Source: Tsukamurella ocularis (GTDB taxonomy: Bacteria; Actinomycetota; Actinomycetes; Mycobacteriales; Mycobacteriaceae). From it: a DNA stretch of 64,000 bases. The position numbers and the translations under genes are program-made. Below the pieces are notes generated by a model that did not search any database, was not told the DNA's origin, and saw nothing but the letters and a program-made list of their open reading frames with translations. Each line of letters begins with the position of its first letter. The stretch's first letter is position 1. Location of the stretch: the NCBI RefSeq assembly GCF_024807615.1, contig NZ_JANUCJ010000001.1:310001-374000 (forward strand), in the 5' to 3' direction. Of the stretch, positions 1 to 64,000 are shown one piece after another.

Positions 1-2
1 CG

Positions 3-902
3 CAGGCGGACACCTCGATGTACGGCGAGCGGGTCATCCCGGCCACCGTCGTCGGCCTGGTCCTGATCATCGGGTTCGTGTTCTGGGCGCTGCGTGCCAA
101 GCTGCCGCTGCTCGACCTGCGGCTGTTCAAGAACCGGAACATGACCGTCGCCATGATCACCTTCGCGATGTTCGCGATGGCCTTCTTCGGCAGCTCGATC
201 CTGTACGCGCAGTACTTCATCGGCATCCGCGGCGAGTCGACTCTCATGGCCGGCCTGTTGCTCGCCCCGCAGGGTCTCGGCGCCATGCTGACCATGCCGA
301 TCGCCGGCGTGCTCACCGACAAGATGGGCCCGGGCAAGTTCGTCATGACCGGCCTCGCGCTCATCACCGGCGGCATGATCGCGTTCACGCAGCTCACCCC
401 GGAAACCCCGTACTGGATCCTGCTGGGCTCGCTGTTCATCCAGGGCCTCGGCATGGGTATGACGATGATGCCGACCATGTCGGCCGCGATCCGCACGCTG
501 GCACCGGAATCCATCTCCCGCGGTTCCACGCTGACGAACATCGTCCAGCAGATCGCCGCATCGATGGGTACCGCGATCTTCTCGGTGCTGTTCACCAACT
601 GGCTGACCAACGCGGGCCCGGCGATGCAGACCCCGCAGGGGGAGAAGCACACCGGTGCGCTGGCCTTCGGCCTGAACTCGAGCCCCGATGCCCGCGAGGG
701 CGGCATCGCGATGTTCCAGGGCGAGAGCGGTTTCTCGAAGTTCCTGCACGACAACCTGCCGTTCGCGGCGGAGGCTTTCGGCAACACCTACTTCGTGGCC
801 GCGATCCTGGTGGCGCTGTGCATCATCCCGGCGTTCTTCCTGCCCCGTTCGCACGAGGCGGATACCGAGGCCGCCGAGCGACAGATGGTCATGCCGCACT
901 GA
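3..902 (+). CDS. emrB: EmrB/QacA-type MFS multidrug exporter (3' part)
   Basis: This is the C-terminal 299 residues of a DHA2-family drug:H+ antiporter of the inner membrane; the start lies left of the window. Several hydrophobic segments are visible, and the cytoplasmic-loop motif LTDKMGPGKF and the text PTMSAAIRTL are typical of 14-TM exporters such as EmrB. A strong terminator hairpin follows directly. The neighbours downstream (ptrB, purC, purB, purD, phoR-phoP) have the order I recall from M. tuberculosis Rv0783c to Rv0757, so this is probably the Rv0783c (EmrB) orthologue. The drug substrate cannot be read from the sequence. Confidence 0.85.
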   Translation, partial: QADTSMYGERVIPATVVGLVLIIGFVFWALRAKLPLLDLRLFKNRNMTVAMITFAMFAMAFFGSSILYAQYFIGIRGESTLMAGLLLAPQGLGAMLTMPIAGVLTDKMGPGKFVMTGLALITGGMIAFTQLTPETPYWILLGSLFIQGLGMGMTMMPTMSAAIRTLAPESISRGSTLTNIVQQIAASMGTAIFSVLFTNWLTNAGPAMQTPQGEKHTGALAFGLNSSPDAREGGIAMFQGESGFSKFLHDNLPFAAEAFGNTYFVAAILVALCIIPAFFLPRSHEADTEAAERQMVMPH

Positions 903-915
903 TCATCGCCTGATA

Positions 916-960
916 CGACGAGTGCCCGGTCCCCGTTGGGGGACCGGGCACTTCTCGTCG
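916..960. terminator. Terminator hairpin behind the MFS gene
   Basis: TGCCCGGTCCCC (923-934) pairs perfectly with 939-950 around a GTTG loop, and the stem extends outward through CGACGAG/CTCGTCG with a two-base bulge. It lies between the MFS stop and the convergent methyltransferase stop, so it can serve both strands. There is no T-tract. Confidence 0.75.
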
Positions 961-976
961 GTCGACGGTTCGCGGA

Positions 977-1591
977 TCACCGCCCTCGGTAGTAGACGAC
1001 AGGCCCCACCATCGCGATCGTTGCCGACCCCACGACCTCCACGTCGATACCTGCCTCGCGGAGGACGGCCGGAACCGCGTGCTCGTCAGCAGCGAAGGTC
1101 GCCTGTGGAGCCGAGCGCGCGTGCCGGTGCCCCACGACATCGACGAGGTGAATCGTGCCGCCGGGCCGCAGGACGCGACGAACCTCTGCCGCCGTCTCCC
1201 GCTGCACGTCGGCATCGAGGTGGTGGAACATGTACGCCGAGAATACCCGGTCGAAAGTGCCGTCCTCGTAGGCGAGTCGCTGCGCGTAGCCGAGATCGAT
1301 CCGAGCGCCCCGCACTCGGCGCCGTGCTCGCTCGAGCGCGAGCGGGTCCGGATCCACTCCGACGGCCGCGATGCCCGGTTCTGCGCGGATCGCTGCGCGG
1401 AGCAGGTTGCCGGTACCGCAGCCGATCTCCAGCACGTCCAGCCCCGGACGCAGCTCGGCTTGGGCGACCAGCGCCCGGTGCGTCCGGCCCACGCGGAAAG
1501 CCCGGGACATCAGGTCGTAGAACGGTAGCCGCCGGTCGGTGCCGGCAGCAGGGATGTAGTCGTGCTCGGGACCAGGATGATTTGTCGTCAT
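977..1591 (-). CDS. Class I SAM-dependent methyltransferase
   Basis: The 204-residue protein has the Rossmann motif I VLEIGCGTGN near residue 55, an acidic residue ending strand 2 (GVDPDP), and a post-I region FDRVFSAYMFHH followed by LRPGGTIHLVDV. This is the Methyltransf_11/25 pattern of a small-molecule methyltransferase that transfers methyl from SAM; the acceptor is unknown. ATG is used at 1591. It is divergent from the truncated AraC-type gene at 1665, and a perfect palindrome at 1641-1657 lies between them, so the two were probably once a regulator-target pair. Confidence 0.8.
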   Translation of the reverse strand: MTTNHPGPEHDYIPAAGTDRRLPFYDLMSRAFRVGRTHRALVAQAELRPGLDVLEIGCGTGNLLRAAIRAEPGIAAVGVDPDPLALERARRRVRGARIDLGYAQRLAYEDGTFDRVFSAYMFHHLDADVQRETAAEVRRVLRPGGTIHLVDVVGHRHARSAPQATFAADEHAVPAVLREAGIDVEVVGSATIAMVGPVVYYRGR

Positions 1592-1640
1592 GGAGCCAAC
1601 GATCCACCGTTTTACCTGCTCCGAGTTGATGGATACGGCG

Positions 1641-1657
1641 CAATAGTTGGACTATTG
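1641..1657. promoter_or_regulatory. Operator-like palindrome over a -10 element
   Basis: CAATAGTTGGACTATTG is a perfect inverted repeat with 7-bp arms and a 3-base centre. Its right half overlaps TATTGT (1653-1658), which sits 6 bases before the ATG at 1665 and looks like the -10 of a leaderless gene. It probably binds a dimeric regulator and controls the remnant at 1665, the methyltransferase, or both. Confidence 0.6.
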
Positions 1658-1664
1658 TCGGAGC

Positions 1665-1832
1665 ATGCCCCTGCCGTCAGCGCGTGCACTCCGGCACGGC
1701 GTCCCGGTCTTCAGGTTCCCTCCGCGACCGGACGCGGTACCGATCAGCGTGCTGCGCCTCGGCGGTGGACACCCGCCGCACGGCGCGCCTCACATCCACG
1801 ACTTTCCCATGCTCCAGTTGTGCGCCGGTGAC
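1665..1832 (+). pseudogene. 5' remnant of an AraC-family regulator
   Basis: About 56 codons from ATG 1665 resemble the start of the cupin-like sensor domain of AraC regulators: VPVFRF, then PISVLRLGGG, then HIHDFPMLQL. After GD the similarity ends, because the following DNA is the antisense of the 3' end of ptrB. The frame runs on to a stop at 2063, so a chimeric 132-residue product is possible, but no helix-turn-helix remains. Promoter, palindrome and start are intact while the remaining body of the gene is missing, which suggests a deletion that joined this gene to ptrB. The family assignment rests on short motifs only. Confidence 0.5.
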
Positions 1833-1837
1833 CGACC

Positions 1838-3925
1838 TCAGGCGCAGCCCAGGCGGTCGAGGACCCAGGCGTACTCGAAGGCGGTCTCGCGCCACTTCGC
1901 GTACCGCCCGCTGACGCCGGCGTGGCCGGCGACCATCTCCGTCTTGAGCAAGATCTGCTCGCCGGACGTGCTGTGGTCGAGGAGCTTCGCCACCCACTTC
2001 GCGGGCTCCGTGGGGAGCACGCGGGTGTCGTTGAGCGAGGTGGTCGCGAGGATCGCCGGATAGGGCTTCGCGGCGACGTTCTCGTACGGCGAGTAGTCCC
2101 GCATGTACCGGTACACCTCGGCGCTCGCCAGCGGGTTGCCCCACTCGTCCCACTCCCCCACGGTCAGTGGCAGGCTCGGGTCGAGGATCGAGGTGAGCGG
2201 GTCCACGAAGGGCACGTCGGCGACGATGCCGGAGAACAGCTCCGGCGCCAGGTTCGCGACGGCGCCCACGAGCAGGCCGCCGGCGCTGCCGCCCATCGCC
2301 ACCAGCCGCCGCGGCTCCGCGCGGCCGGTGTCGACGAGATGTCGTGCAACGTCGACGAAGTCGGTGAAGGTGTTGCGCTTCTCCAGCTGCTTGCCGTGGT
2401 CGTACCAGGCACGACCCATCTCGCCGCCACCGCGCACGTGCGCCACCACGAAGGCCACGCCGCGGTCCATGAGCGAGAGCCTGGCGACGGAGAACCATGG
2501 GTCGAGGGTGGCCTCGTAGGAGCCGTAGCCGTACAACAGGGTCGGTGCCACGCCGTCGCCGACGTCCTTGCGCCGCACCACGGACACGGGGATCCGCGCG
2601 CCGTCGGACGCGGCCACCCAGAGCCGCTCGGCGGCGTACAGCGACGCCTCGTACCCGGGGACGTTGGCCCGCTTGAGCACCGTCTGCTCCCCCGTCGCCG
2701 GATCGAGCTCGAGGACGGTGCCCGGGGTCACGAAGGACTCGTACGCGAGGCGCAGCCGCGGCGCGTCCCACTCGGGGTTCGCTCCGGGTCCGAGGTTCAC
2801 CAGTTCCTCGCCCGGGTCCCACTCGGTGAACTCCGGTGCCAACGTCGCCGCGGCGAGCGCGAGGCGGGGCAGGCCGCCCCGTCGGTACCCGAGGGCGAGC
2901 CGTCGGGCGTAGGCGTCCACGTACTCGAGCCGCACGTCGTCGCGGTGCGGAACGAGCACCGTCCACTCCTCGGGGGCATCCACGGAGGCCGAGGCGAGCT
3001 CGAAGTTGATCCCGGCGCGGTTGTGCAGGAACAGGAACCGGTCCTCGCCGCCGAGCACCGCATGCTCGACCGAGTACTCGACGTCCTCCTCGCGGGGCCG
3101 CAGAACGCGGAACTCGCCCGTCGGGTCCGCGGCGTCGAGGACGTGCGTCTCGGAGCTCAGCGTCGACGAGGCGGCGATCATGAGGTACTTCTCGCTGCGG
3201 GTCAGCCCGATGCCGACGCCGAAGCGCTGGTCGGTCTCGTGGAAGACCTTCACATCATCTGCGGTCGAGCCGATCTCGTGCCGCCAGATCGTGTCGGCGC
3301 GCCAGGCGTCGTCGACGGTGGTGTAGAACAGGTGTCGCCCGTCGAGGGCCCAGGTGGCGCCGTAGAAGACACCCTCGACGGTATCGGACAACGCCTCGCC
3401 GGTGTCGATGTTCCTGATACGCAGCGTGAACCGCTCGTCGCCCGAGGTGTCCAGCGAGTAGGCCAGCAGCGCACCGTCGGGCGAGACCGAGGCGGCGCCG
3501 ACGGCGATGTACTCGTGCCCCTCCGCCTCGACGTTGAGGTCGAGGAGCACCTGCTCGCCGGGCAGCGGCTCGTCGGAGAGGACCGGCGGGATCCAGTCCT
3601 CGGGGCCGGCGATCGGTGCGCGGCAATGGATCCCGTACTGCTTGCCCTCGACGGTGCGCGCGTAGTACCAGTGATCCTTGCGGCGCTGCGGGACCGACAT
3701 GTCGGTCTCCTGGGTGTGCGCCTTGATCTCGCCGAAGATCGCCTCGCGTAGCGGCTCGTGGTCCGCGGTGGCCGCGTCGGTGAAGGCGTTGTGGGCGCGG
3801 AGGTAGTCGAGCACCTCGTCGTCGGAGGTGTCGGCGAGCCAGGCGTAATCGTCGATCACGGTGTCGCCGTGGAAGGTCCGCGGCGCCGGGACCTTCTTCG
3901 CGACGGGCTGGGCCGGGGCGCTCAT
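1838..3925 (-). CDS. ptrB: Oligopeptidase B-type S9 serine peptidase
   Basis: The 695-residue cytosolic S9A peptidase cleaves small peptides, in oligopeptidase B after basic residues. An N-terminal beta-propeller (about residues 70-410) precedes the alpha/beta-hydrolase domain. The catalytic triad is readable: Ser547 in GGSAGG, Asp633 in LNDTRV and His668 in [25 protein letters not shown] is a typical OpB stretch. The start ATG overlaps the purC stop (ATGA), so the two genes are translationally coupled. From memory, M. tuberculosis carries this gene split as ptrBa/ptrBb; here it is one intact frame. Its 3' end abuts the broken AraC-type gene. Confidence 0.93.
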
Positions 3926-4812
3926 GCCGCTCCGCCCGGCCAGTCGGCGAAGCTCAGGCCCGAGATGCGCTCGTAGGCCTCGATGTAGCGGGCGCGGGTC
4001 CGTTCGACCACGTCGGCGGGGAGGGGCGGCGGCGGACTGCCGGCGTCGGTCGACCAGCCGGATTCCTTGGTGAGCCAGTCACGCACGATCTGCTTGTCGA
4101 AGCTCGGAAGCGCGGACCCGGGAGAATACAGATCGCCGTCCCAGTAGCGCGAGGAGTCGGGCGTGAGCACCTCGTCGGCGAGGAGGAGGTCACCGTCGGA
4201 GCTGCGCCCGAATTCGAACTTGGTGTCCGCGAGAATGATCCCGCGCTCGCGGGCGATGTCGGCGCCGCGCGCGTAGACGTCCAAGGTGAGCTCGCGCAGC
4301 CGCGTCGCCAGCTCGAGGCCGACGTCCTCGGCGACGCGCTCGAAGGAGACGTTCTCGTCGTGGTCGCCCACGGCGGCCTTGGTCGCGGGGGTGAAGATCG
4401 GCGGGTCGATGCGGCTGCCGTCGACCAGGCCCGCCGGGAGTGGCACGCCGCACACCTCGCCGTTCGCGCGGTACTCCTTGAGGCCGGAGCCCGTGAGGTA
4501 GCCGCGGGCTACGCATTCCACCGGCACCATGTCGAGCCGGCGCGTGACGAGCGCGCGGCCGAGCACCGACTCGGGGATGCGCGGATCGTCGGCAGGCCCG
4601 GCGAGGTGGTTCGCCACCCCGAGGGCGTCGAAGAAGAAGACCGACATCGCCGTGAGCACGCGCCCCTTGTCGGGGATCGCGGTGTCCAGGATGTAATCGT
4701 AGGCGCTGATCCGGTCGCTCGCGACGAGCAGCAGGTGCTCGTCGTCGATCTCGTACAGCTCGCGGACCTTGCCCGAGTAGATCGGCGTGTATTCGCTCAG
4801 TTCAGGACGCAC
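3922..4812 (-). CDS. purC: SAICAR synthetase
   Basis: Phosphoribosylaminoimidazole-succinocarboxamide synthase catalyses the ATP-dependent joining of CAIR and aspartate in de novo purine synthesis. The 296-residue protein begins with [28 protein letters not shown], which carries the nucleotide-binding KVREVY-like motif and the SDRISAFD-like signature, and later has [13 protein letters not shown]. These are PurC hallmarks. GTG 4812 is chosen: on the minus strand TAAGGT (plus 4819-4824) sits 6 bases upstream, which fits a leaderless mRNA. ptrB follows with a 4-base overlap. The gene is divergent from the DUF559 unit. Confidence 0.95.
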
Positions 4813-4834
4813 TCCGCCACCTTATCGCCTGACG

Positions 4835-4892
4835 GTTCCCTGCGGTTTCGGCGGGCGAATCGCAGGTCGCGGCCGCCGAAACAGCAGGGAAC
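4835..4892. repeat. 58-bp hairpin repeat, copy A
   Basis: The left arm GTTCCCTGCGGTTTCGGCGG (4835-4854) and the right arm (4873-4892) are complementary at 19 of 20 positions around an 18-base spacer. A second copy in the same orientation lies at 5838-5895 and matches at 55 of 58 positions. Copy A is in the divergent promoter gap between purC and the DUF559 gene, where no terminator is needed. Confidence 0.9.
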
Positions 4893-4912
4893 GCGTCGGA
4901 GGGGAACCGTGC

Positions 4913-5845
4913 GTGCGGGTGGTGCGTCCAATTCATATGATCCGCCGAACGCGCGACCTACTGCGGACGGGGAGCCCGCACGCGATGCGGCACGACTCGA
5001 TATCCGTCATTCAGGGCGTCCGGCGCGATGGCGCAGCCGCAGCTACCGCCCGCGACGTGCGCAACGCGCTGGCCATCGCGTACCCAGATGCCGTGTTCAC
5101 CGGTTGGACCGCCGCGGCCCCCCACGGCGCCCTCTACACCGAGGGCCATGCACCGGAGATCCGCCTACCGCAACAGCGCACCCGGAAGGGAGTGATCATC
5201 CGCGTGGGCCGGCTGAACGACGAGGACGTCGAGATCGTCCTGCGCCGACGGGCCACGAGCGGGGCCCTCACGGCCGCGGACATCGCTCGGCACACCACCG
5301 ACGACGAGGCAATCGCGGGCTTCGACCAGTGCCTTCGCGTCGATCGCTACGGCAGGTCGGTGACCACGAAGAGGGCTGTCCAGGCGTACCTCGACGCACA
5401 CCCCCGGTTCTACGGCGCACGTCGGGTGCTGGCCGTGCTCGCCGAATCGAGCACCGGCACCGACTCGCATTGGGAGACGTACACGCGTCTCGCCGTCCAT
5501 CGCTCAGGACTGACCTTCTTCACGCCCCAGTCACCGGTCCCCGGCACCCAGTACCACGTGGACCTCGGAGACCAGGAGCACCGGATCGCGATCGAGTACG
5601 ACGGCGGATATCACCGCTCAGTCGCCCAGCAGCGAAAGGACATTCGCCGCTGGAACGCGATCACCGATCAGAAGTGGGTGATCATCAGAGTCACGTCGGA
5701 GACGCTCACCGGTGACCTCACGTCGTTCGTCGCTCGGATCGTGTCCGAGTTGCGACGACGCGGGTGGTCCGGCCCCGCACCGGCGGTCCCCCGTCTCCAC
5801 CTCGCGGCGAGCACGACAGCGAAACCGGGATCATTCAGTTCCTAG
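4913..5845 (+). CDS. AbiEi-like / DUF559 endonuclease-fold protein
   Basis: The 310-residue protein has an N-terminal winged-helix-like part with the AbiEi-type text VFTGWTAAAPHGALY and a C-terminal DUF559 (Vsr-like, PD-(D/E)xK) domain. Candidate catalytic residues are Glu188 (SHWE), Asp217 (YHVDLG) and Glu228 with Asp230 (IAIEYDGGYH), followed by DIRRWN and VIIRVTSE. GTG 4913 has a good Shine-Dalgarno (GGAGGGG at 4898-4904); ATG 4937 is the alternative start. The gene sits alone between purC and purB and is flanked by the two hairpin copies; its TAG stop is inside copy B. The function of such proteins is unsettled; a nuclease or DNA-binding role is inferred from the fold. Confidence 0.8.
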   Translation: MRVVRPIHMIRRTRDLLRTGSPHAMRHDSISVIQGVRRDGAAAATARDVRNALAIAYPDAVFTGWTAAAPHGALYTEGHAPEIRLPQQRTRKGVIIRVGRLNDEDVEIVLRRRATSGALTAADIARHTTDDEAIAGFDQCLRVDRYGRSVTTKRAVQAYLDAHPRFYGARRVLAVLAESSTGTDSHWETYTRLAVHRSGLTFFTPQSPVPGTQYHVDLGDQEHRIAIEYDGGYHRSVAQQRKDIRRWNAITDQKWVIIRVTSETLTGDLTSFVARIVSELRRRGWSGPAPAVPRLHLAASTTAKPGSFSS

Positions 5846-5895
5846 CGGTTTCGGCGGGCGAATCGCAGGTCGCGACCGCCGAAACAGCAGGGAAC
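5838..5895. repeat. 58-bp hairpin repeat, copy B
   Basis: Same orientation as copy A, 1003 bases further on. The three differences are CT to TA near the left end and one spacer base. The CT-to-TA change creates the TAG stop (5843-5845) of the DUF559 gene. The right arm (5876-5895) is identical to that of copy A. It lies between the convergent stops of the DUF559 gene and purB, so it may also act as a terminator. Confidence 0.9.
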
Positions 5896-5901
5896 CGGGG
5901 G

Positions 5902-7329
5902 TCAGAGGATGGGCGCGGGGGTGTAGCCGGCGGCGGAAGGGTACTTCGCGACGAGTTCCTCGACGGACGCGACGACCTGGGCCACCTGGGCCTCGGCGGC
6001 GCCGGTGAAGGCGGCGCGGTCGGCCAGCGCCGCATCGAGATCCGCGCGCGACAGTCCGAGGCGGGAGTCGCCGGCGAGGCGGTCCAGCAGGTCGGGCTCC
6101 TTGCCCTCCTCGCGCATGGCCAGTGCCACGGCGACGGCGTGCTCCTTGATCGCCTCGTGTGCGACCTCGCGGCCGACGCCCGCGCGCACGGCCGCCATGA
6201 GGACTCGGGTGGTGGCGAGGAAGGGCAGGTAGCGGTTCAGCTCGTTCTCGATCACGGCGGGGTAAGCGCCGAACTCGTCGAGGACGGTCAGGAAGGTCTC
6301 GAAGAGGCCGTCGATCGCGAAGAACGAATCCGGCAGGGCCACGCGGCGGATCACGGAGCAGAAGACGTCGCCCTCGTTCCACTGCGAGCCCGCCATCTCG
6401 GCCGCCATCGAGCCGAAGCCGCGCAGGATCACGGTCAGGCCGTTGACGCGCTCGCACGAGCGGGTGTTCATCTTGTGCGGCATCGCGGAGCTGCCCACCT
6501 GGCCGGGCTGGAAGCCTTCGGTGACCAGCTCGTGCCCGGCCATGAGCCGGATCGTCGTGGCCATCGACGACGGTCCCGCCGCCACCTGGACCAGGGCACT
6601 CACGACATCGTGATCGAGCGAGCGCGGATACACCTGGCCGACGGAGACGAAGGACTGCGAGAAGCCCAAATGCTCGGCGACGCGCGACTCCAGCTCAGCC
6701 AGCTTGGCGGCGTCGCCGCCGAGGAGGTCGAGCATGTCCTGCGAGGTGCCCATCGGGCCCTTGATGCCGCGCAGCGGGTAGCGGCCGATGAGGTCCTCGA
6801 GTCGGGCGATCGCCACCAACATCTCGTTGGCCGCCGAAGCGAAGCGCTTCCCCAGCGTCGTGGCCTGCGCCGCGACGTTGTGCGAGCGGCCCGCCATGAC
6901 GACCGACGAGTACTGCGCGGCCCGCTCGGCGAGCCGGGCCGCCACAGCCACGGCGTGGTCGCGGACGTACTCCAGCGAGCGCAGCACCTGCAGCTGCTCG
7001 ACGTTCTCCGTCAGGTCGCGCGAGGTCATGCCCTTGTGGATCTGCTCGAAGCCGGCGAGGTCGCTGAACTCCTCGATCCGAGCCTTCACGTCGTGCCGGG
7101 TGATCCGCTCGCGCTCCGCGATCGACGCGAGGTCCACCTGGTCGACGACCTTCTCGTACGCCTCGACGGCACCGTCGGGAACATCGATCCCGAGGTCGCG
7201 CTGCGCCCTCAGCACCGCGATCCACAGCTGGCGCTCCAGCACGATCTTGTACTCCGGCGACCACAGCTCGCGCATGCGCGGGCTGGCGTACCGGTTGGCG
7301 AGGACGTCGGGGATGCGGGGAGTGCTCAC
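5902..7329 (-). CDS. purB: Adenylosuccinate lyase
   Basis: PurB removes fumarate from SAICAR and from adenylosuccinate in purine synthesis. The 475-residue protein has the fumarase/aspartase superfamily signature at about residues 279-294 (SSAMPHKMNTRS), the TSRDLTEN region near residue 102 and AGRSHNVAAQ near residue 146 with the catalytic His. It is GTG-initiated at 7329. A weak -10-like GAGAAT lies 6 bases upstream on the minus strand. Together with purC and purD it makes a purine cluster on one strand, interrupted by the DUF559 unit and a TetR gene. Confidence 0.95.
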   Translation of the reverse strand: MSTPRIPDVLANRYASPRMRELWSPEYKIVLERQLWIAVLRAQRDLGIDVPDGAVEAYEKVVDQVDLASIAERERITRHDVKARIEEFSDLAGFEQIHKGMTSRDLTENVEQLQVLRSLEYVRDHAVAVAARLAERAAQYSSVVMAGRSHNVAAQATTLGKRFASAANEMLVAIARLEDLIGRYPLRGIKGPMGTSQDMLDLLGGDAAKLAELESRVAEHLGFSQSFVSVGQVYPRSLDHDVVSALVQVAAGPSSMATTIRLMAGHELVTEGFQPGQVGSSAMPHKMNTRSCERVNGLTVILRGFGSMAAEMAGSQWNEGDVFCSVIRRVALPDSFFAIDGLFETFLTVLDEFGAYPAVIENELNRYLPFLATTRVLMAAVRAGVGREVAHEAIKEHAVAVALAMREEGKEPDLLDRLAGDSRLGLSRADLDAALADRAAFTGAAEAQVAQVVASVEELVAKYPSAAGYTPAPIL

Positions 7330-7363
7330 GCCGTGATTCTCTCATGTGCGGTCAGGGGGCAAG

Positions 7364-7975
7364 TCACGGAAGGGCGGGCGCCAGATCGTCGACGACGGTG
7401 CCGAGCGCCTCGCGCACAGCGCGAGGCACGTCCGCACCGTGGGTGGTCAGCGCCGCGAGCACGGCACCGTCCTCGGCGGCCATCAGCCGGTCGACGCCCG
7501 GTCCCGTCGCCCGGCGACCCGAGCGAGTGAGCACCTCGACGTGTAGCTCCGCCAGCACGTTCCGCACCTGCGCCTGCAGGCGGGTGAGCTCGGGATCGCG
7601 CGTGCACAACACCATCCGCTCGTACCGCGAGACGAGGGCGCCGTGCTCGGCGGCGGAGTCGCAGGCGAAGAAGACCGAGGTGAGAAGCTTCGCTACCGCC
7701 GAATCGCCACGCTTGCGCCGGCTCACCGCATCCACACGGCCACGGACCGCTGCGATGTCCAGCTCGCCCGCGTAGGCGACGGCATTCGAGAGCAGGTCGC
7801 CCAGTGACTCGAAGTAGTAGGTCGTCGCCGCCAGGGGGATGTGCGCGCGGTGCGCGACCGCCCGGTGCCGCACCGATTCGAAGCCGCCCTCGACGAGGAG
7901 TTCTCCGGCCGCCGCCACGAGGGCCGCGCGCCGGCGCTCACCCTTGGGCGTGGTCGCGGCTGTCATCTGGGACAT
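7364..7975 (-). CDS. TetR-family transcriptional regulator
   Basis: About 203 residues. The N-terminal helix-turn-helix reads RRRAALVAAAGELLVEGG, then VRHRAVAHRAHIPLAATTYYF, the TetR_N pattern. The C-terminal ligand domain is not family-specific. ATG 7975 is chosen; ATG 7966 and a longer frame from 8026 are possible. A perfect palindrome at 8034-8047 lies about 60 bases upstream and may be its own operator. A TetR gene (Rv0775) also lies in the purB-purD interval of M. tuberculosis as I recall, so this may be its counterpart. Ligand unknown. Confidence 0.85.
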   Translation of the reverse strand: MSQMTAATTPKGERRRAALVAAAGELLVEGGFESVRHRAVAHRAHIPLAATTYYFESLGDLLSNAVAYAGELDIAAVRGRVDAVSRRKRGDSAVAKLLTSVFFACDSAAEHGALVSRYERMVLCTRDPELTRLQAQVRNVLAELHVEVLTRSGRRATGPGVDRLMAAEDGAVLAALTTHGADVPRAVREALGTVVDDLAPALP

Positions 7976-8033
7976 GCTGCCAGCAGGTCCCGCCCGGCCT
8001 GAGGGTTTCGACCAAATCGTCGACACCCATCGG

Positions 8034-8047
8034 TTCCGACATCGGAA
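8034..8047. promoter_or_regulatory. Palindrome upstream of the TetR gene
   Basis: TTCCGACATCGGAA has perfect 6-bp arms and a 2-base centre. It lies in the gap between the purD stop (8054) and the TetR start, a typical place for an autoregulatory TetR operator. No clear -10 could be fixed beside it. Confidence 0.4.
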
Positions 8048-8053
8048 AATGCG

Positions 8054-9298
8054 CTACTGCAACGCTTGGTGGCCGATGTCCGTGCGGAAATGACTGCCCG
8101 GCAGCTTGATACGCCCGAGTTTGGAGTAGGCGTCCGCGCGGGCCGCCCCCAGGTCATCGCCGACGCCGACCACATTGAGCACGCGGCCCCCGTTCGAAAC
8201 CAGGCGTCCATCGGCGTCGACAGCCGTCCCGGCGTGGTAGATCCCCGCGCCGTCGGCCCCCGTGATGACATCGCCCTTGCGCGGCGCGGCCGGGTAGTTC
8301 TCAGCGGCGAGCACCACGGTGATGGCGGCCCCGTCGCGCCACCGGAGCGGAGGCAGCGCGCCGAGCGTGCCCGTCGCGGTGGCGCCCAGCGCCTCGCCGA
8401 GCGGCGATTCCAGGAGGCTCAGGACCGCCTGCGTCTCGGGGTCGCCGAAGCGGCAGTTGAACTCGACGACGGCCGGGCCCTCGGCCCCCATGGCGAGGCC
8501 CGCGTACAGCAGGCCGGAGAACGGGGTTCCGCGGCGCGCCATCTCGCGCGCGACGGGCCGCACAACGGTCTCGACGATCTCGTCGACCGCGCCCTCCGCG
8601 AGCCACGGCAGCGGCGCATAGGCACCCATGCCGCCGGTGTTGGGCCCGGTGTCGCCGTCGCCGACGCGCTTGTGATCCTGCGCGGGCAGCAGCGGTACGA
8701 CGTCCTCGCCGTCGACGAGGCAGAACAGCGAGACCTCGGGCCCGTCGAGGAAGGACTCGAGCAGCGCGGGCCGGCCGGACTCGATCAGGTCGGCGGCATG
8801 CGCCCGGGCAGCGGCGCGGTCGGCGGTGACGACGACACCCTTACCCGCGGCCAGGCCGTCGTCCTTGACGACCCAGGTGGGGCCGAAGCGGTCGAGTGCG
8901 GCGTCGATCTCCGCCGGGCTGTCGATGATCTCGCTGCGCGCGGTACGCACGCCGGCGACGTCCATGACGTCCTTGGCGAAGGCCTTCGATCCCTCGATCT
9001 GCGCCGCCGCGGCGGACGGGCCGAAGACGGCGATACCGCGCGCGCGGACCGCGTCGGCGACGCCGAGAACCAGCGGGACCTCGGGGCCGATCACCACGAG
9101 GTCGGCGCCCAGGCTCGCAGCGAGGGCCGCCACCTCGTCGCCGGAGGAGGCGTCGATGTCGTGGTTCGTCGCGATCGCCGCGGTGCCCGGGTTGCCCGGG
9201 GCCGCATGGAGCTCGGTGACCTGTGGGTCACGGGTGAGCGCGTCGAGGAGGGCGTGTTCGCGGCCGCCTGTGCCGATGACGAGTACTCGCACGGTCAT
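8054..9298 (-). CDS. purD: Phosphoribosylamine-glycine ligase
   Basis: GAR synthetase joins 5-phosphoribosylamine and glycine with ATP, the second step of purine synthesis. The 414-residue protein starts [13 protein letters not shown], has the ATP-grasp region ([13 protein letters not shown] near residue 143), [19 protein letters not shown] and the PurD signature [14 protein letters not shown] 9298 is used; the open frame extends upstream, but only this start matches the family N-terminus. It is divergent from the HIT gene with 33 bases between starts. Confidence 0.95.
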
Positions 9299-9331
9299 GA
9301 CACTACCGGGCACCTCCACTAGCCTGGCCCC

Positions 9332-9733
9332 ATGGCATCCGTCTTCTCCAAGATCATCGCCGGTGAGCTCCCCGGCCGGTTCGTGTACCAGGACGATTCG
9401 GTGGTGGCGTTCCTGACCATCGCCCCGCTCACACAGGGCCACGTGTTGGTGGTGCCGCGTGACGAGGTGGACCACTGGGAGTCCGTCGACGACGAACTGT
9501 GGGCCCACCTCAACGGCGTCGCGCGCAAGCTGGGACGCGCCGTCAAGCGCGCCTTCGACGCGCCGCGCGCGGGCCTGATCGTCGCCGGCTTCGAGATCCC
9601 GCACCTGCACCTGCACGTCTTCCCCGCGTACGGGCTCACCGATTTCGACTTCACAAGCGTCGACCCGAATCCGACGCCGGAGTCGCTCGACGACGCACAG
9701 ACGAAGATCGTCGAGGCGCTCGCCGCAGAGTGA
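9332..9733 (+). CDS. HIT-family nucleotide hydrolase/transferase
   Basis: The 133-residue protein has the histidine triad HLHLHVF with His91, His93 and His95, plus the N-terminal [13 protein letters not shown] typical of Hint/HIT proteins that hydrolyse nucleoside phosphoramidates or dinucleotides. TAGCCT (9320-9325) sits 6 bases before the ATG with no Shine-Dalgarno, so the mRNA is probably leaderless. It ends 13 bases from the phoR stop on the other strand; the same HIT-phoR adjacency is known from M. tuberculosis (Rv0759c/Rv0758). Confidence 0.92.
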
Positions 9734-9746
9734 CCCTCCCGGCGCG

Positions 9747-11162
9747 CTAGCCGGGCAGGCGCACCGTGAAGGTGGCTCCCTCCCCCGGCGCGGTGTCGAC
9801 GGTGACGGTGCCCCCGTGCCGCTCGACGATGCCCTGGACGATCGACAGGCCCAGGCCCGCGCCGCCGCTGCCGCGGCTGCGTGAGGAATCGGTGCGGTAG
9901 AACCGTTCGAAGACGCGCTCGGCCTCGTCGGGCTCCATGCCCGGACCGGTGTCGGCGACGGACAGCACCACTGCGCCCGGCTCCTCGGCGAGCCGGACGC
10001 GCACCGTCGCCTCGTCGGGCGTGTGCCGCAGCGCGTTCGACACCAGGTTGGTCACCACCTGATGCAGCCGGTCGCGGTCGCCGGACATGGTGACCGCCCC
10101 GTCGAGGTCGGCACCGTCGACCTCGAGCGCGATGTCCCGACCCGGCTCGCGGGCCTGCGCGGCGTGCACCACGTCGTCGGCGACCGACACCAGATCGACG
10201 GCGTCGGAGGCCAGCGGGCGGCGGGCGTCCAGGCGCGCAAGCAGCAGGAGGTCCTCGACGAGCAGACCCATTCGCTCCGCCTCGGACTCGATGCGGGACA
10301 TGACGAATCCGGTGTCGTCGGTGGCGCCCTGCCGATACAGCTCGGCGAAGCCGCGAATCGACGTGAGCGGGGTCCGCAGCTCGTGCGAGGCGTCACCGAC
10401 GAAGCGACGCATCCGTTCCTCGTCGGCACGGGCCCGCTCCTCCGACGACGCGACCCGGTCGAACGAGTCCTGGACCTGATGCAGCATCGTGTTGATCGAC
10501 GTCGAGAGCCTGCCGACCTCGGTGTGCGGCGGAGCCTCGGGAACGCGGCGCGTGAGGTCGCCCGCCGCGATGGCCTCGGCGGTGGCCTCCACCTCCTCCA
10601 ATGGCCGCAGCGACCGGCGCACGACGAGGTAGCCGAGGCCGCCCGCGATGACAAGGACGCCGCCGCCGATGAGCAGTTCCAGCACGATCATGGCGCGCAG
10701 AGTGGAGTCGACGTCCGAGAGCGTGACCGCGACGAAAGCGACGCCGTACTGCGAACTCGACTGCACGACCCGCCACTGCGGCCCCTTATCGCCGACGGAG
10801 CTCACGGTGACGGCGTCGCCGTGCAAGTCGCCGAGGCCGGACAGGTCCGGCTGCTCGGTGAAGTCGGGGTTGCTGATCCGCAGCTGGGTGCCGTCCGGCA
10901 GAAAAACGGCCTGGTAGAAGCGGGTGGGCGGAGGCTTGCCACCGCGCACCGGCTCGGGCAGGCTCGGCTTCGGACGGGCCCAGGTGTCGGCGGCCTGCCG
11001 CAGCGTCTGATCCTCGCGGGAGAGGAGCTGATCCTTCATCGCCGCGGTCAGTGCGGTGCCGGAGGCCAGGAGGCCCAGGAAGACGAGGCCGACGACCAGC
11101 GCGACCAGGGACAGGCGCAGCGGCACGCGGGAGGCGAACGAGGTGCGGGACGTCGAACCCAT
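9747..11162 (-). CDS. phoR: PhoR-type sensor histidine kinase
   Basis: The 471-residue membrane kinase has TM1 at about 17-38, a periplasmic sensor to about 156, TM2 at 157-180, HAMP to about 235, then HisKA with phospho-acceptor His260 ([16 protein letters not shown]) and a HATPase domain ([31 protein letters not shown]). Wording matches M. tuberculosis PhoR closely, for example GRLS and [11 protein letters not shown]. It lies 6 bases behind the phoP stop, so the two are one operon. In relatives PhoPR responds to acid or Mg2+/chloride and controls virulence lipids; here that role is inferred. Confidence 0.92.
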
Positions 11163-11168
11163 GCGGGC

Positions 11169-11852
11169 CTACCGGGGTTCGCGGAGCACGTACCCCACGC
11201 CGCGGAGAGTGTGGATGAGCCGCTTCTCGCCCGTGTCGACCTTGCGGCGTAGATAGGAGACGTAGGACTCGACGACGTTGACGTCGCCGCCGAAGTCGTA
11301 GTGCCAGACGTGGTCGAGGATCCGCGGCTTCGACAGGACCACCCCAGCATTGACCATGAAGTAGCGCAGCAGCGTGAACTCCGTGGGCGAGAGCGAGACC
11401 AGCTCGCCCGCCTTCCACACCTCGTGCGTCTCGTCGTCCAGCTCCAGGTCCGCGAAGGCCAGGCGGGTCGAGGCCTCGTCCTCGCCGAAGCCGTGGCGCC
11501 GCAGCAGCACGTTGATCCGGGCCACGACCTCCTCGAGGCTGAAGGGCTTGGTGACGTAGTCATCGCCGCCCAGTGTGAGGCCGGCGACCTTGTCTTCGAC
11601 CGAATCGCGCGCAGTGAGGAACAGCGCGGGCGCCTCGATCCCGTCCTGGCGCAGCCGCTTGAGCAGGCCGAGGCCGTCCATACCCGGCATCATGATGTCC
11701 AGCACCATCACGTCGGGCCGGAAGGTGCGCACACGGTCGAGCGCAGCGGGGCCGTCCGAGGCCACGGCCACGTCGAAGCCCTGAAACTTCAGGCTCACCT
11801 GCAGCAGTTCCCGGATGCTCTGCTCGTCGTCGACCACGAGCACGCGGGGCAT
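11169..11852 (-). CDS. phoP: PhoP-type response regulator
   Basis: An OmpR-class regulator of 227 residues: receiver domain with phospho-acceptor Asp52 (VMVLDIMMPGMDG) and Lys in VTKPFSLEE, then a winged-helix DNA-binding domain ending HTLRGVGYVLREPR. The regions LSPTEFTLLRYF and DFGGDVNVVESYVSYL are as in M. tuberculosis PhoP (Rv0757). The start is uncertain: ATG 11852 is given, while GTG 11876 and GTG 11891 would add an N-terminal tail like the one in the mycobacterial protein. phoR follows after 6 bases. Confidence 0.92.
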   Translation of the reverse strand: MPRVLVVDDEQSIRELLQVSLKFQGFDVAVASDGPAALDRVRTFRPDVMVLDIMMPGMDGLGLLKRLRQDGIEAPALFLTARDSVEDKVAGLTLGGDDYVTKPFSLEEVVARINVLLRRHGFGEDEASTRLAFADLELDDETHEVWKAGELVSLSPTEFTLLRYFMVNAGVVLSKPRILDHVWHYDFGGDVNVVESYVSYLRRKVDTGEKRLIHTLRGVGYVLREPR

Positions 11853-11960
11853 CGATTCGTCTTTAGCACTGGACACACCGTCATAGTGCACGCTCGGGCG
11901 TCCGGGACTCTGACGACTCGCTGTCAGTTCCCTGTGAACGTCGCGTCGAGGTTCGGTTCG

Positions 11961-12284
11961 CTACAGGGAGGCGAGGATCTCCGGAGTCACGGGGTCGACG
12001 ATGTCCTGCACCTCGGGGTGCTTGGAGACGTACCGCTTGACCAGCGGGCACACCGGGACCACGCGCTTGCCGGCGGCGCGGGTGTCCTCCAGCGCATCGT
12101 GCACGAGAATGCCGCTCAGGCCTCGGCCGGAGAACTTCTCGTCGAGCTCGGTGTGCGGGAAGATGCGCTGCTCACCGCGGTCGATGAAGACGGTGAAGCC
12201 GGCGAGCTCCCCGTCGACGGTGATGTCGTAGCGCCCCTCGGCGTCGTTGCGGGAGACGGCGACGGTCTCGGTGGTCTCGGTCAT
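11961..12284 (-). CDS. GNAT-type N-acetyltransferase (YjdJ class)
   Basis: The 107-residue protein is a short GNAT of the COG2388 type: ELAGFTVFIDRG, then the acetyl-CoA loop EKFSGRGLSGILVHDALEDTR and VPVCPLVKRYVSKHPE, where the CP..KRY text is characteristic. It acetylates an unknown amine. The start ATG overlaps the pirin stop (ATGA at 12281-12284), so it is translated as the second gene of a pirin-GNAT operon. Confidence 0.85.
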   Translation of the reverse strand: MTETTETVAVSRNDAEGRYDITVDGELAGFTVFIDRGEQRIFPHTELDEKFSGRGLSGILVHDALEDTRAAGKRVVPVCPLVKRYVSKHPEVQDIVDPVTPEILASL

Positions 12285-13285
12285 TGCGGGTTCCTCCTGC
12301 GGGGCTTGAGCCGGGTGGTCGGAAGCGGGGGCGCCGGCAGGTACTGATCGTCGCGCCATCCACTCACACTGCCGAAACGCGCGGCGCGCGCCTGCCATTC
12401 CTCGCGGTACCCGACGATCTCCTCGTGGGTGCGGCCCACGAAGTTCCACCACATAATGATGTCCTCGTCGAAGGGGATGCCGCCCAGCAGGACCACCCGC
12501 GCGTCCTCCTCGGTGGGGTTGTGCAGGCGGAGGCCGCCGAGCCCCGGCCCGGCGTAGCCGAGGTCGCCCCAGGCGAGGGCGACACCGTCGAACAGGAGCT
12601 TCTGCGTGTCGAGCAGGACGCCGTGCTCGAAAGCGGTGTCGACGGCGAGGCTGACCCGCGCGCCGGGACGCAGGATCAGCTCCGCGCCGAGGAGCGGGGT
12701 GGCGGTGACGATCGGCGAGGTGCTGCCCGCGAGCTCGCCGATGAAGACGCGGGCGGTGCCGCCCGGGCCGCCCGACCGCACGTCGGGCAGGTCGACGGCG
12801 AGCGGCGCGTAGTGCTGGAAGCCGTTGGGCGCGTTCCGCGCCCGTTCCGGCAGCGCCAGCCACAGCTGGACGCCGTGCAGGCGGCGGGTCTCCGGGGTGG
12901 AGACCTCGGAGTGGCTGATGCCGTAGCCGGCGGACATGAGGTTGATCTCGCCCGGCAGGACCGGCGCCTCGACGCCTGCGCTGTCGCGGTGCTCGATCTC
13001 ACCCTCGAACAGCCAGCTGACGGTCTGTAGGCCGGTGTGCGGGTGGGGCGGGACGTTCATGCCGCCGGAGCGGTCCACCTCGTCGGGGCCGTAGTGGTCG
13101 GCGAAGCACCACGCCCCGATCATCGAGCGCTCGTGCGTGGGGAGGGTGCGACGCACCGTCATCGCGCGGGGGCCGCCGAGCGGGACCTCTCGGGCCTCGA
13201 TCACCTCCACGCCGGCACCGGAGGCCGGCGCATCCACCGTGGCCCCGCACTCGACCTCTTCGGGCTGTCGGTCGACGTTGCTCAT
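12281..13285 (-). CDS. Pirin-family cupin protein
   Basis: The 334-residue bicupin has the pirin signature: GAWCFADHYGPD, then NVPPHPHTGLQTVSWLFEGEIEHRDS, with metal-binding His residues in PHPHTG and a Glu/His pair in the next strand, then SAGYGISHSEVS. Pirins bind iron and some have quercetinase activity; the role here is open. Its minus-strand -10 TAGGCT (plus 13293-13298) sits 7 bases before the ATG and is nested with the -10 of the divergent AhpD-like gene. Confidence 0.9.
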   Translation of the reverse strand: MSNVDRQPEEVECGATVDAPASGAGVEVIEAREVPLGGPRAMTVRRTLPTHERSMIGAWCFADHYGPDEVDRSGGMNVPPHPHTGLQTVSWLFEGEIEHRDSAGVEAPVLPGEINLMSAGYGISHSEVSTPETRRLHGVQLWLALPERARNAPNGFQHYAPLAVDLPDVRSGGPGGTARVFIGELAGSTSPIVTATPLLGAELILRPGARVSLAVDTAFEHGVLLDTQKLLFDGVALAWGDLGYAGPGLGGLRLHNPTEEDARVVLLGGIPFDEDIIMWWNFVGRTHEEIVGYREEWQARAARFGSVSGWRDDQYLPAPPLPTTRLKPRRRNPQ

Positions 13286-13291
13286 GACCGC

Positions 13292-13298
13292 TAGCCTA
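13292..13298. promoter_or_regulatory. Nested bidirectional -10 element
   Basis: TAGCCTA reads TAGCCT on the plus strand (6 bases before ATG 13304) and TAGGCT on the minus strand (7 bases before the pirin ATG at 13285). The two starts are only 18 bases apart, so both genes probably make leaderless mRNAs from one shared -10 region and cannot both be opened by polymerase at the same moment. Confidence 0.65.
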
Positions 13299-13303
13299 GT
13301 GCC

Positions 13304-13768
13304 ATGCCAGCCCAGCGCGTGCGGATCGACAAGGCCTCCCCCCGGATCTACAAGCAGTTGATCGCGGTCTCGACAGAGGTGGCCGAGGCGGCCGCCGCCG
13401 TCGGAATCGGCCGTGACGTGGTCGAATTGGTGAACCTTCGGTGCTCACAGCTCAACGGCTGCGCCTACTGCCTCGACCTGCACGCGCGAGCCGGGCGCGC
13501 AGCCGGTCTCGCCGACCAGCAGCTCGACGTGGTGGCCGCCTGGCGCGAGGCGCCCGGGTTGTTCGACGACGTGCAGCGCGCCGCGCTCGAGATCGCCGAG
13601 CTCGTGACGCAGCTACCCCCGCACCACGCGGCGGACATCGCCTACGACCGCGCCACCGACGTGCTCGACGAGGCCCAGGCCTCCGTACTCATCTGGGCCG
13701 CCGTGACGATCAACGCCTTCAACCGGGTATCCGTGATCAGCGGGTACGAGGTGCGGCACCGCATGTGA
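13304..13768 (+). CDS. AhpD-like carboxymuconolactone decarboxylase family protein
   Basis: The 154-residue protein carries the AhpD redox motif: Cys53 and Cys56 in GCAYCLDLH with His60, as in alkylhydroperoxidase D-like proteins that reduce peroxides through a CxxC pair. It is all-helical and probably oligomeric. It is divergent from pirin and shares its -10 element, so both may belong to one oxidative or metal-stress response; that link is inference. Confidence 0.9.
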   Translation: MPAQRVRIDKASPRIYKQLIAVSTEVAEAAAAVGIGRDVVELVNLRCSQLNGCAYCLDLHARAGRAAGLADQQLDVVAAWREAPGLFDDVQRAALEIAELVTQLPPHHAADIAYDRATDVLDEAQASVLIWAAVTINAFNRVSVISGYEVRHRM

Positions 13769-13789
13769 GTGCGGCGCCGCCGCGCGGTA

Positions 13790-13900
13790 TCAGAGGGCCG
13801 GCTCGTACGAGACCTGGTCGCCGTTCGGAACGGCGGCGGCGATCCCGGCGGCCGCCGCCAGGGCGGCGGTGGCGGCGACGATCTTCCTCTGCGTGGTCAT
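13790..13900 (-). CDS. Small hydrophobic peptide, 36 residues
   Basis: MTTQRKIVAATAALAAAAG begins a peptide with a basic N-terminus and an Ala-rich hydrophobic stretch, then a short polar tail; it resembles a signal or single-span membrane peptide. A strong Shine-Dalgarno (GGAGAAGAG on the minus strand) stands about 5 bases before the ATG, which supports translation. It lies convergent to the AhpD-like gene. Function unknown; it could be a false ORF. Confidence 0.4.
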   Translation of the reverse strand: MTTQRKIVAATAALAAAAGIAAAVPNGDQVSYEPAL

Positions 13901-14042
13901 GACTGCTCTTCTCCGTGGCCGCCCTGCTGCCCCGCAGCAACACGCCGGAATCTTGAGCTGCGCACAAGAGCCACTTAACGCGCAGGTCAGGGCGGGCTGT
14001 TGCGCCTCGCCACAGGGCGACATCACGGCGATGATGGCGTGC

Positions 14043-14855
14043 ATGAGAATCGACCTCGCCCTGCGGATCACCGGGCTCGTCGCCGTGGCGGCGGTCGCAG
14101 CAGCGGCGTGCGACACCCCGGCACCGTCGGGCGCCCCCGATTCCCCGTCGTCGAGCGCTGCACCGGCTCCGCCCGCGTGCGGTGCGGACTCGGTCACGCG
14201 GCGCTCCGACTACGACGCTCCGCTGCGGTGCGTGCTGCACGACGCCCGGTTCCCGCGCTTGACGTTCGACTACTCCGATCCCGGATTCGCCGGCCCCGCC
14301 GGGCGCGACCAGGTCATCGTCGTCCGCGAGGGCGAGCGGGTGGTGCAGACGATCACCGAACGCACGATCTCCTACGCGCCGGGGACGCCGCTGGTCCCCC
14401 GATGGGCGAACGACGGCAACGGCCAGCTGGCCGTCGTCACCAACTCGGGCGGGACCGGCGGGGTCGGCCTCGCGGTGTGGCGTGCCCGTGGTCCCGAAGG
14501 GCCGTTCGTCAGGGGCGGCGAGCTGTTCGGGTTCCCGTGGCGAACCGCGACGACCGACGAGGGCTTCACCGCGCTCTACGCGCACGGCTCGGCGGCGAGC
14601 GGCGGCTACACGATCTTCCGGCTGGTCGGCGATCGGGTCGTCGGCCTGTTCTCGTTGCCGGTGGCGGTGGCGGGCTCGCGCGGCGTCAGCCTCGACGGGG
14701 CCGGCCCCATCGTGACCAACCGCAACACCGCATGCCGCGCAGAGACGCCGACGCCCGCGCAGGCCCGGGCACTCGGCGACGCGGGCGTGACCGCCGCCGG
14801 ATACGGGGAGCGGCTCTGTCGCCAGGCCTGGGTGGGCAGAACCTACGCGGGGTGA
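14043..14855 (+). CDS. Putative secreted lipoprotein of unknown function
   Basis: The 270-residue product has a signal sequence (RIDLALRITGLVAVAAVA) ending in a lipobox-like AAAC at about residue 22, then a Ser/Pro/Ala-rich linker and a globular domain with paired cysteines. No catalytic motif is recognised. ATG 14043 is preferred because it starts directly at the basic signal region; ATGs at 14031 and 14034 are in frame. Probably anchored on the outer face of the membrane. Confidence 0.65.
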   Translation: MRIDLALRITGLVAVAAVAAAACDTPAPSGAPDSPSSSAAPAPPACGADSVTRRSDYDAPLRCVLHDARFPRLTFDYSDPGFAGPAGRDQVIVVREGERVVQTITERTISYAPGTPLVPRWANDGNGQLAVVTNSGGTGGVGLAVWRARGPEGPFVRGGELFGFPWRTATTDEGFTALYAHGSAASGGYTIFRLVGDRVVGLFSLPVAVAGSRGVSLDGAGPIVTNRNTACRAETPTPAQARALGDAGVTAAGYGERLCRQAWVGRTYAG

Positions 14856-14910
14856 CGGTCTCCGCCCTCGGGTGGATGCCGCGCACCGTCGGGCGTGGTT
14901 GGGTGGGAGC

Positions 14911-15750
14911 ATGACGGAACGGATCACGGAGTTCACGCGCTCGGGACTCACCTTCCCGGTGGTCGACAGCGGCCCGATCGACGGCGAGATCGTCGTTCTG
15001 CTGCACGGTTTCCCGCAGACGCCCACCTCCTGGGCGGCGACGGCCGAGCACCTGCACGCTCAGGGGTACCGCACCGTCGTGCCGTGGCAGCGGGGGTACG
15101 CGCGGACGGCGAGCCCGGCGCGGCGCTGGCAGTACCGAAGCTCCGAACTGGCCGCCGACGCCGCGGCGCTGCTGGAGCGGACCGGGCCGGCGCATCTCGT
15201 CGGGCACGACTGGGGTTCGTCGACGGCGTGGCTCACCGCCGCCACGTACCCCCACCTGGTGCGCACACTGACCGCCGTCTCGGTGCCGCACCCCTTCGCC
15301 TTCCTGCGAGCCTTCCTCCGCTCCGACCAGGCGCTGAAGTCGTACTACATGTACTTGTTCCAGATCCCCGCCGTGCCGGAGCTGTTGGCCCGACGGTTCC
15401 CGGGGCGCTTCGAGGCCTTCCTCCGCGCGAGCGGCATGCCCGACGATGCGATCCGCACCGTCGTGCACGAGGTACTGACGCCCGGACTGCTGGGCGGCGG
15501 CCTGAACTACTACCGCGGCATGCCCTTCACCACGGTCAAGCCGGGGCAGAACACGCGGATCGCGTGCCCGGTGACGTACATCTGGAGCACCGACGACGTC
15601 GCGCTGACCAGGGCCGGGGCGGAGCTCGCGGGCGAGTACGTCGACGGGCCGTACCGGTTCGTGGTGCTCGACGGGGTGAGCCACTGGATCCCCGACGAGC
15701 GGCCAGAGGAGCTCGCGGCGGAGATCGTGGGCACGGCGGCGCTGGCCTGA
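14911..15750 (+). CDS. Alpha/beta hydrolase, epoxide hydrolase-like
   Basis: The 279-residue enzyme has the oxyanion-hole motif LLHGFPQTPTSW near residue 30 and nucleophile Asp in GHDWGSSTAW, which indicates an epoxide hydrolase or haloalkane dehalogenase rather than an esterase. The acid is probably in WSTDDVAL and the His in DGVSHWIPDE. ATG 14911 follows GGGTGGGAG. Convergent to a GNAT gene, with a hairpin between them. Substrate unknown. Confidence 0.85.
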   Translation: MTERITEFTRSGLTFPVVDSGPIDGEIVVLLHGFPQTPTSWAATAEHLHAQGYRTVVPWQRGYARTASPARRWQYRSSELAADAAALLERTGPAHLVGHDWGSSTAWLTAATYPHLVRTLTAVSVPHPFAFLRAFLRSDQALKSYYMYLFQIPAVPELLARRFPGRFEAFLRASGMPDDAIRTVVHEVLTPGLLGGGLNYYRGMPFTTVKPGQNTRIACPVTYIWSTDDVALTRAGAELAGEYVDGPYRFVVLDGVSHWIPDERPEELAAEIVGTAALA

Positions 15751-15752
15751 GC

Positions 15753-15782
15753 GACCGCCCGTCGCGGGGCAGCCGGGCGGTC
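15753..15782. terminator. Bidirectional terminator hairpin
   Basis: GACCGCCCG (15753-15761) pairs perfectly with CGGGCGGTC (15774-15782) between two convergent genes. Confidence 0.7.
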
Positions 15783-15789
15783 GATCGCG

Positions 15790-16278
15790 CTAGAGGATGC
15801 GCTGCATCAGGACCAGGTCCAGCCAGCGACCGAACTTGATACCCACCTGCGGCATCTGGCCGGTCACCCGGAAGCCGAGCTTGCGATGCAGGGCGACCGA
15901 GGCGTGGTTGGACTCCTCGATCGCCGCGACGACGACGTGCACGTCGGACTGCTGCGCGCGCTCGATGAGCGCGTTCATCAACGCCTCGGCAATGCCGCGG
16001 CGGTAGAAGCCGTCGGCCACGTACACCGAGTTCTCGACGGTGTGCCGGTACCCCGACTTGGCGCGGAAGGGCCCGTACGAGGCGTACCCGCCCAGCTCAC
16101 CGTCGACGATGGCGACGAGGACCGGGAACCCACCCGCACGGCGCTCGGCCAGCCAGGCCTCGCGCTCGGCGAGGTCGGCCTTCTCCTCGGACCAGATTGC
16201 GGTCGAGTGCTCCACGGCATCGTTGTGGATGACGAGGATCGCCGGCAGGTCGGCAGGCTGGGCGTCGCGGATCTCCAT
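15790..16278 (-). CDS. Phosphinothricin acetyltransferase-like GNAT
   Basis: The 162-residue GNAT has the PAT/Bar family text YGPFRAKSGYRHTVENSVYV, the acetyl-CoA loop RRGIAEALMNALIERA and NHASVALHRKLGF. It acetylates a small amine such as phosphinothricin, methionine sulfoximine or another amino acid analogue. TAAGCT on the minus strand (plus 16285-16290) lies 6 bases before the ATG and overlaps the TAA stop of the VOC gene upstream, so this gene has its own leaderless promoter. Confidence 0.9.
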   Translation of the reverse strand: MEIRDAQPADLPAILVIHNDAVEHSTAIWSEEKADLAEREAWLAERRAGGFPVLVAIVDGELGGYASYGPFRAKSGYRHTVENSVYVADGFYRRGIAEALMNALIERAQQSDVHVVVAAIEESNHASVALHRKLGFRVTGQMPQVGIKFGRWLDLVLMQRIL

Positions 16279-16287
16279 GCGGCCAGC

Positions 16288-16536
16288 TTATTGCTCGGCC
16301 ACGAAGATGCAGAACGGGTGCCCGTCGAGGTCGGCGTAGACGCGCAGCGGGTCCTCCGGGTCGTGGAGGCCGTCGTCGACGAGGGTGCCGCCGAGTTCGA
16401 GGACGCGGCGGTGATGCTCCGCGAGTTCGTCGTCGCCGGGGAGGTACTCAAGATCGAGGAGAGCGCGGTAGAACTCCGCGGACCGTCGGGCGTCCGCGGC
16501 GTCCACGACCAATTGCCGGAAGCGGGGAGGTGCCAT
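16288..16536 (-). CDS. Shortened VOC (glyoxalase-like) protein
   Basis: At 82 residues this is clearly shorter than the usual 115-125. The beginning (FRQLVVDAADARRSAEFYRALLDLEYLPGD) and the end (LELGGTLVDDG, then RVYADLDGHPFCIFV) are typical of glyoxalase-like domains, but the middle strands, which in relatives hold part of the ligand-binding sheet, are missing in frame. It may be an internally deleted gene or a dimer-dependent minimal form. Its stop codon is part of the next gene's -10. Confidence 0.6.
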   Translation of the reverse strand: MAPPRFRQLVVDAADARRSAEFYRALLDLEYLPGDDELAEHHRRVLELGGTLVDDGLHDPEDPLRVYADLDGHPFCIFVAEQ

Positions 16537-16713
16537 GCGTCCACGATGTCATCACCGACACTGGCGCGCCGGGCATTTCACCCGAAGCGGGATGAACCCT
16601 CCGCAGTTCCCGATCCCCCGGCGTGCCGCACTGGTCGTGCGAGTAGTTTCGCACCGCAATGTTCTGCTCCGCGCGCCCCCCGGCGGCCGCGACGGACCGC
16701 CGGAGGGAGTCGC

Positions 16714-17973
16714 TTGACCGCACCGCAGATCCTCTCGCTCGCCCTCCTCGTGGCGGTCCTGGTCATCGCGATCTGGCGCCGGATGAACATCGGCGTACTG
16801 GCCCTCGCCGCAGCACTACCCGTGCTCGCGTTCTCCGGGTTCGACCCGAAGGTCATGTACACGACCTTTCCCGGCGACATCTTCGTGCTGATCGCCGGTG
16901 TCTCGCTTCTGTTCGCGCACCTCGAACGCAGCGGCGCACTGGAGCTGCTCGTGGACCGGGTCTACGCGGCGATCGGTGACCGGCACGGCCTGATCCCCTG
17001 GGCCGGCTTCGTGATCGGCGCAGCACTGTCGACCGCGGGAGCGTTCTCGACGGCGCCGATCGCCTTCCTCGTCCCGATGGTCGCGCACGTCGGGGTCCGG
17101 TCGAAACGGACCTTCCTGATCAGCGAGCTGGCCGTGATCATCGGCGCCAACTCGGCGGGCCTGTCGCCGTTGAACCCCACCGGGGCGGTGGTGCGCGCCG
17201 CCGCGAACAAGGTGGGCGTGGGCTACTCGGGGTGGGGCCTATGGGCGGTGTCGGTGACGGTCGCGGTGATCGTCGTCGCGGTCCTGCAGGGCCTCACCGC
17301 CGTCGCCCGCAGGCGGGGCAACCCGGTCGAGGCGACCCCGGCACCGGCGGCAGCGGAGCGGCACGACGCACCGTCGAACCCGTGGTACATGGCCGCCTCC
17401 GGTACCGCATTGCTCGCCTTCGTGCTGCTGGTGGTGCTCGCGAAGACCGACGTGGGCGTGACCGCGATGTGCCTGGCGGCACTGCTGCAGATCGTCTTCC
17501 ACTCCCACGCGGACGAGCGAGCGCTGCTCGCGCGGATCCCGTGGAACTCGATCCTGCTGCTCTGCGGCCTGCTGACCTACCTGGGGCTGATGCAGAAGAT
17601 CGGCACGATGGACTCGATCGCGTACATCCTGCGGCATCTCGGGACAGGGGCGCTGTTGATCCTCGTGATCGCCTATCTGACGGCGCTGCTGTGCAACATC
17701 GAGAGTTCGACCCTCGGAGTCCTCGGGCTGACGATGCCGATAGCGTTCGGTTCCTTCGGTCACACCGGAGTCGTGTTCTGGGTGACGGCGGCGAGCTGCG
17801 TGCCCGCCGCCCTGATGGTCATGAACCCGATCCACGTCGCGGGAACCCTGATCATCGGCAATACCGTGCACGAGGAACAGGATCTGCTGTTCCGGCGACT
17901 GTTGACGCTGGCAGCTGCGCTCGCCGTCATCACCCCGGGCCTACTGAGCCTGATCCCGATCGCGCTGCTCTGA
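16714..17973 (+). CDS. MatC/SLC13-like dicarboxylate carrier
   Basis: The 419-residue protein is almost all membrane segments (about 11-12). It resembles the ion-transporter superfamily with the MatC N-terminal domain: a hairpin-like IIGANSAGLSPLNPTGAVV and an internal repeat partner with SSTLGVLGLTMPIAFGS. It probably imports a C3/C4 dicarboxylate such as malonate. TTG 16714 is chosen because GGAGGGAG (16702-16709) is 4 bases upstream; a -10 TAGTTT at 16644-16649 could drive it. Substrate is not readable. Confidence 0.75.
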   Translation: MTAPQILSLALLVAVLVIAIWRRMNIGVLALAAALPVLAFSGFDPKVMYTTFPGDIFVLIAGVSLLFAHLERSGALELLVDRVYAAIGDRHGLIPWAGFVIGAALSTAGAFSTAPIAFLVPMVAHVGVRSKRTFLISELAVIIGANSAGLSPLNPTGAVVRAAANKVGVGYSGWGLWAVSVTVAVIVVAVLQGLTAVARRRGNPVEATPAPAAAERHDAPSNPWYMAASGTALLAFVLLVVLAKTDVGVTAMCLAALLQIVFHSHADERALLARIPWNSILLLCGLLTYLGLMQKIGTMDSIAYILRHLGTGALLILVIAYLTALLCNIESSTLGVLGLTMPIAFGSFGHTGVVFWVTAASCVPAALMVMNPIHVAGTLIIGNTVHEEQDLLFRRLLTLAAALAVITPGLLSLIPIALL

Positions 17974-18009
17974 CCCATCGGTCTCGCAGCCCGGGACATC
18001 GCCCGGCGG

Positions 18010-18888
18010 TCACTCCGCGACGATGCGGGGCGTCTCCGAGGCCTTCGCGGTGAACTCCGGCGCGCGCTTGTCGAGGAAGGCGGCGACGCCCTCCTTGCCG
18101 TCGCCGATCGACGAGTAGTACATCGCCAGAGAATCGGCCAGGTGCGCGTCGAGCGGCTTCGCGGAGCCGAGACCCCGGTAGATCAGCTGCTTGTTGAGCG
18201 CGACGCCTGCGGCGGAGCGGCCCACGGTCCAGGAGCGGGCGAGCTCCTGTGCGGCGGTCACCAGCTCGTCGGGCTCGTGCAGGCTGCGGACCAGGCGGCC
18301 CTCGCGCGCCTGCTCGGCGGTGAGGATGTCCGCGGAGTAGACCCACTCCAGGGCCTGCGCCGGGCCGACGATCCGAGGTAGGAACCAGCTGGAACACGCC
18401 TCCATGACGATGCCGAGCCGGCCGAAGACGAAGCCTATGCGCGCCTTGGTCGAGGCGAGGCGGGTGTCCATGGCGAGGGTCATCGTCGCGCCGATGCCCA
18501 CCGCGGGGCCGTTGATAGCGGCGATCACCGGCTTCGGAAGCGAGTAGATCGCCAGCGTGAGCTTGCCGCCGGTGTCGCGCACGCCGTCCTGATACGGAGC
18601 CCGGTCGTACGCGGCGGCGAACTCCTCGGGGGTCGGCTGCACCGACTCGTCGAGACCGAAGACGTTGCCCTCGCCGGTGAGGTCCATGCCTGCGCAGAAG
18701 GCGCGGCCCGCACCGGTGACCACGACGGCCCGCACCTCGTCGCGCCGGGCCTGGACCTCGAAGAACTTCGTCAGCTCCCGTGCCATCGTGACGCTGAAGG
18801 CGTTGAGCTGATCCGGGCGATCGAGCACGAGGGTGGCGATGCCGTCGTCGTCGAGCGTCCAGCTGATGGTCTCGAAGGAATCAGTCAT
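18010..18888 (-). CDS. Enoyl-CoA hydratase/isomerase (crotonase family)
   Basis: The 292-residue protein has the crotonase fold: LDRPDQLNAFS near the start, the oxyanion-hole text GRAFCAGMDLTGEG, and AAINGPAVGIGATMTLAMD. An Asp-rich loop then reads TPEEFAAAYDRAPYQD. The usual second catalytic Glu position reads GFVFGRLGIVMEACSSW, close to the Glu-containing motif of hydratases. ATG 18888; TATCGT (plus 18896-18901) lies 7 bases upstream, so leaderless. Substrate chain length unknown. Confidence 0.88.
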   Translation of the reverse strand: MTDSFETISWTLDDDGIATLVLDRPDQLNAFSVTMARELTKFFEVQARRDEVRAVVVTGAGRAFCAGMDLTGEGNVFGLDESVQPTPEEFAAAYDRAPYQDGVRDTGGKLTLAIYSLPKPVIAAINGPAVGIGATMTLAMDTRLASTKARIGFVFGRLGIVMEACSSWFLPRIVGPAQALEWVYSADILTAEQAREGRLVRSLHEPDELVTAAQELARSWTVGRSAAGVALNKQLIYRGLGSAKPLDAHLADSLAMYYSSIGDGKEGVAAFLDKRAPEFTAKASETPRIVAE

Positions 18889-18929
18889 GCTGGTCACGAT
18901 ATGCTGACGCCGCGACCGTGAGGCCGCAC

Positions 18930-19001
18930 GCCTCCCTAGCTCAGTGGTAGAGCACCGCTCTTGTAAAGCGAAGGTCGTCGGTTCAATCCCGACGGGGGGC
19001 T
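18930..19001 (+). tRNA. tRNA-Thr (anticodon TGT)
   Basis: A full cloverleaf folds: acceptor GCCTCCC with GGGGGGC (18994-19000), D stem GCTC/GAGC, anticodon loop CTTGTAA at 18960-18966, T arm GTCGG-TTCAATC-CCGAC. The first anticodon-stem pair is mismatched. The anticodon TGT reads ACA. CCA is not encoded. Confidence 0.95.
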
Positions 19002-19018
19002 CCGCGAAAGGAGCGACG

Positions 19019-19186
19019 ATGTCGACAACGGTCGAGGTCATCCTGATCGCCGCGCTGGTGCTCGGCCTGGTCGCCCTGGTCTTCGGCCTCGTACACCTGT
19101 GGAACTCCACGGTCGAGGGGACCTCCCGGGAGCAGAGGATCGACGGCTTCGTCGACCGGCTCAGCGATCGGTTCTTCGACCGCTGA
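19019..19186 (+). CDS. Small single-span membrane protein, 55 residues
   Basis: The N-terminal half (VEVILIAALVLGLVALVFGLV) is one transmembrane helix; the C-terminal half is charged (GTSREQRIDGFVDRLSDRF). AAAGGAG (19007-19013) is a clear Shine-Dalgarno, so the gene is translated although short. It starts 17 bases after the tRNA and ends at a hairpin. Function unknown. Confidence 0.7.
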   Translation: MSTTVEVILIAALVLGLVALVFGLVHLWNSTVEGTSREQRIDGFVDRLSDRFFDR

Positions 19187-19191
19187 GGTGG

Positions 19192-19260
19192 AAGATCGAC
19201 GCCGCTGCGCCGTGTCGCGGACATGAGGTCGGCGTGTCGCGGCGGCGCGGCGTCGATCTT
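19192..19260. terminator. Long hairpin between convergent genes
   Basis: AAGATCGACGCCGC (19192-19205) pairs perfectly with 19247-19260; the 41-base interior is GC-rich and holds two copies of GTGTCGCGG. It lies between the small membrane protein and the aldehyde dehydrogenase stop and may terminate both. Confidence 0.65.
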
Positions 19261-19272
19261 TCACTCGGATCG

Positions 19273-20979
19273 TCAGCCGCGCAGGGCGGAGGCGAAGATG
19301 CCGGGCAGTTTCAGCCACGAGGGCTTCGCGGCGAACTCGGTGAGCCGGCGGCCCGTCGTCGCGCCCGTGCGGTTGGTGACGAACCAGGGCGGCTTCGGCG
19401 ACATCGACAGCTCGCCGCCCGCGAAGGAGCGGGGCGACGGACGGAAGGGCCCGCGCACGACGGTCCGCTCGACATCGTCGAGGAGCAGCGCATTGTGGAC
19501 GATGCCGATCCCGCTCTGCACGTCGTCGATGGTGTGGCCGGGGAAGGCGCCCCAGGACGCCCGGGCGGTGAGGTAGCCGACGCCGGTCCAGGCGTTCACC
19601 GCGATGGTGCCGTACTGCAGTTCCCCGATCGCCCGGTCGAAGGCCGAGCCGAGGGCCTTGATGGTCGCGGGGTCGGCGACGATGTTCACGCCGAGGGTGC
19701 CCTCGAAGTCCTCGTTGGCGGCGCGGACAGCGGTCGCGAGGAAGCCGGCGGCGTCGCCGGGCAGCTCGAGCACGCCGTAGACCGGCGCGAAGTACTCCGT
19801 ATGCAGCGCCTCCTCCGTCCGGTCGGCCTGCAGGCCGAAAACGAGGGTGCGAGCACCGTCGGGCCCGACGGCCTGCGCCCGCTCGCCGTACCCGGCCCGG
19901 GCCGCGGCGACGCGATCGGCCGAACCCGGGTAGTAGTCGCGGCGCGACGGGGCGCGGTCGAAGGCCTCGCGCAGCTCGTGGAGGAACTCCTCCTTCTGCG
20001 GCCAGTCGGCACCGATGACGGCCACCTGCGAGGCGACGCAGTTGTAGCCGTTGTTGTGCAGGCGCTGCGTGGCGAGGTGCTCGGCCTGGAACCGCAGGTC
20101 GGCGGCCGACCACTCGCCCGGTACGACGATGGTCGGCGAGACGCCGCCGAGCTCGCTGGTGATCGACTTGTCGAGCAGCGGACGGTTCTCGGCCTTGCGC
20201 TGCGCCCCTTCGGAACCCGTGCCGAAGACGATGGCGTCGTGAGTGCGCGCGCTGCCGGTCATGTGCACCGTCGTCACACCGGGGTGGTTGACGAGCGCGC
20301 CGCCCACATCGGCGCCGCCGGTCACGATGCGGACCACGCCGTGGTCGATGAGCGGGGCGAAGGCGGCGCGATAAGTGTCCAGCAGCGGGTCAGTGACCGG
20401 GTTGAGCTTGAGCAGCACCACGCGGTTGTCGGCGTAGAGCTGGTACAGCGTGTCGAGCGGCGGGATGGAGAAGATGTTGCCCGCGCCGAGCACGCCGGCG
20501 ATGCCGTGGGTCACCGTCGGATCGAGGGATCCGAGCCCCGCGCGGTCACGGACCGCGGCGGCGTCGACGCCCGGGACGGTCCAGACCTGCGCACTGAAAC
20601 CGCTGAGCAGGAGCTGGTCGAAGGCGCTGTGCGGCAACACCTCGACGGCCGACCGGCCGCCGGGTGCGGGGTTGATGGTGAAGCCGTCGACGGGGCTGCG
20701 CCCCTCCTCGAGCGCCGCCAGCGAGGTCGCGAGCGCCTCGCACGCGGTGATCACGGAGTACGGGCCGGAGAGCCATTCCTCACCGAGCAGCGTGGAGTCG
20801 GCGGGCAGGCCCTTGATCCCGGCGGCCGCGTCGACCCACTGCTGCGCGACGGCGGCGGTGGCCTCCCGCACCTCGTCGAGCAGAGCGCGGCGCTCCGCGA
20901 GCGTCGTGGCGGCCCAGGCGCGCTCGCCCTGCTGCAGGTCGGCGACAGCGGCGTCGAGGACTGATTCGGTGGTGGTCAT
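19273..20979 (-). CDS. Aldehyde dehydrogenase family protein
   Basis: The 568-residue protein is longer than the usual 450-500. It has the catalytic Cys in NNGYNCVASQ, the general-base Glu in TSELGGVSP, the NAD-loop text VTTVHMTGSARTHD and LLKLNPVTDP. It oxidises an unknown aldehyde with NAD(P). ATG 20979 has GGAGAG upstream. It is divergent from a PucR-type regulator with 167 bases between, holding a perfect palindrome at 21096-21113, so it is probably that regulator's target. Confidence 0.88.
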   Translation of the reverse strand: MTTTESVLDAAVADLQQGERAWAATTLAERRALLDEVREATAAVAQQWVDAAAGIKGLPADSTLLGEEWLSGPYSVITACEALATSLAALEEGRSPVDGFTINPAPGGRSAVEVLPHSAFDQLLLSGFSAQVWTVPGVDAAAVRDRAGLGSLDPTVTHGIAGVLGAGNIFSIPPLDTLYQLYADNRVVLLKLNPVTDPLLDTYRAAFAPLIDHGVVRIVTGGADVGGALVNHPGVTTVHMTGSARTHDAIVFGTGSEGAQRKAENRPLLDKSITSELGGVSPTIVVPGEWSAADLRFQAEHLATQRLHNNGYNCVASQVAVIGADWPQKEEFLHELREAFDRAPSRRDYYPGSADRVAAARAGYGERAQAVGPDGARTLVFGLQADRTEEALHTEYFAPVYGVLELPGDAAGFLATAVRAANEDFEGTLGVNIVADPATIKALGSAFDRAIGELQYGTIAVNAWTGVGYLTARASWGAFPGHTIDDVQSGIGIVHNALLLDDVERTVVRGPFRPSPRSFAGGELSMSPKPPWFVTNRTGATTGRRLTEFAAKPSWLKLPGIFASALRG

Positions 20980-21095
20980 GAGCTCTCCGGTCTCCGTACG
21001 GCCCGGGGGGTGAGCCGGGTCACTGTTCCCCTTCGAGTCTGGCCGTCGGCGGCGGCGCGGGCATCGTGCCTGAGTTCCGCCTGCACACCGGCCGT

Positions 21096-21113
21096 GTTGT
21101 GCTCACGCACAAC
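21096..21113. promoter_or_regulatory. Perfect palindrome between ALDH and pucR-type gene
   Basis: GTTGTGCTCACGCACAAC has 7-bp perfect arms around TCAC. It is placed in the divergent gap about 22 bases upstream of TACCAT (21135-21140), the likely -10 of the regulator, and is a good operator candidate for it. Confidence 0.55.
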
Positions 21114-21146
21114 GACCAGGCCGAGACCGGCGGCTACCATCGAGGC

Positions 21147-22355
21147 GTGTCGACGATCACAGCACCGTCCGGTGCCACCCCCGCGGAGTTCGCCCGACTG
21201 CTGGTGGACGACGTGGAATCGCTCACCGACGAGCTGGTGGAACGGATCCTCGCGGGCGAGCACGCCTACGCCGAGAGCACGCTCATCACCTCCGAGGAGC
21301 TGCGCGAGGCTGTGCGCGCGAACCTCGACTCGGTGCTGCGGCAGCTGGGCGGCGACCCCGATGACGACCTGCACGCCGCCCGCGCGACCGGTCGGCTCAA
21401 AGCCGAGTACGGCTTCCCCCTGGCCGCCCTGCTGCACGCCTACCGGCTGGCCGGGCGCCTCGTCTGGGACCACATGCGCGCCGCGTGCACCGACCATCCC
21501 GAGCTGCTGCCCGACATCGGCGGCGACGTCTGGCGCATCATCGACGACTACTCGACCGCCGCAGCCGAGGAGTACGGACGCGCGGTCGCCGATCGCACCA
21601 CCCGGCACACCGAACTGCTCCGCGTGGAGCTGCGCGCCCTGCTCGACGGGGTGCTCGAGCCCGGTCGCCTGCACGCCGCGGCGCAGACGCTCCAACTCCC
21701 GGCGACCGGAACCTTCCTCGTCGTCTGCGCCGAGGCCGGGGCGCCGGGCACGTCCGCCGGGGCGAGCAGCGCGGGCGAGCCGTACGCCGGAATCGACCGC
21801 CGGCTGAGGGACAGACACGTCGCTGCGCACTGGATGTCGGACGTACAAACCCGCATCGGGCTGCTGAGCCTGAGCACCCCGCACGTGCTGCCGCAGGTCC
21901 TGGAGCTGCTGCGTACCGAAGCGTGCGGGCGCGTGGGCATCAGCGCACCCTTCGTCGCGCCGCTCGACGCGCGCGACGGGCTGCGCCAGGCGGAGCTCGC
22001 GCTGGCCAGCCTGGTGCCCGGCACGGCGACGACCGAGACCTACGGGCAGTCGGCGCTACCGCTCGCGCTCGCGCACTCCCCGGCCGCGGCGCGGGAACTG
22101 CGGAACGCGGTGCTCGGCCCCGTGCTCGCGCTGCCGGAGGCCGACCGTGACGCGCTCATCGCCACCGTCCGGGCCTGGTTCGACTGCGGTGGCTCCCTCG
22201 TCGCCACCGCGGAGCAACTGCACTACCACCGGAACACGATCAACCACAGGCTCCGCCGGATCGAGCAGCTGACCGGCCGGGATCGTTCCGACCCGCGGGC
22301 CGCCGCGGAGTTGTACGCCGCCGTCCTCGCCGACCGGCTGTTCGGGCGGGAGTAA
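21147..22355 (+). CDS. PucR/CdaR-family transcriptional regulator
   Basis: The 402-residue protein has an N-terminal helical domain (RsbR-like, DUF-type sensor), a central GGDEF-like region and the PucR C-terminal helix-turn-helix: WFDCGGSLVATAEQLHYHRNTINHRLRRIEQLTG. Such regulators respond to metabolites and activate nearby catabolic genes. GTG 21147 is set by TACCAT 6 bases upstream (leaderless). The adjacent divergent aldehyde dehydrogenase and possibly the amine oxidase downstream are likely targets. Confidence 0.88.
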   Translation: MSTITAPSGATPAEFARLLVDDVESLTDELVERILAGEHAYAESTLITSEELREAVRANLDSVLRQLGGDPDDDLHAARATGRLKAEYGFPLAALLHAYRLAGRLVWDHMRAACTDHPELLPDIGGDVWRIIDDYSTAAAEEYGRAVADRTTRHTELLRVELRALLDGVLEPGRLHAAAQTLQLPATGTFLVVCAEAGAPGTSAGASSAGEPYAGIDRRLRDRHVAAHWMSDVQTRIGLLSLSTPHVLPQVLELLRTEACGRVGISAPFVAPLDARDGLRQAELALASLVPGTATTETYGQSALPLALAHSPAAARELRNAVLGPVLALPEADRDALIATVRAWFDCGGSLVATAEQLHYHRNTINHRLRRIEQLTGRDRSDPRAAAELYAAVLADRLFGRE

Positions 22356-22364
22356 CCCGCGAAC

Positions 22365-22380
22365 CGGCCCACAAGGGCCG
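22365..22380. terminator. Short hairpin after the pucR-type gene
   Basis: CGGCCC and GGGCCG pair around ACAA, 10 bases after the stop. It is a weak terminator candidate just before the next promoter. Confidence 0.4.
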
Positions 22381-22389
22381 ACTTCTCCC

Positions 22390-22412
22390 TATAATCAGTC
22401 ATACGACTGACT
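22390..22412 (+). promoter_or_regulatory. Consensus -10 with overlapping operator
   Basis: TATAAT (22390-22395) is a perfect -10. Directly behind it TCAGTC-ATAC-GACTGA (22395-22410) is an inverted repeat, and AGTCA-N6-TGACT (22397-22412) overlaps it. A repressor bound here would block initiation of the amine oxidase gene at 22446. The binding protein is not obvious in the window. Confidence 0.6.
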
Positions 22413-22445
22413 TTATTGCGGCGCCCGCCGCGGAACGGAGACACC

Positions 22446-23780
22446 ATGACCGACCAGCCCGAGGCGCACCCCGAGAAGCGCACCGCCGAGGAGCACACCG
22501 TCGTCGTGGTCGGGGCGGGCGTCGCGGGCCTGCGCACGGCGCTCGACCTCCACGCCCGCGGCGTCGACGTACTCGTCCTCGAGGCCGCGCCCCGCGTCGG
22601 CGGCCGCGTGCTCACCGAGACCACCGCGCTCGGTAGTCATGTCGACCTCGGCGGACAGTGGATCGGCACGGGCCACCACCGGTTCACCGCGCTCGCCGCC
22701 GAGTACGGCGCGCGGGTCTACGCCATGGAGACGCCCCGGCTACCGAGGCTCGTCGACGGCCCGCGGACCGTCGGGGTCACGAGCCCCACGTTCCTGCTCG
22801 CCGGCGCTGCGCTCGCCGCGTGGGAGGGCCTCGTCCGCCTCGGCGGGCCGCACGTCGGGCGCGACGTCCTCGTCGGAGACCTGCTCCGCCGCGTCCCGGG
22901 CCGCGCCCGCCGGCTCCTGCGGGTGGTGTTCGAGATCGCCTCCACCGCCGACCCGGAACGCCTCACGCTCCGCGACTTCGCCGCCACCGTCCGCGCCATG
23001 GAGGGCCTGACCACCGCCATGACCACGCGGGGCGGGGCGCAGGACTCCCTCGTGGTCGACGGTGCCGGCTCCCTCGCGGTCCGCATGGCCGAACGGCTCG
23101 GGGACCGCGTCCGCACCGAGACCCCCGTGCTCGCGATCCACCGCGACGACGCGGGCGCGACCGTGCACACCGCCACGGGCGCAGTACGTTGCCGCCGCGT
23201 CGTCGTCACCGCTCCCCCGCCGATCGCCGCGGCGATCGAGCACTGTCCGGCCCTGCCCGCCGAGCGCGCCCGCGCCGAACGGGGCATGTACATGGGCTCG
23301 GTCTACAAGGCGCTCGCCGTGTACGAGCGGCCGTTCTGGCGCGAGCGCGGCCACGCCGAGCTGATCGCGATCGACGACCCGGGCGTGGGCGTCTTCGACA
23401 CCTCGCCTCCGTCGGCCGACGGCCCTGGGCACCTCTGCCTGCTGGTCGGCGGCACCGACGCCCGCACGCTCGACGACCTGAGCCCGGCGGACCGTCGGGA
23501 CGCGCTGCTCGGACGCCTCGCCCACCACCTCGGCGACGACGTCCGCGCCCCTGCGGGCTGGCACGAGAAGTCCTGGCACCTGGACGAGTACGTCGGCGGC
23601 GGCTACCTCGCCCTCCCCGACCCGGCCGCCGGCGGGATGCCCTTCCCTCTCGATCACGCGCCCGCGGGCACCGTGCACTGGGCCGGGACCGAGACCGCCG
23701 GCGAGCACGCCGGGTACATCGAGGGCGCCCTCGAGTCGGGCGAACGGGCGGCCGCGGAGGTGCTCGCCGCGCTGGGCTGA
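22446..23780 (+). CDS. Flavin monoamine oxidase family protein
   Basis: The 444-residue flavoprotein starts with the FAD-binding motif VVVVGAGVAGLRTALDL, then LEAAPRVGGRVLTE, and ends with the second FAD contact HWAGTETAGEHAGYIEGALESG. This is the amine oxidase (MAO/putrescine oxidase) pattern; it deaminates an amine to an aldehyde with H2O2. GGAG before ATG 22446. Upstream aldehyde dehydrogenase could take the aldehyde further, which would give an amine-degradation cluster under PucR-type control (inference). Confidence 0.9.
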   Translation: MTDQPEAHPEKRTAEEHTVVVVGAGVAGLRTALDLHARGVDVLVLEAAPRVGGRVLTETTALGSHVDLGGQWIGTGHHRFTALAAEYGARVYAMETPRLPRLVDGPRTVGVTSPTFLLAGAALAAWEGLVRLGGPHVGRDVLVGDLLRRVPGRARRLLRVVFEIASTADPERLTLRDFAATVRAMEGLTTAMTTRGGAQDSLVVDGAGSLAVRMAERLGDRVRTETPVLAIHRDDAGATVHTATGAVRCRRVVVTAPPPIAAAIEHCPALPAERARAERGMYMGSVYKALAVYERPFWRERGHAELIAIDDPGVGVFDTSPPSADGPGHLCLLVGGTDARTLDDLSPADRRDALLGRLAHHLGDDVRAPAGWHEKSWHLDEYVGGGYLALPDPAAGGMPFPLDHAPAGTVHWAGTETAGEHAGYIEGALESGERAAAEVLAALG

Positions 23781-23917
23781 GACGGGCGCGGGCGGCGCGG
23801 TTCCGACGCGGATCACAGCTCCGCGAGAAGGGCCGGAGATCGACGTGATCTGGCACAGTAACGAAACGAGGTCCGTGCCACGACACCGACGTGAAACCCC
23901 CGAGGAGGAGCCCCACC

Positions 23918-25345
23918 GTGAAGCCCGCGTTCCGCGATCGCCTCGCGCACGCAGTCCAGGCCCTGACCGGCCGGAACGCCGCCACCGTCGACACCGCCGG
24001 GATGCCGGTGCTGACCCCGCTGCAGCCCGTCGACCTCCGCGACAACGAGACCGTCGGCGAGGTCCTCGAAGTCGCGATGAAGGTCGGCGAGGTGCTGCTG
24101 GATTCCGGGACGGGCGCCGTCGACACCGAGGCGCAGGTGCGGTACGTCGCCGCGACGTACGGCATCGACGACGTGACCGTGAGCGTCACCTACAACGCGA
24201 TCACCGTCTCGGTGCAGCGTGGGCGCGGCCTGCCCCCGTCGACCTACATGCGGATGGTGAGCCACCGGTCCCTCGACTACACCCGGCTCTCCCAGGTCGA
24301 TACCCTGGTGCGGCGCATCGGCCGAGGGCGAATCCGCCCCGATCAGGCACTCGCCGCCCTCGAATCGATCATGACCGCCGGGCACCCGTACCCGCGCGCC
24401 GTCGCGACGTTCGGCTGGGCACTCATGGCCGGCGCGCTGACGCTGCTCCTCGGCGGGACACCGCCGCTCGCCGTGGTGGCCTTCGCCACCACCGCGGTCA
24501 TCTACGCCGTGAACGTCCGGCTGAGCCAGTGGGGCCTCCCCTACTTCTTCCAGCAGGTCGTCGGCGGCTTCCTCGCAACGCTGCCGGCCGCGTTGATCTA
24601 CCGGCTGTCCGTCGAGTACGGGTGGGACGTGCAGCCGTACCGGGTGATCGTCGCAGGGATCATCGTGCTCATGGCGGGGCTGTCGCTCGTCGGCTCGGTG
24701 CAGGACGCGATCACCGGGGCGCCGGTCACGGGCGCGGCCCGGTTCTTCGAGGTCGTGGTATTCACGGGCGGCGTCGTGGCGGGCGTCGGCATGGCCCTGA
24801 GCGTCACGGCCCAGCTCGGCGCGACCCTGCCGCCGCTGCAGCAGCAGCCCTTCGACTACGCGCCGCTGCCGATCTTCGTCGCCTCGTCGGGCGTGGCCGC
24901 CGCCGCCTTCGCGCTGGCCGGGTACGCGCAACTCCGGGCGCTCACCGCGTCCTTCCTCGCGGGCTGCGCGGGCGCCGGCGTCGCCGGTTCCGTCCTCAAC
25001 CTGGGACTCGGGCCCATCGTCTCGTCGACGGTGGCCGCCACCGCCGTCGGGCTGGCCGGCGGCCTCCTCGCCCGACGGGCCGTGGTGCCCCCGCTCATCG
25101 TCGCCGTCGCGGGCATCACCCCGCTGGTTCCGGGCCTCGCGGTGTACCGCGGCCTGTCGGAGCTGATGGAGGGGCAGACCACGTCCGCGCTGACCAACAT
25201 GGCGACTGCGTTGACCGTCGGCTGCGCACTGGCGGCGGGCGTCACACTGGGCGAATGGGTGGCCCGCACGCTGCGCCGGCCGCAGCTCCCGCCGACCCTG
25301 CGGCCACACATCGGAGGCATCACCTTCCGCCGGGTCCGCGACTGA
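23918..25345 (+). CDS. thrE: ThrE-family threonine/serine exporter
   Basis: The 475-residue protein has the soluble ThrE N-terminal domain (GEVLLDSGTGAVDTEAQVRYVAATYG, ITVSVQRG, SHRSLDYTRL) and ten membrane segments in the two ThrE halves (ThrE and ThrE_2). It exports threonine and serine with the proton gradient. GTG 23918 is selected by GAGGAGGAG 7 bases upstream; an in-frame GTG at 23891 lacks this. The gene is followed by a small ORF and otsA. Confidence 0.9.
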   Translation: MKPAFRDRLAHAVQALTGRNAATVDTAGMPVLTPLQPVDLRDNETVGEVLEVAMKVGEVLLDSGTGAVDTEAQVRYVAATYGIDDVTVSVTYNAITVSVQRGRGLPPSTYMRMVSHRSLDYTRLSQVDTLVRRIGRGRIRPDQALAALESIMTAGHPYPRAVATFGWALMAGALTLLLGGTPPLAVVAFATTAVIYAVNVRLSQWGLPYFFQQVVGGFLATLPAALIYRLSVEYGWDVQPYRVIVAGIIVLMAGLSLVGSVQDAITGAPVTGAARFFEVVVFTGGVVAGVGMALSVTAQLGATLPPLQQQPFDYAPLPIFVASSGVAAAAFALAGYAQLRALTASFLAGCAGAGVAGSVLNLGLGPIVSSTVAATAVGLAGGLLARRAVVPPLIVAVAGITPLVPGLAVYRGLSELMEGQTTSALTNMATALTVGCALAAGVTLGEWVARTLRRPQLPPTLRPHIGGITFRRVRD

Positions 25346-25400
25346 AACGTTTCGCAGGTAAACTGTTCTTGCTCGTCCATTCCCGAACGAAGGTGCATTC

Positions 25401-25562
25401 ATGCCCCCGAAGACCACGCAGGACATCAGCGAAGACGAACTCGAGCCCGTAGCGGACGAGACCGCTTACCAGGCCCAGCGGGTCGTCGCTGCGTACGCGG
25501 AGGACGCCGACGAGTGCCGCATGCTGCTGTCGATGCTGGGCATCGGCCCTAAGGAGGCGTAG
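25401..25562 (+). CDS. Small acidic protein upstream of otsA, 53 residues
   Basis: ATG 25401 begins a frame rich in Glu/Asp that ends [13 protein letters not shown]; it has no membrane segment. It stops 7 bases before the otsA ATG, and its last codons hold AAGGAGG, which can serve as the otsA ribosome site, so the two are co-translated. In M. tuberculosis, a small unknown gene (Rv3489, about 54 residues as I recall) stands in the same place before otsA. Function unknown. Confidence 0.65.
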
Positions 25563-25569
25563 CTCACTC

Positions 25570-27011
<1,442 letters not shown>

Positions 27012-27015
<4 letters not shown>

Positions 27016-27776
27016 GCCTGCCCTCCGAGCTGTCGCGGGCGCTGGCGGCGTTCGCCGGGCTGCCGACGGTACTCGTGGCCACGGACTACGACGGGGTCGT
27101 CGCGCCGATCGTCGCCGACCCCGCAGCGGCGTTCCCGCTGCCCGGAACCGTCGCCGCGCTGGACGCCCTCGCCGGGCTCCCGGGGGTGACGGTGGCGCTC
27201 GTCTCGGGCCGCGACCGCGCGACGCTGGGGCGGCTCTCCGGTGCTTCCCCGTCGCTCGTCACCGTGGGCAGCCACGGGGCCGAGTGGGACGGGGGCTTCG
27301 AGGGCGCCCTGACCGCCGACCTGCGGGAGCTCCGGTCGACCGTGTTGTCCGGCCTCACCGCGATCGCCGACCGGTTCCCCGGCGCGGCCGTCGAGCCCAA
27401 GCCGCTGGGCGGCGCGCTGCACGTGCGCAACGTCGTGGACCCGTCCGCGGGCCCACTGGCCCTGGAGGAGGCCCGACGGGGCCCCGCCGCTCTGCCCGGC
27501 GTGCACGCCACGGACGGCAAGGCGGTCCTGGAGCTGACGGTGCTCGACGCCTCCAAGGGCCGCGCGCTGCAGACGCTCCGCGAGCGTACCGGTGCCGCCG
27601 CCGTGCTGTACCTCGGCGACGACGTCACCGACGAGAAGGCTTTCGCCGTGCTCACCGAGGCCGAGGATGTCTCCGTGAAGGTGGGCGACGGTGCCACCGC
27701 CGCCCGCTTCCGCGTGGAGGCGCCCGCCGACGCCCGCGCGGTCTTCGAGGAGTTGCTCGCGCTGCGACTGTCCTGA
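27012..27776 (+). CDS. otsB: Trehalose-6-phosphate phosphatase
   Basis: The 254-residue HAD phosphatase removes phosphate from trehalose-6-phosphate. The nucleophile loop reads DYDGVVAPI (DxDG pattern), motif II is VSGRD, and the C-terminal motif III/IV region reads [15 protein letters not shown] 27012 overlaps the otsA TGA. It is near the usual single-domain length for OtsB. Confidence 0.93.
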
Positions 27777-27912
27777 CCTTGCGGTGATTCGGTCGCTGTG
27801 CGCGTTGGGTTCACCGAAGGTGCCGGAGTATGACTGTGTCGCGGCGGCAGTGATGCATACCGCACATGACGGATCTGCGAAACACCTTGCCCCGCACAGA
27901 CAAGGTCTCTGC

Positions 27913-28704
27913 TCAGGCGATGGGGATCAGCGCATGGGGGTCGTCGTAGGGCAGGGGCGCGGCGGACTCGGCGGTCACCGTCAGGTTGTCGAAGCGGATG
28001 GCGCCGCCGTGGTTGTCGAGGAAGGCGATGTCGGCGGCGTCGCGGCCGGTGGCGATGCGCACCATCGCGCCGCGCGGGGCGAGCCCGGTCCCGTCCAGCA
28101 CCCACCACCGGCCATCGACCATCACCTCGGCGACGGCGTGGAAGTCCATCGGGTCGCAGCCGGGCGCGAAGACCGCGCTCATCCGGGCGGGTAGCTTCAG
28201 GGCACGGAGCAGCGCGATCGTCAGGTGCGCGTAGTCGCGACAGACGCCGGCGGAGGCGAGCAGGGTGTCGGAGGCACCGTCGCTGGAACGGCTGGCGCCC
28301 GGCAGGTAGTCGAGCCGGCTCGCCACGAACTCCCGCACCGCCACAGCACGTTGCGCATCCCCGACGACACCCGCGAACTGCTTCGCGGCGTAGCCGTAAA
28401 ATCGGTCCACCTCGCAGTAGCGCGAGGGCCGCAGGTACAGCGACCGCAGGTAGGCGTCGACGGGCTCCGGCGCTGCGAACCCCGCGACCTGGGCGTGGTA
28501 CTCCAGCAGCACGGTCCCGGGCCCGGCGTCGACGCGGTGGATCCGGCCGCCGTGCGGACCGACGACCTCGTGAACCGGCAGCGGCGCACCGTCGAGCGTG
28601 ACGACGAGGGACTCCTGCACATGCAGGCCCGGCACCTGCGCGACGGTGGCCTGATACTCCAGCGCGGTGGGGGCGAGCACGGTGCACGCCACCCACGCCG
28701 ACAT
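27913..28704 (-). CDS. Transglutaminase-like cysteine protease-fold protein
   Basis: The 263-residue protein has a beta-rich N-terminal domain and a transglutaminase-like core with Cys in AGVCRDYAHL, His in MDFHAVAEVMV and Asp in VLDGTGLAPR. It ends NHGGAIRFDNLTVTA. ATG 28704 fits the family N-terminus; GTG 28725 overlaps the stop of the Ldt gene by one base and ATG 28758 is also in frame. It is probably a peptidase or amidase; the substrate is unknown. It lies downstream of the LprQ-type Ldt and murB. Confidence 0.85.
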   Translation of the reverse strand: MSAWVACTVLAPTALEYQATVAQVPGLHVQESLVVTLDGAPLPVHEVVGPHGGRIHRVDAGPGTVLLEYHAQVAGFAAPEPVDAYLRSLYLRPSRYCEVDRFYGYAAKQFAGVVGDAQRAVAVREFVASRLDYLPGASRSSDGASDTLLASAGVCRDYAHLTIALLRALKLPARMSAVFAPGCDPMDFHAVAEVMVDGRWWVLDGTGLAPRGAMVRIATGRDAADIAFLDNHGGAIRFDNLTVTAESAAPLPYDDPHALIPIA

Positions 28705-28724
28705 CCTTCGCGCGCCGGGGATCA

Positions 28725-29900
28725 CTAGTTCTTCGATAGTGCCGACATCGATTGCCACGTCGGCCAGTCTAGGGTCCAGTCGTAGATGTCGCCGTCGGCC
28801 GCCGAGAGCTCGATCGACGTGCCCGTGACCTCGACCGGATCGCCGAACAGCGCGCTCTGGAAGTAGCGTTGCGCGTCCTCGAGGGAGAGGTTGATGCAGC
28901 CGTTGGTGACGTTCGAGGCGCCCTGGTTCCCAACGGTGTTCGGGTTCGCGTGGATGAATTCGCCGTTGTTGGAGATCCGCACCGCCCAGCGTTCACGCAC
29001 GTTGAAGTACCCGGCAGCGGGGTTGGACATGGCGAAGTCCTCGTGCTTCTCGCTCACGACGTGGATGCCCGAGCGCGTGACATTGCGCGGCAGATCTCCC
29101 TCGCCGTACGAGCAGGGCAGGTCGAGGTAGACCTGTTCGCCGCGCATCACCTGGATCCGGTGCGACGGCGCAGAGGCCTTGACGATCTGCGCCCGCCCGA
29201 CGACGAAGTTGCTGGTCACGTCGCTGGCGCCGTACTGGCCACCGCCGTGATCGAGACCGTAGAGCTTCGCGTTCATCGCCACCGTGGTGCCCGGCGTGAA
29301 GTACTTGCGCGGACGCCAGTGGGCACGGGAGCCGTTGTCCTCGGGCAGCCAGGCCCAGGCGCCCTCGGTGTGCGGGGTCGTGGTGACCTCGAGGGCCCTC
29401 TCCACCGCCGCCTTGTCTTCAACGGTGCCTGCGAACTTGAGGATGAGCGGCGCGGCGATCCCGACCTCGGCACCGTCGGCGATGTTGACCTGGACCGACA
29501 TCGTGGCGTCGGGCGAGACGACGGCGACGGTGCCGTCGAGGCTCGACCAGGTGCCGCCCTCGCCGTCGGCGGCGCCGGACCAGCGGTAGGTGGCGCCGAA
29601 ACCGAGGGGCTCGGTCGTCGAATAGGTCACACCGTCGGGCGACGCGGCCAGTTCGACCTTTTTGCCCGATTGGGTGTTGATCAGCGCAACGCCCGGGCGG
29701 AACGTGCCGCCGCGAACCCGCACGGAGACGGCGTCCCGAGGGCCGATCTTCGTGCCGGCCCCGGGCGAGTACTCGAAGGTCGGGGCATCGGCCCTGGTCT
29801 CGCCGATGCCGCCATCGCGGGTGCAGGCGGTCGCGGCGACGGCCACCGTCGCCGCAGCACCGCCGAGGAAGGCGCGCCGACGCACGGGCACGCGAAACAT
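28725..29900 (-). CDS. LprQ-type L,D-transpeptidase
   Basis: The 391-residue protein has a signal/lipobox region (RRRAFLGGAAATVAVAATAC), two Ig-like domains with KFAGTVEDKAAVERALEV, and a YkuD domain. It makes 3-3 crosslinks in peptidoglycan. The catalytic Cys335 sits in TNGCINLS with His317 14 residues before the T; the usual [S/T]HGC is here TNGC (Asn333). Gene order murB-Ldt resembles Rv0482 murB and Rv0483 lprQ. TACGGT (plus 29908-29913) lies 7 bases before ATG 29900, so leaderless. Confidence 0.88.
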   Translation of the reverse strand: MFRVPVRRRAFLGGAAATVAVAATACTRDGGIGETRADAPTFEYSPGAGTKIGPRDAVSVRVRGGTFRPGVALINTQSGKKVELAASPDGVTYSTTEPLGFGATYRWSGAADGEGGTWSSLDGTVAVVSPDATMSVQVNIADGAEVGIAAPLILKFAGTVEDKAAVERALEVTTTPHTEGAWAWLPEDNGSRAHWRPRKYFTPGTTVAMNAKLYGLDHGGGQYGASDVTSNFVVGRAQIVKASAPSHRIQVMRGEQVYLDLPCSYGEGDLPRNVTRSGIHVVSEKHEDFAMSNPAAGYFNVRERWAVRISNNGEFIHANPNTVGNQGASNVTNGCINLSLEDAQRYFQSALFGDPVEVTGTSIELSAADGDIYDWTLDWPTWQSMSALSKN

Positions 29901-29919
29901 GTCGAACACCGTATGAATT

Positions 29920-30981
29920 CTACTGGCGCAGCGAGGGGAGCTCCGCACCCACGAGCACCGGCTCGGGCCGCAGCTCGACGCCGAACCGGGCGAACACCCC
30001 ATCCCGGACCTCGCCCGCAAGGGCGAGCAGTTCCGCCGTCGTGCCCGTGCCGCGGTTGGTCAGCGCGAGGGTGTGCTTGGTCGACAGCGAGACGCCCGCG
30101 CGGCCACCGTCGTAGCCCTTGCTGAATCCGGCGCGCTCGATCAGCCAGCCCGCGGAGAGCTTCACCCCGTCAGGCGCGGGGTACTGGGGCGTGCTCTGCC
30201 CCGTCACCTCCTCGATGCGCCACACGGTCGCCGCGGCGGTCGCGGCCGGCGCGACGGGGTTGGTGAAGAAGGAGCCGACGCTCCAGGTGTCGTGGTCGGC
30301 CGGGTCGAGCACCATGCCCTTGCCGCGGCGCAGGGCCAGGACGTGCTCGCGCGCCAGCGCGGGGTCGACGGTGCCCCCAGGTTCGACACCGAGGACTCGA
30401 GCGAGTTCGCCGTACCGGATCGGGGCGGAGGCACCGTCGGACAGGGCGAACCGGACCCGGAGCACGACGTCGGCGGGGCCGGACGTCGCGTCGTGCTGCT
30501 TGAGCCGCGACGTGCGGTACCCCAGGCCCAGCGTCTCGGGCGCGACCCACGCGGTCTCGCCGGTGGCGCGGTGGAAGAGCTCGACGGCGTCGAGCCAGGC
30601 GGACACCTCGACGCCGTACGCGCCGACGTTCTGCACCGGCGTCGCGCCTGCGGAACCGGGGATGCCGGAGAGGCACTCGAGGCCGCCGAGCCCCGCGGCG
30701 ACGGACGCGGCGACCACGTCGTCCCAGACCGCGCCCGCGTCGGCGGTGAGCACGGACCCGTCGATCGTGACCGCGTCGTGCGCCAGGTGCACGACGGTCC
30801 CGTCGAAACCCGCGTCGGCGACCACGAGGTTGGAGCCGCCGCCGACCAGCAGCACCGGCTCGCCCGCGGCATCGCAGCGCGCGACCGCCTCCGCGACCGC
30901 CGCGGCGGAATCGCATCGCAGGTAGGCGCGGGCGGGGCCGCCCAAGCGCAGCGTGGTCAACTCCGATAGCAGTTCAGGCAC
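29920..30981 (-). CDS. murB: UDP-N-acetylenolpyruvoylglucosamine reductase
   Basis: The 353-residue flavoenzyme reduces UDP-GlcNAc-enolpyruvate to UDP-MurNAc in peptidoglycan synthesis. It shows TTLRLGGPA, the FAD-binding GGGSNLVVAD, GIPGSAGATPVQNVGAYG, GLGYRTSRLK and SVGSFFTNPV with the catalytic Ser. GTG 30981 is fixed by TACCGT (plus 30988-30993) 6 bases upstream. That hexamer overlaps the divergent -10 of the DUF2505 gene at 31006. Confidence 0.95.
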   Translation of the reverse strand: MPELLSELTTLRLGGPARAYLRCDSAAAVAEAVARCDAAGEPVLLVGGGSNLVVADAGFDGTVVHLAHDAVTIDGSVLTADAGAVWDDVVAASVAAGLGGLECLSGIPGSAGATPVQNVGAYGVEVSAWLDAVELFHRATGETAWVAPETLGLGYRTSRLKQHDATSGPADVVLRVRFALSDGASAPIRYGELARVLGVEPGGTVDPALAREHVLALRRGKGMVLDPADHDTWSVGSFFTNPVAPAATAAATVWRIEEVTGQSTPQYPAPDGVKLSAGWLIERAGFSKGYDGGRAGVSLSTKHTLALTNRGTGTTAELLALAGEVRDGVFARFGVELRPEPVLVGAELPSLRQ

Positions 30982-30987
30982 CCCGCA

Positions 30988-30997
30988 ACGGTAACGT
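30988..30997. promoter_or_regulatory. Overlapping divergent -10 elements, murB and DUF2505
   Basis: TACCGT on the minus strand (plus 30988-30993) is 6 bases before GTG 30981, and TAACGT on the plus strand (30992-30997) is 8 bases before ATG 31006. The two hexamers share TA and the start codons are 24 bases apart. Confidence 0.6.
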
Positions 30998-31005
30998 GTC
31001 TCCTC

Positions 31006-31521
31006 ATGACCACCCGTCTCGAGCGCTCGCTCGACTACGCCACCAGTCCGGCCGCGCTGCACACCGCGTTCACCGACGATGCGTACTGGCCCGCCCGCGT
31101 GGCCGAGGTCGGCGGCGAGGGCGCCCGCGTCGAGGAGCTGTCCATCACCGGCGAGGGCGCCGCACGCTCGGTGCGCGTGCTCGTGGTGCACGTGATCGGC
31201 GAGGACAAGCTGCCGCCCGTCGTCACCGCGGTCCGCCCCGGCGGCCTGGAGATCCACCGCGTCGAGGAGTGGGGACCGTTCGACGGCACCCGCTGCGAGG
31301 GCCGCTTCTCCGCCGACATCCAGGGCGTCCCCGCGCAGCTGTCCGGCACGGCCGTCCTGGAGGCGGGCCCCGACGGTGCGCGCATCACCGCCGCCGGCGA
31401 GGCCAGCGTGTCCATCCCGTTCGTCGCGAAGAAGGTCGAGTCGCTGGTGGTCGAGAACCTGCAGGAGCTCATGGAGAGCGAACGGGAGTTCACCCTGCAG
31501 TGGATCGCGGAGCATCCCTGA
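31006..31521 (+). CDS. DUF2505-family protein, first of a tandem pair
   Basis: The 171-residue protein is of the START/SRPBCC-like DUF2505 family: RLERSLDYATSPAALHTAFTDDAYW at the start, AVLEAGPDGARITAAGEASVSIPFVAKKVES and a C-terminal helix LVVENLQELMESEREFTLQWI. It probably binds a hydrophobic ligand. M. tuberculosis has a similar gene (Rv0481c) beside murB. It is the paralogue of the next gene, 18 bases downstream. Confidence 0.85.
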   Translation: MTTRLERSLDYATSPAALHTAFTDDAYWPARVAEVGGEGARVEELSITGEGAARSVRVLVVHVIGEDKLPPVVTAVRPGGLEIHRVEEWGPFDGTRCEGRFSADIQGVPAQLSGTAVLEAGPDGARITAAGEASVSIPFVAKKVESLVVENLQELMESEREFTLQWIAEHP

Positions 31522-31539
31522 CCGGTAAGGTTTCCCCAC

Positions 31540-32049
31540 ATGGCACGACGTCTCAGCTACTCGGCGCGCTTCCCGTTCCCCGCCGATGTCTTCTACAACG
31601 CATACTCCACCAAGGAGTACTGGACCGAGAAGATGACCGACTTCCGGAACCTGACCCCGCTGTCGGAGCTCTCCGAGTTCGAGGTCGACGACGAGGGCAT
31701 CACGGTCGTCCAGAAGCAGAACCTGCCGCACGAGTACCTGCCGCCCCTCGCGCAGGGCGTCGTGAAGAAGGACATGATCATCACGCGCGAGGAGTTCTAC
31801 GGCGCGTGGGACGGCGAGGGCTCGATCGGCGACTACAAGGCGTCGATTCCCGCGGGCCCCGGCTCGCTCAAGGGTGAGGCCTCACTGTTCAACACCGAGA
31901 CCGGCTGCACCATGCGCTACACCACGGTGGTGAAGGTCTTCGTGCCGTTCGTGGGCACCAAGCTCGAGCAGCTCATCCTCATCAACCTCGTGGACCTGTT
32001 CCGCGCCGAGGCCGAGTACCTCAAGTACTGGGTCGACAAGAACAACTGA
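31540..32049 (+). CDS. DUF2505-family protein, second of a tandem pair
   Basis: The 169-residue protein shares the DUF2505 outline with its neighbour: RRLSYSARFPFPADVFYNAYSTKEYW, then FVPFVGTKLEQLILINLVDLFRAEAEYLKYWV. It is less acidic than the first copy. It has its own leaderless -10 (TAAGGT at 31526-31531), which means the pair may be expressed separately. Ligand unknown. Confidence 0.85.
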   Translation: MARRLSYSARFPFPADVFYNAYSTKEYWTEKMTDFRNLTPLSELSEFEVDDEGITVVQKQNLPHEYLPPLAQGVVKKDMIITREEFYGAWDGEGSIGDYKASIPAGPGSLKGEASLFNTETGCTMRYTTVVKVFVPFVGTKLEQLILINLVDLFRAEAEYLKYWVDKNN

Positions 32050-32054
32050 CCGGC

Positions 32055-32822
32055 GTGCCCTCCCCCGAGGGTCGGATCACGCGCGGCACGACGGGGCTGA
32101 ACCGGCTGCGGCGCAGTGATCGCTGGTCGACGCACTCGCCGCTCATCGCCGCGGCGCTGGGCGGGGCGTCGCCGCTGGCCGTCGACGTGGGCTACGGCGC
32201 CCGCCCGAACACCACCCTCGAGTGGGCCTCCTGGCTGCGGCGCGTGTCGCCGACGGTGCGCGTGACGGGCCTCGAGATCGACCCCGACCGCGTGGTTCCC
32301 GGCCGCGATGGCGTGGAGTTCGCGCGCGGCGGCTTCGAGCTCGCGGGGCTGCGCCCGAACCTGGTGCGCGCCTTCAACGTACTGCGGCAGTACGACGAGT
32401 CCGAGGTGACCGCCGCCTGGGCCATGGTCACCTCGCGCCTCGCGCCGGGCGGCGTCTTCGTGGAGGGCACCTGCGATGAACTGGGCCGACGGTGCTGCTG
32501 GCTCACCCTCGACGCCTCCGGCCCGCGATCGCTCACGCTGGCCTGGCACCCCGGGTACACCGACCACCCGTCGGACCTGGCCGAGCGGCTGCCGAAGGCG
32601 CTGATCCACCACAACGTGCCGGGCGAGAAGATCCACACCCTGCTCACGCTGGCGGATCGCTGCTGGGACGAGGCCGCCGGTTATGCGCCCTACGGCAACC
32701 GCATCCGCTGGCGCGCGGCGGCGGTCGCGCTGGCCGAGCGCACCGGCGGCGCCGCCCGCCCGCCCCGTCGCGCGGTCCGCGACAACCTGCTCACCGTCGA
32801 CTGGTCCTTCGTCGCGCCGTAA
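32055..32822 (+). CDS. Class I methyltransferase-like protein
   Basis: The 255-residue protein has a motif I-like VDVGYGARPN, then VTGLEIDPDRV and LAPGGVFVEGTCDELGRR. The motifs are recognisable but motif I departs from GxGxG. GTG 32055 begins 5 bases after the previous stop, so it is probably co-transcribed with the DUF2505 gene. The acceptor is unknown. Confidence 0.7.
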   Translation: MPSPEGRITRGTTGLNRLRRSDRWSTHSPLIAAALGGASPLAVDVGYGARPNTTLEWASWLRRVSPTVRVTGLEIDPDRVVPGRDGVEFARGGFELAGLRPNLVRAFNVLRQYDESEVTAAWAMVTSRLAPGGVFVEGTCDELGRRCCWLTLDASGPRSLTLAWHPGYTDHPSDLAERLPKALIHHNVPGEKIHTLLTLADRCWDEAAGYAPYGNRIRWRAAAVALAERTGGAARPPRRAVRDNLLTVDWSFVAP

Positions 32823-32826
32823 CCGG

Positions 32827-32900
32827 CTCACGATGTCGAGTTCTGGAGCGCCGGAGGTGTCCTGACGCACGTCCATGCGCGCAGAAGTCGACATCGCGAG
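32827..32900. repeat. Long imperfect hairpin, GTTCTG type
   Basis: CTCACGATGTCGAGTTCTG (32827-32845) pairs with 32882-32900 at 17 of 19 positions around a 36-base loop. It lies between the methyltransferase stop and the nitrilase start and shares the inner core GTTCTG with hairpins at 38389, 53369 and 58443. Confidence 0.7.
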
Positions 32901-32962
32901 GCAGGAACAGCCCGTCGCGGAGCGGCGACCCGTATCGAGCGCGAGTCAGTAGTGTGGTGCGC

Positions 32963-33778
32963 ATGACATCGCTGACCGTCGCGCTGGCCCAGATCGAGGC
33001 CACGACCGACCCGGCGGCCAACGCCGCGCTGGTCGAGGACGGTCTGCGGCGCGCCGCGGAGGCGGGAGCGGCGCTCGCCGTCTTTCCCGAGGCCACGATG
33101 TGCCGGTTCGGAGTGCCCCTCGGCCCCGTCGCCGAGCCACCCGACGGGCCGTGGGCGACGCGTGTCGCCGAGGCCGCACAGGCCACCGGCGTGCACGTCG
33201 TCGCGGGCATGTTCACCCCCGCCGTCGACGGCCGCGTCCGCAACACACTGCTGTCCGCGGCCCCTGACGGCACGCGCACCGCTTACGACAAGATCCACCT
33301 CTTCGACGCCTTCGGCTTCGCCGAATCACGCACCGTCGAGCCCGGCGAGCGGGCCGTCCTTGTGGACATCGCCGGCGTCGCCGTGGGCCTGAGCACCTGC
33401 TACGACCTGCGCTTCCCCGCCCTTTACCAGGGGCTTGCCGACGCCGGTGCGCGCGTGATCGTCGCTCCCGCGTCGTGGGGCGACGGCCCCGGCAAGCTCG
33501 ACGCGTTCACCACGCTCGCCCGTGCGCGGGCGCTGGACTCCACCACCTACGTCGTCGCCGTCGACCAGGCGCGACCGTCCGATCCGGAGCCCGGCTCCGC
33601 GCCGCGCGGGGTGGGCGGATCGCTCGCCGTCGGGCCCGACGGCGCCGTGCTCGCCACCGCCGGCGACGGGCCGGAACAGATCGTCGTCGACCTGCCGCTC
33701 GCGCGCGTCGACGAGGTGCGGGCCGTGCTGCCCGTGCTCGCCAACCGCAGGGACTTCACCGTCGCCACCCAGGGATGA
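32963..33778 (+). CDS. Nitrilase-superfamily amidohydrolase
   Basis: The 271-residue carbon-nitrogen hydrolase has the full catalytic triad: Glu43 (FPEATM), Lys110 (YDKIHLFD) and Cys146 (STCYDLRFP). It cleaves an amide such as deaminated glutathione or omega-amides. It corresponds to Rv0480c in the murB neighbourhood of M. tuberculosis. TAGTGT (32950-32955) is 7 bases before ATG 32963. The next gene may start inside its stop (ATGA). Confidence 0.93.
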   Translation: MTSLTVALAQIEATTDPAANAALVEDGLRRAAEAGAALAVFPEATMCRFGVPLGPVAEPPDGPWATRVAEAAQATGVHVVAGMFTPAVDGRVRNTLLSAAPDGTRTAYDKIHLFDAFGFAESRTVEPGERAVLVDIAGVAVGLSTCYDLRFPALYQGLADAGARVIVAPASWGDGPGKLDAFTTLARARALDSTTYVVAVDQARPSDPEPGSAPRGVGGSLAVGPDGAVLATAGDGPEQIVVDLPLARVDEVRAVLPVLANRRDFTVATQG

Positions 33779-33795
33779 GGAACAATCTAACGCCG

Positions 33796-34848
33796 ATGGA
33801 CACGAACCCGAACGCCCCGCAGAATCCCGGCCCCCCGAACGGCCCGCAGGATCCGAACCTGACGCGGCCGATGACCCCGGCCGACCGTCAGGCACCGCAG
33901 CAGCCGCAGGCGCCCCAGCAGCAGCCCCAGGCACCGCAGGCTCCGCACGGCCCCGGCCCGCACGACGGCCTGACCCGGCCGATCGAGTCCGCGGCGCGGC
34001 CGTCGGGCGCGCACGCGCGGCCGGAGCCCGGCCAGCAGCCGCCCGTACCGCCGGTGCCGCCCACCCAGATCCCGCCCGGCGGACCGTCGGGCGAGGGCGG
34101 GCCAGCTAAGCCGGCGAAGCCCGGCAAGCAGCGCTCCACCGGCAAGGTCATCGGCCTGGCGGCCGCGGGCCTCGTCGCGGTGCTCGTGATCGTGCTCGTC
34201 GGCTCCGAGCTGTACATCCGCAACCACGTGCAGAACTGCCTCGCGGACAACATCAAGAAGGGCACCAGCGCCACCGACGCCAAGGTCAGCTTCGAGAAGA
34301 CGCCGATGCTGATCCAGAATGCGAGCGGCAAGATCCCGTCGATCGACATCCAGGTCGACGGCATGCAGGGCACCCCCGGGCTGAACGCGCACCTCCTCCT
34401 CAAGGGCGTCGAGCCCAGTGGCGACAACAAGATCGACGAGGCGACGATCGTCGGCACCTTCACCGCCGACGGCATCAAGAACAAGGTCGTCAGTTCGCAG
34501 GTCATCTCGGACCCGAAGGTCACGCTGAACACCGCCGCGAACCAGATCGAGATCAGCGGCACCGCCGTGATCCTCCCGGTCACCGTGAACCTCAAGCCCA
34601 CCATCAAGGACAACAAGGTGGTGCTCACGGCGAGCAAGGCGTCGGTCTTCGGCATCGGGGTCCCGGACGACCTGGCGCAGCAGCTGATCACCGCCGTCGC
34701 CGACATCCCGACTCCGAAGGGCCTCACCGCGAGCGACCTGAAGATGACCGACGAGGGCATCTCGCTCCGCTACTCGGGCCAGAACGTCCTCCCGAAGGAC
34801 ATTGAGAGCGGCGCTGACGTCGGCGCCACGAGCTGCTCGGTCGTCTAA
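33796..34848 (+). CDS. Proline-rich membrane protein with DUF2993
   Basis: The 350-residue protein has a disordered N-terminus of about 110 residues rich in Pro and Gln, a Lys-rich stop, one membrane helix (VIGLAAAGLVAVLVIVLVGSEL) and an outer DUF2993 (LmeA-like) domain. DUF2993 proteins of this order are thought to bind phosphatidylinositol or mannan precursors. ATG 33775 overlaps the nitrilase stop and is the alternative start. Corresponds to Rv0479c by position. Confidence 0.8.
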   Translation: MDTNPNAPQNPGPPNGPQDPNLTRPMTPADRQAPQQPQAPQQQPQAPQAPHGPGPHDGLTRPIESAARPSGAHARPEPGQQPPVPPVPPTQIPPGGPSGEGGPAKPAKPGKQRSTGKVIGLAAAGLVAVLVIVLVGSELYIRNHVQNCLADNIKKGTSATDAKVSFEKTPMLIQNASGKIPSIDIQVDGMQGTPGLNAHLLLKGVEPSGDNKIDEATIVGTFTADGIKNKVVSSQVISDPKVTLNTAANQIEISGTAVILPVTVNLKPTIKDNKVVLTASKASVFGIGVPDDLAQQLITAVADIPTPKGLTASDLKMTDEGISLRYSGQNVLPKDIESGADVGATSCSVV

Positions 34849-34853
34849 CGACG

Positions 34854-35429
34854 ATGGCCATGGACGCCCCGGTCGGCCAGGTGGTGCACGTCGTGCGTGA
34901 GTTCAGCACGGCACCACCGGCCGCACTGGGGCTGCCCACCCGGCTGACCGTGGCCGCGAAGGCGATCCTGGGCGCCGGCCTGGTGCTCGCGACGCTCGGC
35001 GTCGCCGTCCTCGTGCACCAGCTGTGGGCGGCCCACGATCCGCCCGGACTGTGGTTCCAGCTGCTGTTCACCGCCTTTCCCGGGCTCGTCCTGGTCGGGT
35101 TCTGGTTCGGCTACCTCTCCTCCTTCGGGGACGCGGCGAAGGAACGGGACGTCGAGCAGCGATGGGCGAAGCTGCGCGGCACGGCCCGGCTCGGCCACGG
35201 CACCGTCGACGACCGGCGGGTGCGCACCTCGGACACCGGGGGCGTGACCGCGTTCGTCCTGGAGATCGTCGGCGACGGTGCGCCCTTCTCCGCACAGTGG
35301 CGAGCGACCGGCGAGGAGCTGCTCCAACCGCAGGTTCCGGGCGTCGGCTCGCCGGTGCGGGTCTGGCGCACCACGCCCGACGGCCCGCTGCTCGCCGAGG
35401 TCCTCGATCCGACGGTGGTGCGGCCGTGA
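34854..35429 (+). CDS. Membrane protein of unknown function, 191 residues
   Basis: Two membrane helices lie at about residues 33-55 and 65-90 (AAKAILGAGLVLATLGVAVLV and LLFTAFPGLVLVGFWFGYL). The C-terminal third is a soluble beta-rich region (GTVDDRRVRTSDTGG ... SPVRVWRTTPDGP), like an OB-type or DUF3592-like domain facing the cytoplasm or outside. No family was recognised with certainty. The P450 start overlaps its stop (GTGA), so the two form an operon. Confidence 0.65.
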   Translation: MAMDAPVGQVVHVVREFSTAPPAALGLPTRLTVAAKAILGAGLVLATLGVAVLVHQLWAAHDPPGLWFQLLFTAFPGLVLVGFWFGYLSSFGDAAKERDVEQRWAKLRGTARLGHGTVDDRRVRTSDTGGVTAFVLEIVGDGAPFSAQWRATGEELLQPQVPGVGSPVRVWRTTPDGPLLAEVLDPTVVRP

Positions 35430-36724
35430 GGGCGCCGCGGCTCGATCTGAAGCTGCGAGTGCGGTGGGCGGTGCTGCACGGGCTGCCGCGCTACGCGCTG
35501 CCCCGCCGCGCGGCCCGCGGCGACACCATGGCGGAGATGCTGCTCGGCTACCGCGGCGAGCCCGGCGGCCAGTACGAGCGGCTCGACCGCATCCGCGAGC
35601 AGGGCCGGATCATCGGCACCGAAGCGGGCGCGGCGACGGCGGATCACGCGCTGTGCCGGGCCGTGCTGCGCGACCCGCGGTTCGCCACGATCCAACCGAA
35701 GGACTTCGGCTTCCCGCGGCCGCTGATCCCCGTCCTCGAGCGGTCCGACCCGCGCCTGCCCAACCCCGTCGAGCCACCGTCGATGCTGGTGACCGAGCCC
35801 CCGGCGCACACCGCGTACCGGCACCCCATCGCGCGGACCTTCACCCCCAAGGCCATCGCGACCCTCACCGATCGCGCGCGGACAGTCAGCGGGGAGCTCC
35901 TCGACGAGCTCGCCGCGGCGCCCCGCCCCGACCTCGTGACCGGCTACGCCGCGCGGCTACCGGTCACGATGATCGGGCGGCTGCTGGGGCTGCCGGAGGC
36001 CGACGACGAGTACATGCTCGAGTGGGGCGAGGCCGCCGCGCCGTTGCTGGACCCCGGCCTCGACTGGCCCGTCTACCGGCGCGCGCAGCACGCGCTCCGC
36101 GGCCTCGACGAGTACCTCACCGAGCACTTCGCGCGGGTTCGCGCGAACCCCGCCGCGGACGACCCCTTCGCGCTCCTCGCAGCGTCGGGCGAGCTCACCG
36201 ACCAGGAGCTGGTGACGAACGCGGCGCTGCTCATCGGCGCCGGTTTCGAGACCACGGTGAACCTCATCGGCAACGGCGTCGTCGCGCTGCTGGAGCACCC
36301 CGCGCAGCTGGAGCGGCTGCGCACCGAGCCCGAGCTATGGCCGAACGCCGTCGAGGAGATCCTGCGCTATTCCAGCCCCGTCCAGCGCACCGCGCGCGTC
36401 GCCCGGGAGGCCGGCGAGATCGAGGGATTCTCCTTCGCCGAGGGCACCGTGATCTCCCTGCTGCTGGCCGGCGCGAACCGCGACCCCGCCGTCTTCGACC
36501 GGCCGCACGAGTTCGACATCGCGCGACCCGAGGCCAAGAAGAACGTCGCCTTCGGCTACGGCATCCACGCCTGCATCGGCGCGGCGCTGGCCCGGATGGA
36601 GGGCATCGTCGCCCTGTCCGCCCTGTTCGAGCGGTACCCGGGCCTCGCGCTCGACGGGCCCGGCACGCACCGCGGGCTCTCCACGCTGTACGGCTGGGCA
36701 TCGCTGCCCGCGAAACTCGCCTAG
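35426..36724 (+). CDS. Cytochrome P450
   Basis: The 432-residue P450 has the I-helix AGFETTVN near residue 240, the ExxR motif in EEILRYSSPVQRTARV, and the heme loop FGYGIHACIGAALARMEG with the ligand Cys383. It is a soluble bacterial class I P450 that needs a ferredoxin partner, none of which is in the window. Substrate unknown. GTG 35426 overlaps the previous stop; a hairpin terminator follows. Confidence 0.92.
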   Translation: MRAPRLDLKLRVRWAVLHGLPRYALPRRAARGDTMAEMLLGYRGEPGGQYERLDRIREQGRIIGTEAGAATADHALCRAVLRDPRFATIQPKDFGFPRPLIPVLERSDPRLPNPVEPPSMLVTEPPAHTAYRHPIARTFTPKAIATLTDRARTVSGELLDELAAAPRPDLVTGYAARLPVTMIGRLLGLPEADDEYMLEWGEAAAPLLDPGLDWPVYRRAQHALRGLDEYLTEHFARVRANPAADDPFALLAASGELTDQELVTNAALLIGAGFETTVNLIGNGVVALLEHPAQLERLRTEPELWPNAVEEILRYSSPVQRTARVAREAGEIEGFSFAEGTVISLLLAGANRDPAVFDRPHEFDIARPEAKKNVAFGYGIHACIGAALARMEGIVALSALFERYPGLALDGPGTHRGLSTLYGWASLPAKLA

Positions 36725-36772
36725 CCCGACGGGGCCGTCCTCGTCCGACGGGACCGGGCGGTACCGTCGGGC
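36724..36772. terminator. Terminator between P450 and deoC
   Basis: GCCCGACGG (36724-36732) pairs perfectly with CCGTCGGGC (36764-36772), with a shorter nested stem inside. The genes on both sides are convergent. Confidence 0.65.
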
Positions 36773-36786
36773 AGGGGGCGCGAGCG

Positions 36787-37479
36787 CTACTCCGGGAAGC
36801 CGGCGAGCACCGCGCGGCTGCCGGAGAGGCCGAGGCGGCTGGCGCCGGCGTCGATCATCTCCTGGGCGGCCTCGGCGGAGCGGATGCCGCCCGAGGCCTT
36901 GACGCCCACGTCGGGCCCGACGGCCGCGCGCATGAGCGCCACCGCCTCCGCGGACGCGCCGCCCGACGGGTGGAAGCCGGTGGAGGTCTTGACGAAGGTG
37001 GCGCCGCCCTTGACGGACCGCTTGCACACCTCGGTGAGCAGGTCGGCGTCGCCGAACTCGAGTAGCGCCGCGGACTCGACGATCACCTTGAGCACGGGGT
37101 CGGCGCCGATGGCCTCGCGGACGGTGAGCACGTCGGAGAAGACGCGGTCCAGCTGACCGGCCAGCGCGAGCCCGACGTCGATCACCATGTCGACCTCGTG
37201 CGCGCCCTCCTCGATCGCCATCCGCGCCTCGGCGGCCTTGATCAGGGTGTGGTGCTTACCGGAGGGGAAGCCCGCGACGACGCAGACCTTGGGCGCGCGG
37301 CGATCAGCCTCGAGCGCGTCGATCGCGGCACGCAGCGGCAGCATCGACGGGGAGAGGCAGACGGCGTAGACGCCCAGGTCCAGCCCCTCCGCGTAGGCCG
37401 CAGCGGCGGCGGCCTCCGTGGCCTCGGGCTTGAGCAGCGTGTGATCGACCAGGGCGGCGACTTCGGAGCGTGTGAGCAC
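36787..37479 (-). CDS. deoC: Deoxyribose-phosphate aldolase
   Basis: The 230-residue TIM-barrel enzyme cleaves 2-deoxyribose-5-phosphate to glyceraldehyde-3-phosphate and acetaldehyde. Residues include Asp101 (MVIDVG), the Schiff-base Lys164 (FVKTSTGF) and Lys194 (GVKASGG). Corresponds to Rv0478. GTG 37479 has TATCGT (plus 37487-37492) 7 bases upstream, so leaderless. It is divergent from purU, whose start is 19 bases away. Confidence 0.95.
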
Positions 37480-37498
37480 GTCTGAGACGATACCGGGC

Positions 37499-38374
37499 GT
37501 GACCCGCGATACCCGCTATGTGCTCACGCTCGGCTGCCCGGACACCACCGGCATCGTCGCGCGCATCTCGACCTTCCTCGCCGACGTGGGCGGGTGGATC
37601 GTCGAGGCGGGGTACCACTCCGACGCCGACTCCGGCTGGTTCTTCACCCGCCAGGCCGTGCGCGCGGACAGCGTCGCGATCCCGCTCGACGAGCTGCGAG
37701 CGCAATTCGAGGCCGAGGTCGTCGCCGAACTGGGCCCCGAGACCGAGTGGCGGCTGACCTCCAGCGCGGAGCGCAAGGACATCGTCGTGCTGGTCAGCAA
37801 GGAGGGGCACTGCCTGCACGACCTCGTCGGCCGAGTGGCGACGGGCGAGCTGAACGCGCGGATCGCCGCGGTGATCGGCAATCACGAGGACCTGCGCGAC
37901 TTCGTGGAGCGGCTCGACATCCCCTTCCACCATGTGCCCTTCCCGGGTGTGGGCGAGGACAAGTCGGCGGCGTTCGCCGAGGTCGCGCGCCTGACCGACG
38001 CGCTGGCCCCGGACGCCGTGGTGTTGGCGCGGTTCATGCAGGTGCTGCCCGCGGACCTGTGCGCGGCGTGGGCCGGGCGGGCGATCAACATCCACCACAG
38101 CTTCCTGCCGAGCTTCATCGGCGCGCGCCCGTACCACCAGGCCTTCGCGCGCGGCGTGAAACTGATCGGCGCGACCTGCCACTACGTGACGGCAGACCTC
38201 GACGCGGGCCCGATCATCGAGCAGGACGTCGCGCGCGTGGACCACGCCGACGCCGCGACCGACATGGTGCTCCGCGGCCGCGATATCGAGAAGGTCGTGC
38301 TGGCCCGCGGCCTGCGCTGGCACCTCGAGAACCGGGTGCTGGTGCACGGCCGCAAGACCGTCGTCTTCTCCTGA
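37499..38374 (+). CDS. purU: Formyltetrahydrofolate deformylase
   Basis: The 291-residue enzyme hydrolyses 10-formyl-THF to THF and formate, balancing one-carbon units for purine synthesis. An N-terminal ACT domain ([17 protein letters not shown]) precedes the formyltransferase domain with [28 protein letters not shown] (active His region) and [22 protein letters not shown] 37499 is chosen over the in-frame GTG 37472, which would overlap deoC. Confidence 0.93.
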
Positions 38375-38388
38375 CCCGCTCCCCGGCG

Positions 38389-38447
38389 ATTGAACGATGT
38401 TTTGGAGAGTCCGACCTGAGGTCTTCCTCTCCAGAACGTCGTTCAAT
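38389..38447. repeat. Long imperfect hairpin, 21-bp arms
   Basis: The left arm (38389-38409) reads ATTGAACGATGTTTTGGAG and on; the right arm is 38427-38447. They match at 19 of 21 positions, with two G-T wobble positions, around a 17-base loop. The right arm read on the minus strand holds ACGTTCTGGAG, the GTTCTG core. Arm and loop size match the 58-bp repeats beside the DUF559 gene. Confidence 0.8.
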
Positions 38448-38448
38448 T

Positions 38449-38478
38449 CCCGACGGGGTGTTACCCGACGGGGTGTTA
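38449..38478. repeat. Perfect tandem 15-bp duplication
   Basis: CCCGACGGGGTGTTA occurs twice head to tail (38449-38463 and 38464-38478). The second copy contains the TAA stop (TTA on plus) of the hydrolase gene, and the first copy starts 2 bases after the hairpin. Confidence 0.9.
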
Positions 38479-39522
38479 CTGCGGCGCCCCGGAGGGGACG
38501 CCGTCGAGGATGGAGTCCAGGAGGGCGTTGAACTTCTCCGGCTGTTCCAGCGGCAGCATGTGGCCGGAGTCGCGGATCACGGCGAAGCGGTCCAGCTTCC
38601 CGGCGACGCGGAGCTCGCCGGCGATGATGTCGGCGTCCGCGGGCGGGGTGAGGTGGTCGAACTGGCCGACCGCGACCGACGTGGGGATCGTGATCTTGCG
38701 CAGCCCGGCGGTGACGTCGACATTCGCGAGCACGTGGCCCCACTCGGCGCGCACGTCCGCCGGACACGAGGCGACCATGTCCTCGGTGTACTTGACGGCC
38801 CCGTAGGAGGCGTAGCCGCACAGCGCGGTGTACCGGATCACGGCCGTGTGCGCGCGGTTGTGCCGAACCTTGACGTTCGCACCGAGGATCCCGTCGCCCA
38901 CCTTCTGCGTGAACCGCGGCGCAACGCGCGGGAGCGCGGCCAGCGGGGTGGCGCCGGCGAAGCCGGCGACGGCGTCGCGGGCGTAGGTGGAGGCAAGCAC
39001 CGCATGATGGGCGCGCTCGGCGACCTCGTCGGTGTACTTGTCGGCCCACGCCATGATGGTGATCGCACCCATACTGTGCCCGACGAGCAGCGCCTTCTTC
39101 CCCGCCGGCACGTGGGCGGCGAGGACGGCGTGCAGGTCGTCGGCGAGGACGCCGGCGGAGAACGCGAAGGCTCCCGCCTCGGACTCACCGTGGCCGCGCT
39201 GGTCGTAGGCCACGACGCGATAGCCACGGCCGACGAGGCGCTCGACCTGCCGCGGGAAGTTGGCCAGGTTGCAGGTCCAGCCGTGGACGAGCACGGCGAT
39301 CGGACCGTCGGCCGGACCCCACACCCTGGTGTGCAGGCGGGTGCCATCGCCGGAGACGACGACGCCGTCCTCGTGCGGGCCGTCGTAGTCCTCGATCAGC
39401 TTGGCGTTCGCCGGCTCCGCCGGGGAGGACAGCGCGTAGGCGGCGACGCTCGCGGCGATGACGGCGGCACCGGCACCGAGGGCACCCGCAGCGCCGACGA
39501 CGAGCTTCCTGGAGATCTTCAT
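38476..39522 (-). CDS. Membrane-anchored or secreted alpha/beta hydrolase
   Basis: The 348-residue protein begins with a basic N-terminus and a hydrophobic stretch (KLVVGAAGALGAGAAVIAAS), a signal or anchor. The hydrolase core has VLVHGWTCNLANF, nucleophile Ser in LVGHSMGAI, Asp in VAVGQFDHLTPP and His in DSGHMLPLEQ. It is an esterase/lipase-like enzyme of unknown substrate. TAAGGT (plus 39530-39535) is 7 bases before ATG 39522, so leaderless. Confidence 0.88.
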   Translation of the reverse strand: MKISRKLVVGAAGALGAGAAVIAASVAAYALSSPAEPANAKLIEDYDGPHEDGVVVSGDGTRLHTRVWGPADGPIAVLVHGWTCNLANFPRQVERLVGRGYRVVAYDQRGHGESEAGAFAFSAGVLADDLHAVLAAHVPAGKKALLVGHSMGAITIMAWADKYTDEVAERAHHAVLASTYARDAVAGFAGATPLAALPRVAPRFTQKVGDGILGANVKVRHNRAHTAVIRYTALCGYASYGAVKYTEDMVASCPADVRAEWGHVLANVDVTAGLRKITIPTSVAVGQFDHLTPPADADIIAGELRVAGKLDRFAVIRDSGHMLPLEQPEKFNALLDSILDGVPSGAPQ

Positions 39523-39546
39523 ACGAGCAACCTTACTAACTAATAC

Positions 39547-39846
39547 TCAATAGCGCGGGCGGCGGATCTCGTCGAGCTTCGGCTTCACGTCCAGGAGGTA
39601 CACCAGGATGCCGATCGCGCCGACAACGGTGCCCATGTAGTTGAGGCCGGCCAGCACGAGCACTTCGCATGCGACCAGTGTGATCAACCAGTAGTTCTTC
39701 TGCCACTTCCCCGCGGCGGTGAAGGCGTCGGCCGGGGCGCGCAGGGCGTGGATGAGACAGAAGGCGCCCGTCGCCAGCAGAGCGACCGTGACCAGGAGCG
39801 AGGCGAGCAGGCTGAGAGTGCCGAATCCGTAGAGGAGGACGTCCAT
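39547..39846 (-). CDS. DUF2516-family membrane protein
   Basis: The 99-residue protein has three membrane helices (FGTLSLLASLLVTVALLATG and following) with the family text HALRAPADAFTAAGKWQKNYWLI and the C-terminal LLDVKPKLDEIRR. Function unknown. Corresponds to Rv0476 next to hbhA. It has its own -10, TAGGCT on minus (plus 39853-39858), 6 bases before the ATG, so it is not only read through from hbhA. Confidence 0.88.
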   Translation of the reverse strand: MDVLLYGFGTLSLLASLLVTVALLATGAFCLIHALRAPADAFTAAGKWQKNYWLITLVACEVLVLAGLNYMGTVVGAIGILVYLLDVKPKLDEIRRPRY

Positions 39847-39863
39847 GACACCAGCCTAAAGGT

Positions 39864-39896
39864 CGGGCGCCCGACGGCAGTGCCGCCGGGCGCCCG
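39864..39896. terminator. Terminator after hbhA
   Basis: CGGGCGCCCGACGGC (39864-39878) pairs with 39882-39896 with one mismatch around AGT. It ends the XRE-hbhA operon before the DUF2516 promoter. Confidence 0.7.
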
Positions 39897-39920
39897 GGGT
39901 GGAGCTTTCAGTGACGCGGA

Positions 39921-40550
39921 TTACGCGTCGGTCTTCTTCGCGGCGGCCTTGGGGGCGGCCTTCTTGACCGCGGTGGCGGCCTTCGCGGTGGTCTCCTCGA
40001 CGGCGGCCTCGGCCTTGTCGGCGGCGGCCTCGACGCCGTCGCCCGCGCGGCCGACCAGCTTGGCAGCGCGCTCGCCGACCTGCTTGGTGGCGGTGGCGAC
40101 CTGGCCCAGCGAGGACTCGGTCAGCTCGACGGCCGAGTTGTAAGCCTTGGTGGCCTGCTCGGTGGCGTCCTCGATCACGGAGCCGGACTTGATCCGCTCG
40201 AAGGCGGTCTCGCCGCGCTCGGCGAGCGAGTCGTAGATGTCGGTGGCGACCTGGATGTAGGCGGCGGCGACCTTGCGGAGCTCGTCGGCGGTGAACTTGG
40301 CGCGCAGCTCGTCGACGTCCTTGGGCAGGCCGTCCTTGGCCTCGGTCAGCTTGGTCTGCGCGGAGCCGGCGGCCTCCTCGACCTTGGCCTGAGCCTCCTC
40401 GACCTTGGTCTGGAAGTCCTTGGACGCGTCGGTCGCGGCGGCGCGCAGCTTCTCGACGACCTCGGAGACGGCCTCGTAGGCGTAGTCACCGGCGCCGAGG
40501 GCCGCGAACAGGGGGGTCTTGAGGTCGTCGAGGGTGTTCTGCTCGGTCAT
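39921..40550 (-). CDS. hbhA: Heparin-binding hemagglutinin-like protein
   Basis: The 209-residue protein is a long coiled coil (about residues 30-160: EVVEKLRAAATDASKDFQTKVEE ...) with a C-terminal Ala/Lys/Pro tail (AAPKAAAKKTDA), as in mycobacterial HbhA, which binds heparan sulfate and, in M. tuberculosis, associates with lipid inclusions. The Lys tail is shorter than in M. tuberculosis. Start overlaps the XRE stop (ATGA). Corresponds to Rv0475. Confidence 0.9.
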   Translation of the reverse strand: MTEQNTLDDLKTPLFAALGAGDYAYEAVSEVVEKLRAAATDASKDFQTKVEEAQAKVEEAAGSAQTKLTEAKDGLPKDVDELRAKFTADELRKVAAAYIQVATDIYDSLAERGETAFERIKSGSVIEDATEQATKAYNSAVELTESSLGQVATATKQVGERAAKLVGRAGDGVEAAADKAEAAVEETTAKAATAVKKAAPKAAAKKTDA

Positions 40551-40927
40551 GGGGTGATCTCCTTCAATGCAGTCTCGTTCTCGCGGCGGAAGCTCTCGTA
40601 GATCTCGAGAAGTGCCTGCTTCTGCCGTTCGGTGATGGTCGTGTCCGCGATCAGCGCGTCGCGCACCGGGGATTCCGGACGCTCCTCGAGGATCCCGGCC
40701 TGTACGTAGAGCACCTCCGCCGAGAGCCGCAGCGCTTTGGCGATCTGCCCGAGCACGTCGGCCGACGGTCGTCGGAGCCCCCGCTCGATCTGGCTGAGAT
40801 ACGGGTTGGAAACCCCCGCCCTCTCGGCCAGCTGCCGGATGGACACCTCCGCCGCAAGACGTTGCGACCGAATGAACGCTCCGATGTCAGATCCCGAATT
40901 CTCTACGGTCTCTTCGTCGCTCGACAT
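40547..40927 (-). CDS. XRE-family regulator upstream of hbhA
   Basis: The 126-residue protein has an XRE helix-turn-helix (IRSQRLAAEVSIRQLAERAGVSNPYLSQIERGLRRPSADVLGQIAKAL) and a helical C-terminus. It is Rv0474-like. GGAG before ATG 40927. It is co-transcribed with hbhA through an ATGA overlap, and an array of GCTAGC-type sites lies in its promoter, so it probably regulates its own operon. Confidence 0.9.
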   Translation of the reverse strand: MSSDEETVENSGSDIGAFIRSQRLAAEVSIRQLAERAGVSNPYLSQIERGLRRPSADVLGQIAKALRLSAEVLYVQAGILEERPESPVRDALIADTTITERQKQALLEIYESFRRENETALKEITP

Positions 40928-40957
40928 TTCCGGTCTCCCGTCTGCGCGGCTGACACC

Positions 40958-41000
40958 ACGCTAACAGCTAGTGCTAGCTCTTGCAAGCAGTTTGCTAGCA
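40958..41000. promoter_or_regulatory. Promoter and GCTAGC operator array of the XRE-hbhA operon
   Basis: On the minus strand TAGCGT (plus 40958-40963) is a -10 candidate. Next to it AGCTAG-TG-CTAGCT (40966-40979) is a perfect palindrome, and TGCTAGC (40972-40978) with GCTAGCA (40994-41000) form an inverted pair whose GCTAGC cores are 21 bases apart, two helix turns. The XRE protein is the likely ligand. Confidence 0.55.
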
Positions 41001-41012
41001 GGGTGATTTCAA

Positions 41013-42356
41013 TCAGAAGAAGATCTGGGTGATCGAGTAGATCACCAGGCCCGCGATGGAGCCCACGACGGTGCCATTGATCCGGATGAACTGCAGGTCA
41101 CGCCCCACGGCGAGCTCGATCTTGTCGGAGGCCTCGTCGGCGTCCCAGCGCGCGACGGTGTCCGTGATGATCGATGTGATCTGGCTCGCATAGTTCTCGA
41201 CGAGGTGCCGCACCGAACGGTCGACCCAGAAGTCAACCTTGTCGCGCAGCCCCTGATCGTCGCGCAGCCGGACGCCGAACCGGGCGGCCGACTCGCTGAA
41301 CTTCTCCCGCAGCGTGGAGTCGGGGTCCTCGACGGACGCCTCGATCATCCGCTTCGCGGCTCGCCACGCCGCCTGCGCCGCGGTGCGCACCTCCTCGCGA
41401 CCCATCAGCTCGGCCTTGACGTCCTCGACCTTGGCGATGGTGCGCGGATCGTGCTGCAGGTCCGAGGCGAAGTCCCACAGGAACGTGCTCATGGCCTGCC
41501 GCACCTCGTGGTCGGGGTCGCTGCGCACCTTCCACGTGAACTCGACGAGCTCGCGGTAGATCCGCTCGCCCAGCAGAGAGTTGACGAACTTGGGCGACCA
41601 CTGCGGACCGTCGGTGTCGACGATCTTGTCGATCACGCCCTGGCTTCCCAGGGCCCAGTGGTGGGCGCGCTCGGCGAGCAGGTTGATCAGCGGCAGCTGG
41701 CGCTGCTCCTGCAGCAGCGTCTCCACCAGGCGCCCGATGGGCGGGCCCCACTCCGGCTCGGCCAGCCGCTTGATGATCGTCGAGTTGAGCACCGCCTCGG
41801 CATCCTCGTCACGCAGCACCTCGCTCATCACCTTGACCAGCTTGGCCGCCTCGCCGCCCAGCTTCTGCGAGTTGTCCGGGTCGGCCATCCAGTTCGCCAC
41901 ACGGCCGCTCAGGTCGAGCGAGCCGACCTTCTCCGCGATCACCTCCGGCGTGAGGAAGTTGCTCTCCACGAAGCCGCCGAGGGCGTCGCCCAGCTGGTCC
42001 TTCTTGCGCTTGATGATCGCGGTGTGCGGGATCGGCAGGCCCAGGGGATGCCGGAACAGCGCGGTCACGGCGAACCAGTCCGCCAAGCCGCCGACCATGC
42101 CGGCCTCGGCGGCTGCCTTGACGTAGCCGACCCACGTGCCGGCGATCGGGAGGTTCGCGCCCTTCGTGTCCAGGTACTCGCAGAACAGGTAGACGATCGC
42201 CGCGCCGATGAGGAAGGAGAGGGCGAGCGCCTTCATCTTGCGCAGGTCGCGCTTCTTCTGGTCATCGGGCGTGCCGCCGAACGGACTCGCCGGAACGCGG
42301 GACGTCGAACTCGTCCCGGACGACTGCGGGGTTCCCGCGGGAGATGACACCGTCAC
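41013..42356 (-). CDS. DUF445-family membrane protein
   Basis: The 447-residue protein has an N-terminal helix (ALALSFLIGAAIVYLF), a second one about GYVKAAAEAGMVGGLADWFAVTALF and a C-terminal helix (VVGSIAGLVIYSITQ); the large middle is helical. The text GGLADWFAVTALFRHPLGLPIPHTAII is the DUF445 signature. Function unknown; corresponds to Rv0473. GTG 42356 is preferred (CAAGAT 6 bases upstream); a GTG-less longer frame to ATG 42386 is possible. Confidence 0.88.
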   Translation of the reverse strand: MTVSSPAGTPQSSGTSSTSRVPASPFGGTPDDQKKRDLRKMKALALSFLIGAAIVYLFCEYLDTKGANLPIAGTWVGYVKAAAEAGMVGGLADWFAVTALFRHPLGLPIPHTAIIKRKKDQLGDALGGFVESNFLTPEVIAEKVGSLDLSGRVANWMADPDNSQKLGGEAAKLVKVMSEVLRDEDAEAVLNSTIIKRLAEPEWGPPIGRLVETLLQEQRQLPLINLLAERAHHWALGSQGVIDKIVDTDGPQWSPKFVNSLLGERIYRELVEFTWKVRSDPDHEVRQAMSTFLWDFASDLQHDPRTIAKVEDVKAELMGREEVRTAAQAAWRAAKRMIEASVEDPDSTLREKFSESAARFGVRLRDDQGLRDKVDFWVDRSVRHLVENYASQITSIITDTVARWDADEASDKIELAVGRDLQFIRINGTVVGSIAGLVIYSITQIFF

Positions 42357-42406
42357 GAGTCGATCTTGCCCGAAGATCGGGGCCACGCGCCGGATAGGGT
42401 GACTCC

Positions 42407-43261
42407 ATGGCGAACGACAACGGTTGGTCCGGTTCCGCGTCCGCAGCTCTGCGCTGGCAGCCGGGGTCCACGGTCCAAGACATCGACACCTCCGGCAAGC
42501 CGGGGTTCGACGGCGACAAGGCGCTCGGCGAGCAACTGCTCGCGGAGCGCGGCGCCCGGCTCTCGGAGCTCCAGGAGCTGCTCTACGCCAACGGCCGCGC
42601 GGGCGACCACCGCTCCGTCTTGCTGGTGCTGCAGGGCATGGACACCGCCGGCAAGGGCGGCATCGTCCGGCACGTGATCGGCATGGTCGACCCGCAGGGC
42701 GTGAAGACCGCGTCCTTCGGCAAGCCGACCGAGGAGGAGCTCGCGCACGACTTCCTCTGGCGCATCCACAAGCAGACCCCGAAGGGCGGCCAGATCGGCG
42801 TCTTCGACCGCTCGCACTACGAGGACGTGCTGGTCGTCCGCGTGCACGACCTGGTGCCGCCGGCCGTCTGGGAGCCGCGCTACGACATCATCAACGACTT
42901 CGAGGAGGACCTCATCGCCGCGGGCACGACGATCGTCAAGTGCGCGATGTTCGTCTCGCTCGACGAGCAGAAGAAGCGGCTGGCGGAGCGGCTGGACCGC
43001 CCCGACAAGTACTGGAAGTACAACCCCGCCGACATCGACGAGCGCGGCTACTGGCCCAAGTACCAGGAGGCCTACCAGGCGATGCTCGACCGCACCAGCG
43101 TCGACGGTGCGCCCTGGCACGTCATCCCCGCCGACCGGAAGTGGTTCAGCCGGCTCGCGATCACCGAGCTACTCATCGAGGCCCTGGAGACCCTGAACCT
43201 CGACTGGCCGCCCGCCGACTTCGACGTCGAGCACGAGAAGGCGCGCCTCGAGAAGGCCTGA
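42407..43261 (+). CDS. Polyphosphate kinase 2 family protein (short form)
   Basis: The 284-residue PPK2 uses polyphosphate to phosphorylate nucleotides. Walker A is GMDTAGKGG (77-85) and Walker B reads GVFDRSHYEDVL. The lid region holds RLDRPDKYWKYNPADIDERGYW, typical of the class that acts on AMP or ADP. TAGGGT (42395-42400) is 6 bases before ATG 42407, so leaderless. A second, different PPK2 is at 60337. Confidence 0.92.
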   Translation: MANDNGWSGSASAALRWQPGSTVQDIDTSGKPGFDGDKALGEQLLAERGARLSELQELLYANGRAGDHRSVLLVLQGMDTAGKGGIVRHVIGMVDPQGVKTASFGKPTEEELAHDFLWRIHKQTPKGGQIGVFDRSHYEDVLVVRVHDLVPPAVWEPRYDIINDFEEDLIAAGTTIVKCAMFVSLDEQKKRLAERLDRPDKYWKYNPADIDERGYWPKYQEAYQAMLDRTSVDGAPWHVIPADRKWFSRLAITELLIEALETLNLDWPPADFDVEHEKARLEKA

Positions 43262-43318
43262 CCGCTCCGCCCCGTCGGGTCCGACGGTGCCGGGCCGCCC
43301 AGGTCCGACCCCGTCGAC

Positions 43319-43405
43319 GCTCCCTAGCGGGGCGTGCAGCACCATGGCGAGTCGTGCACTCCCCATGTCCATGGACGTAGGGAGTGCGCCACCCCTCTAG
43401 GGAGC
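43319..43405. repeat. Nested inverted repeat (cruciform-like)
   Basis: Outer arms GCTCCCTAGCGGGG (43319-43332) and 43392-43405 match at 13 of 14. Inside, GCACTCCC (43356-43363) pairs with GGGAGTGC (43380-43387), and at the very centre GTCCATGGAC (43367-43376) is a perfect palindrome. It lies between the convergent PPK2 and LtrA stops (gap 43262-43406, no gene seen). Confidence 0.8.
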
Positions 43406-43406
43406 G

Positions 43407-44636
43407 CTATGCCAGGCGCTCGGCCCGGCGCTTGCCGGACCACAGCTCCTCGACGACGACCTGCACCAGCAGGGCGATGGCGCTCCACACGAGTGCGGCC
43501 AGCGGCGTGGCCCCGGCGACGACGGCCGCGACGCCGGCACCGAGCAGGGCCAGGGTGATGCCGACGGTGACGGCGCGGTGGCCGTCGAACCCGCACAGGT
43601 AGGCGTCCATGATCTCGATCCCGAGGACGGCGACGGCGAGCGGCAGGATGAACGCGGAGGCGACCACCACGTTGCTCACGTGCGCCTCGTGCGAGATGCC
43701 CAGCGCTTCGACGTGCAGCCCTGCACCGAAGGCGGCGATCGCCATGAAGATGACGATGTGCCCGTAGCCCCAGGCGAAGCACTTGTTCGGAGTTCGGACC
43801 AGCGCGTGCCCGACGGGGATCGAGAAGTAGATCCACCAGATCGAGAGGTTCAGCACCATCGCCGAGACGCCGAGCACGGCGATGTCGAGGCTCCAGCCCT
43901 GCGCCTTGAGCAGCGCCTGCAGCGCAACAACGGTGCCGACCACGCCCTCGCCGAGCGTGATGATGGTGAGCAGCCCGTAGCGCTCGGCGATGTGGTGCGG
44001 GTTCCACGGGGTGCGCTGCCGCAGCTCCGCAACGACCGGTCCGCCGAGTTCCACCGCGAACAGGATCAGGCCGAAGACGATGAACTGGGTCAGCGTCAGC
44101 GGGGCGAAGGCGCTGAACACCCAGCCGATCTGCGCGACCGTGATCGCGATGATGTAGGTGACCGCGGCGGAGCGGTACCGCGGCGAGGAGAACGCCACGC
44201 GGGTCCATTGCGCGAGCAGTGCCACGCGCATCACCACGTAGCCGATGACGAGCACCGTGTTGTTCGGCTGTACGCCGGCGGTGACCGAGGTGAAGAAGGG
44301 CTCGACGCCGAGGGCCATGATGCAGACGCCGATCATCTGCAGCATGGTCACGGCGCGGAAGAGCCAGTCGTCGGTGTCGAAGGCCGAGGCCATCCAGGTG
44401 AAGTTGATCCACGCCCAGACCGCCGCGAAGGCGCACAACCCGAAGCCGAGGAAGGCCGTGAAGTAGTGCGCCTCCGCGATCGCGTCCGCCAGCTGCACCC
44501 CGGCGAGGGAGAAGACCACCACGAAGGTGAGGTCGAAGAACAACTCCAGCGTGGTGGCCGTGCGGCCCTCCTCGTGAGGGTCGCGCCCCGCCATCCGGGT
44601 CAAGCGGCGGCGCACCGCCGACGGTCCATCGGTCAC
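43407..44636 (-). CDS. Low-temperature-requirement A (LtrA) family membrane protein
   Basis: The 409-residue protein has about 11 membrane helices and the LtrA family text TTLELFFDLTFVVVFSLAG, TPWNPHHIAERYGLLTIITLGEGVVGT. Function is not settled; the family was named from cold-sensitive Listeria. GTG 44636 has a strong GAGGAGGAG Shine-Dalgarno 8 bases upstream; an ATG at 44690 is in frame but lacks one. Confidence 0.85.
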   Translation of the reverse strand: MTDGPSAVRRRLTRMAGRDPHEEGRTATTLELFFDLTFVVVFSLAGVQLADAIAEAHYFTAFLGFGLCAFAAVWAWINFTWMASAFDTDDWLFRAVTMLQMIGVCIMALGVEPFFTSVTAGVQPNNTVLVIGYVVMRVALLAQWTRVAFSSPRYRSAAVTYIIAITVAQIGWVFSAFAPLTLTQFIVFGLILFAVELGGPVVAELRQRTPWNPHHIAERYGLLTIITLGEGVVGTVVALQALLKAQGWSLDIAVLGVSAMVLNLSIWWIYFSIPVGHALVRTPNKCFAWGYGHIVIFMAIAAFGAGLHVEALGISHEAHVSNVVVASAFILPLAVAVLGIEIMDAYLCGFDGHRAVTVGITLALLGAGVAAVVAGATPLAALVWSAIALLVQVVVEELWSGKRRAERLA

Positions 44637-44725
44637 TGAGGTCTCCTCCTCGTCGCCCACGTGTTCGTGATCGCACGAAACGTCGATCATCGTAAGGCCG
44701 GGTGGACCGCCGGCGCGCGCCGATG

Positions 44726-45475
44726 TCAGCGCGTGGTGTAGCCACCGTTCGCGAACAGCGTCTGGCCGGTAATCCAGTGGCCGTCGGTGGCGAGGAAATC
44801 GACGATCGGCGCGATGTCCTCGATGAAGGTGAGGCGGTTGCCCATGCCCTGCGACTTGTGGAACTCGACGCGCTCGGGCGTCTCCTGGCCGTAGAAGAAG
44901 GGCGTGTCCATCGGGCCGGGCGCGATGGCGTTGACGCTGATCCCGCGGACGCCGAACTCCTTGGCCGCGGCGCGGTTGAAGTGCTCCACGGGCGACTTGC
45001 CGCCCGCGTAGGTCGAGTAGCCGTCGGTGAAGGCGCCCAGCAGCGCGGTGACGATGGTGATGAGCGCCCCGTCGTCGTTCAGCGTGCGGCCGGCCTCCTT
45101 GATGAAGAAGTAGGCCGCCTTCGCATTGATGTCCAGCATCGAGTCGTACTCCTCCTCGCTGGTCTCGAGGATCGGCTTGCGGAGCACCTTGCCGACGGTG
45201 TTCACGGCCACGTCCACGCCGCCGAACTCGGCGACGGCCGCGTCGAACAGCTCGGTGACCTTGGCGGGCGCGGTGAGGTCGCCCTGGAAGAGCAGCGCCT
45301 TGCCACCGGCGGCCTCGACGGCGGCCGCGGTCTCGCGCGCCTCCGTCTCCGACGACGGGCTGTTGTAGTGCACGACCACGTTCGCGCCCAGTCCGGCGAG
45401 CTGGCGGCTGACCAGGCCACCGAGGTTCTTGCCGCCGCCTGCCACGACCGCGGTCTTCCCTGCGAGCTTCGTCAT
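44726..45475 (-). CDS. Short-chain dehydrogenase/reductase
   Basis: The 249-residue SDR has the NAD(P)-binding GGGKNLGG near the start, NTVGK, and Tyr156-Lys160 (YAGGK). At the position of the catalytic Ser, 13 residues before the Tyr, there is Thr143. It ends LTGQTL-like ITGQTLFANGGYTTR. GAAGGAGAG precedes ATG 45475. It is divergent from a LysR gene and probably its target; the substrate is unknown. Confidence 0.88.
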   Translation of the reverse strand: MTKLAGKTAVVAGGGKNLGGLVSRQLAGLGANVVVHYNSPSSETEARETAAAVEAAGGKALLFQGDLTAPAKVTELFDAAVAEFGGVDVAVNTVGKVLRKPILETSEEEYDSMLDINAKAAYFFIKEAGRTLNDDGALITIVTALLGAFTDGYSTYAGGKSPVEHFNRAAAKEFGVRGISVNAIAPGPMDTPFFYGQETPERVEFHKSQGMGNRLTFIEDIAPIVDFLATDGHWITGQTLFANGGYTTR

Positions 45476-45542
45476 GGATGTCTCTCCTTCGTCGGGGTTG
45501 ATGACACGTTTGCAATACCCAACGTACGAGCCCGATCGTCAA

Positions 45543-45588
45543 CTCACAATCGAATCTTTCCGGACTATTCACCACTATTAGTTGTGAG
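45543..45588. promoter_or_regulatory. Inverted repeat in the LysR-SDR gap
   Basis: CTCACAA (45543-45549) and TTGTGAG (45582-45588) are perfect arms 32 bases apart. The right arm lies about 12 bases before the LysR GTG (45600). The wide spacing fits the two-site binding of a LysR tetramer. Confidence 0.5.
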
Positions 45589-45599
45589 ATGCTGGTCGG

Positions 45600-46484
45600 G
45601 TGACAACGCCGGATCTCCGCCGCCTGGAGCAGTTCGTCGCCGCGATGGAGGAGCCCTCGCTCGCTGCCGCGGCCGCCCGCCTGCACCTGAGCCAGCAGGC
45701 CCTCTCCGCCGCGCTCCGCCAGCTCGAGCGGGAGCTCGGCACGCCGCTGTTCACCCGGTCCGGACGCCGCCTCGCCCCCACCCCCGCCGCGCGATCCCTG
45801 TACGACGGTGCGCCGTCCGTCCTGTCCGGCGCCCGACTCCTCGCAGCGCGGGCCCGCGCTGCAGGAGCGGACCGCCCGCGGGTCTTCGTCGTAGGCCGCA
45901 GCCCCGCGGTGACCGCCGACGAGGCCTACGAGCTGCTCGAACCGCTCGTCGATCGGCCGGAGTCACCGTCGATCACCGTGCGAGAGCTGTTCCCGTCGGC
46001 GATGGCCGCCGAGCTGGAGGCGGGCACCGTCGATCTGGTGCTGCGCCGGGGCGTCGCCCTCCCGGACCGGCTGGCCGGGGTCACGCTCACCTACCACCGG
46101 ATGCGGGTCGCGCTGCACCACGACCACGAGCTGGCCGGCCGGGAGTCGCTGGCGCTGGCGGATCTCGCCGGCGCGCCCATCGTGGTGTGGGCGCCGCCGC
46201 ACGCCTCGTTCTACACCGACTTCCTCGTCGCGCAGTGCCGTCGCGCGGGCTTCGAACCGGACCTGCTGGTCAACCGCGTACAGGGAACACCGCCCGCGAC
46301 GGCGGTGCTGACCTCGCCGCACGCTGCGGCCTTCGTCACCGACCCCGCCGGACCGCGGTTCGGGGGCCGGGTCACCGTCGTCGAGCTCGACGACGCCCCG
46401 CAGGTCCCCGTCCAGGCGCTGTGGGCACCGCACACGACGGACCCGCTGCGCGCGGATCTGCTCGCCGCCTATCCCCCGGCGTGA
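45600..46484 (+). CDS. LysR-family transcriptional regulator
   Basis: The 294-residue regulator has the N-terminal winged helix (LRRLEQFVAAMEEPSLAAAAARLHLSQQALSAALRQLERELGTPLFTRSGRRL) and a periplasmic-binding-like effector domain. GTG 45600 is the only start that keeps the full helix-turn-helix. Divergent from the SDR, with an inverted repeat between. Effector unknown. Confidence 0.9.
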   Translation: MTTPDLRRLEQFVAAMEEPSLAAAAARLHLSQQALSAALRQLERELGTPLFTRSGRRLAPTPAARSLYDGAPSVLSGARLLAARARAAGADRPRVFVVGRSPAVTADEAYELLEPLVDRPESPSITVRELFPSAMAAELEAGTVDLVLRRGVALPDRLAGVTLTYHRMRVALHHDHELAGRESLALADLAGAPIVVWAPPHASFYTDFLVAQCRRAGFEPDLLVNRVQGTPPATAVLTSPHAAAFVTDPAGPRFGGRVTVVELDDAPQVPVQALWAPHTTDPLRADLLAAYPPA

Positions 46485-46497
46485 CGGCCGAGCCGGG

Positions 46498-47250
46498 TCA
46501 CTGCGGCTTGCGGGCGGTGACGAACTGTCCCTGCCCGCTGACGGTCTGCTGCACGTCGACGAGCCCGTCGTCCCGCAGCCAGCCGGTGATCTCGTCCTTG
46601 CCGAACCAGCGGAAGCCGGAGACCCGCTCCGCGGTCGACGAGCCGAGCACCGCCGTGAGCGGCGTCTGCAGCGAGGTGAAGAGCGCCACCCGGCCGCCCG
46701 GCGTGGTGACGCGGCAGATCTCACGGACCGCGAGCCGCGGCGCGGGGATCAGATAGAGCGCCGCGAGGCAGACCACGGTGTCGAACGTCTCGTCCGGGAA
46801 GGGTACGTCGAGGGCACTGCCGCGCACGTAGGCGACGCGGTCGTCGGCGTTGTCGCGCACCGCGCGCTGCAGCATGGCCTCGGAGACGTCGAGCCCGACG
46901 ACGACGCCGTCGCCGCGCAGCTTGCGAGCCAGCGGCTTCGTGTACAGCCCTGGCCCGCAGGCCACGTCGAGCACCTTCTGCTCGCCCCGGCCGGTGAGCT
47001 CCTCGAGCAGCACGTCGGTGCGGCTGAGCGTGCCGCTACCTCCGAGGCTGAACAGACGGGTGAAGGCGGGCCGCCACGCCTTCTCGTACACCGCGGCCAG
47101 CGCCGGGTTGTGCATCAGCGCGTTGCTCAAGCCCGTCGGCTTCGCGGTGTCGGGGCCGAGGACGTCGAGGTAGCCGTGGCTGCGGTCGGGCTCGCGGCCG
47201 AGCCGGCCGGGGTCGAGGAGTCCCTCCACCCGGTCGAGTGCGCTGGTCAT
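46498..47250 (-). CDS. Class I SAM-dependent methyltransferase
   Basis: The 250-residue protein has motif I VLDVACGPGLYTKPLA, motif post-I VVGLDVSEAM, VAYVRGSALDVPFPDETFDTVV and TPGGRVALF. It is a Methyltransf_11 of unknown acceptor. TAGCGT (plus 47257-47262) lies 6 bases before ATG 47250, so leaderless. Convergent with LysR. Confidence 0.85.
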   Translation of the reverse strand: MTSALDRVEGLLDPGRLGREPDRSHGYLDVLGPDTAKPTGLSNALMHNPALAAVYEKAWRPAFTRLFSLGGSGTLSRTDVLLEELTGRGEQKVLDVACGPGLYTKPLARKLRGDGVVVGLDVSEAMLQRAVRDNADDRVAYVRGSALDVPFPDETFDTVVCLAALYLIPAPRLAVREICRVTTPGGRVALFTSLQTPLTAVLGSSTAERVSGFRWFGKDEITGWLRDDGLVDVQQTVSGQGQFVTARKPQ

Positions 47251-47285
47251 GCGGCCACGCTAGCGCGTCGCCTTCGCGGGCCGGG

Positions 47286-48236
47286 TCAGATCGCGGGCGC
47301 GACCCTGTCCATCTCCGCCGCGATGTCGCGCTCGAGCAGGTGCGCGCTGATCGCGGTCGCGGCGACGGAGCCCGCTCCGGCTGCGACGATGACCTGCGCC
47401 ATCGGGTTCACGACGTTGCCGGCCGCCCACACGCTCGGCTGCCCGGCGACCGCACCCATCGGGTCGACGGGGACCGTCGGGAAGGGCCCGGCGGCGCCGC
47501 GCTCGGCGCCCAGCTGCAGCAGCAACTCGTCCTGCGGTACGAAGCGCGGGCCGACGAAGACGGCCTCGCGCAGGATCTCGGTGCCGTCGGCGAGGCGGAC
47601 GGCGCGCAGGGCATCGTCCTCGACGACCAGGCCGGCCACGGCACCGTCGACGATGCGGGTCCCGCGCGCTTCGATCCGCGCCCGGTCGGCGTCGTCGATC
47701 GCGAGGCCGTTGGTGAAGAAGACCAGGTCGCGCGACCACTGCGGGATGAGCAGCGCCTGGTGGACGGACATGGCGGGGTTGTCGCCGCCGAGCACGGCGA
47801 GCGGACGGTCGCGCACCTCGTAGCCGTGGCAGAAAGGGCAGTGGATGGCGTCGCGGCCGAAGCGCTCGGCGACTCCGGGGACGTCGGGCAGCACGTCGGT
47901 GAGGCCGGTGGCGACCAGGAGGGTGCGGGCGCGCAGCACTTCGTCGCCGACGACGACCTCGACGAGGTCGCCGTCCCGGCGCACGGCCGTCGCCGCACCG
48001 GAGAGGATGCGCACGCCGTAGGCCTGCGCCTCGCGGCGGCCGATCGCGAGGAGCTCCGCGGGGTTCAGCCCGTCGTGGCCGAGGTAGCCGTGCATGTGCT
48101 CGGCCGGGGCGTTGCGGGGCGCGCCCGCATCGACGACGGTGACGGACCGTCGCGCCCGGCCGAGGACCTGCGCGGCGGTGAGCCCGGCGGCCCCGCCGCC
48201 GACGATGACGGTGTCCAGGATCTGCGTTTGGTTCAT
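47286..48236 (-). CDS. Thioredoxin reductase-like FAD oxidoreductase
   Basis: The 316-residue protein is of the pyridine nucleotide-disulfide type: FAD motif VIVGGGAAGLTAAQVLGRA, a redox CxxC (Cys133, Cys136) in HCPFCHGYEV, and the C-terminal FAD contact VWAAGNVVNPMAQV. It reduces thioredoxin or a similar partner, which is not in the window. Good GGTGGAG Shine-Dalgarno. The promoter region holds a perfect hairpin (48260-48291). Confidence 0.88.
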   Translation of the reverse strand: MNQTQILDTVIVGGGAAGLTAAQVLGRARRSVTVVDAGAPRNAPAEHMHGYLGHDGLNPAELLAIGRREAQAYGVRILSGAATAVRRDGDLVEVVVGDEVLRARTLLVATGLTDVLPDVPGVAERFGRDAIHCPFCHGYEVRDRPLAVLGGDNPAMSVHQALLIPQWSRDLVFFTNGLAIDDADRARIEARGTRIVDGAVAGLVVEDDALRAVRLADGTEILREAVFVGPRFVPQDELLLQLGAERGAAGPFPTVPVDPMGAVAGQPSVWAAGNVVNPMAQVIVAAGAGSVAATAISAHLLERDIAAEMDRVAPAI

Positions 48237-48259
48237 GACTCCACCGTGCGCTAGAACCA

Positions 48260-48291
48260 GCTGAACCGGCAAGTTTCCTTGCCGGTTCAGC
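48260..48291. promoter_or_regulatory. Perfect 14-bp hairpin before the thioredoxin reductase-like gene
   Basis: GCTGAACCGGCAAG (48260-48273) pairs perfectly with 48278-48291 around TTTC. Lying between fadB2 and this gene on the same strand, it could be the fadB2 terminator, or an operator, since the perfect symmetry and near -35 position also fit a repressor site. Confidence 0.6.
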
Positions 48292-48313
48292 AACGCGTTC
48301 GCTCGGGGTGGAC

Positions 48314-49183
48314 CTACTTGGCGGGGTACTCGTAGATTCCGCGGCCCGACTTCTTGCCGACGTAGCCGGCCTCCACCAGGCGCAGCAGCAGCGGCGGCGC
48401 GGCGTAGGTGGGCTCCTTGTACTCGGCGTACATCGCGTCGGCGATGAACTTCACCGTGTCCAGGCCGACGAGGTCGGCCAGCTTGAGCGGGCCCATCGGA
48501 TGGGCGCAGCCGAGCATCATGCCCTTGTCGATGTCCTCGGCGGTGGCGAAGCCCGACTCGTACATGCGGATGGCCGAGAGCAGGTACGGCACCAGCAGCG
48601 CGTTGACGATGAAGCCGGAGCGGTCCGTCGCGCGCACGACCTGCTTGCCCAGCACCTCGGACGCGAACTGCTCGGCGCGGGCTGCGGCGGCCTCCGACGT
48701 CGACAGCGAGCTGATCACCTCGACCAGCGGCAGCACGGGCACCGGGTTGAAGAAGTGCAGGCCCAGCACGCGGCCGGGGTTCTTCGTGGCGGTGGCGATG
48801 CGCTGGATCGGCAGCGACGAGGTGTTGGACGCGAGCACGGCGTCGGGGTCGGTGATGACCTCGTCGAGCTTGCCGAAGATCTCCGCCTTGACGGCTTCGT
48901 TCTCGACGATCGCCTCGACCACGAGCTGGCGGTCCGCGAAATCGGCGAGGTCGGTGGTGAACTTCAGCCGCTCGGCAGCCTGGTCACGCTCACGCTCGGT
49001 GATCTTGCCACTGGACACGGCGCGGTCCAGCGACTTGAGGATGCGGGCGCGGCCGCCGGCCGCGAGCTCCTCGGTGGCCTCCCAGACCAGCACATCGGCA
49101 CCCGCGCGCGCGGACACCTCGGCGATGCCGCCGCCCATCTGGCCCGCGCCGACGACGCCGACCCGCGAAACAACTTCAGACAT
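48314..49183 (-). CDS. fadB2: 3-hydroxybutyryl-CoA dehydrogenase
   Basis: The 289-residue enzyme oxidises 3-hydroxyacyl-CoA with NAD. The Rossmann motif is VGVVGAGQMGGGIAEVSA; the catalytic His is in GLHFFNPVPV, with VVRATDRSGFIVNALLVPYL. It ends GKKSGRGIYEYPAK. Corresponds to FadB2 (Rv0468) next to icl in M. tuberculosis. GGAGAGG precedes ATG 49183. Beta-oxidation of fatty acids would feed the glyoxylate shunt. Confidence 0.93.
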   Translation of the reverse strand: MSEVVSRVGVVGAGQMGGGIAEVSARAGADVLVWEATEELAAGGRARILKSLDRAVSSGKITERERDQAAERLKFTTDLADFADRQLVVEAIVENEAVKAEIFGKLDEVITDPDAVLASNTSSLPIQRIATATKNPGRVLGLHFFNPVPVLPLVEVISSLSTSEAAAARAEQFASEVLGKQVVRATDRSGFIVNALLVPYLLSAIRMYESGFATAEDIDKGMMLGCAHPMGPLKLADLVGLDTVKFIADAMYAEYKEPTYAAPPLLLRLVEAGYVGKKSGRGIYEYPAK

Positions 49184-49216
49184 TTCCGCCTCTCCGAAAC
49201 TTCTGCCGATATGCAA

Positions 49217-49245
49217 GCGGCCCGCAACATCGCGTTGCGGGCCGC
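49217..49245. terminator. Terminator between icl and fadB2
   Basis: GCGGCCCGCAAC (49217-49228) pairs perfectly with 49234-49245 around ATCGC, about 105 bases past the icl stop on the minus strand. It could end icl transcripts. Confidence 0.65.
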
Positions 49246-49350
49246 CTGTCAGGTAGTCGGGCACGTTCTAGGCGTACCCCAGCAGAGTTACCCTCATCTC
49301 ATCTCATGCACGTGTCACGATCCGAGCGCCAGGTATCTCCTTGCCAATCC

Positions 49351-50643
49351 CTAGTGGAACTGGCCCTCTTCGGTCGAGCCCTTGAGCGCCGCGGTGGACG
49401 TGTTGGGGTCGACGGTGGTGGCGATGCGGTCGAAGTAGCCGGCGCCGACCTCACGCTGGTGCTTGGTGGCGGTGTAGCCGCGCGCCTCGGACGCGAACTC
49501 GCGCTCCTGCAGGTCGACGTAGGCGGTCATGCCCTCGCGGGCGTAGCCGTAGGCCAGGTCGAACATCGAGTGGTTGAGGGCGTGGAAGCCGGCCAGCGTG
49601 ATGAACTGGAAGGTGAAGCCCATCGCGCCCAGCTCCTTCTGGAACTTGGCGATGGTCGCGTCGTCCAGCGCCTGCTTCCAGTTGAAGGACGGCGAGCAGT
49701 TGTAGGACAGCAGCTGGTCCGGGAACTCGGCCTTGACCGACTCCGCAAACTTCTTGGCGACCTCGAGGTCCGGAACGCCGGTCTCCATCCAGATCATGTC
49801 CGCGTACGGCGCGTAGGCCTTGGCACGGGCGATGCAGGGCTCGATGCCGTTCTTGATGTTGTAGAAGCCCTCGGCGGTGCGCTCACCGGTCACGAACGGC
49901 TTGTCGCGATCGTCGACGTCCGAGGTGATCAGAGTGGCGGCCTCGGCGTCGGTGCGCGCGATGACGACGGTGGGGGTGTTCGCCACGTCGGCGGCCAGGC
50001 GGGCCGAGGTCAGCGTGCGGATGTGCTGCTGGGTGGGGATGAGCACCTTGCCACCGAGGTGGCCGCACTTCTTCTCCGAGGCGAGCTGATCCTCCCAGTG
50101 GGTACCGGCGGCACCCGCGGCGATCATGGCCTTCTGCAGCTCGTAGACGTTCAGGGCGCCACCGAAGCCGGCCTCGCCGTCGGCCACGATCGGCACGACC
50201 CAGTTGTCGACGGACTTGTCACCCTCGACGCGGGCGATCTCGTCGGCGCGGAGCATGGCGTTGTTGATGCGACGCACGACCGACGGGACCGAGTTGGCCG
50301 GGTACAGCGACTGGTCGGGGTAGGTGTGGCCCGAGAGGTTGGCGTCACCGGCGACCTGCCAGCCGGAGAGGTAGATCGCCTTGAGGCCGGCGCGCACCTG
50401 CTGCACGGCCATGTTGCCGGTGAGGGCACCCAGGGCGTTGATGTAGGAGCCATCACCCTTGGTGACGCCGTCCCACAGGATCTCCGCGCCGCGGCGAGCG
50501 AGGGTGTTCTCCTCGACGACGCTGCCCTGCAGCTCGGCGACCTGCTCGGCGGTGTACTCGCGCGTGATGCCCTTCCAACGCGGGTTGGTGTCCCAATCCT
50601 GCTGGATCTCGGCGGCGGTCCGCGGCTGTCCGACGGTGCTCAT
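49351..50643 (-). CDS. icl: Isocitrate lyase
   Basis: The 430-residue enzyme cleaves isocitrate to glyoxylate and succinate, allowing growth on fatty acids and acetate; it also has methylisocitrate lyase activity in mycobacteria. Catalytic Cys193 lies in KKCGHLGGK. Other motifs are [22 protein letters not shown] Shine-Dalgarno precedes ATG 50643. ramB, its regulator in relatives, is divergent across a 403-base gap. Confidence 0.95.
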
Positions 50644-51046
50644 TGGCTCCCCGTTCTTCTCTGCGTCGATGTGGATCTGATCGGCTACCGGGAGGCTGAG
50701 CGAGAGTTATCGCTAACCCGATTCGCTGTCCCGGCGTTGCGCCTTCGCCTACTGTGCCACACCTAAAGGCGCAGGCCAAGGTGGTCGAAGATGCCAAAGC
50801 AAGCCATGAAATCACTCCGATCCTGCTAATCCTGCGAAGGTCCGCGGCGGGCATCGGCGAAAAAAGTACGCTCGTACTGGGAGTTTGCCGGCGCGGGGCG
50901 CCGAGCCTCTCGACCCCGTTCCCGACGGTCCGCCGCCGCCTCGCCGCGCATCGCCGCCACCGTCTTGTGACGCACCTCACTGCGAAGGCGGGCGTGAACC
51001 TCCGGAACCGGACGGTAGCTGCGACTCCGCGACTAAACTTCGCCGC
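50644..51046. other. icl-ramB divergent control region
   Basis: This 403-base gap holds no convincing gene. It must carry both promoters: ramB has TAAACT at 51034-51039. TTTGC-like stretches occur, for example at 50884-50888, that could be weak RamB sites, but none is a convincing match, so I claim no operator. No long hairpin was seen. Confidence 0.6.
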
Positions 51047-52447
51047 ATGTCCAAGACCTTCGTGGGGGCACGACTCCGCGGCCTGCGCAAGGAGCGCGGG
51101 CTGTCGCAGGCGTCCCTCGCGGAGGCGCTGGAGATCTCGCCGTCGTACCTGAACCAGATCGAGCACGACGTGCGGCCGCTCAGCGTCCCGGTACTCCTGA
51201 AGATCACGGACGTCTTCGGCGTCGACACCTCCTTCTTCAACTCCCAGGACCAGACGCGGCTGATCGCGGAGCTGCGCGAGGTCACGATGGACGTCGACGC
51301 GCCCACCAGCACCGACGAACTGTCCGAGCTCGCGCGCGATCACCCCGGCTTCGCCCGCGCGATGGTCGCCCTGCACCGCCGCTACCTCGGCGCCGCCGAC
51401 CAGCTGGCACAGGTGACGGACGGTCGCAACGATCCCGGTGCCCGCGGCAGCATCCCGAATCCGCACGAGGAGGTGCGGGACTTCTTCTACCAGCGGCAGA
51501 ATTACTTCCACGAGCTCGACGTCGCCGCTGAGGAGCTCACCGCGCGGATGCGCATGCACAACGCCGACGTGCGCACCGAGATCGTCACGCGACTCGAGGC
51601 CGTGCACAACGTCTCCATCCGGCGGCGCGTCGACCTCGGGGAGACGGTGCTGCACCGCTACGACCCGCGCACCCGCGTGCTGGAGATCAACCGCCACCTG
51701 TCGAGCGGGCAGCAGGTCTTCAAGATGGCGGCCGAGCTCGCGTACCTGGAGTGCGGCCGGGAGATCGACGCCCTGGTCGACGGTGCCGGCTTCGGCTCCG
51801 ACGAGGCCCGCGCCCTCGCCCGCCTGGGGCTCGCGAACTACTACGCCGCGGCCGTCGTGCTGCCGTACACACAGTTCCACGGCGCCGCCGAGGAGTTCGA
51901 GTACGACATCGAGCGCCTCTCCTCCTTCTTCTCGGTGAGCTACGAGACCATCGCGCACCGCATGTCGACGCTGCAGCGGCCGAACCTGCGCGGCGTGCCG
52001 CTATCCTTCGTCCGCGTCGACCGCGCGGGCAACATGAGCAAGAGACAGAGCTCCACCGGCTTCCACTTCTCCGCGTCCGGCGGCACCTGCCCGCTGTGGA
52101 ACGTCTACGAGACCTTCGCGTGGCCGGGCAAGATCATCACGCAGATCGTCGAGATGCCCGATGGCCGCAATTATCTGTGGGTCGCGCGCACCGTCGAGCG
52201 GCGGGCCGCCCGGTACGGCCAGCCGGGCAAGACTTTTGCGATCGGCATCGGCTGCGAGCTGCGGCACGCGCACCGCCTGGTCTACGCCCGCGGCCTCGAC
52301 CTCTCCGACGCCAACGCCACCCCGATCGGCGCCGGCTGCCGCGTGTGCGAACGCGCCGGCTGCCCCCAACGCGCCTTCCCCGCCATCGGCAAGAGTCTGG
52401 ATATCGACGAGCACCGCTCCACCATCTCCCCGTACCTCGTCCGTTAG
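51047..52447 (+). CDS. ramB: RamB-type XRE regulator of acetate/glyoxylate metabolism
   Basis: The 466-residue protein has an XRE helix-turn-helix (LRGLRKERGLSQASLAEALEISPSYLNQIEHDVRPLS), an IrrE-like central domain (residues about 195-310) and the DUF2083 C-terminal domain with Cys residues in CRVCERAGCPQRAFP. RamB represses acetate genes and regulates icl in relatives. ATG 51047 has TAAACT 7 bases upstream, so leaderless. Adjacent and divergent to icl. Confidence 0.93.
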   Translation: MSKTFVGARLRGLRKERGLSQASLAEALEISPSYLNQIEHDVRPLSVPVLLKITDVFGVDTSFFNSQDQTRLIAELREVTMDVDAPTSTDELSELARDHPGFARAMVALHRRYLGAADQLAQVTDGRNDPGARGSIPNPHEEVRDFFYQRQNYFHELDVAAEELTARMRMHNADVRTEIVTRLEAVHNVSIRRRVDLGETVLHRYDPRTRVLEINRHLSSGQQVFKMAAELAYLECGREIDALVDGAGFGSDEARALARLGLANYYAAAVVLPYTQFHGAAEEFEYDIERLSSFFSVSYETIAHRMSTLQRPNLRGVPLSFVRVDRAGNMSKRQSSTGFHFSASGGTCPLWNVYETFAWPGKIITQIVEMPDGRNYLWVARTVERRAARYGQPGKTFAIGIGCELRHAHRLVYARGLDLSDANATPIGAGCRVCERAGCPQRAFPAIGKSLDIDEHRSTISPYLVR

Positions 52448-52487
52448 GCGGATCCGCCGGGCGGCCGCGGCCGGTAGCGTTCACGGC

Positions 52488-53012
52488 ATGACACCGCGCG
52501 TGACTCCCGGCGGACTCCGCCAGCTCGGCCCCATCAACTACGCCATCGCCAAGATCGGCGCGAAGGCGATCCGCGCCGACGACATGCACCTGTTCTCCAC
52601 CCTCGGCCGCACCAAGCGGCTGTTCGTCGGGTGGCTCGGCTACTCCGGCATGCTCATGCCCTTCGGCGCGCTGAAGCGGTCGGAGTCGGAGACGGTCATC
52701 GTCCGCGTCGCCTTCCTGCGGGAGAACGCCTACGAGCTGGGCCACCACCGCCGCATCGGCGCGCAGGCGGGACTGACGGAGGCGCAGTTCGAGCGCATCT
52801 TCGACGGCTCCGGCTGGGACGAGCGCAGCGCCGCGCTGCTCGATGTCGTCACCGAGCTGGTCGAGGACAAGGCGGTCACCGACGAGGCCTGGGCCCGCCT
52901 CGCAGCGTTCTACGATGACCGCAAGCTGGTCGAAATCGTCATGCTGGCCACCAACTACGACGGCCTCGCGACCGCGATCGACGTTCTCGGCATCCAGCCC
53001 GAGAAGGCCTGA
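52488..53012 (+). CDS. Carboxymuconolactone decarboxylase/AhpD-fold protein
   Basis: The 174-residue helical protein has the CMD/AhpD fold text RVAFLRENAYELGHHRRIGAQAG. It lacks the CxxC pair, so it is not a peroxidase and is closer to the decarboxylase branch; function unknown. TAGCGT (52475-52480) is 7 bases before ATG 52488. The following VOC gene starts 2 bases after its stop, an operon. Confidence 0.82.
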   Translation: MTPRVTPGGLRQLGPINYAIAKIGAKAIRADDMHLFSTLGRTKRLFVGWLGYSGMLMPFGALKRSESETVIVRVAFLRENAYELGHHRRIGAQAGLTEAQFERIFDGSGWDERSAALLDVVTELVEDKAVTDEAWARLAAFYDDRKLVEIVMLATNYDGLATAIDVLGIQPEKA

Positions 53013-53014
53013 TC

Positions 53015-53365
53015 ATGCGGGTGCACAAGGTGATCCCGAACATCACCGTCGACGACATCGCCACCGCCCGCGGCTTCTACGCGGACTTCCTCGGGCTCGG
53101 CGACGAGGAGTTCAATCTCGGCTGGGTCGCCCGCTTCTCCTCCTCCGACCACGGCGCCAGCGTGCAGCTGGTGACCGGCGATCGGACCGCGGAGATCGAC
53201 TCGGACCTGTCCGTGATGACCGACGACGTCGAGGCGGCCTACGCGGAGGCGCAGGCCGCGGGCTACGAGATCGTGCACCCGCTCACGAGCGAGGAGTGGG
53301 GCCCCCGCCGCTTTTTCGTCCGCGCCCCCGACGGCACCGTCGTGAACGTCGTCGGACACCACTGA
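53015..53365 (+). CDS. VOC-family (glyoxalase-like) protein
   Basis: The 116-residue protein has one full VOC domain: PNITVDDIATARGFYADFLGLGDEEF, then SVQLVTGD and GYEIVHPLTSEEWGPRRFFVRAPDGTVVNVVGH. The metal residues are only partly conserved. It may be a resistance or dioxygenase-like protein. Co-transcribed with the CMD-fold gene. Full length, unlike the VOC gene at 16288. Confidence 0.85.
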   Translation: MRVHKVIPNITVDDIATARGFYADFLGLGDEEFNLGWVARFSSSDHGASVQLVTGDRTAEIDSDLSVMTDDVEAAYAEAQAAGYEIVHPLTSEEWGPRRFFVRAPDGTVVNVVGHH

Positions 53366-53368
53366 CGA

Positions 53369-53438
53369 CCGAAACTCGGGATCTGCGGCGGTACGAAGCA
53401 CGATCATCCGTCGCTCGTCCGCAGAACCCGAATCTCGG
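53369..53438. repeat. Long imperfect hairpin, 20-bp arms
   Basis: CCGAAACTCGGGATCTGCGG (53369-53388) pairs with 53419-53438 at 17 of 20 positions around a 30-base loop. The right arm on the minus strand has GGTTCTGCGG, the GTTCTG core. It stands between the convergent VOC and lpd stops. Confidence 0.7.
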
Positions 53439-53467
53439 AACGGACCGGCGCGCTGCCGGGCCGGTGG

Positions 53468-54850
53468 CTACAGGTTGATCATGTGGCCGGCGAGGCCGTG
53501 AATCGACTCCTGCAGCGCCTCCGACAGCGTCGGGTGCGTGTGCACGTTGCGGGCCAGCTCGTTGACGGTGAGGTCCCACTTCTGCGCGAGGGTCAGCTCG
53601 GGCAGCAGCTCGGAGACGTCGGGGCCGATGAGGTGGCCGCCGAGCAGCTCGCCGTACTTCGCGTCGGAGACCAGCTTGACGAAGCCGACGGGCTCGCCGA
53701 GGCCCTGGGCCTTGCCGTTCGCCGAGTACGGGAAGGTGGCGGTCTTGACGTCGTAGCCCTCGTCCTTGGCCTGCTGCTCGGTGAGGCCGAACGAGGCGAC
53801 CTGCGGCTGGCAGAAAGTGGCGCGCGGCATCATGCGGTAGTCGCCCAGCGCCTGCGTCTCCGCGCCGGCGATGGTCTCGGCGGCCACGACGCCCTGCGCC
53901 TCGGCGACGTGCGCCAGCTGCAGCTTCGCGGTGACGTCGCCGATGGCGTAGACGCCGGGCACGTTGGTGCGCATGTAGTCGTCAATGGCGATGGCGCCGC
54001 GCTCGGTGAGGGCGACGCCCGTCTTCTCCAGGCCGAAGCCCTCGACACGCGGCGCGAAGCCGATCGACATGAGCACCTTGGAGACGGTGATCTCCCCGGC
54101 GCCCTTCGGGCCGGTGTACCTCACGACGACCTGCGAGCCCTGGTCGTCGACCGACTCGACCTTGGTGGAGGTCAGGATGTTGACGCCCAGCTTCTTGTAC
54201 TGCTTGGCGATCTCCTTGGAGATGTCGGCGTCCTCGTTGGGCAGCGCGCGGTCCAGGAACTCGATGATGGTGACGTCCACGCCGTAGTTCTTGAGGACGT
54301 ACGCGAACTCCATGCCGATGGCGCCTGCGCCCACGATGGCGATGGACGCGGGCAGGTCGCGGGTGAGGATCTGCTCCTCGTAGGTGACCACGTTGTCGGA
54401 GAGCGTGACGCCGGGCAGCAGGCGCACCGTCGAACCGGTGTCGATGATGATGTTGTCGCCCGTCACCGTCTGGTCGCCGACCTGGATGGTCTTGGCGTCG
54501 ACGAAGGTGCCGTAGCCGTTGATCTCGGTGATCTTGTTCTTCTTCATGAGGAAGTGAACGCCCTTGACGATCCCCTCCGACACCTTGCGGCTGCGGTCGA
54601 ACGCCGCGCCGAAGTCGAACGAGACGTCACCGGAGATGCCGAACAGCTGCGCCTTGTGCGTGAAGGTGTGCGCCAGCTCGGCGTTCTTCAGAAGCGCCTT
54701 CGACGGGATGCAGCCCACGTTCAGGCACACACCGCCCCAGTACTTCTCCTCGATGACCGCGACCTTCTGCCCGAGTTGGGCGGCGCGAATAGCGGCGACG
54801 TAGCCTCCTGGGCCGGCGCCGAGTACAACAGTGTCAAAGTGATCAGCCAC
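53468..54850 (-). CDS. lpd: Dihydrolipoamide dehydrogenase
   Basis: The 460-residue flavoenzyme reoxidises dihydrolipoamide in 2-oxoacid dehydrogenase complexes. It has the FAD motif [12 protein letters not shown], the redox pair Cys42 and Cys47 in [16 protein letters not shown] motif [12 protein letters not shown] and the His-Glu pair in HTHPTLSE. It corresponds to LpdC (Rv0462). GTG 54850 has TAGGCT (plus 54858-54863) 7 bases upstream. It is divergent from the S9 peptidase with 30 bases between starts. Confidence 0.95.
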
Positions 54851-54880
54851 GGCTTTCAGCCTAGCCCTAGTGTGGAGTCC

Positions 54881-56923
54881 ATGGACCAGTACGCATGGCT
54901 CGAAGAAGTGGAATCCGCCACTGCCCTGGATTGGGCCCGGGAACGCAACACCGCGAGCACCGCGCGCCTGACCGGACCGAGGTTCGACGAGCTTGAGGCG
55001 GGCGTGCTCGCCATCCTCGACACCGACCAGCGCATCCCCTACCCGGTGCGCCGCGGCGAGTACCTGTGGAACTTCTGGCGCGACGCCCAGCACCCGTACG
55101 GCCTGTGGCGCCGCACCACCCTCGAGTCCTTCCGCACCGACAGCCCCGAGTGGGACGTCGTCATCGACGTCGACGCCCTCCGCGAGGCCGAGGGCGAGAA
55201 CTGGGTGTGGGGCGGGGCTGCCGTCCTCCGCGCGGAGTCGCCCGACGGTGCGCCGTACGACCGCGCGCTCGTCTCCCTCTCCCGCGGCGGCGCGGACGCG
55301 ACGGTGGTACGCGAGTTCTCCATCTCGCGCCGGGGGTTCGTCGACGGTGGCTTCTCCCTCCCGGAGGCCAAGAGCCGGATCTCGTGGATCGACAAGGACA
55401 CCGTCTACGTCGGAACCGATTTCGGGCCCGGCTCGCTCACGGATTCGGGGTACCCGCGGCTCGTGAAGCGGTGGCGCCGCGACACCCCGCTCGGCCACGC
55501 GGACCTGGTCTACGAGGGCCATCACTCCGACGTCTCGATCGGCGCCGGCCACGACGACACCCCCGACTACGAGCGGCATTTCGTCTCGCGCTCCATTGAC
55601 TTCTACAACAGCGAGATCTACCTGCTCTCGCCGGACACGCTGGCGCTGGAGAGGATCGACGTCCCGACCGACGCCGACGCCGACGTGCACGAGTCGCGAC
55701 TGCTGGTGCGCCCGAAGTCCGCGTGGGAGCTGCCCACCGGGACGGTGCCCCCGGGCGCCTTGGTGGCCTTCGACTTCGACGCCTACCGGGCGGGTTCACG
55801 CGAGTACAGCACCGTCTTCACCCCCGACGCGCACACGGCCCTCGCGGGCTACTCGTGGACCAGGAACTACTTGCTTCTGTCGACGATGCGGGACGTGCGC
55901 TCGGAGCTGCACACCCTCGAGCCCGGCACGTGGGAGAAGCGGGAGACCCGCGGCTTCCCCGAGCTGGCCGAGATCGGCGTCTACTACACCGATCCGCGCG
56001 AGGGCGACGAGATCTTCGCCACCGCCAGCGGTTTCACCCTGCCACCCACCCTGCTGCACGGCACGGCCGGCGCATCCGTGGAGCCGCTCAAGTCCGCGCC
56101 CGCGTTCTACGACGCCACGGGCGTCACCGCCGAGCAGTTCTTCGCCACCAGCGACGACGGCACGCAGGTGCCCTACTTCGTCGTGCGCAGGCCCGCGGAC
56201 GGGCCGCAGCCGACCCTGCTGTACGGCTACGGCGGCTTCGAGGTCTCCCTGACGCCGGACTACACCGCCGTGTCCGGGACGTCGTGGATCGAGCGCGGCG
56301 GCGTCTACGTTCTGGCGAACATCCGCGGCGGCGGCGAATACGGACCCGACTGGCACACTGCGGCGTTGAAGGAGAACCGACTGCGCGCCTACGAGGACTT
56401 CGCCGCCGTGGCGAAGGACCTCGTGGCCCGCGGCATCACCACGCGCGAGCAGCTGGGCGCGCAGGGCGGCTCGAACGGCGGACTGCTCATGGGCGTGATG
56501 TACACGCGGTACCCGGAACTGTTCGGCGCCATCGTCTGCCAGGTGCCGCTGCTGGACATGCGGCGCTACCACCAGCTTCTCGCCGGCGCGTCGTGGATGG
56601 CCGAGTACGGCGATCCGGACGATCCCGCGCAGTGGGCGTACATCAGCGAGTACTCGCCGTACCAGAACCTGCCGGACGGCCCGGGCGAACTGCCCTCGCT
56701 CCTGGTCACCACGTCGACCCGCGACGACCGCGTGCACCCCGGCCACGCCCGCAAGTTCGTCGCGGCGCTGCGCGAGCGCGGCATCGAGGTGGACTACTAC
56801 GAGAACATCGAGGGCGGCCACGGCGGCGCCGCCGACAACAAGCAGGCCGCCTTCAAATCCGCCCTCGCCTACGAATTCCTGTGGCGCGAACTGGGACCGT
56901 CGACCACCGTCGACCCGACCTAG
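54881..56923 (+). CDS. Prolyl oligopeptidase-family peptidase
   Basis: The 680-residue S9A peptidase has a beta-propeller and a hydrolase domain with Ser531 (GGSNGG), Asp616 in [10 protein letters not shown] and His647 in EGGHGG. It is a second S9 enzyme beside ptrB, but with a different C-terminal text, so it is a paralogue rather than a copy. Corresponds to Rv0457c by position near lpdC. TAGTGT (54868-54873) lies 7 bases before ATG 54881. Confidence 0.92.
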
Positions 56924-56931
56924 GAGGAAAC

Positions 56932-57234
56932 ATGCTCGCAGCGTTCTCGATTAGCCCGATGGGCGGGGACCAGAGTGCCGACGGTGGCGTCGCCGCAGCG
57001 GTCGCGGAGGCCGTCGCCATCGTGCGCGCGTCGGGACTGCCCAACGAGACCACGGCGATGTTCACCACGATCGAGGGCGAGTGGGCCGAGGTGATGGGCG
57101 TGATCAAGGCGTGCGTCGACCGCCTCGCCGAGAGCGCGCCGCGCGTCTCCCTCGTGGTCAAGTGCGACATCCGCCCCGGACATACCGGTCAGCTCACAGC
57201 CAAGGTCGAGCGCGTGGAGCGTCACCTGCGCTGA
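56932..57234 (+). CDS. MTH1187-type thiamine-binding protein
   Basis: The 100-residue ferredoxin-like-fold protein has AAFSISPMGGDQS at the start and SLVVKCDIRPGHTGQLTAKVERVE at the end, the MTH1187/YkoF thiamine-binding pattern. AGGAGGAAAC is a near-perfect Shine-Dalgarno and overlaps the peptidase stop. Its last 13 bases overlap the DoxX stop on the other strand. Role: thiamine or pyrimidine binding, otherwise unknown. Confidence 0.87.
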   Translation: MLAAFSISPMGGDQSADGGVAAAVAEAVAIVRASGLPNETTAMFTTIEGEWAEVMGVIKACVDRLAESAPRVSLVVKCDIRPGHTGQLTAKVERVERHLR

Positions 57235-57659
57235 AGCCGAGCCTCGATGCCGAACGGCTCGTCGAGGGCGAACCGGCCCGGGCCAGCGCCCGCGAGGGCG
57301 AGCAGCACCAGGAGCAGTAGCCACTCGGGACTGTAGAAGAACCGACTCAGGAAGCCGGGGATCGTGGTTGACGCCTCGACCGCCGCCGGCCACACCGAGT
57401 AGTAGATCGCGCCGAGCATGGTGACGGCAAGGCCCGCGGCCGCGAACCGACTGAGCAGGCCCAGAACGAGAAGCACGCCGAGGACCAGCTCCGCCCACGC
57501 CGTCACGGTCGACGCGAGGTCGGGTTCCGGTATCCCCCACGCCGCGAAGTCGGCGGCGAAGCGCTTCGGGTTCGCGACCTTCCCCCACCCGCTGAGGAAG
57601 AACATCACCCCGACGCTCGCCCGCGCCACCAGCAGCCAGAGGTCCCTCGTCGTATCCAC
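57222..57659 (-). CDS. DoxX-family membrane protein
   Basis: The 145-residue protein has four membrane helices (LLVARASVGVMFFLSGWGKV, ELVLGVLLVLGLLSRFAAAGLAVTMLGA, LLLLVLLALAGAG). The DoxX text FLSGWGKVANP is clear. DoxX proteins take part in redox/membrane electron or sulfur stress complexes. GTG 57659 is fixed by TACCTT (plus 57666-57671) 6 bases upstream. Its 3' end overlaps the thiamine-binding gene by 13 bases. Confidence 0.88.
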   Translation of the reverse strand: MDTTRDLWLLVARASVGVMFFLSGWGKVANPKRFAADFAAWGIPEPDLASTVTAWAELVLGVLLVLGLLSRFAAAGLAVTMLGAIYYSVWPAAVEASTTIPGFLSRFFYSPEWLLLLVLLALAGAGPGRFALDEPFGIEARLQRR

Positions 57660-57747
57660 GCCTCGAAGGTACGGAAGCCGGGGCCCCGTCGCAGCGTGCC
57701 ACTCGCCGGCTTCACGGGAAACCCCAGCTCGTGCCATAATGTGACGC

Positions 57748-58440
57748 ATGTTGCTGAAGAGGCGTCAGGTGCTGGTGGGGCTGGCTGCGTTGCCCGCCGC
57801 CGCGGTCGCCACGTCGCTGACCGTCCCGCACGCCGTCGCGGCCGACGCCGACAAGGCGCTGCTCGACGCCGCGGTCGCGGCCGCGCCGAAGGCCCGTGAG
57901 GTCATCACGGTGGCGGCACCATCGTTCTCCTCGACCGACGTGCAGGTCTCGGCCTGGGCCTTGCTCGCGCAGGGGTGGACGAAGGTCTACGGACCGGTCC
58001 CGGGCAAGGTCGGCCAGCAGGGCATCGGCGAGGGCAAGGACGGCGTGCCCCGCACCCCGTTCGGCGTCTTCACGCTCGACCTCGCGTTCGGCCGGCAGGA
58101 CAACCCGGGCACCACCCTGCCCTACACGAAGGTGACGAATCAGCACTGGTGGGACGGGAACGTCAACTCCCCCACCTATGACCGCATGGTCGTCCAGGCA
58201 GCCAGCCCCGGGCCCGAGAGCGAGAACCTCTACGACATCGGCCCCGTCTACGACTACGCCGTGCACTTCGACAACAACCCCAGCCACACCCCGGGCAAGG
58301 GCGGCGCGATGTTCCTGCACGTCACCGACGGCAAGCCGACGCTGGGCTGCGTCGCGATCAGCCGCGACGGCATGATCACGCTGCTGAAATGGCTGGCGCC
58401 CGCACACAACCCGGTCCTGGTCACCGGCCTCGCCGGCTAA
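57748..58440 (+). CDS. L,D-transpeptidase (YkuD) family protein
   Basis: The 230-residue exported protein has an N-terminal signal with KRRQVLVGLAALPAAAVA (a possible Tat signal) and a YkuD domain with His191 (FLHVTDG) and the nucleophile Cys201 in PTLGCVAIS. It lacks the Ig-like repeats of the LprQ-type enzyme at 28725. CATAAT (57735-57740) is 7 bases before ATG 57748. It crosslinks peptidoglycan or attaches proteins. Confidence 0.85.
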   Translation: MLLKRRQVLVGLAALPAAAVATSLTVPHAVAADADKALLDAAVAAAPKAREVITVAAPSFSSTDVQVSAWALLAQGWTKVYGPVPGKVGQQGIGEGKDGVPRTPFGVFTLDLAFGRQDNPGTTLPYTKVTNQHWWDGNVNSPTYDRMVVQAASPGPESENLYDIGPVYDYAVHFDNNPSHTPGKGGAMFLHVTDGKPTLGCVAISRDGMITLLKWLAPAHNPVLVTGLAG

Positions 58441-58442
58441 TC

Positions 58443-58504
58443 CACCTTTCCAAGCGTTCTGCGACGGAATTCGCCACAGCGATCGCAGAACGCTTCGAAA
58501 GGTG
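58443..58504. repeat. Long hairpin, 22-bp arms
   Basis: The left arm (58443-58464: CACCTTTCCAAGCGTTCTGC and on) pairs with 58483-58504 at 21 of 22 around an 18-base loop. It contains GCGTTCTGCGA, the GTTCTG core. It lies between convergent genes and may also act as terminator. Arm and loop size match the repeats at 4835 and 5838. Confidence 0.85.
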
Positions 58505-58590
58505 TGCTCGCCGCCGGACCACGCGCGGACGATGCGCGGACCGCATAACCATGCCCGACGATGCCCCGGCCCGTCCAGGCTGGCCGCCTG

Positions 58591-59421
58591 CTACACGTGC
58601 TGCGCGATCCACCCCGACAGCGCGGGGATCACCGCACCGGGCGAGAGGATCCATTGGTTGTGCCCCAGCGGATCCGCAATCCGCCGGTGGACCGACGACG
58701 GGAACTTCTCCCCCACGAACCGCGACTGCTTCTCGGAGACCAGCTCATCACCCGCGATCGCGACGGTCAGCACCGGTGTCCGCGTCCCCGCCAGACGCGC
58801 CTCGTAGTCCACGTCCGCGCCGGCGACGTTGAAGTCGCCGGTCTGCACGAGATGATCGAAATCGGCCACGATCCCGGCGGGCACCTCGCCGAGGCCGTCC
58901 GGACCGGACCAGTGGCCCCGTCGGGCGGCGGCGCGCGCGGCGACGGAGGTCCCGATCCGACGCGCGGCCCCCGACAGCCCGTCGAGCTTGTAATAGCCCG
59001 TGCCACAGGCGATCAGGATCACCCCGGCGAGATTCCGGCGGGCCCGAGCCGCGTACATCACGCCCATCAGGCCACCGAGGCTGTGCCCCAGCAGGACCCG
59101 CGGCGCGCCGGGGAACTTCTGCCGGGCCAGCGCGGAGACCGCGGGGTAATCCTCGACCACCACGTCCTGGAAGCCGTGCTTCCCCCCGGCGCCGCGGGGC
59201 CGCGAATCGCCCTGCCCGCGCAGCTCGGCGACGACCGCGTTGAAGCCCGCGTCGATCAGCCCGCGCCCGAAGTCGTCGAAGTAGCCGGCGGGCACGTTCA
59301 CGCCGGGCCAGATCATGAGCACGGGCGCCGTGGGATCGGGGCCGCGGAAGATCCGGACGGGATTGGTGGTGCCGTCCTTGTACGTGAGCGTCGCGACGGT
59401 GGGCCGCGCCGTCGACGTCAC
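58591..59421 (-). CDS. Alpha/beta hydrolase
   Basis: The 276-residue hydrolase has MIWPGVNVPAGYFDDFGRGL, nucleophile Ser in LLGHSLGGLMG, and His in PLGHNQWI. It is closer to serine aminopeptidase/monoacylglycerol lipase-like enzymes. GTG 59421 overlaps the stop of the upstream membrane protein (GTGA), so they are coupled. Confidence 0.83.
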   Translation of the reverse strand: MTSTARPTVATLTYKDGTTNPVRIFRGPDPTAPVLMIWPGVNVPAGYFDDFGRGLIDAGFNAVVAELRGQGDSRPRGAGGKHGFQDVVVEDYPAVSALARQKFPGAPRVLLGHSLGGLMGVMYAARARRNLAGVILIACGTGYYKLDGLSGAARRIGTSVAARAAARRGHWSGPDGLGEVPAGIVADFDHLVQTGDFNVAGADVDYEARLAGTRTPVLTVAIAGDELVSEKQSRFVGEKFPSSVHRRIADPLGHNQWILSPGAVIPALSGWIAQHV

Positions 59422-60284
59422 CAGGCGCGCCGTTCCGCCCGCCGTGCGGCCACGGCACCGAGCCCACCGAAGATCAGCCCCAGCAGCGCGAGCGCACCGC
59501 CGACCGCCGCCTCGGTCATGATCCACGGCGTCAGGCTCTTCGTCACCTGCGCGAGCGCGGCGTCCACCACGGGGCTCAGCCCGCCGGTCCCGCTCCGGCT
59601 CGACACGTACGACGGTGCCGCGACGCACAGCATCCACGTCACGCCCGCGGCAACGGCGACGCCGAGCCCCAGGTAGAACATCATGAAGCCGCGGCGATGT
59701 GCGGCCAGCAACGCGAGCAGCGCCGCGGCGAGCGCGGTCAGGGGCGCGATCCACGCCGCCGACCGGATCGTGTCGGCGACGGACGCATACCGTCCGGCCC
59801 GGAACAGATCCCGGTTCGCGCCGGTCCCGGACAGGTCGATGGTGACTCGCTCCGGGACGGTCACCTTCACGTTGTTCGCGGCCGCAACGTCGCGGATCAT
59901 CGGCGCGAGGTCGATCTCCGCAGTCGTCGCGCCGCGCAGCCGCTGCTCGGCGGTGGGCCGCACCAGCAGCCAGGTGTGCACCTGGCCCACGGCCTCTGTG
60001 AAGGCGGCCGGGAACTGCGGCCCGTGCACGTAGGTGGAGACGTAAGGCGTGATCGCGTCGAGCGGAGGGCGGGCGTCTCCCTGCTCGGTGAGCAGCCGCT
60101 GCACCTGCTGGGCGATCTCCTGCGCCATCGCGTCCTGTACGGCGCTGTCGCGGCCCAGCGGCTCCATGAGCGTCATGAACTCGGCGCGGTCGAGCACCGT
60201 ATTCTTCGCCCACGTCGCGGGGACCGCCACGAACGTGGCCGCAATCGCGACGAGAACGAGGAGGAAGGCCGTCAGAGAACGCAC
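59418..60284 (-). CDS. Integral membrane protein of unknown function
   Basis: The 288-residue protein has one N-terminal helix, a helical extracellular part of about 150 residues (LDRAEFMTLMEPLGRDSAVQDAMAQEI ... RVTIDLSGTG) and three C-terminal helices (TALAAALLALLAA, YLGLGVAVAAGVTWMLC, GGALALLGLIFGGLGAV). No family recognised. GTG 60284 has TACCGT (plus 60292-60297) 7 bases upstream. It is probably the partner of the following hydrolase. Confidence 0.75.
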   Translation of the reverse strand: MRSLTAFLLVLVAIAATFVAVPATWAKNTVLDRAEFMTLMEPLGRDSAVQDAMAQEIAQQVQRLLTEQGDARPPLDAITPYVSTYVHGPQFPAAFTEAVGQVHTWLLVRPTAEQRLRGATTAEIDLAPMIRDVAAANNVKVTVPERVTIDLSGTGANRDLFRAGRYASVADTIRSAAWIAPLTALAAALLALLAAHRRGFMMFYLGLGVAVAAGVTWMLCVAAPSYVSSRSGTGGLSPVVDAALAQVTKSLTPWIMTEAAVGGALALLGLIFGGLGAVAARRAERRAW

Positions 60285-60336
60285 GGGGACAACGGTACTC
60301 GACGGCCCCGTCGAATCCGGGCCGCTCGAGCGACTG

Positions 60337-61278
60337 TCAGTCGCTGATCAGGTCGCGCCCGCGGCCGACGATGAGCGGATCCGGGCCGGCGGCCAGGACG
60401 TCCATGTCCTTGTTGTCGTAGTCGAACTTGTCGAGGATGTAGCGCATGGCGTTGAGGCGGGCCCGCTTCTTATCGTTGCTCTTCACCACGGTCCACGGCG
60501 CGTAGTCGGTGTCCGTCGCGGTGAACATCTCCTCCTTCGCCGCGGTGTACCCGTCCCACTTGTCCAGCGAGGCGAGGTCCATCGGCGAGAGCTTCCACTG
60601 CCGCACGGGGTCGATCTGGCGGATCGCGAAGCGGGTGCGCTGCTCGAGCTGGGTCACGGAGAACCAGAACTTAGTGACGTCGATACCGTCCTCGACCAGC
60701 ATCTTCTCGAACAGCGGCACCTGATGCGTCCAGCGCTCGTGCTGCTCGTCGGAGCAGAAGCCCATGACCCGCTCGACGCCGCCGCGGTTGTACCAGGAGC
60801 GGTCGAACAGGACGATCTCGCCCTTGGTCGGGAAGTGGTCGATGTAGCGCTGGAAGTACCACTCGCCGGCCTCGCGCTCGGTGGGCTTGACCAGCGCCAC
60901 CACGCGGGCGCCACGCGGGTTGAGGTGCTCCATGAAGCGCTTGATGGTGCCGCCCTTGCCGGCGGCGTCGCGGCCCTCGAAGACGATGACCAGCCGCTGG
61001 CCGGTGTCCTTGACCCAGCGCTGCAGCTTGAGCAGCTCGATCTGCAGCAGGCGCTTGTCCCGTTCGTACTCGGACCGGGCGAGGCGCTCCGAGTACGGGT
61101 AGCCCTCGCGCCAGGTGTCGACGACGTGCCGCTCGGGGGTGAGGAGCACCGGGTCGTCGTCATCGTCGTCGTTCACGGAGAAGCCCTCGGTCGCCCGCAG
61201 GTCGACGATCTTCTGCAGCGCCTCGCGGCCGCTGACCGCGCTCAAGTCGATGCCCACGGGCAGGTCGAGATCCATCAC
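60337..61278 (-). CDS. ppk2: Polyphosphate kinase 2 (long form)
   Basis: A 313-residue PPK2 with an N-terminal extension and an acidic run (NDDDDDDP), Walker A FEGRDAAGKGG, Walker B LFDRSWYNRGGVERV, lid RFAIRQIDPVRQWKLSPMD. This is the class I type, like Rv3232c, that makes nucleotides from polyphosphate. GTG 61278 is chosen because AGGCTA (plus 61286-61291) gives TAGCCT exactly 7 bases upstream; the usual ATG 61275 would be 10 bases away. Confidence 0.92.
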   Translation of the reverse strand: MMDLDLPVGIDLSAVSGREALQKIVDLRATEGFSVNDDDDDDPVLLTPERHVVDTWREGYPYSERLARSEYERDKRLLQIELLKLQRWVKDTGQRLVIVFEGRDAAGKGGTIKRFMEHLNPRGARVVALVKPTEREAGEWYFQRYIDHFPTKGEIVLFDRSWYNRGGVERVMGFCSDEQHERWTHQVPLFEKMLVEDGIDVTKFWFSVTQLEQRTRFAIRQIDPVRQWKLSPMDLASLDKWDGYTAAKEEMFTATDTDYAPWTVVKSNDKKRARLNAMRYILDKFDYDNKDMDVLAAGPDPLIVGRGRDLISD

Positions 61279-61362
61279 GCGCCGAAGGCTACGGGCAGGC
61301 GCGGACCGGCGGGTGAACGTCGCGTGAACGCGCGGTGCCTGCGAAAAGGTAAACTGTGCGGA

Positions 61363-62013
61363 ATGCCCACCACCGCTAACCGCGGACGCCGGCGCGCCGA
61401 GCACCTCGGGCCCGAGCGTCGCCGCCCCCAGGTCCTCGACGCCGCGCTGGAGATCGCCGCGCGCGACGGCCTCGCCGCCGTGACCATCGGTACCGTCGCC
61501 GACCGCCTGCAGGTCACGCGCCCCGTCATCTACTCGTGCTTCCCGGATCGCGTCGCGCTCATCACCGAGCTGCTCGACCGCGAGACCGAGACGATGATGA
61601 CCTACGTTCTCGCGTCGCTGCACAACGCCCACGGCGAGGATCCGGAGACCGCGTTCATCATCGGCATGCGCGGCCTGCTGACCGCTGTCAACGAGCGCGC
61701 CGACACCTGGCAGCTGCTGTTCTCCGGCGTCACCGACCCCGAGGTCGTGCACCGCGTCCAGGGCGCGCGCGCGACCCTCGCGAAACAGGCCGAGGAGTGG
61801 ATCCGGCCGGCCCTCATCCGCTGGTGGGACATGCAGGACCTCGACGAGAAGCTGCCCATGCTCATGGAGCTGTTCGTCTCGGCGTGCGAGGCCGCCGTCC
61901 GGTCGATGCTGGTCGGCCGTCCCGACGACGCCGGGCCGCAGTGGCGCGGCGACTCCGAGGGGATCGGGAAGTTCTACGGCTCCGCCGTCTACCGCGCCTT
62001 CCACGGCGCCTGA
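61363..62013 (+). CDS. TetR-family transcriptional regulator
   Basis: The 216-residue regulator has a helix-turn-helix (QVLDAALEIAARDGLAAVTIGTVADRLQVTRPVIYSCFPDRVALI) and a TetR C-terminal domain. TAAACT (61350-61355) is 7 bases before ATG 61363, so leaderless. It is convergent with the ABC exporter and divergent from ppk2. Exporters next to TetR genes are often their targets, but no operator was identified. Confidence 0.85.
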   Translation: MPTTANRGRRRAEHLGPERRRPQVLDAALEIAARDGLAAVTIGTVADRLQVTRPVIYSCFPDRVALITELLDRETETMMTYVLASLHNAHGEDPETAFIIGMRGLLTAVNERADTWQLLFSGVTDPEVVHRVQGARATLAKQAEEWIRPALIRWWDMQDLDEKLPMLMELFVSACEAAVRSMLVGRPDDAGPQWRGDSEGIGKFYGSAVYRAFHGA

Positions 62014-62027
62014 CCGTCCGCGTCACC

Positions 62028-63806
62028 TCACCGGTGACGGCTCCACGCCGCCCAGAGGGCGGCGTACCGTCCACCCGCGCTGCGCAGTTCGTCGTGCGTA
62101 CCCTGCTCGGCGATCGCGCCGCGCTCCATCACCAGGATCCGGTCGGCCCGGGCCGCCTGGCTGAGACGGTGCGCTACGACGAGGGCCGTCCGCCCGACGA
62201 GAGCCGCCTGCGCGGCCTCTTCGAGCAGGTCCGCGTCGGCGCTGTCGGCGTCGGCGGTGGCCTCGTCGAGGATCACGACGGGCGGGTCGAGCAACACCAG
62301 GCGAGCCAGCGCTAGCTGCTGCTCCCGCTGCGGGGTGAGCGCCTGTCCTCCCGCTCCGACGACGGTGTCCAGCCCGGCATCGAGCAGGGACACCCACTCG
62401 TCGGCGCCCACCCGCGCCAGGGCGGCGTGCAGGTGCTCGTCGGACGCCGAGGGCGCCGCCATCCGCAGGTCCTCGGCGAGGGTGCCGGCGAAGACGTGGA
62501 CGTCCTGCGTGAGCAGCACCGGCGCGGCGGAATCCGACAGCGTCGCGAGGTCGGCACCGCCGATCCGCACCGTGCCCGCGTCGGGCACGTGGACGCCCGC
62601 GATGAGGGCGGCGAGGGTGGTCTTCCCGGCGCCGGACGTGCCGACCACGGCCACCGTCTCCCCCGGTTCCAGCCGCACCGTGACCCCGTCGAGCACGCGG
62701 CGCCCGCCGCCGTACCCGAAGGTGACGCCGTCGACCTCGACGCGGGGCGGCCCGCCGCTCACGTCCACCACGCCCGACGGTGCCGGTCCCGACGCCTCGT
62801 CGTCGGCCACCCCGATCACCCCGACGATGCGGGCGAGAGAGGCCCCCGCGGACTGGATGTCGTCCATCACCAGCAGGAGCGCACCGATCGGCCCGAACAG
62901 CCGCAGGAACAGCAGCATCGCGGTGGTGACGGCGCCGACGGTGACCAGGTCTCCGTCGACGAGGGCGAACCCGAGCACGAGGATCGCGGCCATACCGACG
63001 AACTCGGCGAGGTTGACCCGACCGAAAAGGCGGTTCTGCACGATCCGCGCGCGCATCGTCCACCGCACGACCCGCCACGAACCGTCGCTGACCCGCAGGC
63101 TCGCGCGGTCCATGAGGTCGTAGGCGTGCACGGTGGGCAGGCCGCGGATCGACCCGAGCATGTGGTGCGCCCGCTCCGCCATGGCCGCCCGCTCGGAGCG
63201 GTAGACCGGCGGCGCGACGCGCACGTACATCCGCGCGCCGAGTACGTAAACGGGCAGCACGACGACCACGACCGCCAGGAAACGCCAGTCGAGCGCGGCG
63301 AAACCGGCGATGGTCACGGCGACGGAGAAGCCGGACCGGGCGAGCGCGGGCACGCCACGGGAGATGGCCTGGCTGACCGCGCCGACGTCGTCGGTGGCGC
63401 GGGAGACCAGGTCACCCGACCCGGCCTCCTCGACGCGGGACTGGGAGAGCCGCAGCGCCGCCCCGACCATCGACTCCCGCAGCCGGGCGAGCGCGGTCTC
63501 GAAGACCTGCGCGGAGAGGGCGATGCCAAGACCGGTGAAGACCGCCGAGGCGATCGCCGCGGCCGCCATGAGCCCGCCGATCCGCAGGACGCCGGCGTAG
63601 CCGCCGCCGTCGATCGCGATGTCGACGATCGCGCCGAAGCCCCACGGGACGGCCAGCCCGAGGGCGGCGCCCACGAGCAGGACCACGAACACGAGGGCGA
63701 GGGCGCCGCGCTTGCCCGCAAGCAGGCCGCGGGCGAAGCGGAAGGTCGCCGCTCCGTCGGCGATCGGCAGGACGCCGGCGGCGACGGTCGTGGTGGGAGC
63801 GCTCAC
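62028..63806 (-). CDS. ABC exporter half-transporter (permease-ATPase)
   Basis: The 592-residue protein has six membrane helices and a nucleotide-binding domain: Walker A VVGTSGAGKTT, Walker B VVILDEATADAD with catalytic Glu, H-loop His in VVAHRLSQ. The signature motif is degenerate: LTPQREQQ instead of LSGGQ. GTG 63806 overlaps the stop of the upstream half-transporter. In the heterodimer it would supply the active ATP site together with the partner's signature. It resembles lipid or siderophore exporters. Confidence 0.9.
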   Translation of the reverse strand: MSAPTTTVAAGVLPIADGAATFRFARGLLAGKRGALALVFVVLLVGAALGLAVPWGFGAIVDIAIDGGGYAGVLRIGGLMAAAAIASAVFTGLGIALSAQVFETALARLRESMVGAALRLSQSRVEEAGSGDLVSRATDDVGAVSQAISRGVPALARSGFSVAVTIAGFAALDWRFLAVVVVVLPVYVLGARMYVRVAPPVYRSERAAMAERAHHMLGSIRGLPTVHAYDLMDRASLRVSDGSWRVVRWTMRARIVQNRLFGRVNLAEFVGMAAILVLGFALVDGDLVTVGAVTTAMLLFLRLFGPIGALLLVMDDIQSAGASLARIVGVIGVADDEASGPAPSGVVDVSGGPPRVEVDGVTFGYGGGRRVLDGVTVRLEPGETVAVVGTSGAGKTTLAALIAGVHVPDAGTVRIGGADLATLSDSAAPVLLTQDVHVFAGTLAEDLRMAAPSASDEHLHAALARVGADEWVSLLDAGLDTVVGAGGQALTPQREQQLALARLVLLDPPVVILDEATADADSADADLLEEAAQAALVGRTALVVAHRLSQAARADRILVMERGAIAEQGTHDELRSAGGRYAALWAAWSRHR

Positions 63807-64000
63807 GCGTGGACCTCCGCTCCGGCAGTGCTGACGGTGAGCACGGTGTCGGCCGCCGCGATCAGCGTCGGGGAGCCGGTGAAGACGACGGTCGCGAGGC
63901 CCTCGCGGGCCGCGCCCAACCGGTCGGCGATCACGGCCTCGGTGACCGAGTCGACCGCGCTGGTCGGGTCGACGAGCACCAGGGTGCGCGTGTCGGTGGC
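63803..64000 (-). CDS. ABC exporter partner (3' end only)
   Basis: The last 65 codons of a second ABC half-transporter are seen; the rest lies right of the window. They end LTVSTAGAEVHA. The Walker B region reads LVLVDPTSAVD: the catalytic Glu is replaced by Pro, and the switch His is missing (VVFTGSPT). This NBD is therefore the degenerate one of a heterodimer. Stop overlaps the next GTG (GTGA), so the two are translated together. Confidence 0.8.
   Translation of the reverse strand, partial: ATDTRTLVLVDPTSAVDSVTEAVIADRLGAAREGLATVVFTGSPTLIAAADTVLTVSTAGAEVHA

Follow-up and report, generated by a model that had tools for sequence, protein, structure and literature searches.

Closest described systems

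Several described systems resemble the locus reported here. REP and REPIN palindromes with their RAYT genes are alike in that a single gene lies within its palindromes and many lone palindromes are present, often between convergent ORFs; they are also alike in that enzyme and palindrome co-vary and that long inverted repeats mark a second class (PMC3733652, PMC8266576). According to Di Nocera 2013, RAYT genes can have either kind of flank, and REPs lie chiefly between ORFs that are unidirectional or convergent; no word starting with actinobacteria, mycobacter, tsukamurella or DUF occurs in its main text (PMC3733652). Unlike RAYT, which is an HUH protein, the enzyme here is a DUF559/Vsr-like nuclease. 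The palindromes are 58-65 nt long in types 1-3 whereas REPs are 20-40, and in the 86 type-2-model copies among the matches listed GTAG lies no more than 8 nt from an end in none and CGTC in 10. The positions of the palindromes are common to species while their arms switch in place.

The EDxHD homing endonuclease I-Bth0305I appears to be alike in its nuclease fold (at a weak E-value), in matching conserved residues and in a target of about 60 bp; a review describes it as dimerising on a target that spans nearly 60 bp (PMC3943268). A palindrome of 58-65 nt could serve a dimer of such an enzyme. In contrast to EDxHD homing endonucleases, the gene here is not within an intron or intein, it is flanked by two whole putative targets instead of splitting one, there would be many targets per genome, and an AbiEi-like part replaces the phage DNA-binding modules.

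Domains of the AbiEi type are DNA-binding antitoxin domains. AbiEi antitoxins share a weak N-terminal similarity with the protein, but no AbiEii toxin partner is present (only purC and purB adjoin the gene, also in T. tyrosinosolvens) and the protein has a nuclease domain. IS200/IS605 elements, DDE insertion sequences and MITEs are alike as small one-gene elements with gene-less lone relatives and palindromic or inverted ends; they differ in that no known transposase domain was found here, no target-site duplication was found at the lone copies among the matches listed, and the main clade has direct palindromes as its ends. Since the defining features of REP/RAYT, insertion-sequence and AbiE systems fail here, the unit is filed under none of them, nor under homing.

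No paper pairing DUF559 or a like endonuclease with palindromes was found by title or start of abstract in the open-access PMC literature. One paper, on a Vsr-like protein in Caulobacter, mentions DUF559 once (PMC12907096). The DUF559-palindrome family is apparently undescribed. It may spread itself as a DNA system in a way that differs from known ones, and the best reading resembles homing or REP/RAYT with another kind of enzyme. We consider it slightly more likely than not that the unit, a nuclease gene between two palindromes, belongs to a family of small selfish elements in which the palindrome is the target of the nuclease and spread is driven by repair. The fuller proposal is a new selfish class in the Mycobacteriales, with a Vsr-like homing-type nuclease, palindromic targets of about 60 bp that are dispersed at the ends of convergent genes and rewritten in place across the genome to match the resident unit, and full cassettes that home in or fall out; for this the chances seem to us evenly balanced.

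The unit in the window

The window is the whole stretch of DNA that was analysed, 64,000 nt from Tsukamurella ocularis. Its relevant features are:

3922..4812, minus strand: purC, the left host gene
4835..4892, plus strand: palindrome A (type 1), with 20-nt arms and loop GCGAATCGCAGGTCGCGG; the same type lies beside L053-L057 in relatives
4937..5845, plus strand: DUF559 gene, with an AbiEi-like N-terminal part (weak matches) and a Vsr/EDxHD-like nuclease domain
5838..5895, plus strand: palindrome B (type 1), a direct copy of palindrome A
5902..7329, minus strand: purB, the right host gene
38389..38447, minus strand: lone type-2 palindrome between convergent genes
58442..58505, plus strand: lone type-3 palindrome, just 3' of the stop codon of a gene that we take, by its sequence, to be L,D-transpeptidase-like

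The earlier note had described two direct 58-nt hairpins around a DUF559 gene between purC and purB, and these are present within the span it gave, alike at 55 of 58 positions. The arms pair at 19 of 20 positions in palindrome A and at 17 of 20 in palindrome B. The open frame covers 4787-5845, and comparison with the annotated T. tyrosinosolvens gene sets the ATG at 4937 as the likely start. Palindrome B shares 8 nt with the end of the gene, including the stop codon, and starts 6 nt past the stop codon of purB in the reading direction of purB. Between palindrome A and the gene lies GGTGCGTCCAATTCATATGAT (4920-4942), which is nearly identical before several purB-site units and is similar to the first codons of purC (GTGCGTCCTGAACTG).

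In 20 windows shuffled by an order 1 Markov model, the arms of the best 58-nt place with the geometry of A and B paired at 14-16 of 20 positions. At least 16 pairs are found at four places in the real window, namely A, B, 35923 and 58445, the last inside the lone copy of a sister palindrome. These shuffled windows, together with the counts of flanking repeats against pseudo-genes given below, rule out a chance pair of hairpins. No RNA family matched at its gathering score in the stretches searched.

A family of bracketed genes

The genus was represented by 16 Tsukamurella genomes (G000-G015). Family members at E<=1e-10 are found in 15 of the 16, as 51 matched stretches that reduce to 45 loci; 17 of the 45 contain an in-frame stop, some close to the end. 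The window's genome has two paralogs, one 57% identical and the other 44% identical with one in-frame stop. Each is flanked by direct palindromes, 64-65 nt long, that differ from those of the other members, and all three members of this genome thus have their own palindrome pair. The type-2 unit of this genome is at about C5:82185-83234 and the type-3 unit at about C3:995478-996490.

A locus was scored as bracketed when a direct or inverted repeat between its 300-nt flanks scored at least 18. Flanking repeats are present at 37 of 44 testable genus loci (L064, at a contig end, was excluded from the 45) and absent at seven, vs 10 of 594 pseudo-genes obtained by sliding along the window, a null drawn from this window alone. 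The link between the hairpins and DUF559 genes suggested by the earlier note is therefore beyond chance. Across the order, 162 of 298 genomes have a match at E<=1e-25. The order members scored were high-scoring matches taken in listed order, not a random draw: repeats bracket 16 of 27 loci from beyond the genus, and among the 41 rows that follow them 33 are bracketed, leaving 11 and 8 without a flanking repeat. A second null, built by pairing mismatched flanks among the 27 order loci (1404 comparisons), has a 95th percentile of 14.0, a 99th percentile of 26.0, which means that the cut of 18 passes some chance cases, and a maximum of 96, which arises because related units have repeats in common.

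The window's genome has 11 matches to PF04480, seven of them above the curated cut-off, and three of the 11 are the family members. Flanking repeats occur at four of the other eight (L042, over the cut-off, and L049, L051 and L052, under it) and not at L043, L046, L048 and L050. We therefore dropped the idea, based on the hairpin test alone, that only this DUF559 subfamily is bracketed. L049 (C3:325079), L051 (C4:58711) and L052 (C3:448916) have direct repeats of 79-95 nt, highly alike, on both sides; at E<=0.01 there is no Pfam match for L051 or L052.

A search for related loci in named genomes gave a single distant match. Two DUF559 proteins of G015 are identical to proteins of T. tyrosinosolvens NCTC13231, and the palindromes are also present in the NCTC13231 records NZ_LR134464.1 and NZ_LR134454.1. 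A phage origin was rejected, there being no match in 50,697 phage records and six weak matches in viral contigs, confined to the nuclease part. A plasmid origin was also rejected. Plasmid records (PLSDB) gave four matches, three of them to T. tyrosinosolvens 'plasmids', and two of these three, from NCTC13231, look like pieces of chromosome because they carry housekeeping genes (purB, purC and purD on NZ_LR134464.1, gatA and gatC on NZ_LR134451.1).

The predicted enzyme

The DUF559 identity of the gene holds: the C-terminal part of its product matches PF04480 at 27.7 bits, with a cut-off of 20.6. A match of the window protein to MTES_1575 is below its cut-off. Its N-terminal part has weak AbiEi matches; in L042 and L049 such matches exceed the cut-off. 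A Pfam search of 19 members finds DUF559 in 18 and MTES_1575 in 19, and neither an HUH/Y1 nor a DDE transposase domain. The NCBIfam model for the anti-phage protein ProA is matched weakly by 3 of the 19 (best E 0.001).

Five residues, E184, D213, E224, H230 and D239 (numbered from base 4925), are conserved, a pattern that fits the E-D-x-H-D series. E184, D213, H230 and D239 are each kept in all 37 readable genus members and E224 in 36 (8 of the 45 rows were excluded from these counts). In 67 order members, E184, D213 and H230 are each kept in 66, D239 in 67 and E224 in 64.

A structure model from seven sequences is confident over about residues 177-284 only and poor outside them (mean pLDDT 56). 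Foldseek gave no match at E<=0.001. Its first match is a long mitoribosome chain (TM 0.27/0.18, E 0.086) and its second the catalytic domain of I-Bth0305I (3r3p; probability 1.00, TM 0.76 on the target, 3.0 A, weak E of 0.14). The putative endonuclease 3hrl is a lower Foldseek match, and has an E of 0.044 in a profile search of PDB sequences.

Palindrome types and their pairing with the proteins

The palindromes fall into types 1-4 and others, which track the protein tree:

Type 1: GGTTTCGGCGG
Type 2: ATTGAACnnCGTT
Type 3: ACATCTTTCGAAGCGTTCTGCGA
Type 4: GATCTTCGGTGCGT

The centre CAGGT is invariant in the 12 type-1 and type-2 copies compared. In 24 direct-repeat units, protein distance correlates with palindrome distance (Mantel r=0.53, p=0.0002), four of the original 28 having been excluded as frameshifted or fragmentary; this and the other significance values ignore shared ancestry. 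The two palindromes of one unit differ by 0.13, vs 0.55 between units, and in seven units at the purB site they are 0.05-0.20 apart within a unit vs 0.43 between units. Since the differences within units are below those between them, the two palindromes of a unit change jointly.

Twelve rows form a clade apart, with inverted repeats in nine, direct repeats in two and neither in one. Its inverted repeats are mostly ACTTAACAGCGTTAGCCCAG..., about 70 nt long and not hairpins; this sequence or one close to it is found at L077, L078, L084, L086, L088, L089, L090 and L092. A lone palindrome in G007 (L401) has the same end sequence as this clade, and its arms are other than type 2.

Full, lone and empty sites

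The earlier note proposed a cassette-like insertion and a search of relatives for the purC-purB site, and the site is found both with and without the unit. In 14 genomes (G014, with no purC in reach, and G011, with no match, are outside the count) the gene is present in eight, as type 1 in G000, G002, G006, G007 and G009 and as type 2 in G001, G003 and G015; one palindrome without the gene is present in G004, G005 and G008, and neither in G010, G012 and G013. The unit is thus discrete, as the proposal had it. It is not a single recent insertion, since 8 of the 14 resolved sites hold the gene. In G007 the gene is in three pieces, and the unit fails the repeat score because its far palindrome is degenerate. 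Between G000 and G015 the flanks of the site are 93-94% alike while the proteins are 55% alike and the palindromes differ, which indicates that the content of the site has been exchanged.

A second site lies at a gene which we take to be rsmB. In the 14 of 16 genus genomes covered, this site is full in four (G000, G001, G005 and G008, the gene of G001 being frameshifted), decayed or interrupted in two (G009 and G012), occupied by a lone palindrome in four (G003, G004, G014 and G015) and by an ordinary GC-rich hairpin in four (G002, G006, G007 and G013).

Positions of the dispersed lone palindromes

The palindromes occur elsewhere in the genomes and beside other DUF559 genes, as the earlier note had suggested might be found: family members carry their own palindromes and lone copies are dispersed. 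Neither of two contrary patterns was seen, the gene in every relative without hairpins or hairpins with no link to DUF559 genes. A combined model of types 1-3 was discarded for misaligned arms, and a model built from type 2 alone (R1) found between 0 and 43 matches in each genome at E<=0.2; the scan counts both strands, so the number of places is about half. The type-3 pattern gave 0 to 11 places per genome, and a reversed-pattern control 0 in all 16. The eight genomes with a type-2 gene, at least two of which have only broken or fragmentary copies, hold more R1 matches than the eight without (one-sided Mann-Whitney p=0.0016, ancestry uncorrected), and the same comparison for type 3, with 6 vs 10 genomes, gave p=0.006 (ancestry uncorrected). 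G004 has 27 R1 matches and no family gene at E<=1e-10, which indicates that palindromes can exist without the gene.

Eighty-six lone copies among the R1 matches listed were analysed (73 retrieved, L102 and 12 from the window's genome; L401 is included). Among these, 54 lie between two gene 3' ends no more than 80 nt away (median 7 nt each side), 27 lie beside one gene 3' end, and the five beside none form one orthologous group, so that at least one gene 3' end adjoins 81 of the 86. Random places in the window (n=3000) lie between two gene 3' ends in 52 cases and beside one in 647.

This position keeps alive the explanation that the palindromes are bidirectional terminators, or binding sites of the DUF559 protein as a regulator, with arms that co-evolve with the protein under selection and are homogenised by ordinary gene conversion, not by nuclease-driven spread. 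The excess of lone copies between convergent genes, the ordinary GC-rich hairpin that replaces the palindrome at rsmB in four genomes, and the AbiEi-type domain matches, which are weak in the family and pass the cut-off for L042 and L049, all fit it. Neither strand has a T-run after palindrome A or B, which counts against ordinary intrinsic terminators; as the position of the lone copies fits, they are retained within this rival. The earlier note's argument against a terminator role for copy A is weak and its claim too strong, given that lone copies of a sister palindrome are mostly between convergent genes, though the T-run is missing. A pure regulator would not need the catalytic-type residues that are kept, and a needed regulator would not be expected to have so many broken gene copies (17 of 45 with an in-frame stop). 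The gene itself lies between its sites, and one site can carry different types. We regard this explanation as unlikely, though it is one to be taken seriously.

Concerted change of the arms

The arms of the dispersed lone copies change in concert with the unit of their own genome. In 74 of the lone copies among the matches listed, those from the eight genomes with a type-2 unit, the arms (38 positions) have on average 2.55 mismatches to their own unit and 7.29 to the units of other genomes (label permutation p=5e-5). Homology of the flanks placed 80 of the 86 lone copies among the matches listed in 20 orthologous groups, and these sites are conserved over several species while their arms change in place. 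When genomes were shuffled within sites (19 sites, 69 copies among the matches listed), the observed value was 2.71 vs 5.14 in the shuffles (p=5e-5). The arm difference is 0.096 across the sites of one genome vs 0.228 at one site between classes. The classes of G002, G004 and G014, which have no type-2 unit, were set from their own lone copies and these genomes stand outside the permutation tests.

The independent contrasts number about four classes, since G000, G001, G008 and G009 share one arm class, and the independent switches are accordingly few. The R1 listing favours classes near the model, which would act against the class pattern in G015 and G004. There are exceptions: L379 (G008) and L385 (G009) keep the G015/G004 class, L364 (G005) keeps the G000 class, and the second type-2 unit of G001 (L068) is not mirrored in its ten lone copies. 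One lone copy in G000 (L270) is a mosaic that arose in place: both of its arms combine ends of type 2 with an inner stem of type 1. In its ortholog in G008 (L374) the inner stem is of type 2.

The loops stay with the site within a class but not across classes. Their difference within a class is 0.140 at one site vs 0.262 within a genome; across classes it is 0.287 at one site, and 0.315 where both site and class differ.

These data bear on the analogy with REP hairpins and RAYT enzymes drawn in the earlier note. In a RAYT-like transposition the DUF559 protein would act on single-stranded DNA hairpins and mobilise both these and the unit, through a cut-and-paste or copy-and-paste route like that proposed for TnpA-REP and REPs. 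The anatomy is that of a REPtron, with a gene between its hairpins, many lone hairpins and a clade with mostly long inverted repeats, and the analogy stands as far as the lone hairpins are dispersed like REPs with arms that follow the resident unit. It gives way at the enzyme: no HUH/Y1 domain is among the Pfam matches of the 19 members, and the nearest solved fold is that of a homing endonuclease, which makes cleavage of double-stranded DNA with gene conversion at least as likely as a RAYT-like transposition of single strands. Shared lone sites whose arms change in place fit conversion better than fresh insertion, as do loops that follow the site over the genome within a class, though not across classes, and no target-site duplication of at least 5 nt (direct flank) was found in the 86 lone copies among the matches listed. 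Transposition of this kind is improbable in our judgement, slightly more so than the terminator or regulator explanation.

Proposed mechanism

Nuclease-driven conversion is the simplest account, and it is favoured by arms that change in concert at shared sites, by the mosaic and by an active site that is conserved. We infer binding, cutting, repair-driven copying and the direction of each change as follows. A dimer of the nuclease would take the two arms of a palindrome as its half-sites and make its cut close to CAGGT, the conserved centre. A break in any palindrome would be mended from another copy, mainly that of the resident unit, and the arms of dispersed lone copies would in this way be overwritten in place by the resident sequence. 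At times the whole unit may be copied into a lone site, turning lone into full, and recombination between the two direct palindromes may delete the gene, turning full into lone. Lone copies would persist longest between convergent genes, where they would be harmless and may act as terminators. One feature runs counter to homing: a homing enzyme normally spares its own copy, whereas this unit keeps two intact putative targets beside the nuclease gene.

If this reading is right, enzyme and target set shift specificity together, and the family would be a natural case of a nuclease and a set of genomic sites that switch sequence in step, which bears on the evolution of homing specificities and on the origin of palindromes at gene ends. 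It would extend the REP/RAYT idea to a second, unrelated type of enzyme within a bacterial order of large size. For DUF559, a widespread family of 'unknown function', the pairing supplies a concrete partner and a substrate that can be tested.

It is very improbable that the DUF559 genes are cargo of hairpins moved by another enzyme, for example a RAYT or an IS200-type transposase elsewhere. The hairpins of G004, which persist without a family member at E<=1e-10, would fit this, but the same gene family lies between hairpins in unit after unit, the palindrome type follows the protein clade, and the distant DUF559-like genes L042, L049, L051 and L052 are bracketed too. Least probable of all is an AbiE-like defence or toxin-antitoxin gene with insulating terminators on either side, which the weak AbiEi and ProA matches might suggest but which has one gene per unit with no AbiEii-type partner and leaves the dispersed lone copies and the unit-following arms unexplained.

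The two lone sites of the window in other genomes

The two lone sites of the window vary in content between genomes. At the type-2 site (38389), 15 of the 16 genomes were covered (G009 is outside): six have a lone palindrome, seven a short gap and G014 a different DUF559 unit (L095). G003 has 1218 nt of other sequence there (L296), with no DUF559 match.

At the type-3 site (58442), with a match in 15 genomes and G010 outside the classes, G000 and G015 have type 3 and G007 has a type-4 palindrome; short gaps are present in G003, G009 and G014 and other sequence in eight genomes. G000, G015 and G007 each have a unit of the type carried at this site (L038, L070 and L081), L038 and L081 each with an in-frame stop. 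G012 and G013 have type-3 units, but the palindrome is absent at this spot. In other species the spot (58440-58600) carries another short palindrome motif, ATGCG...CGCAT (L114, L115, L118-L120 and L123), which is perhaps a further repeat family.
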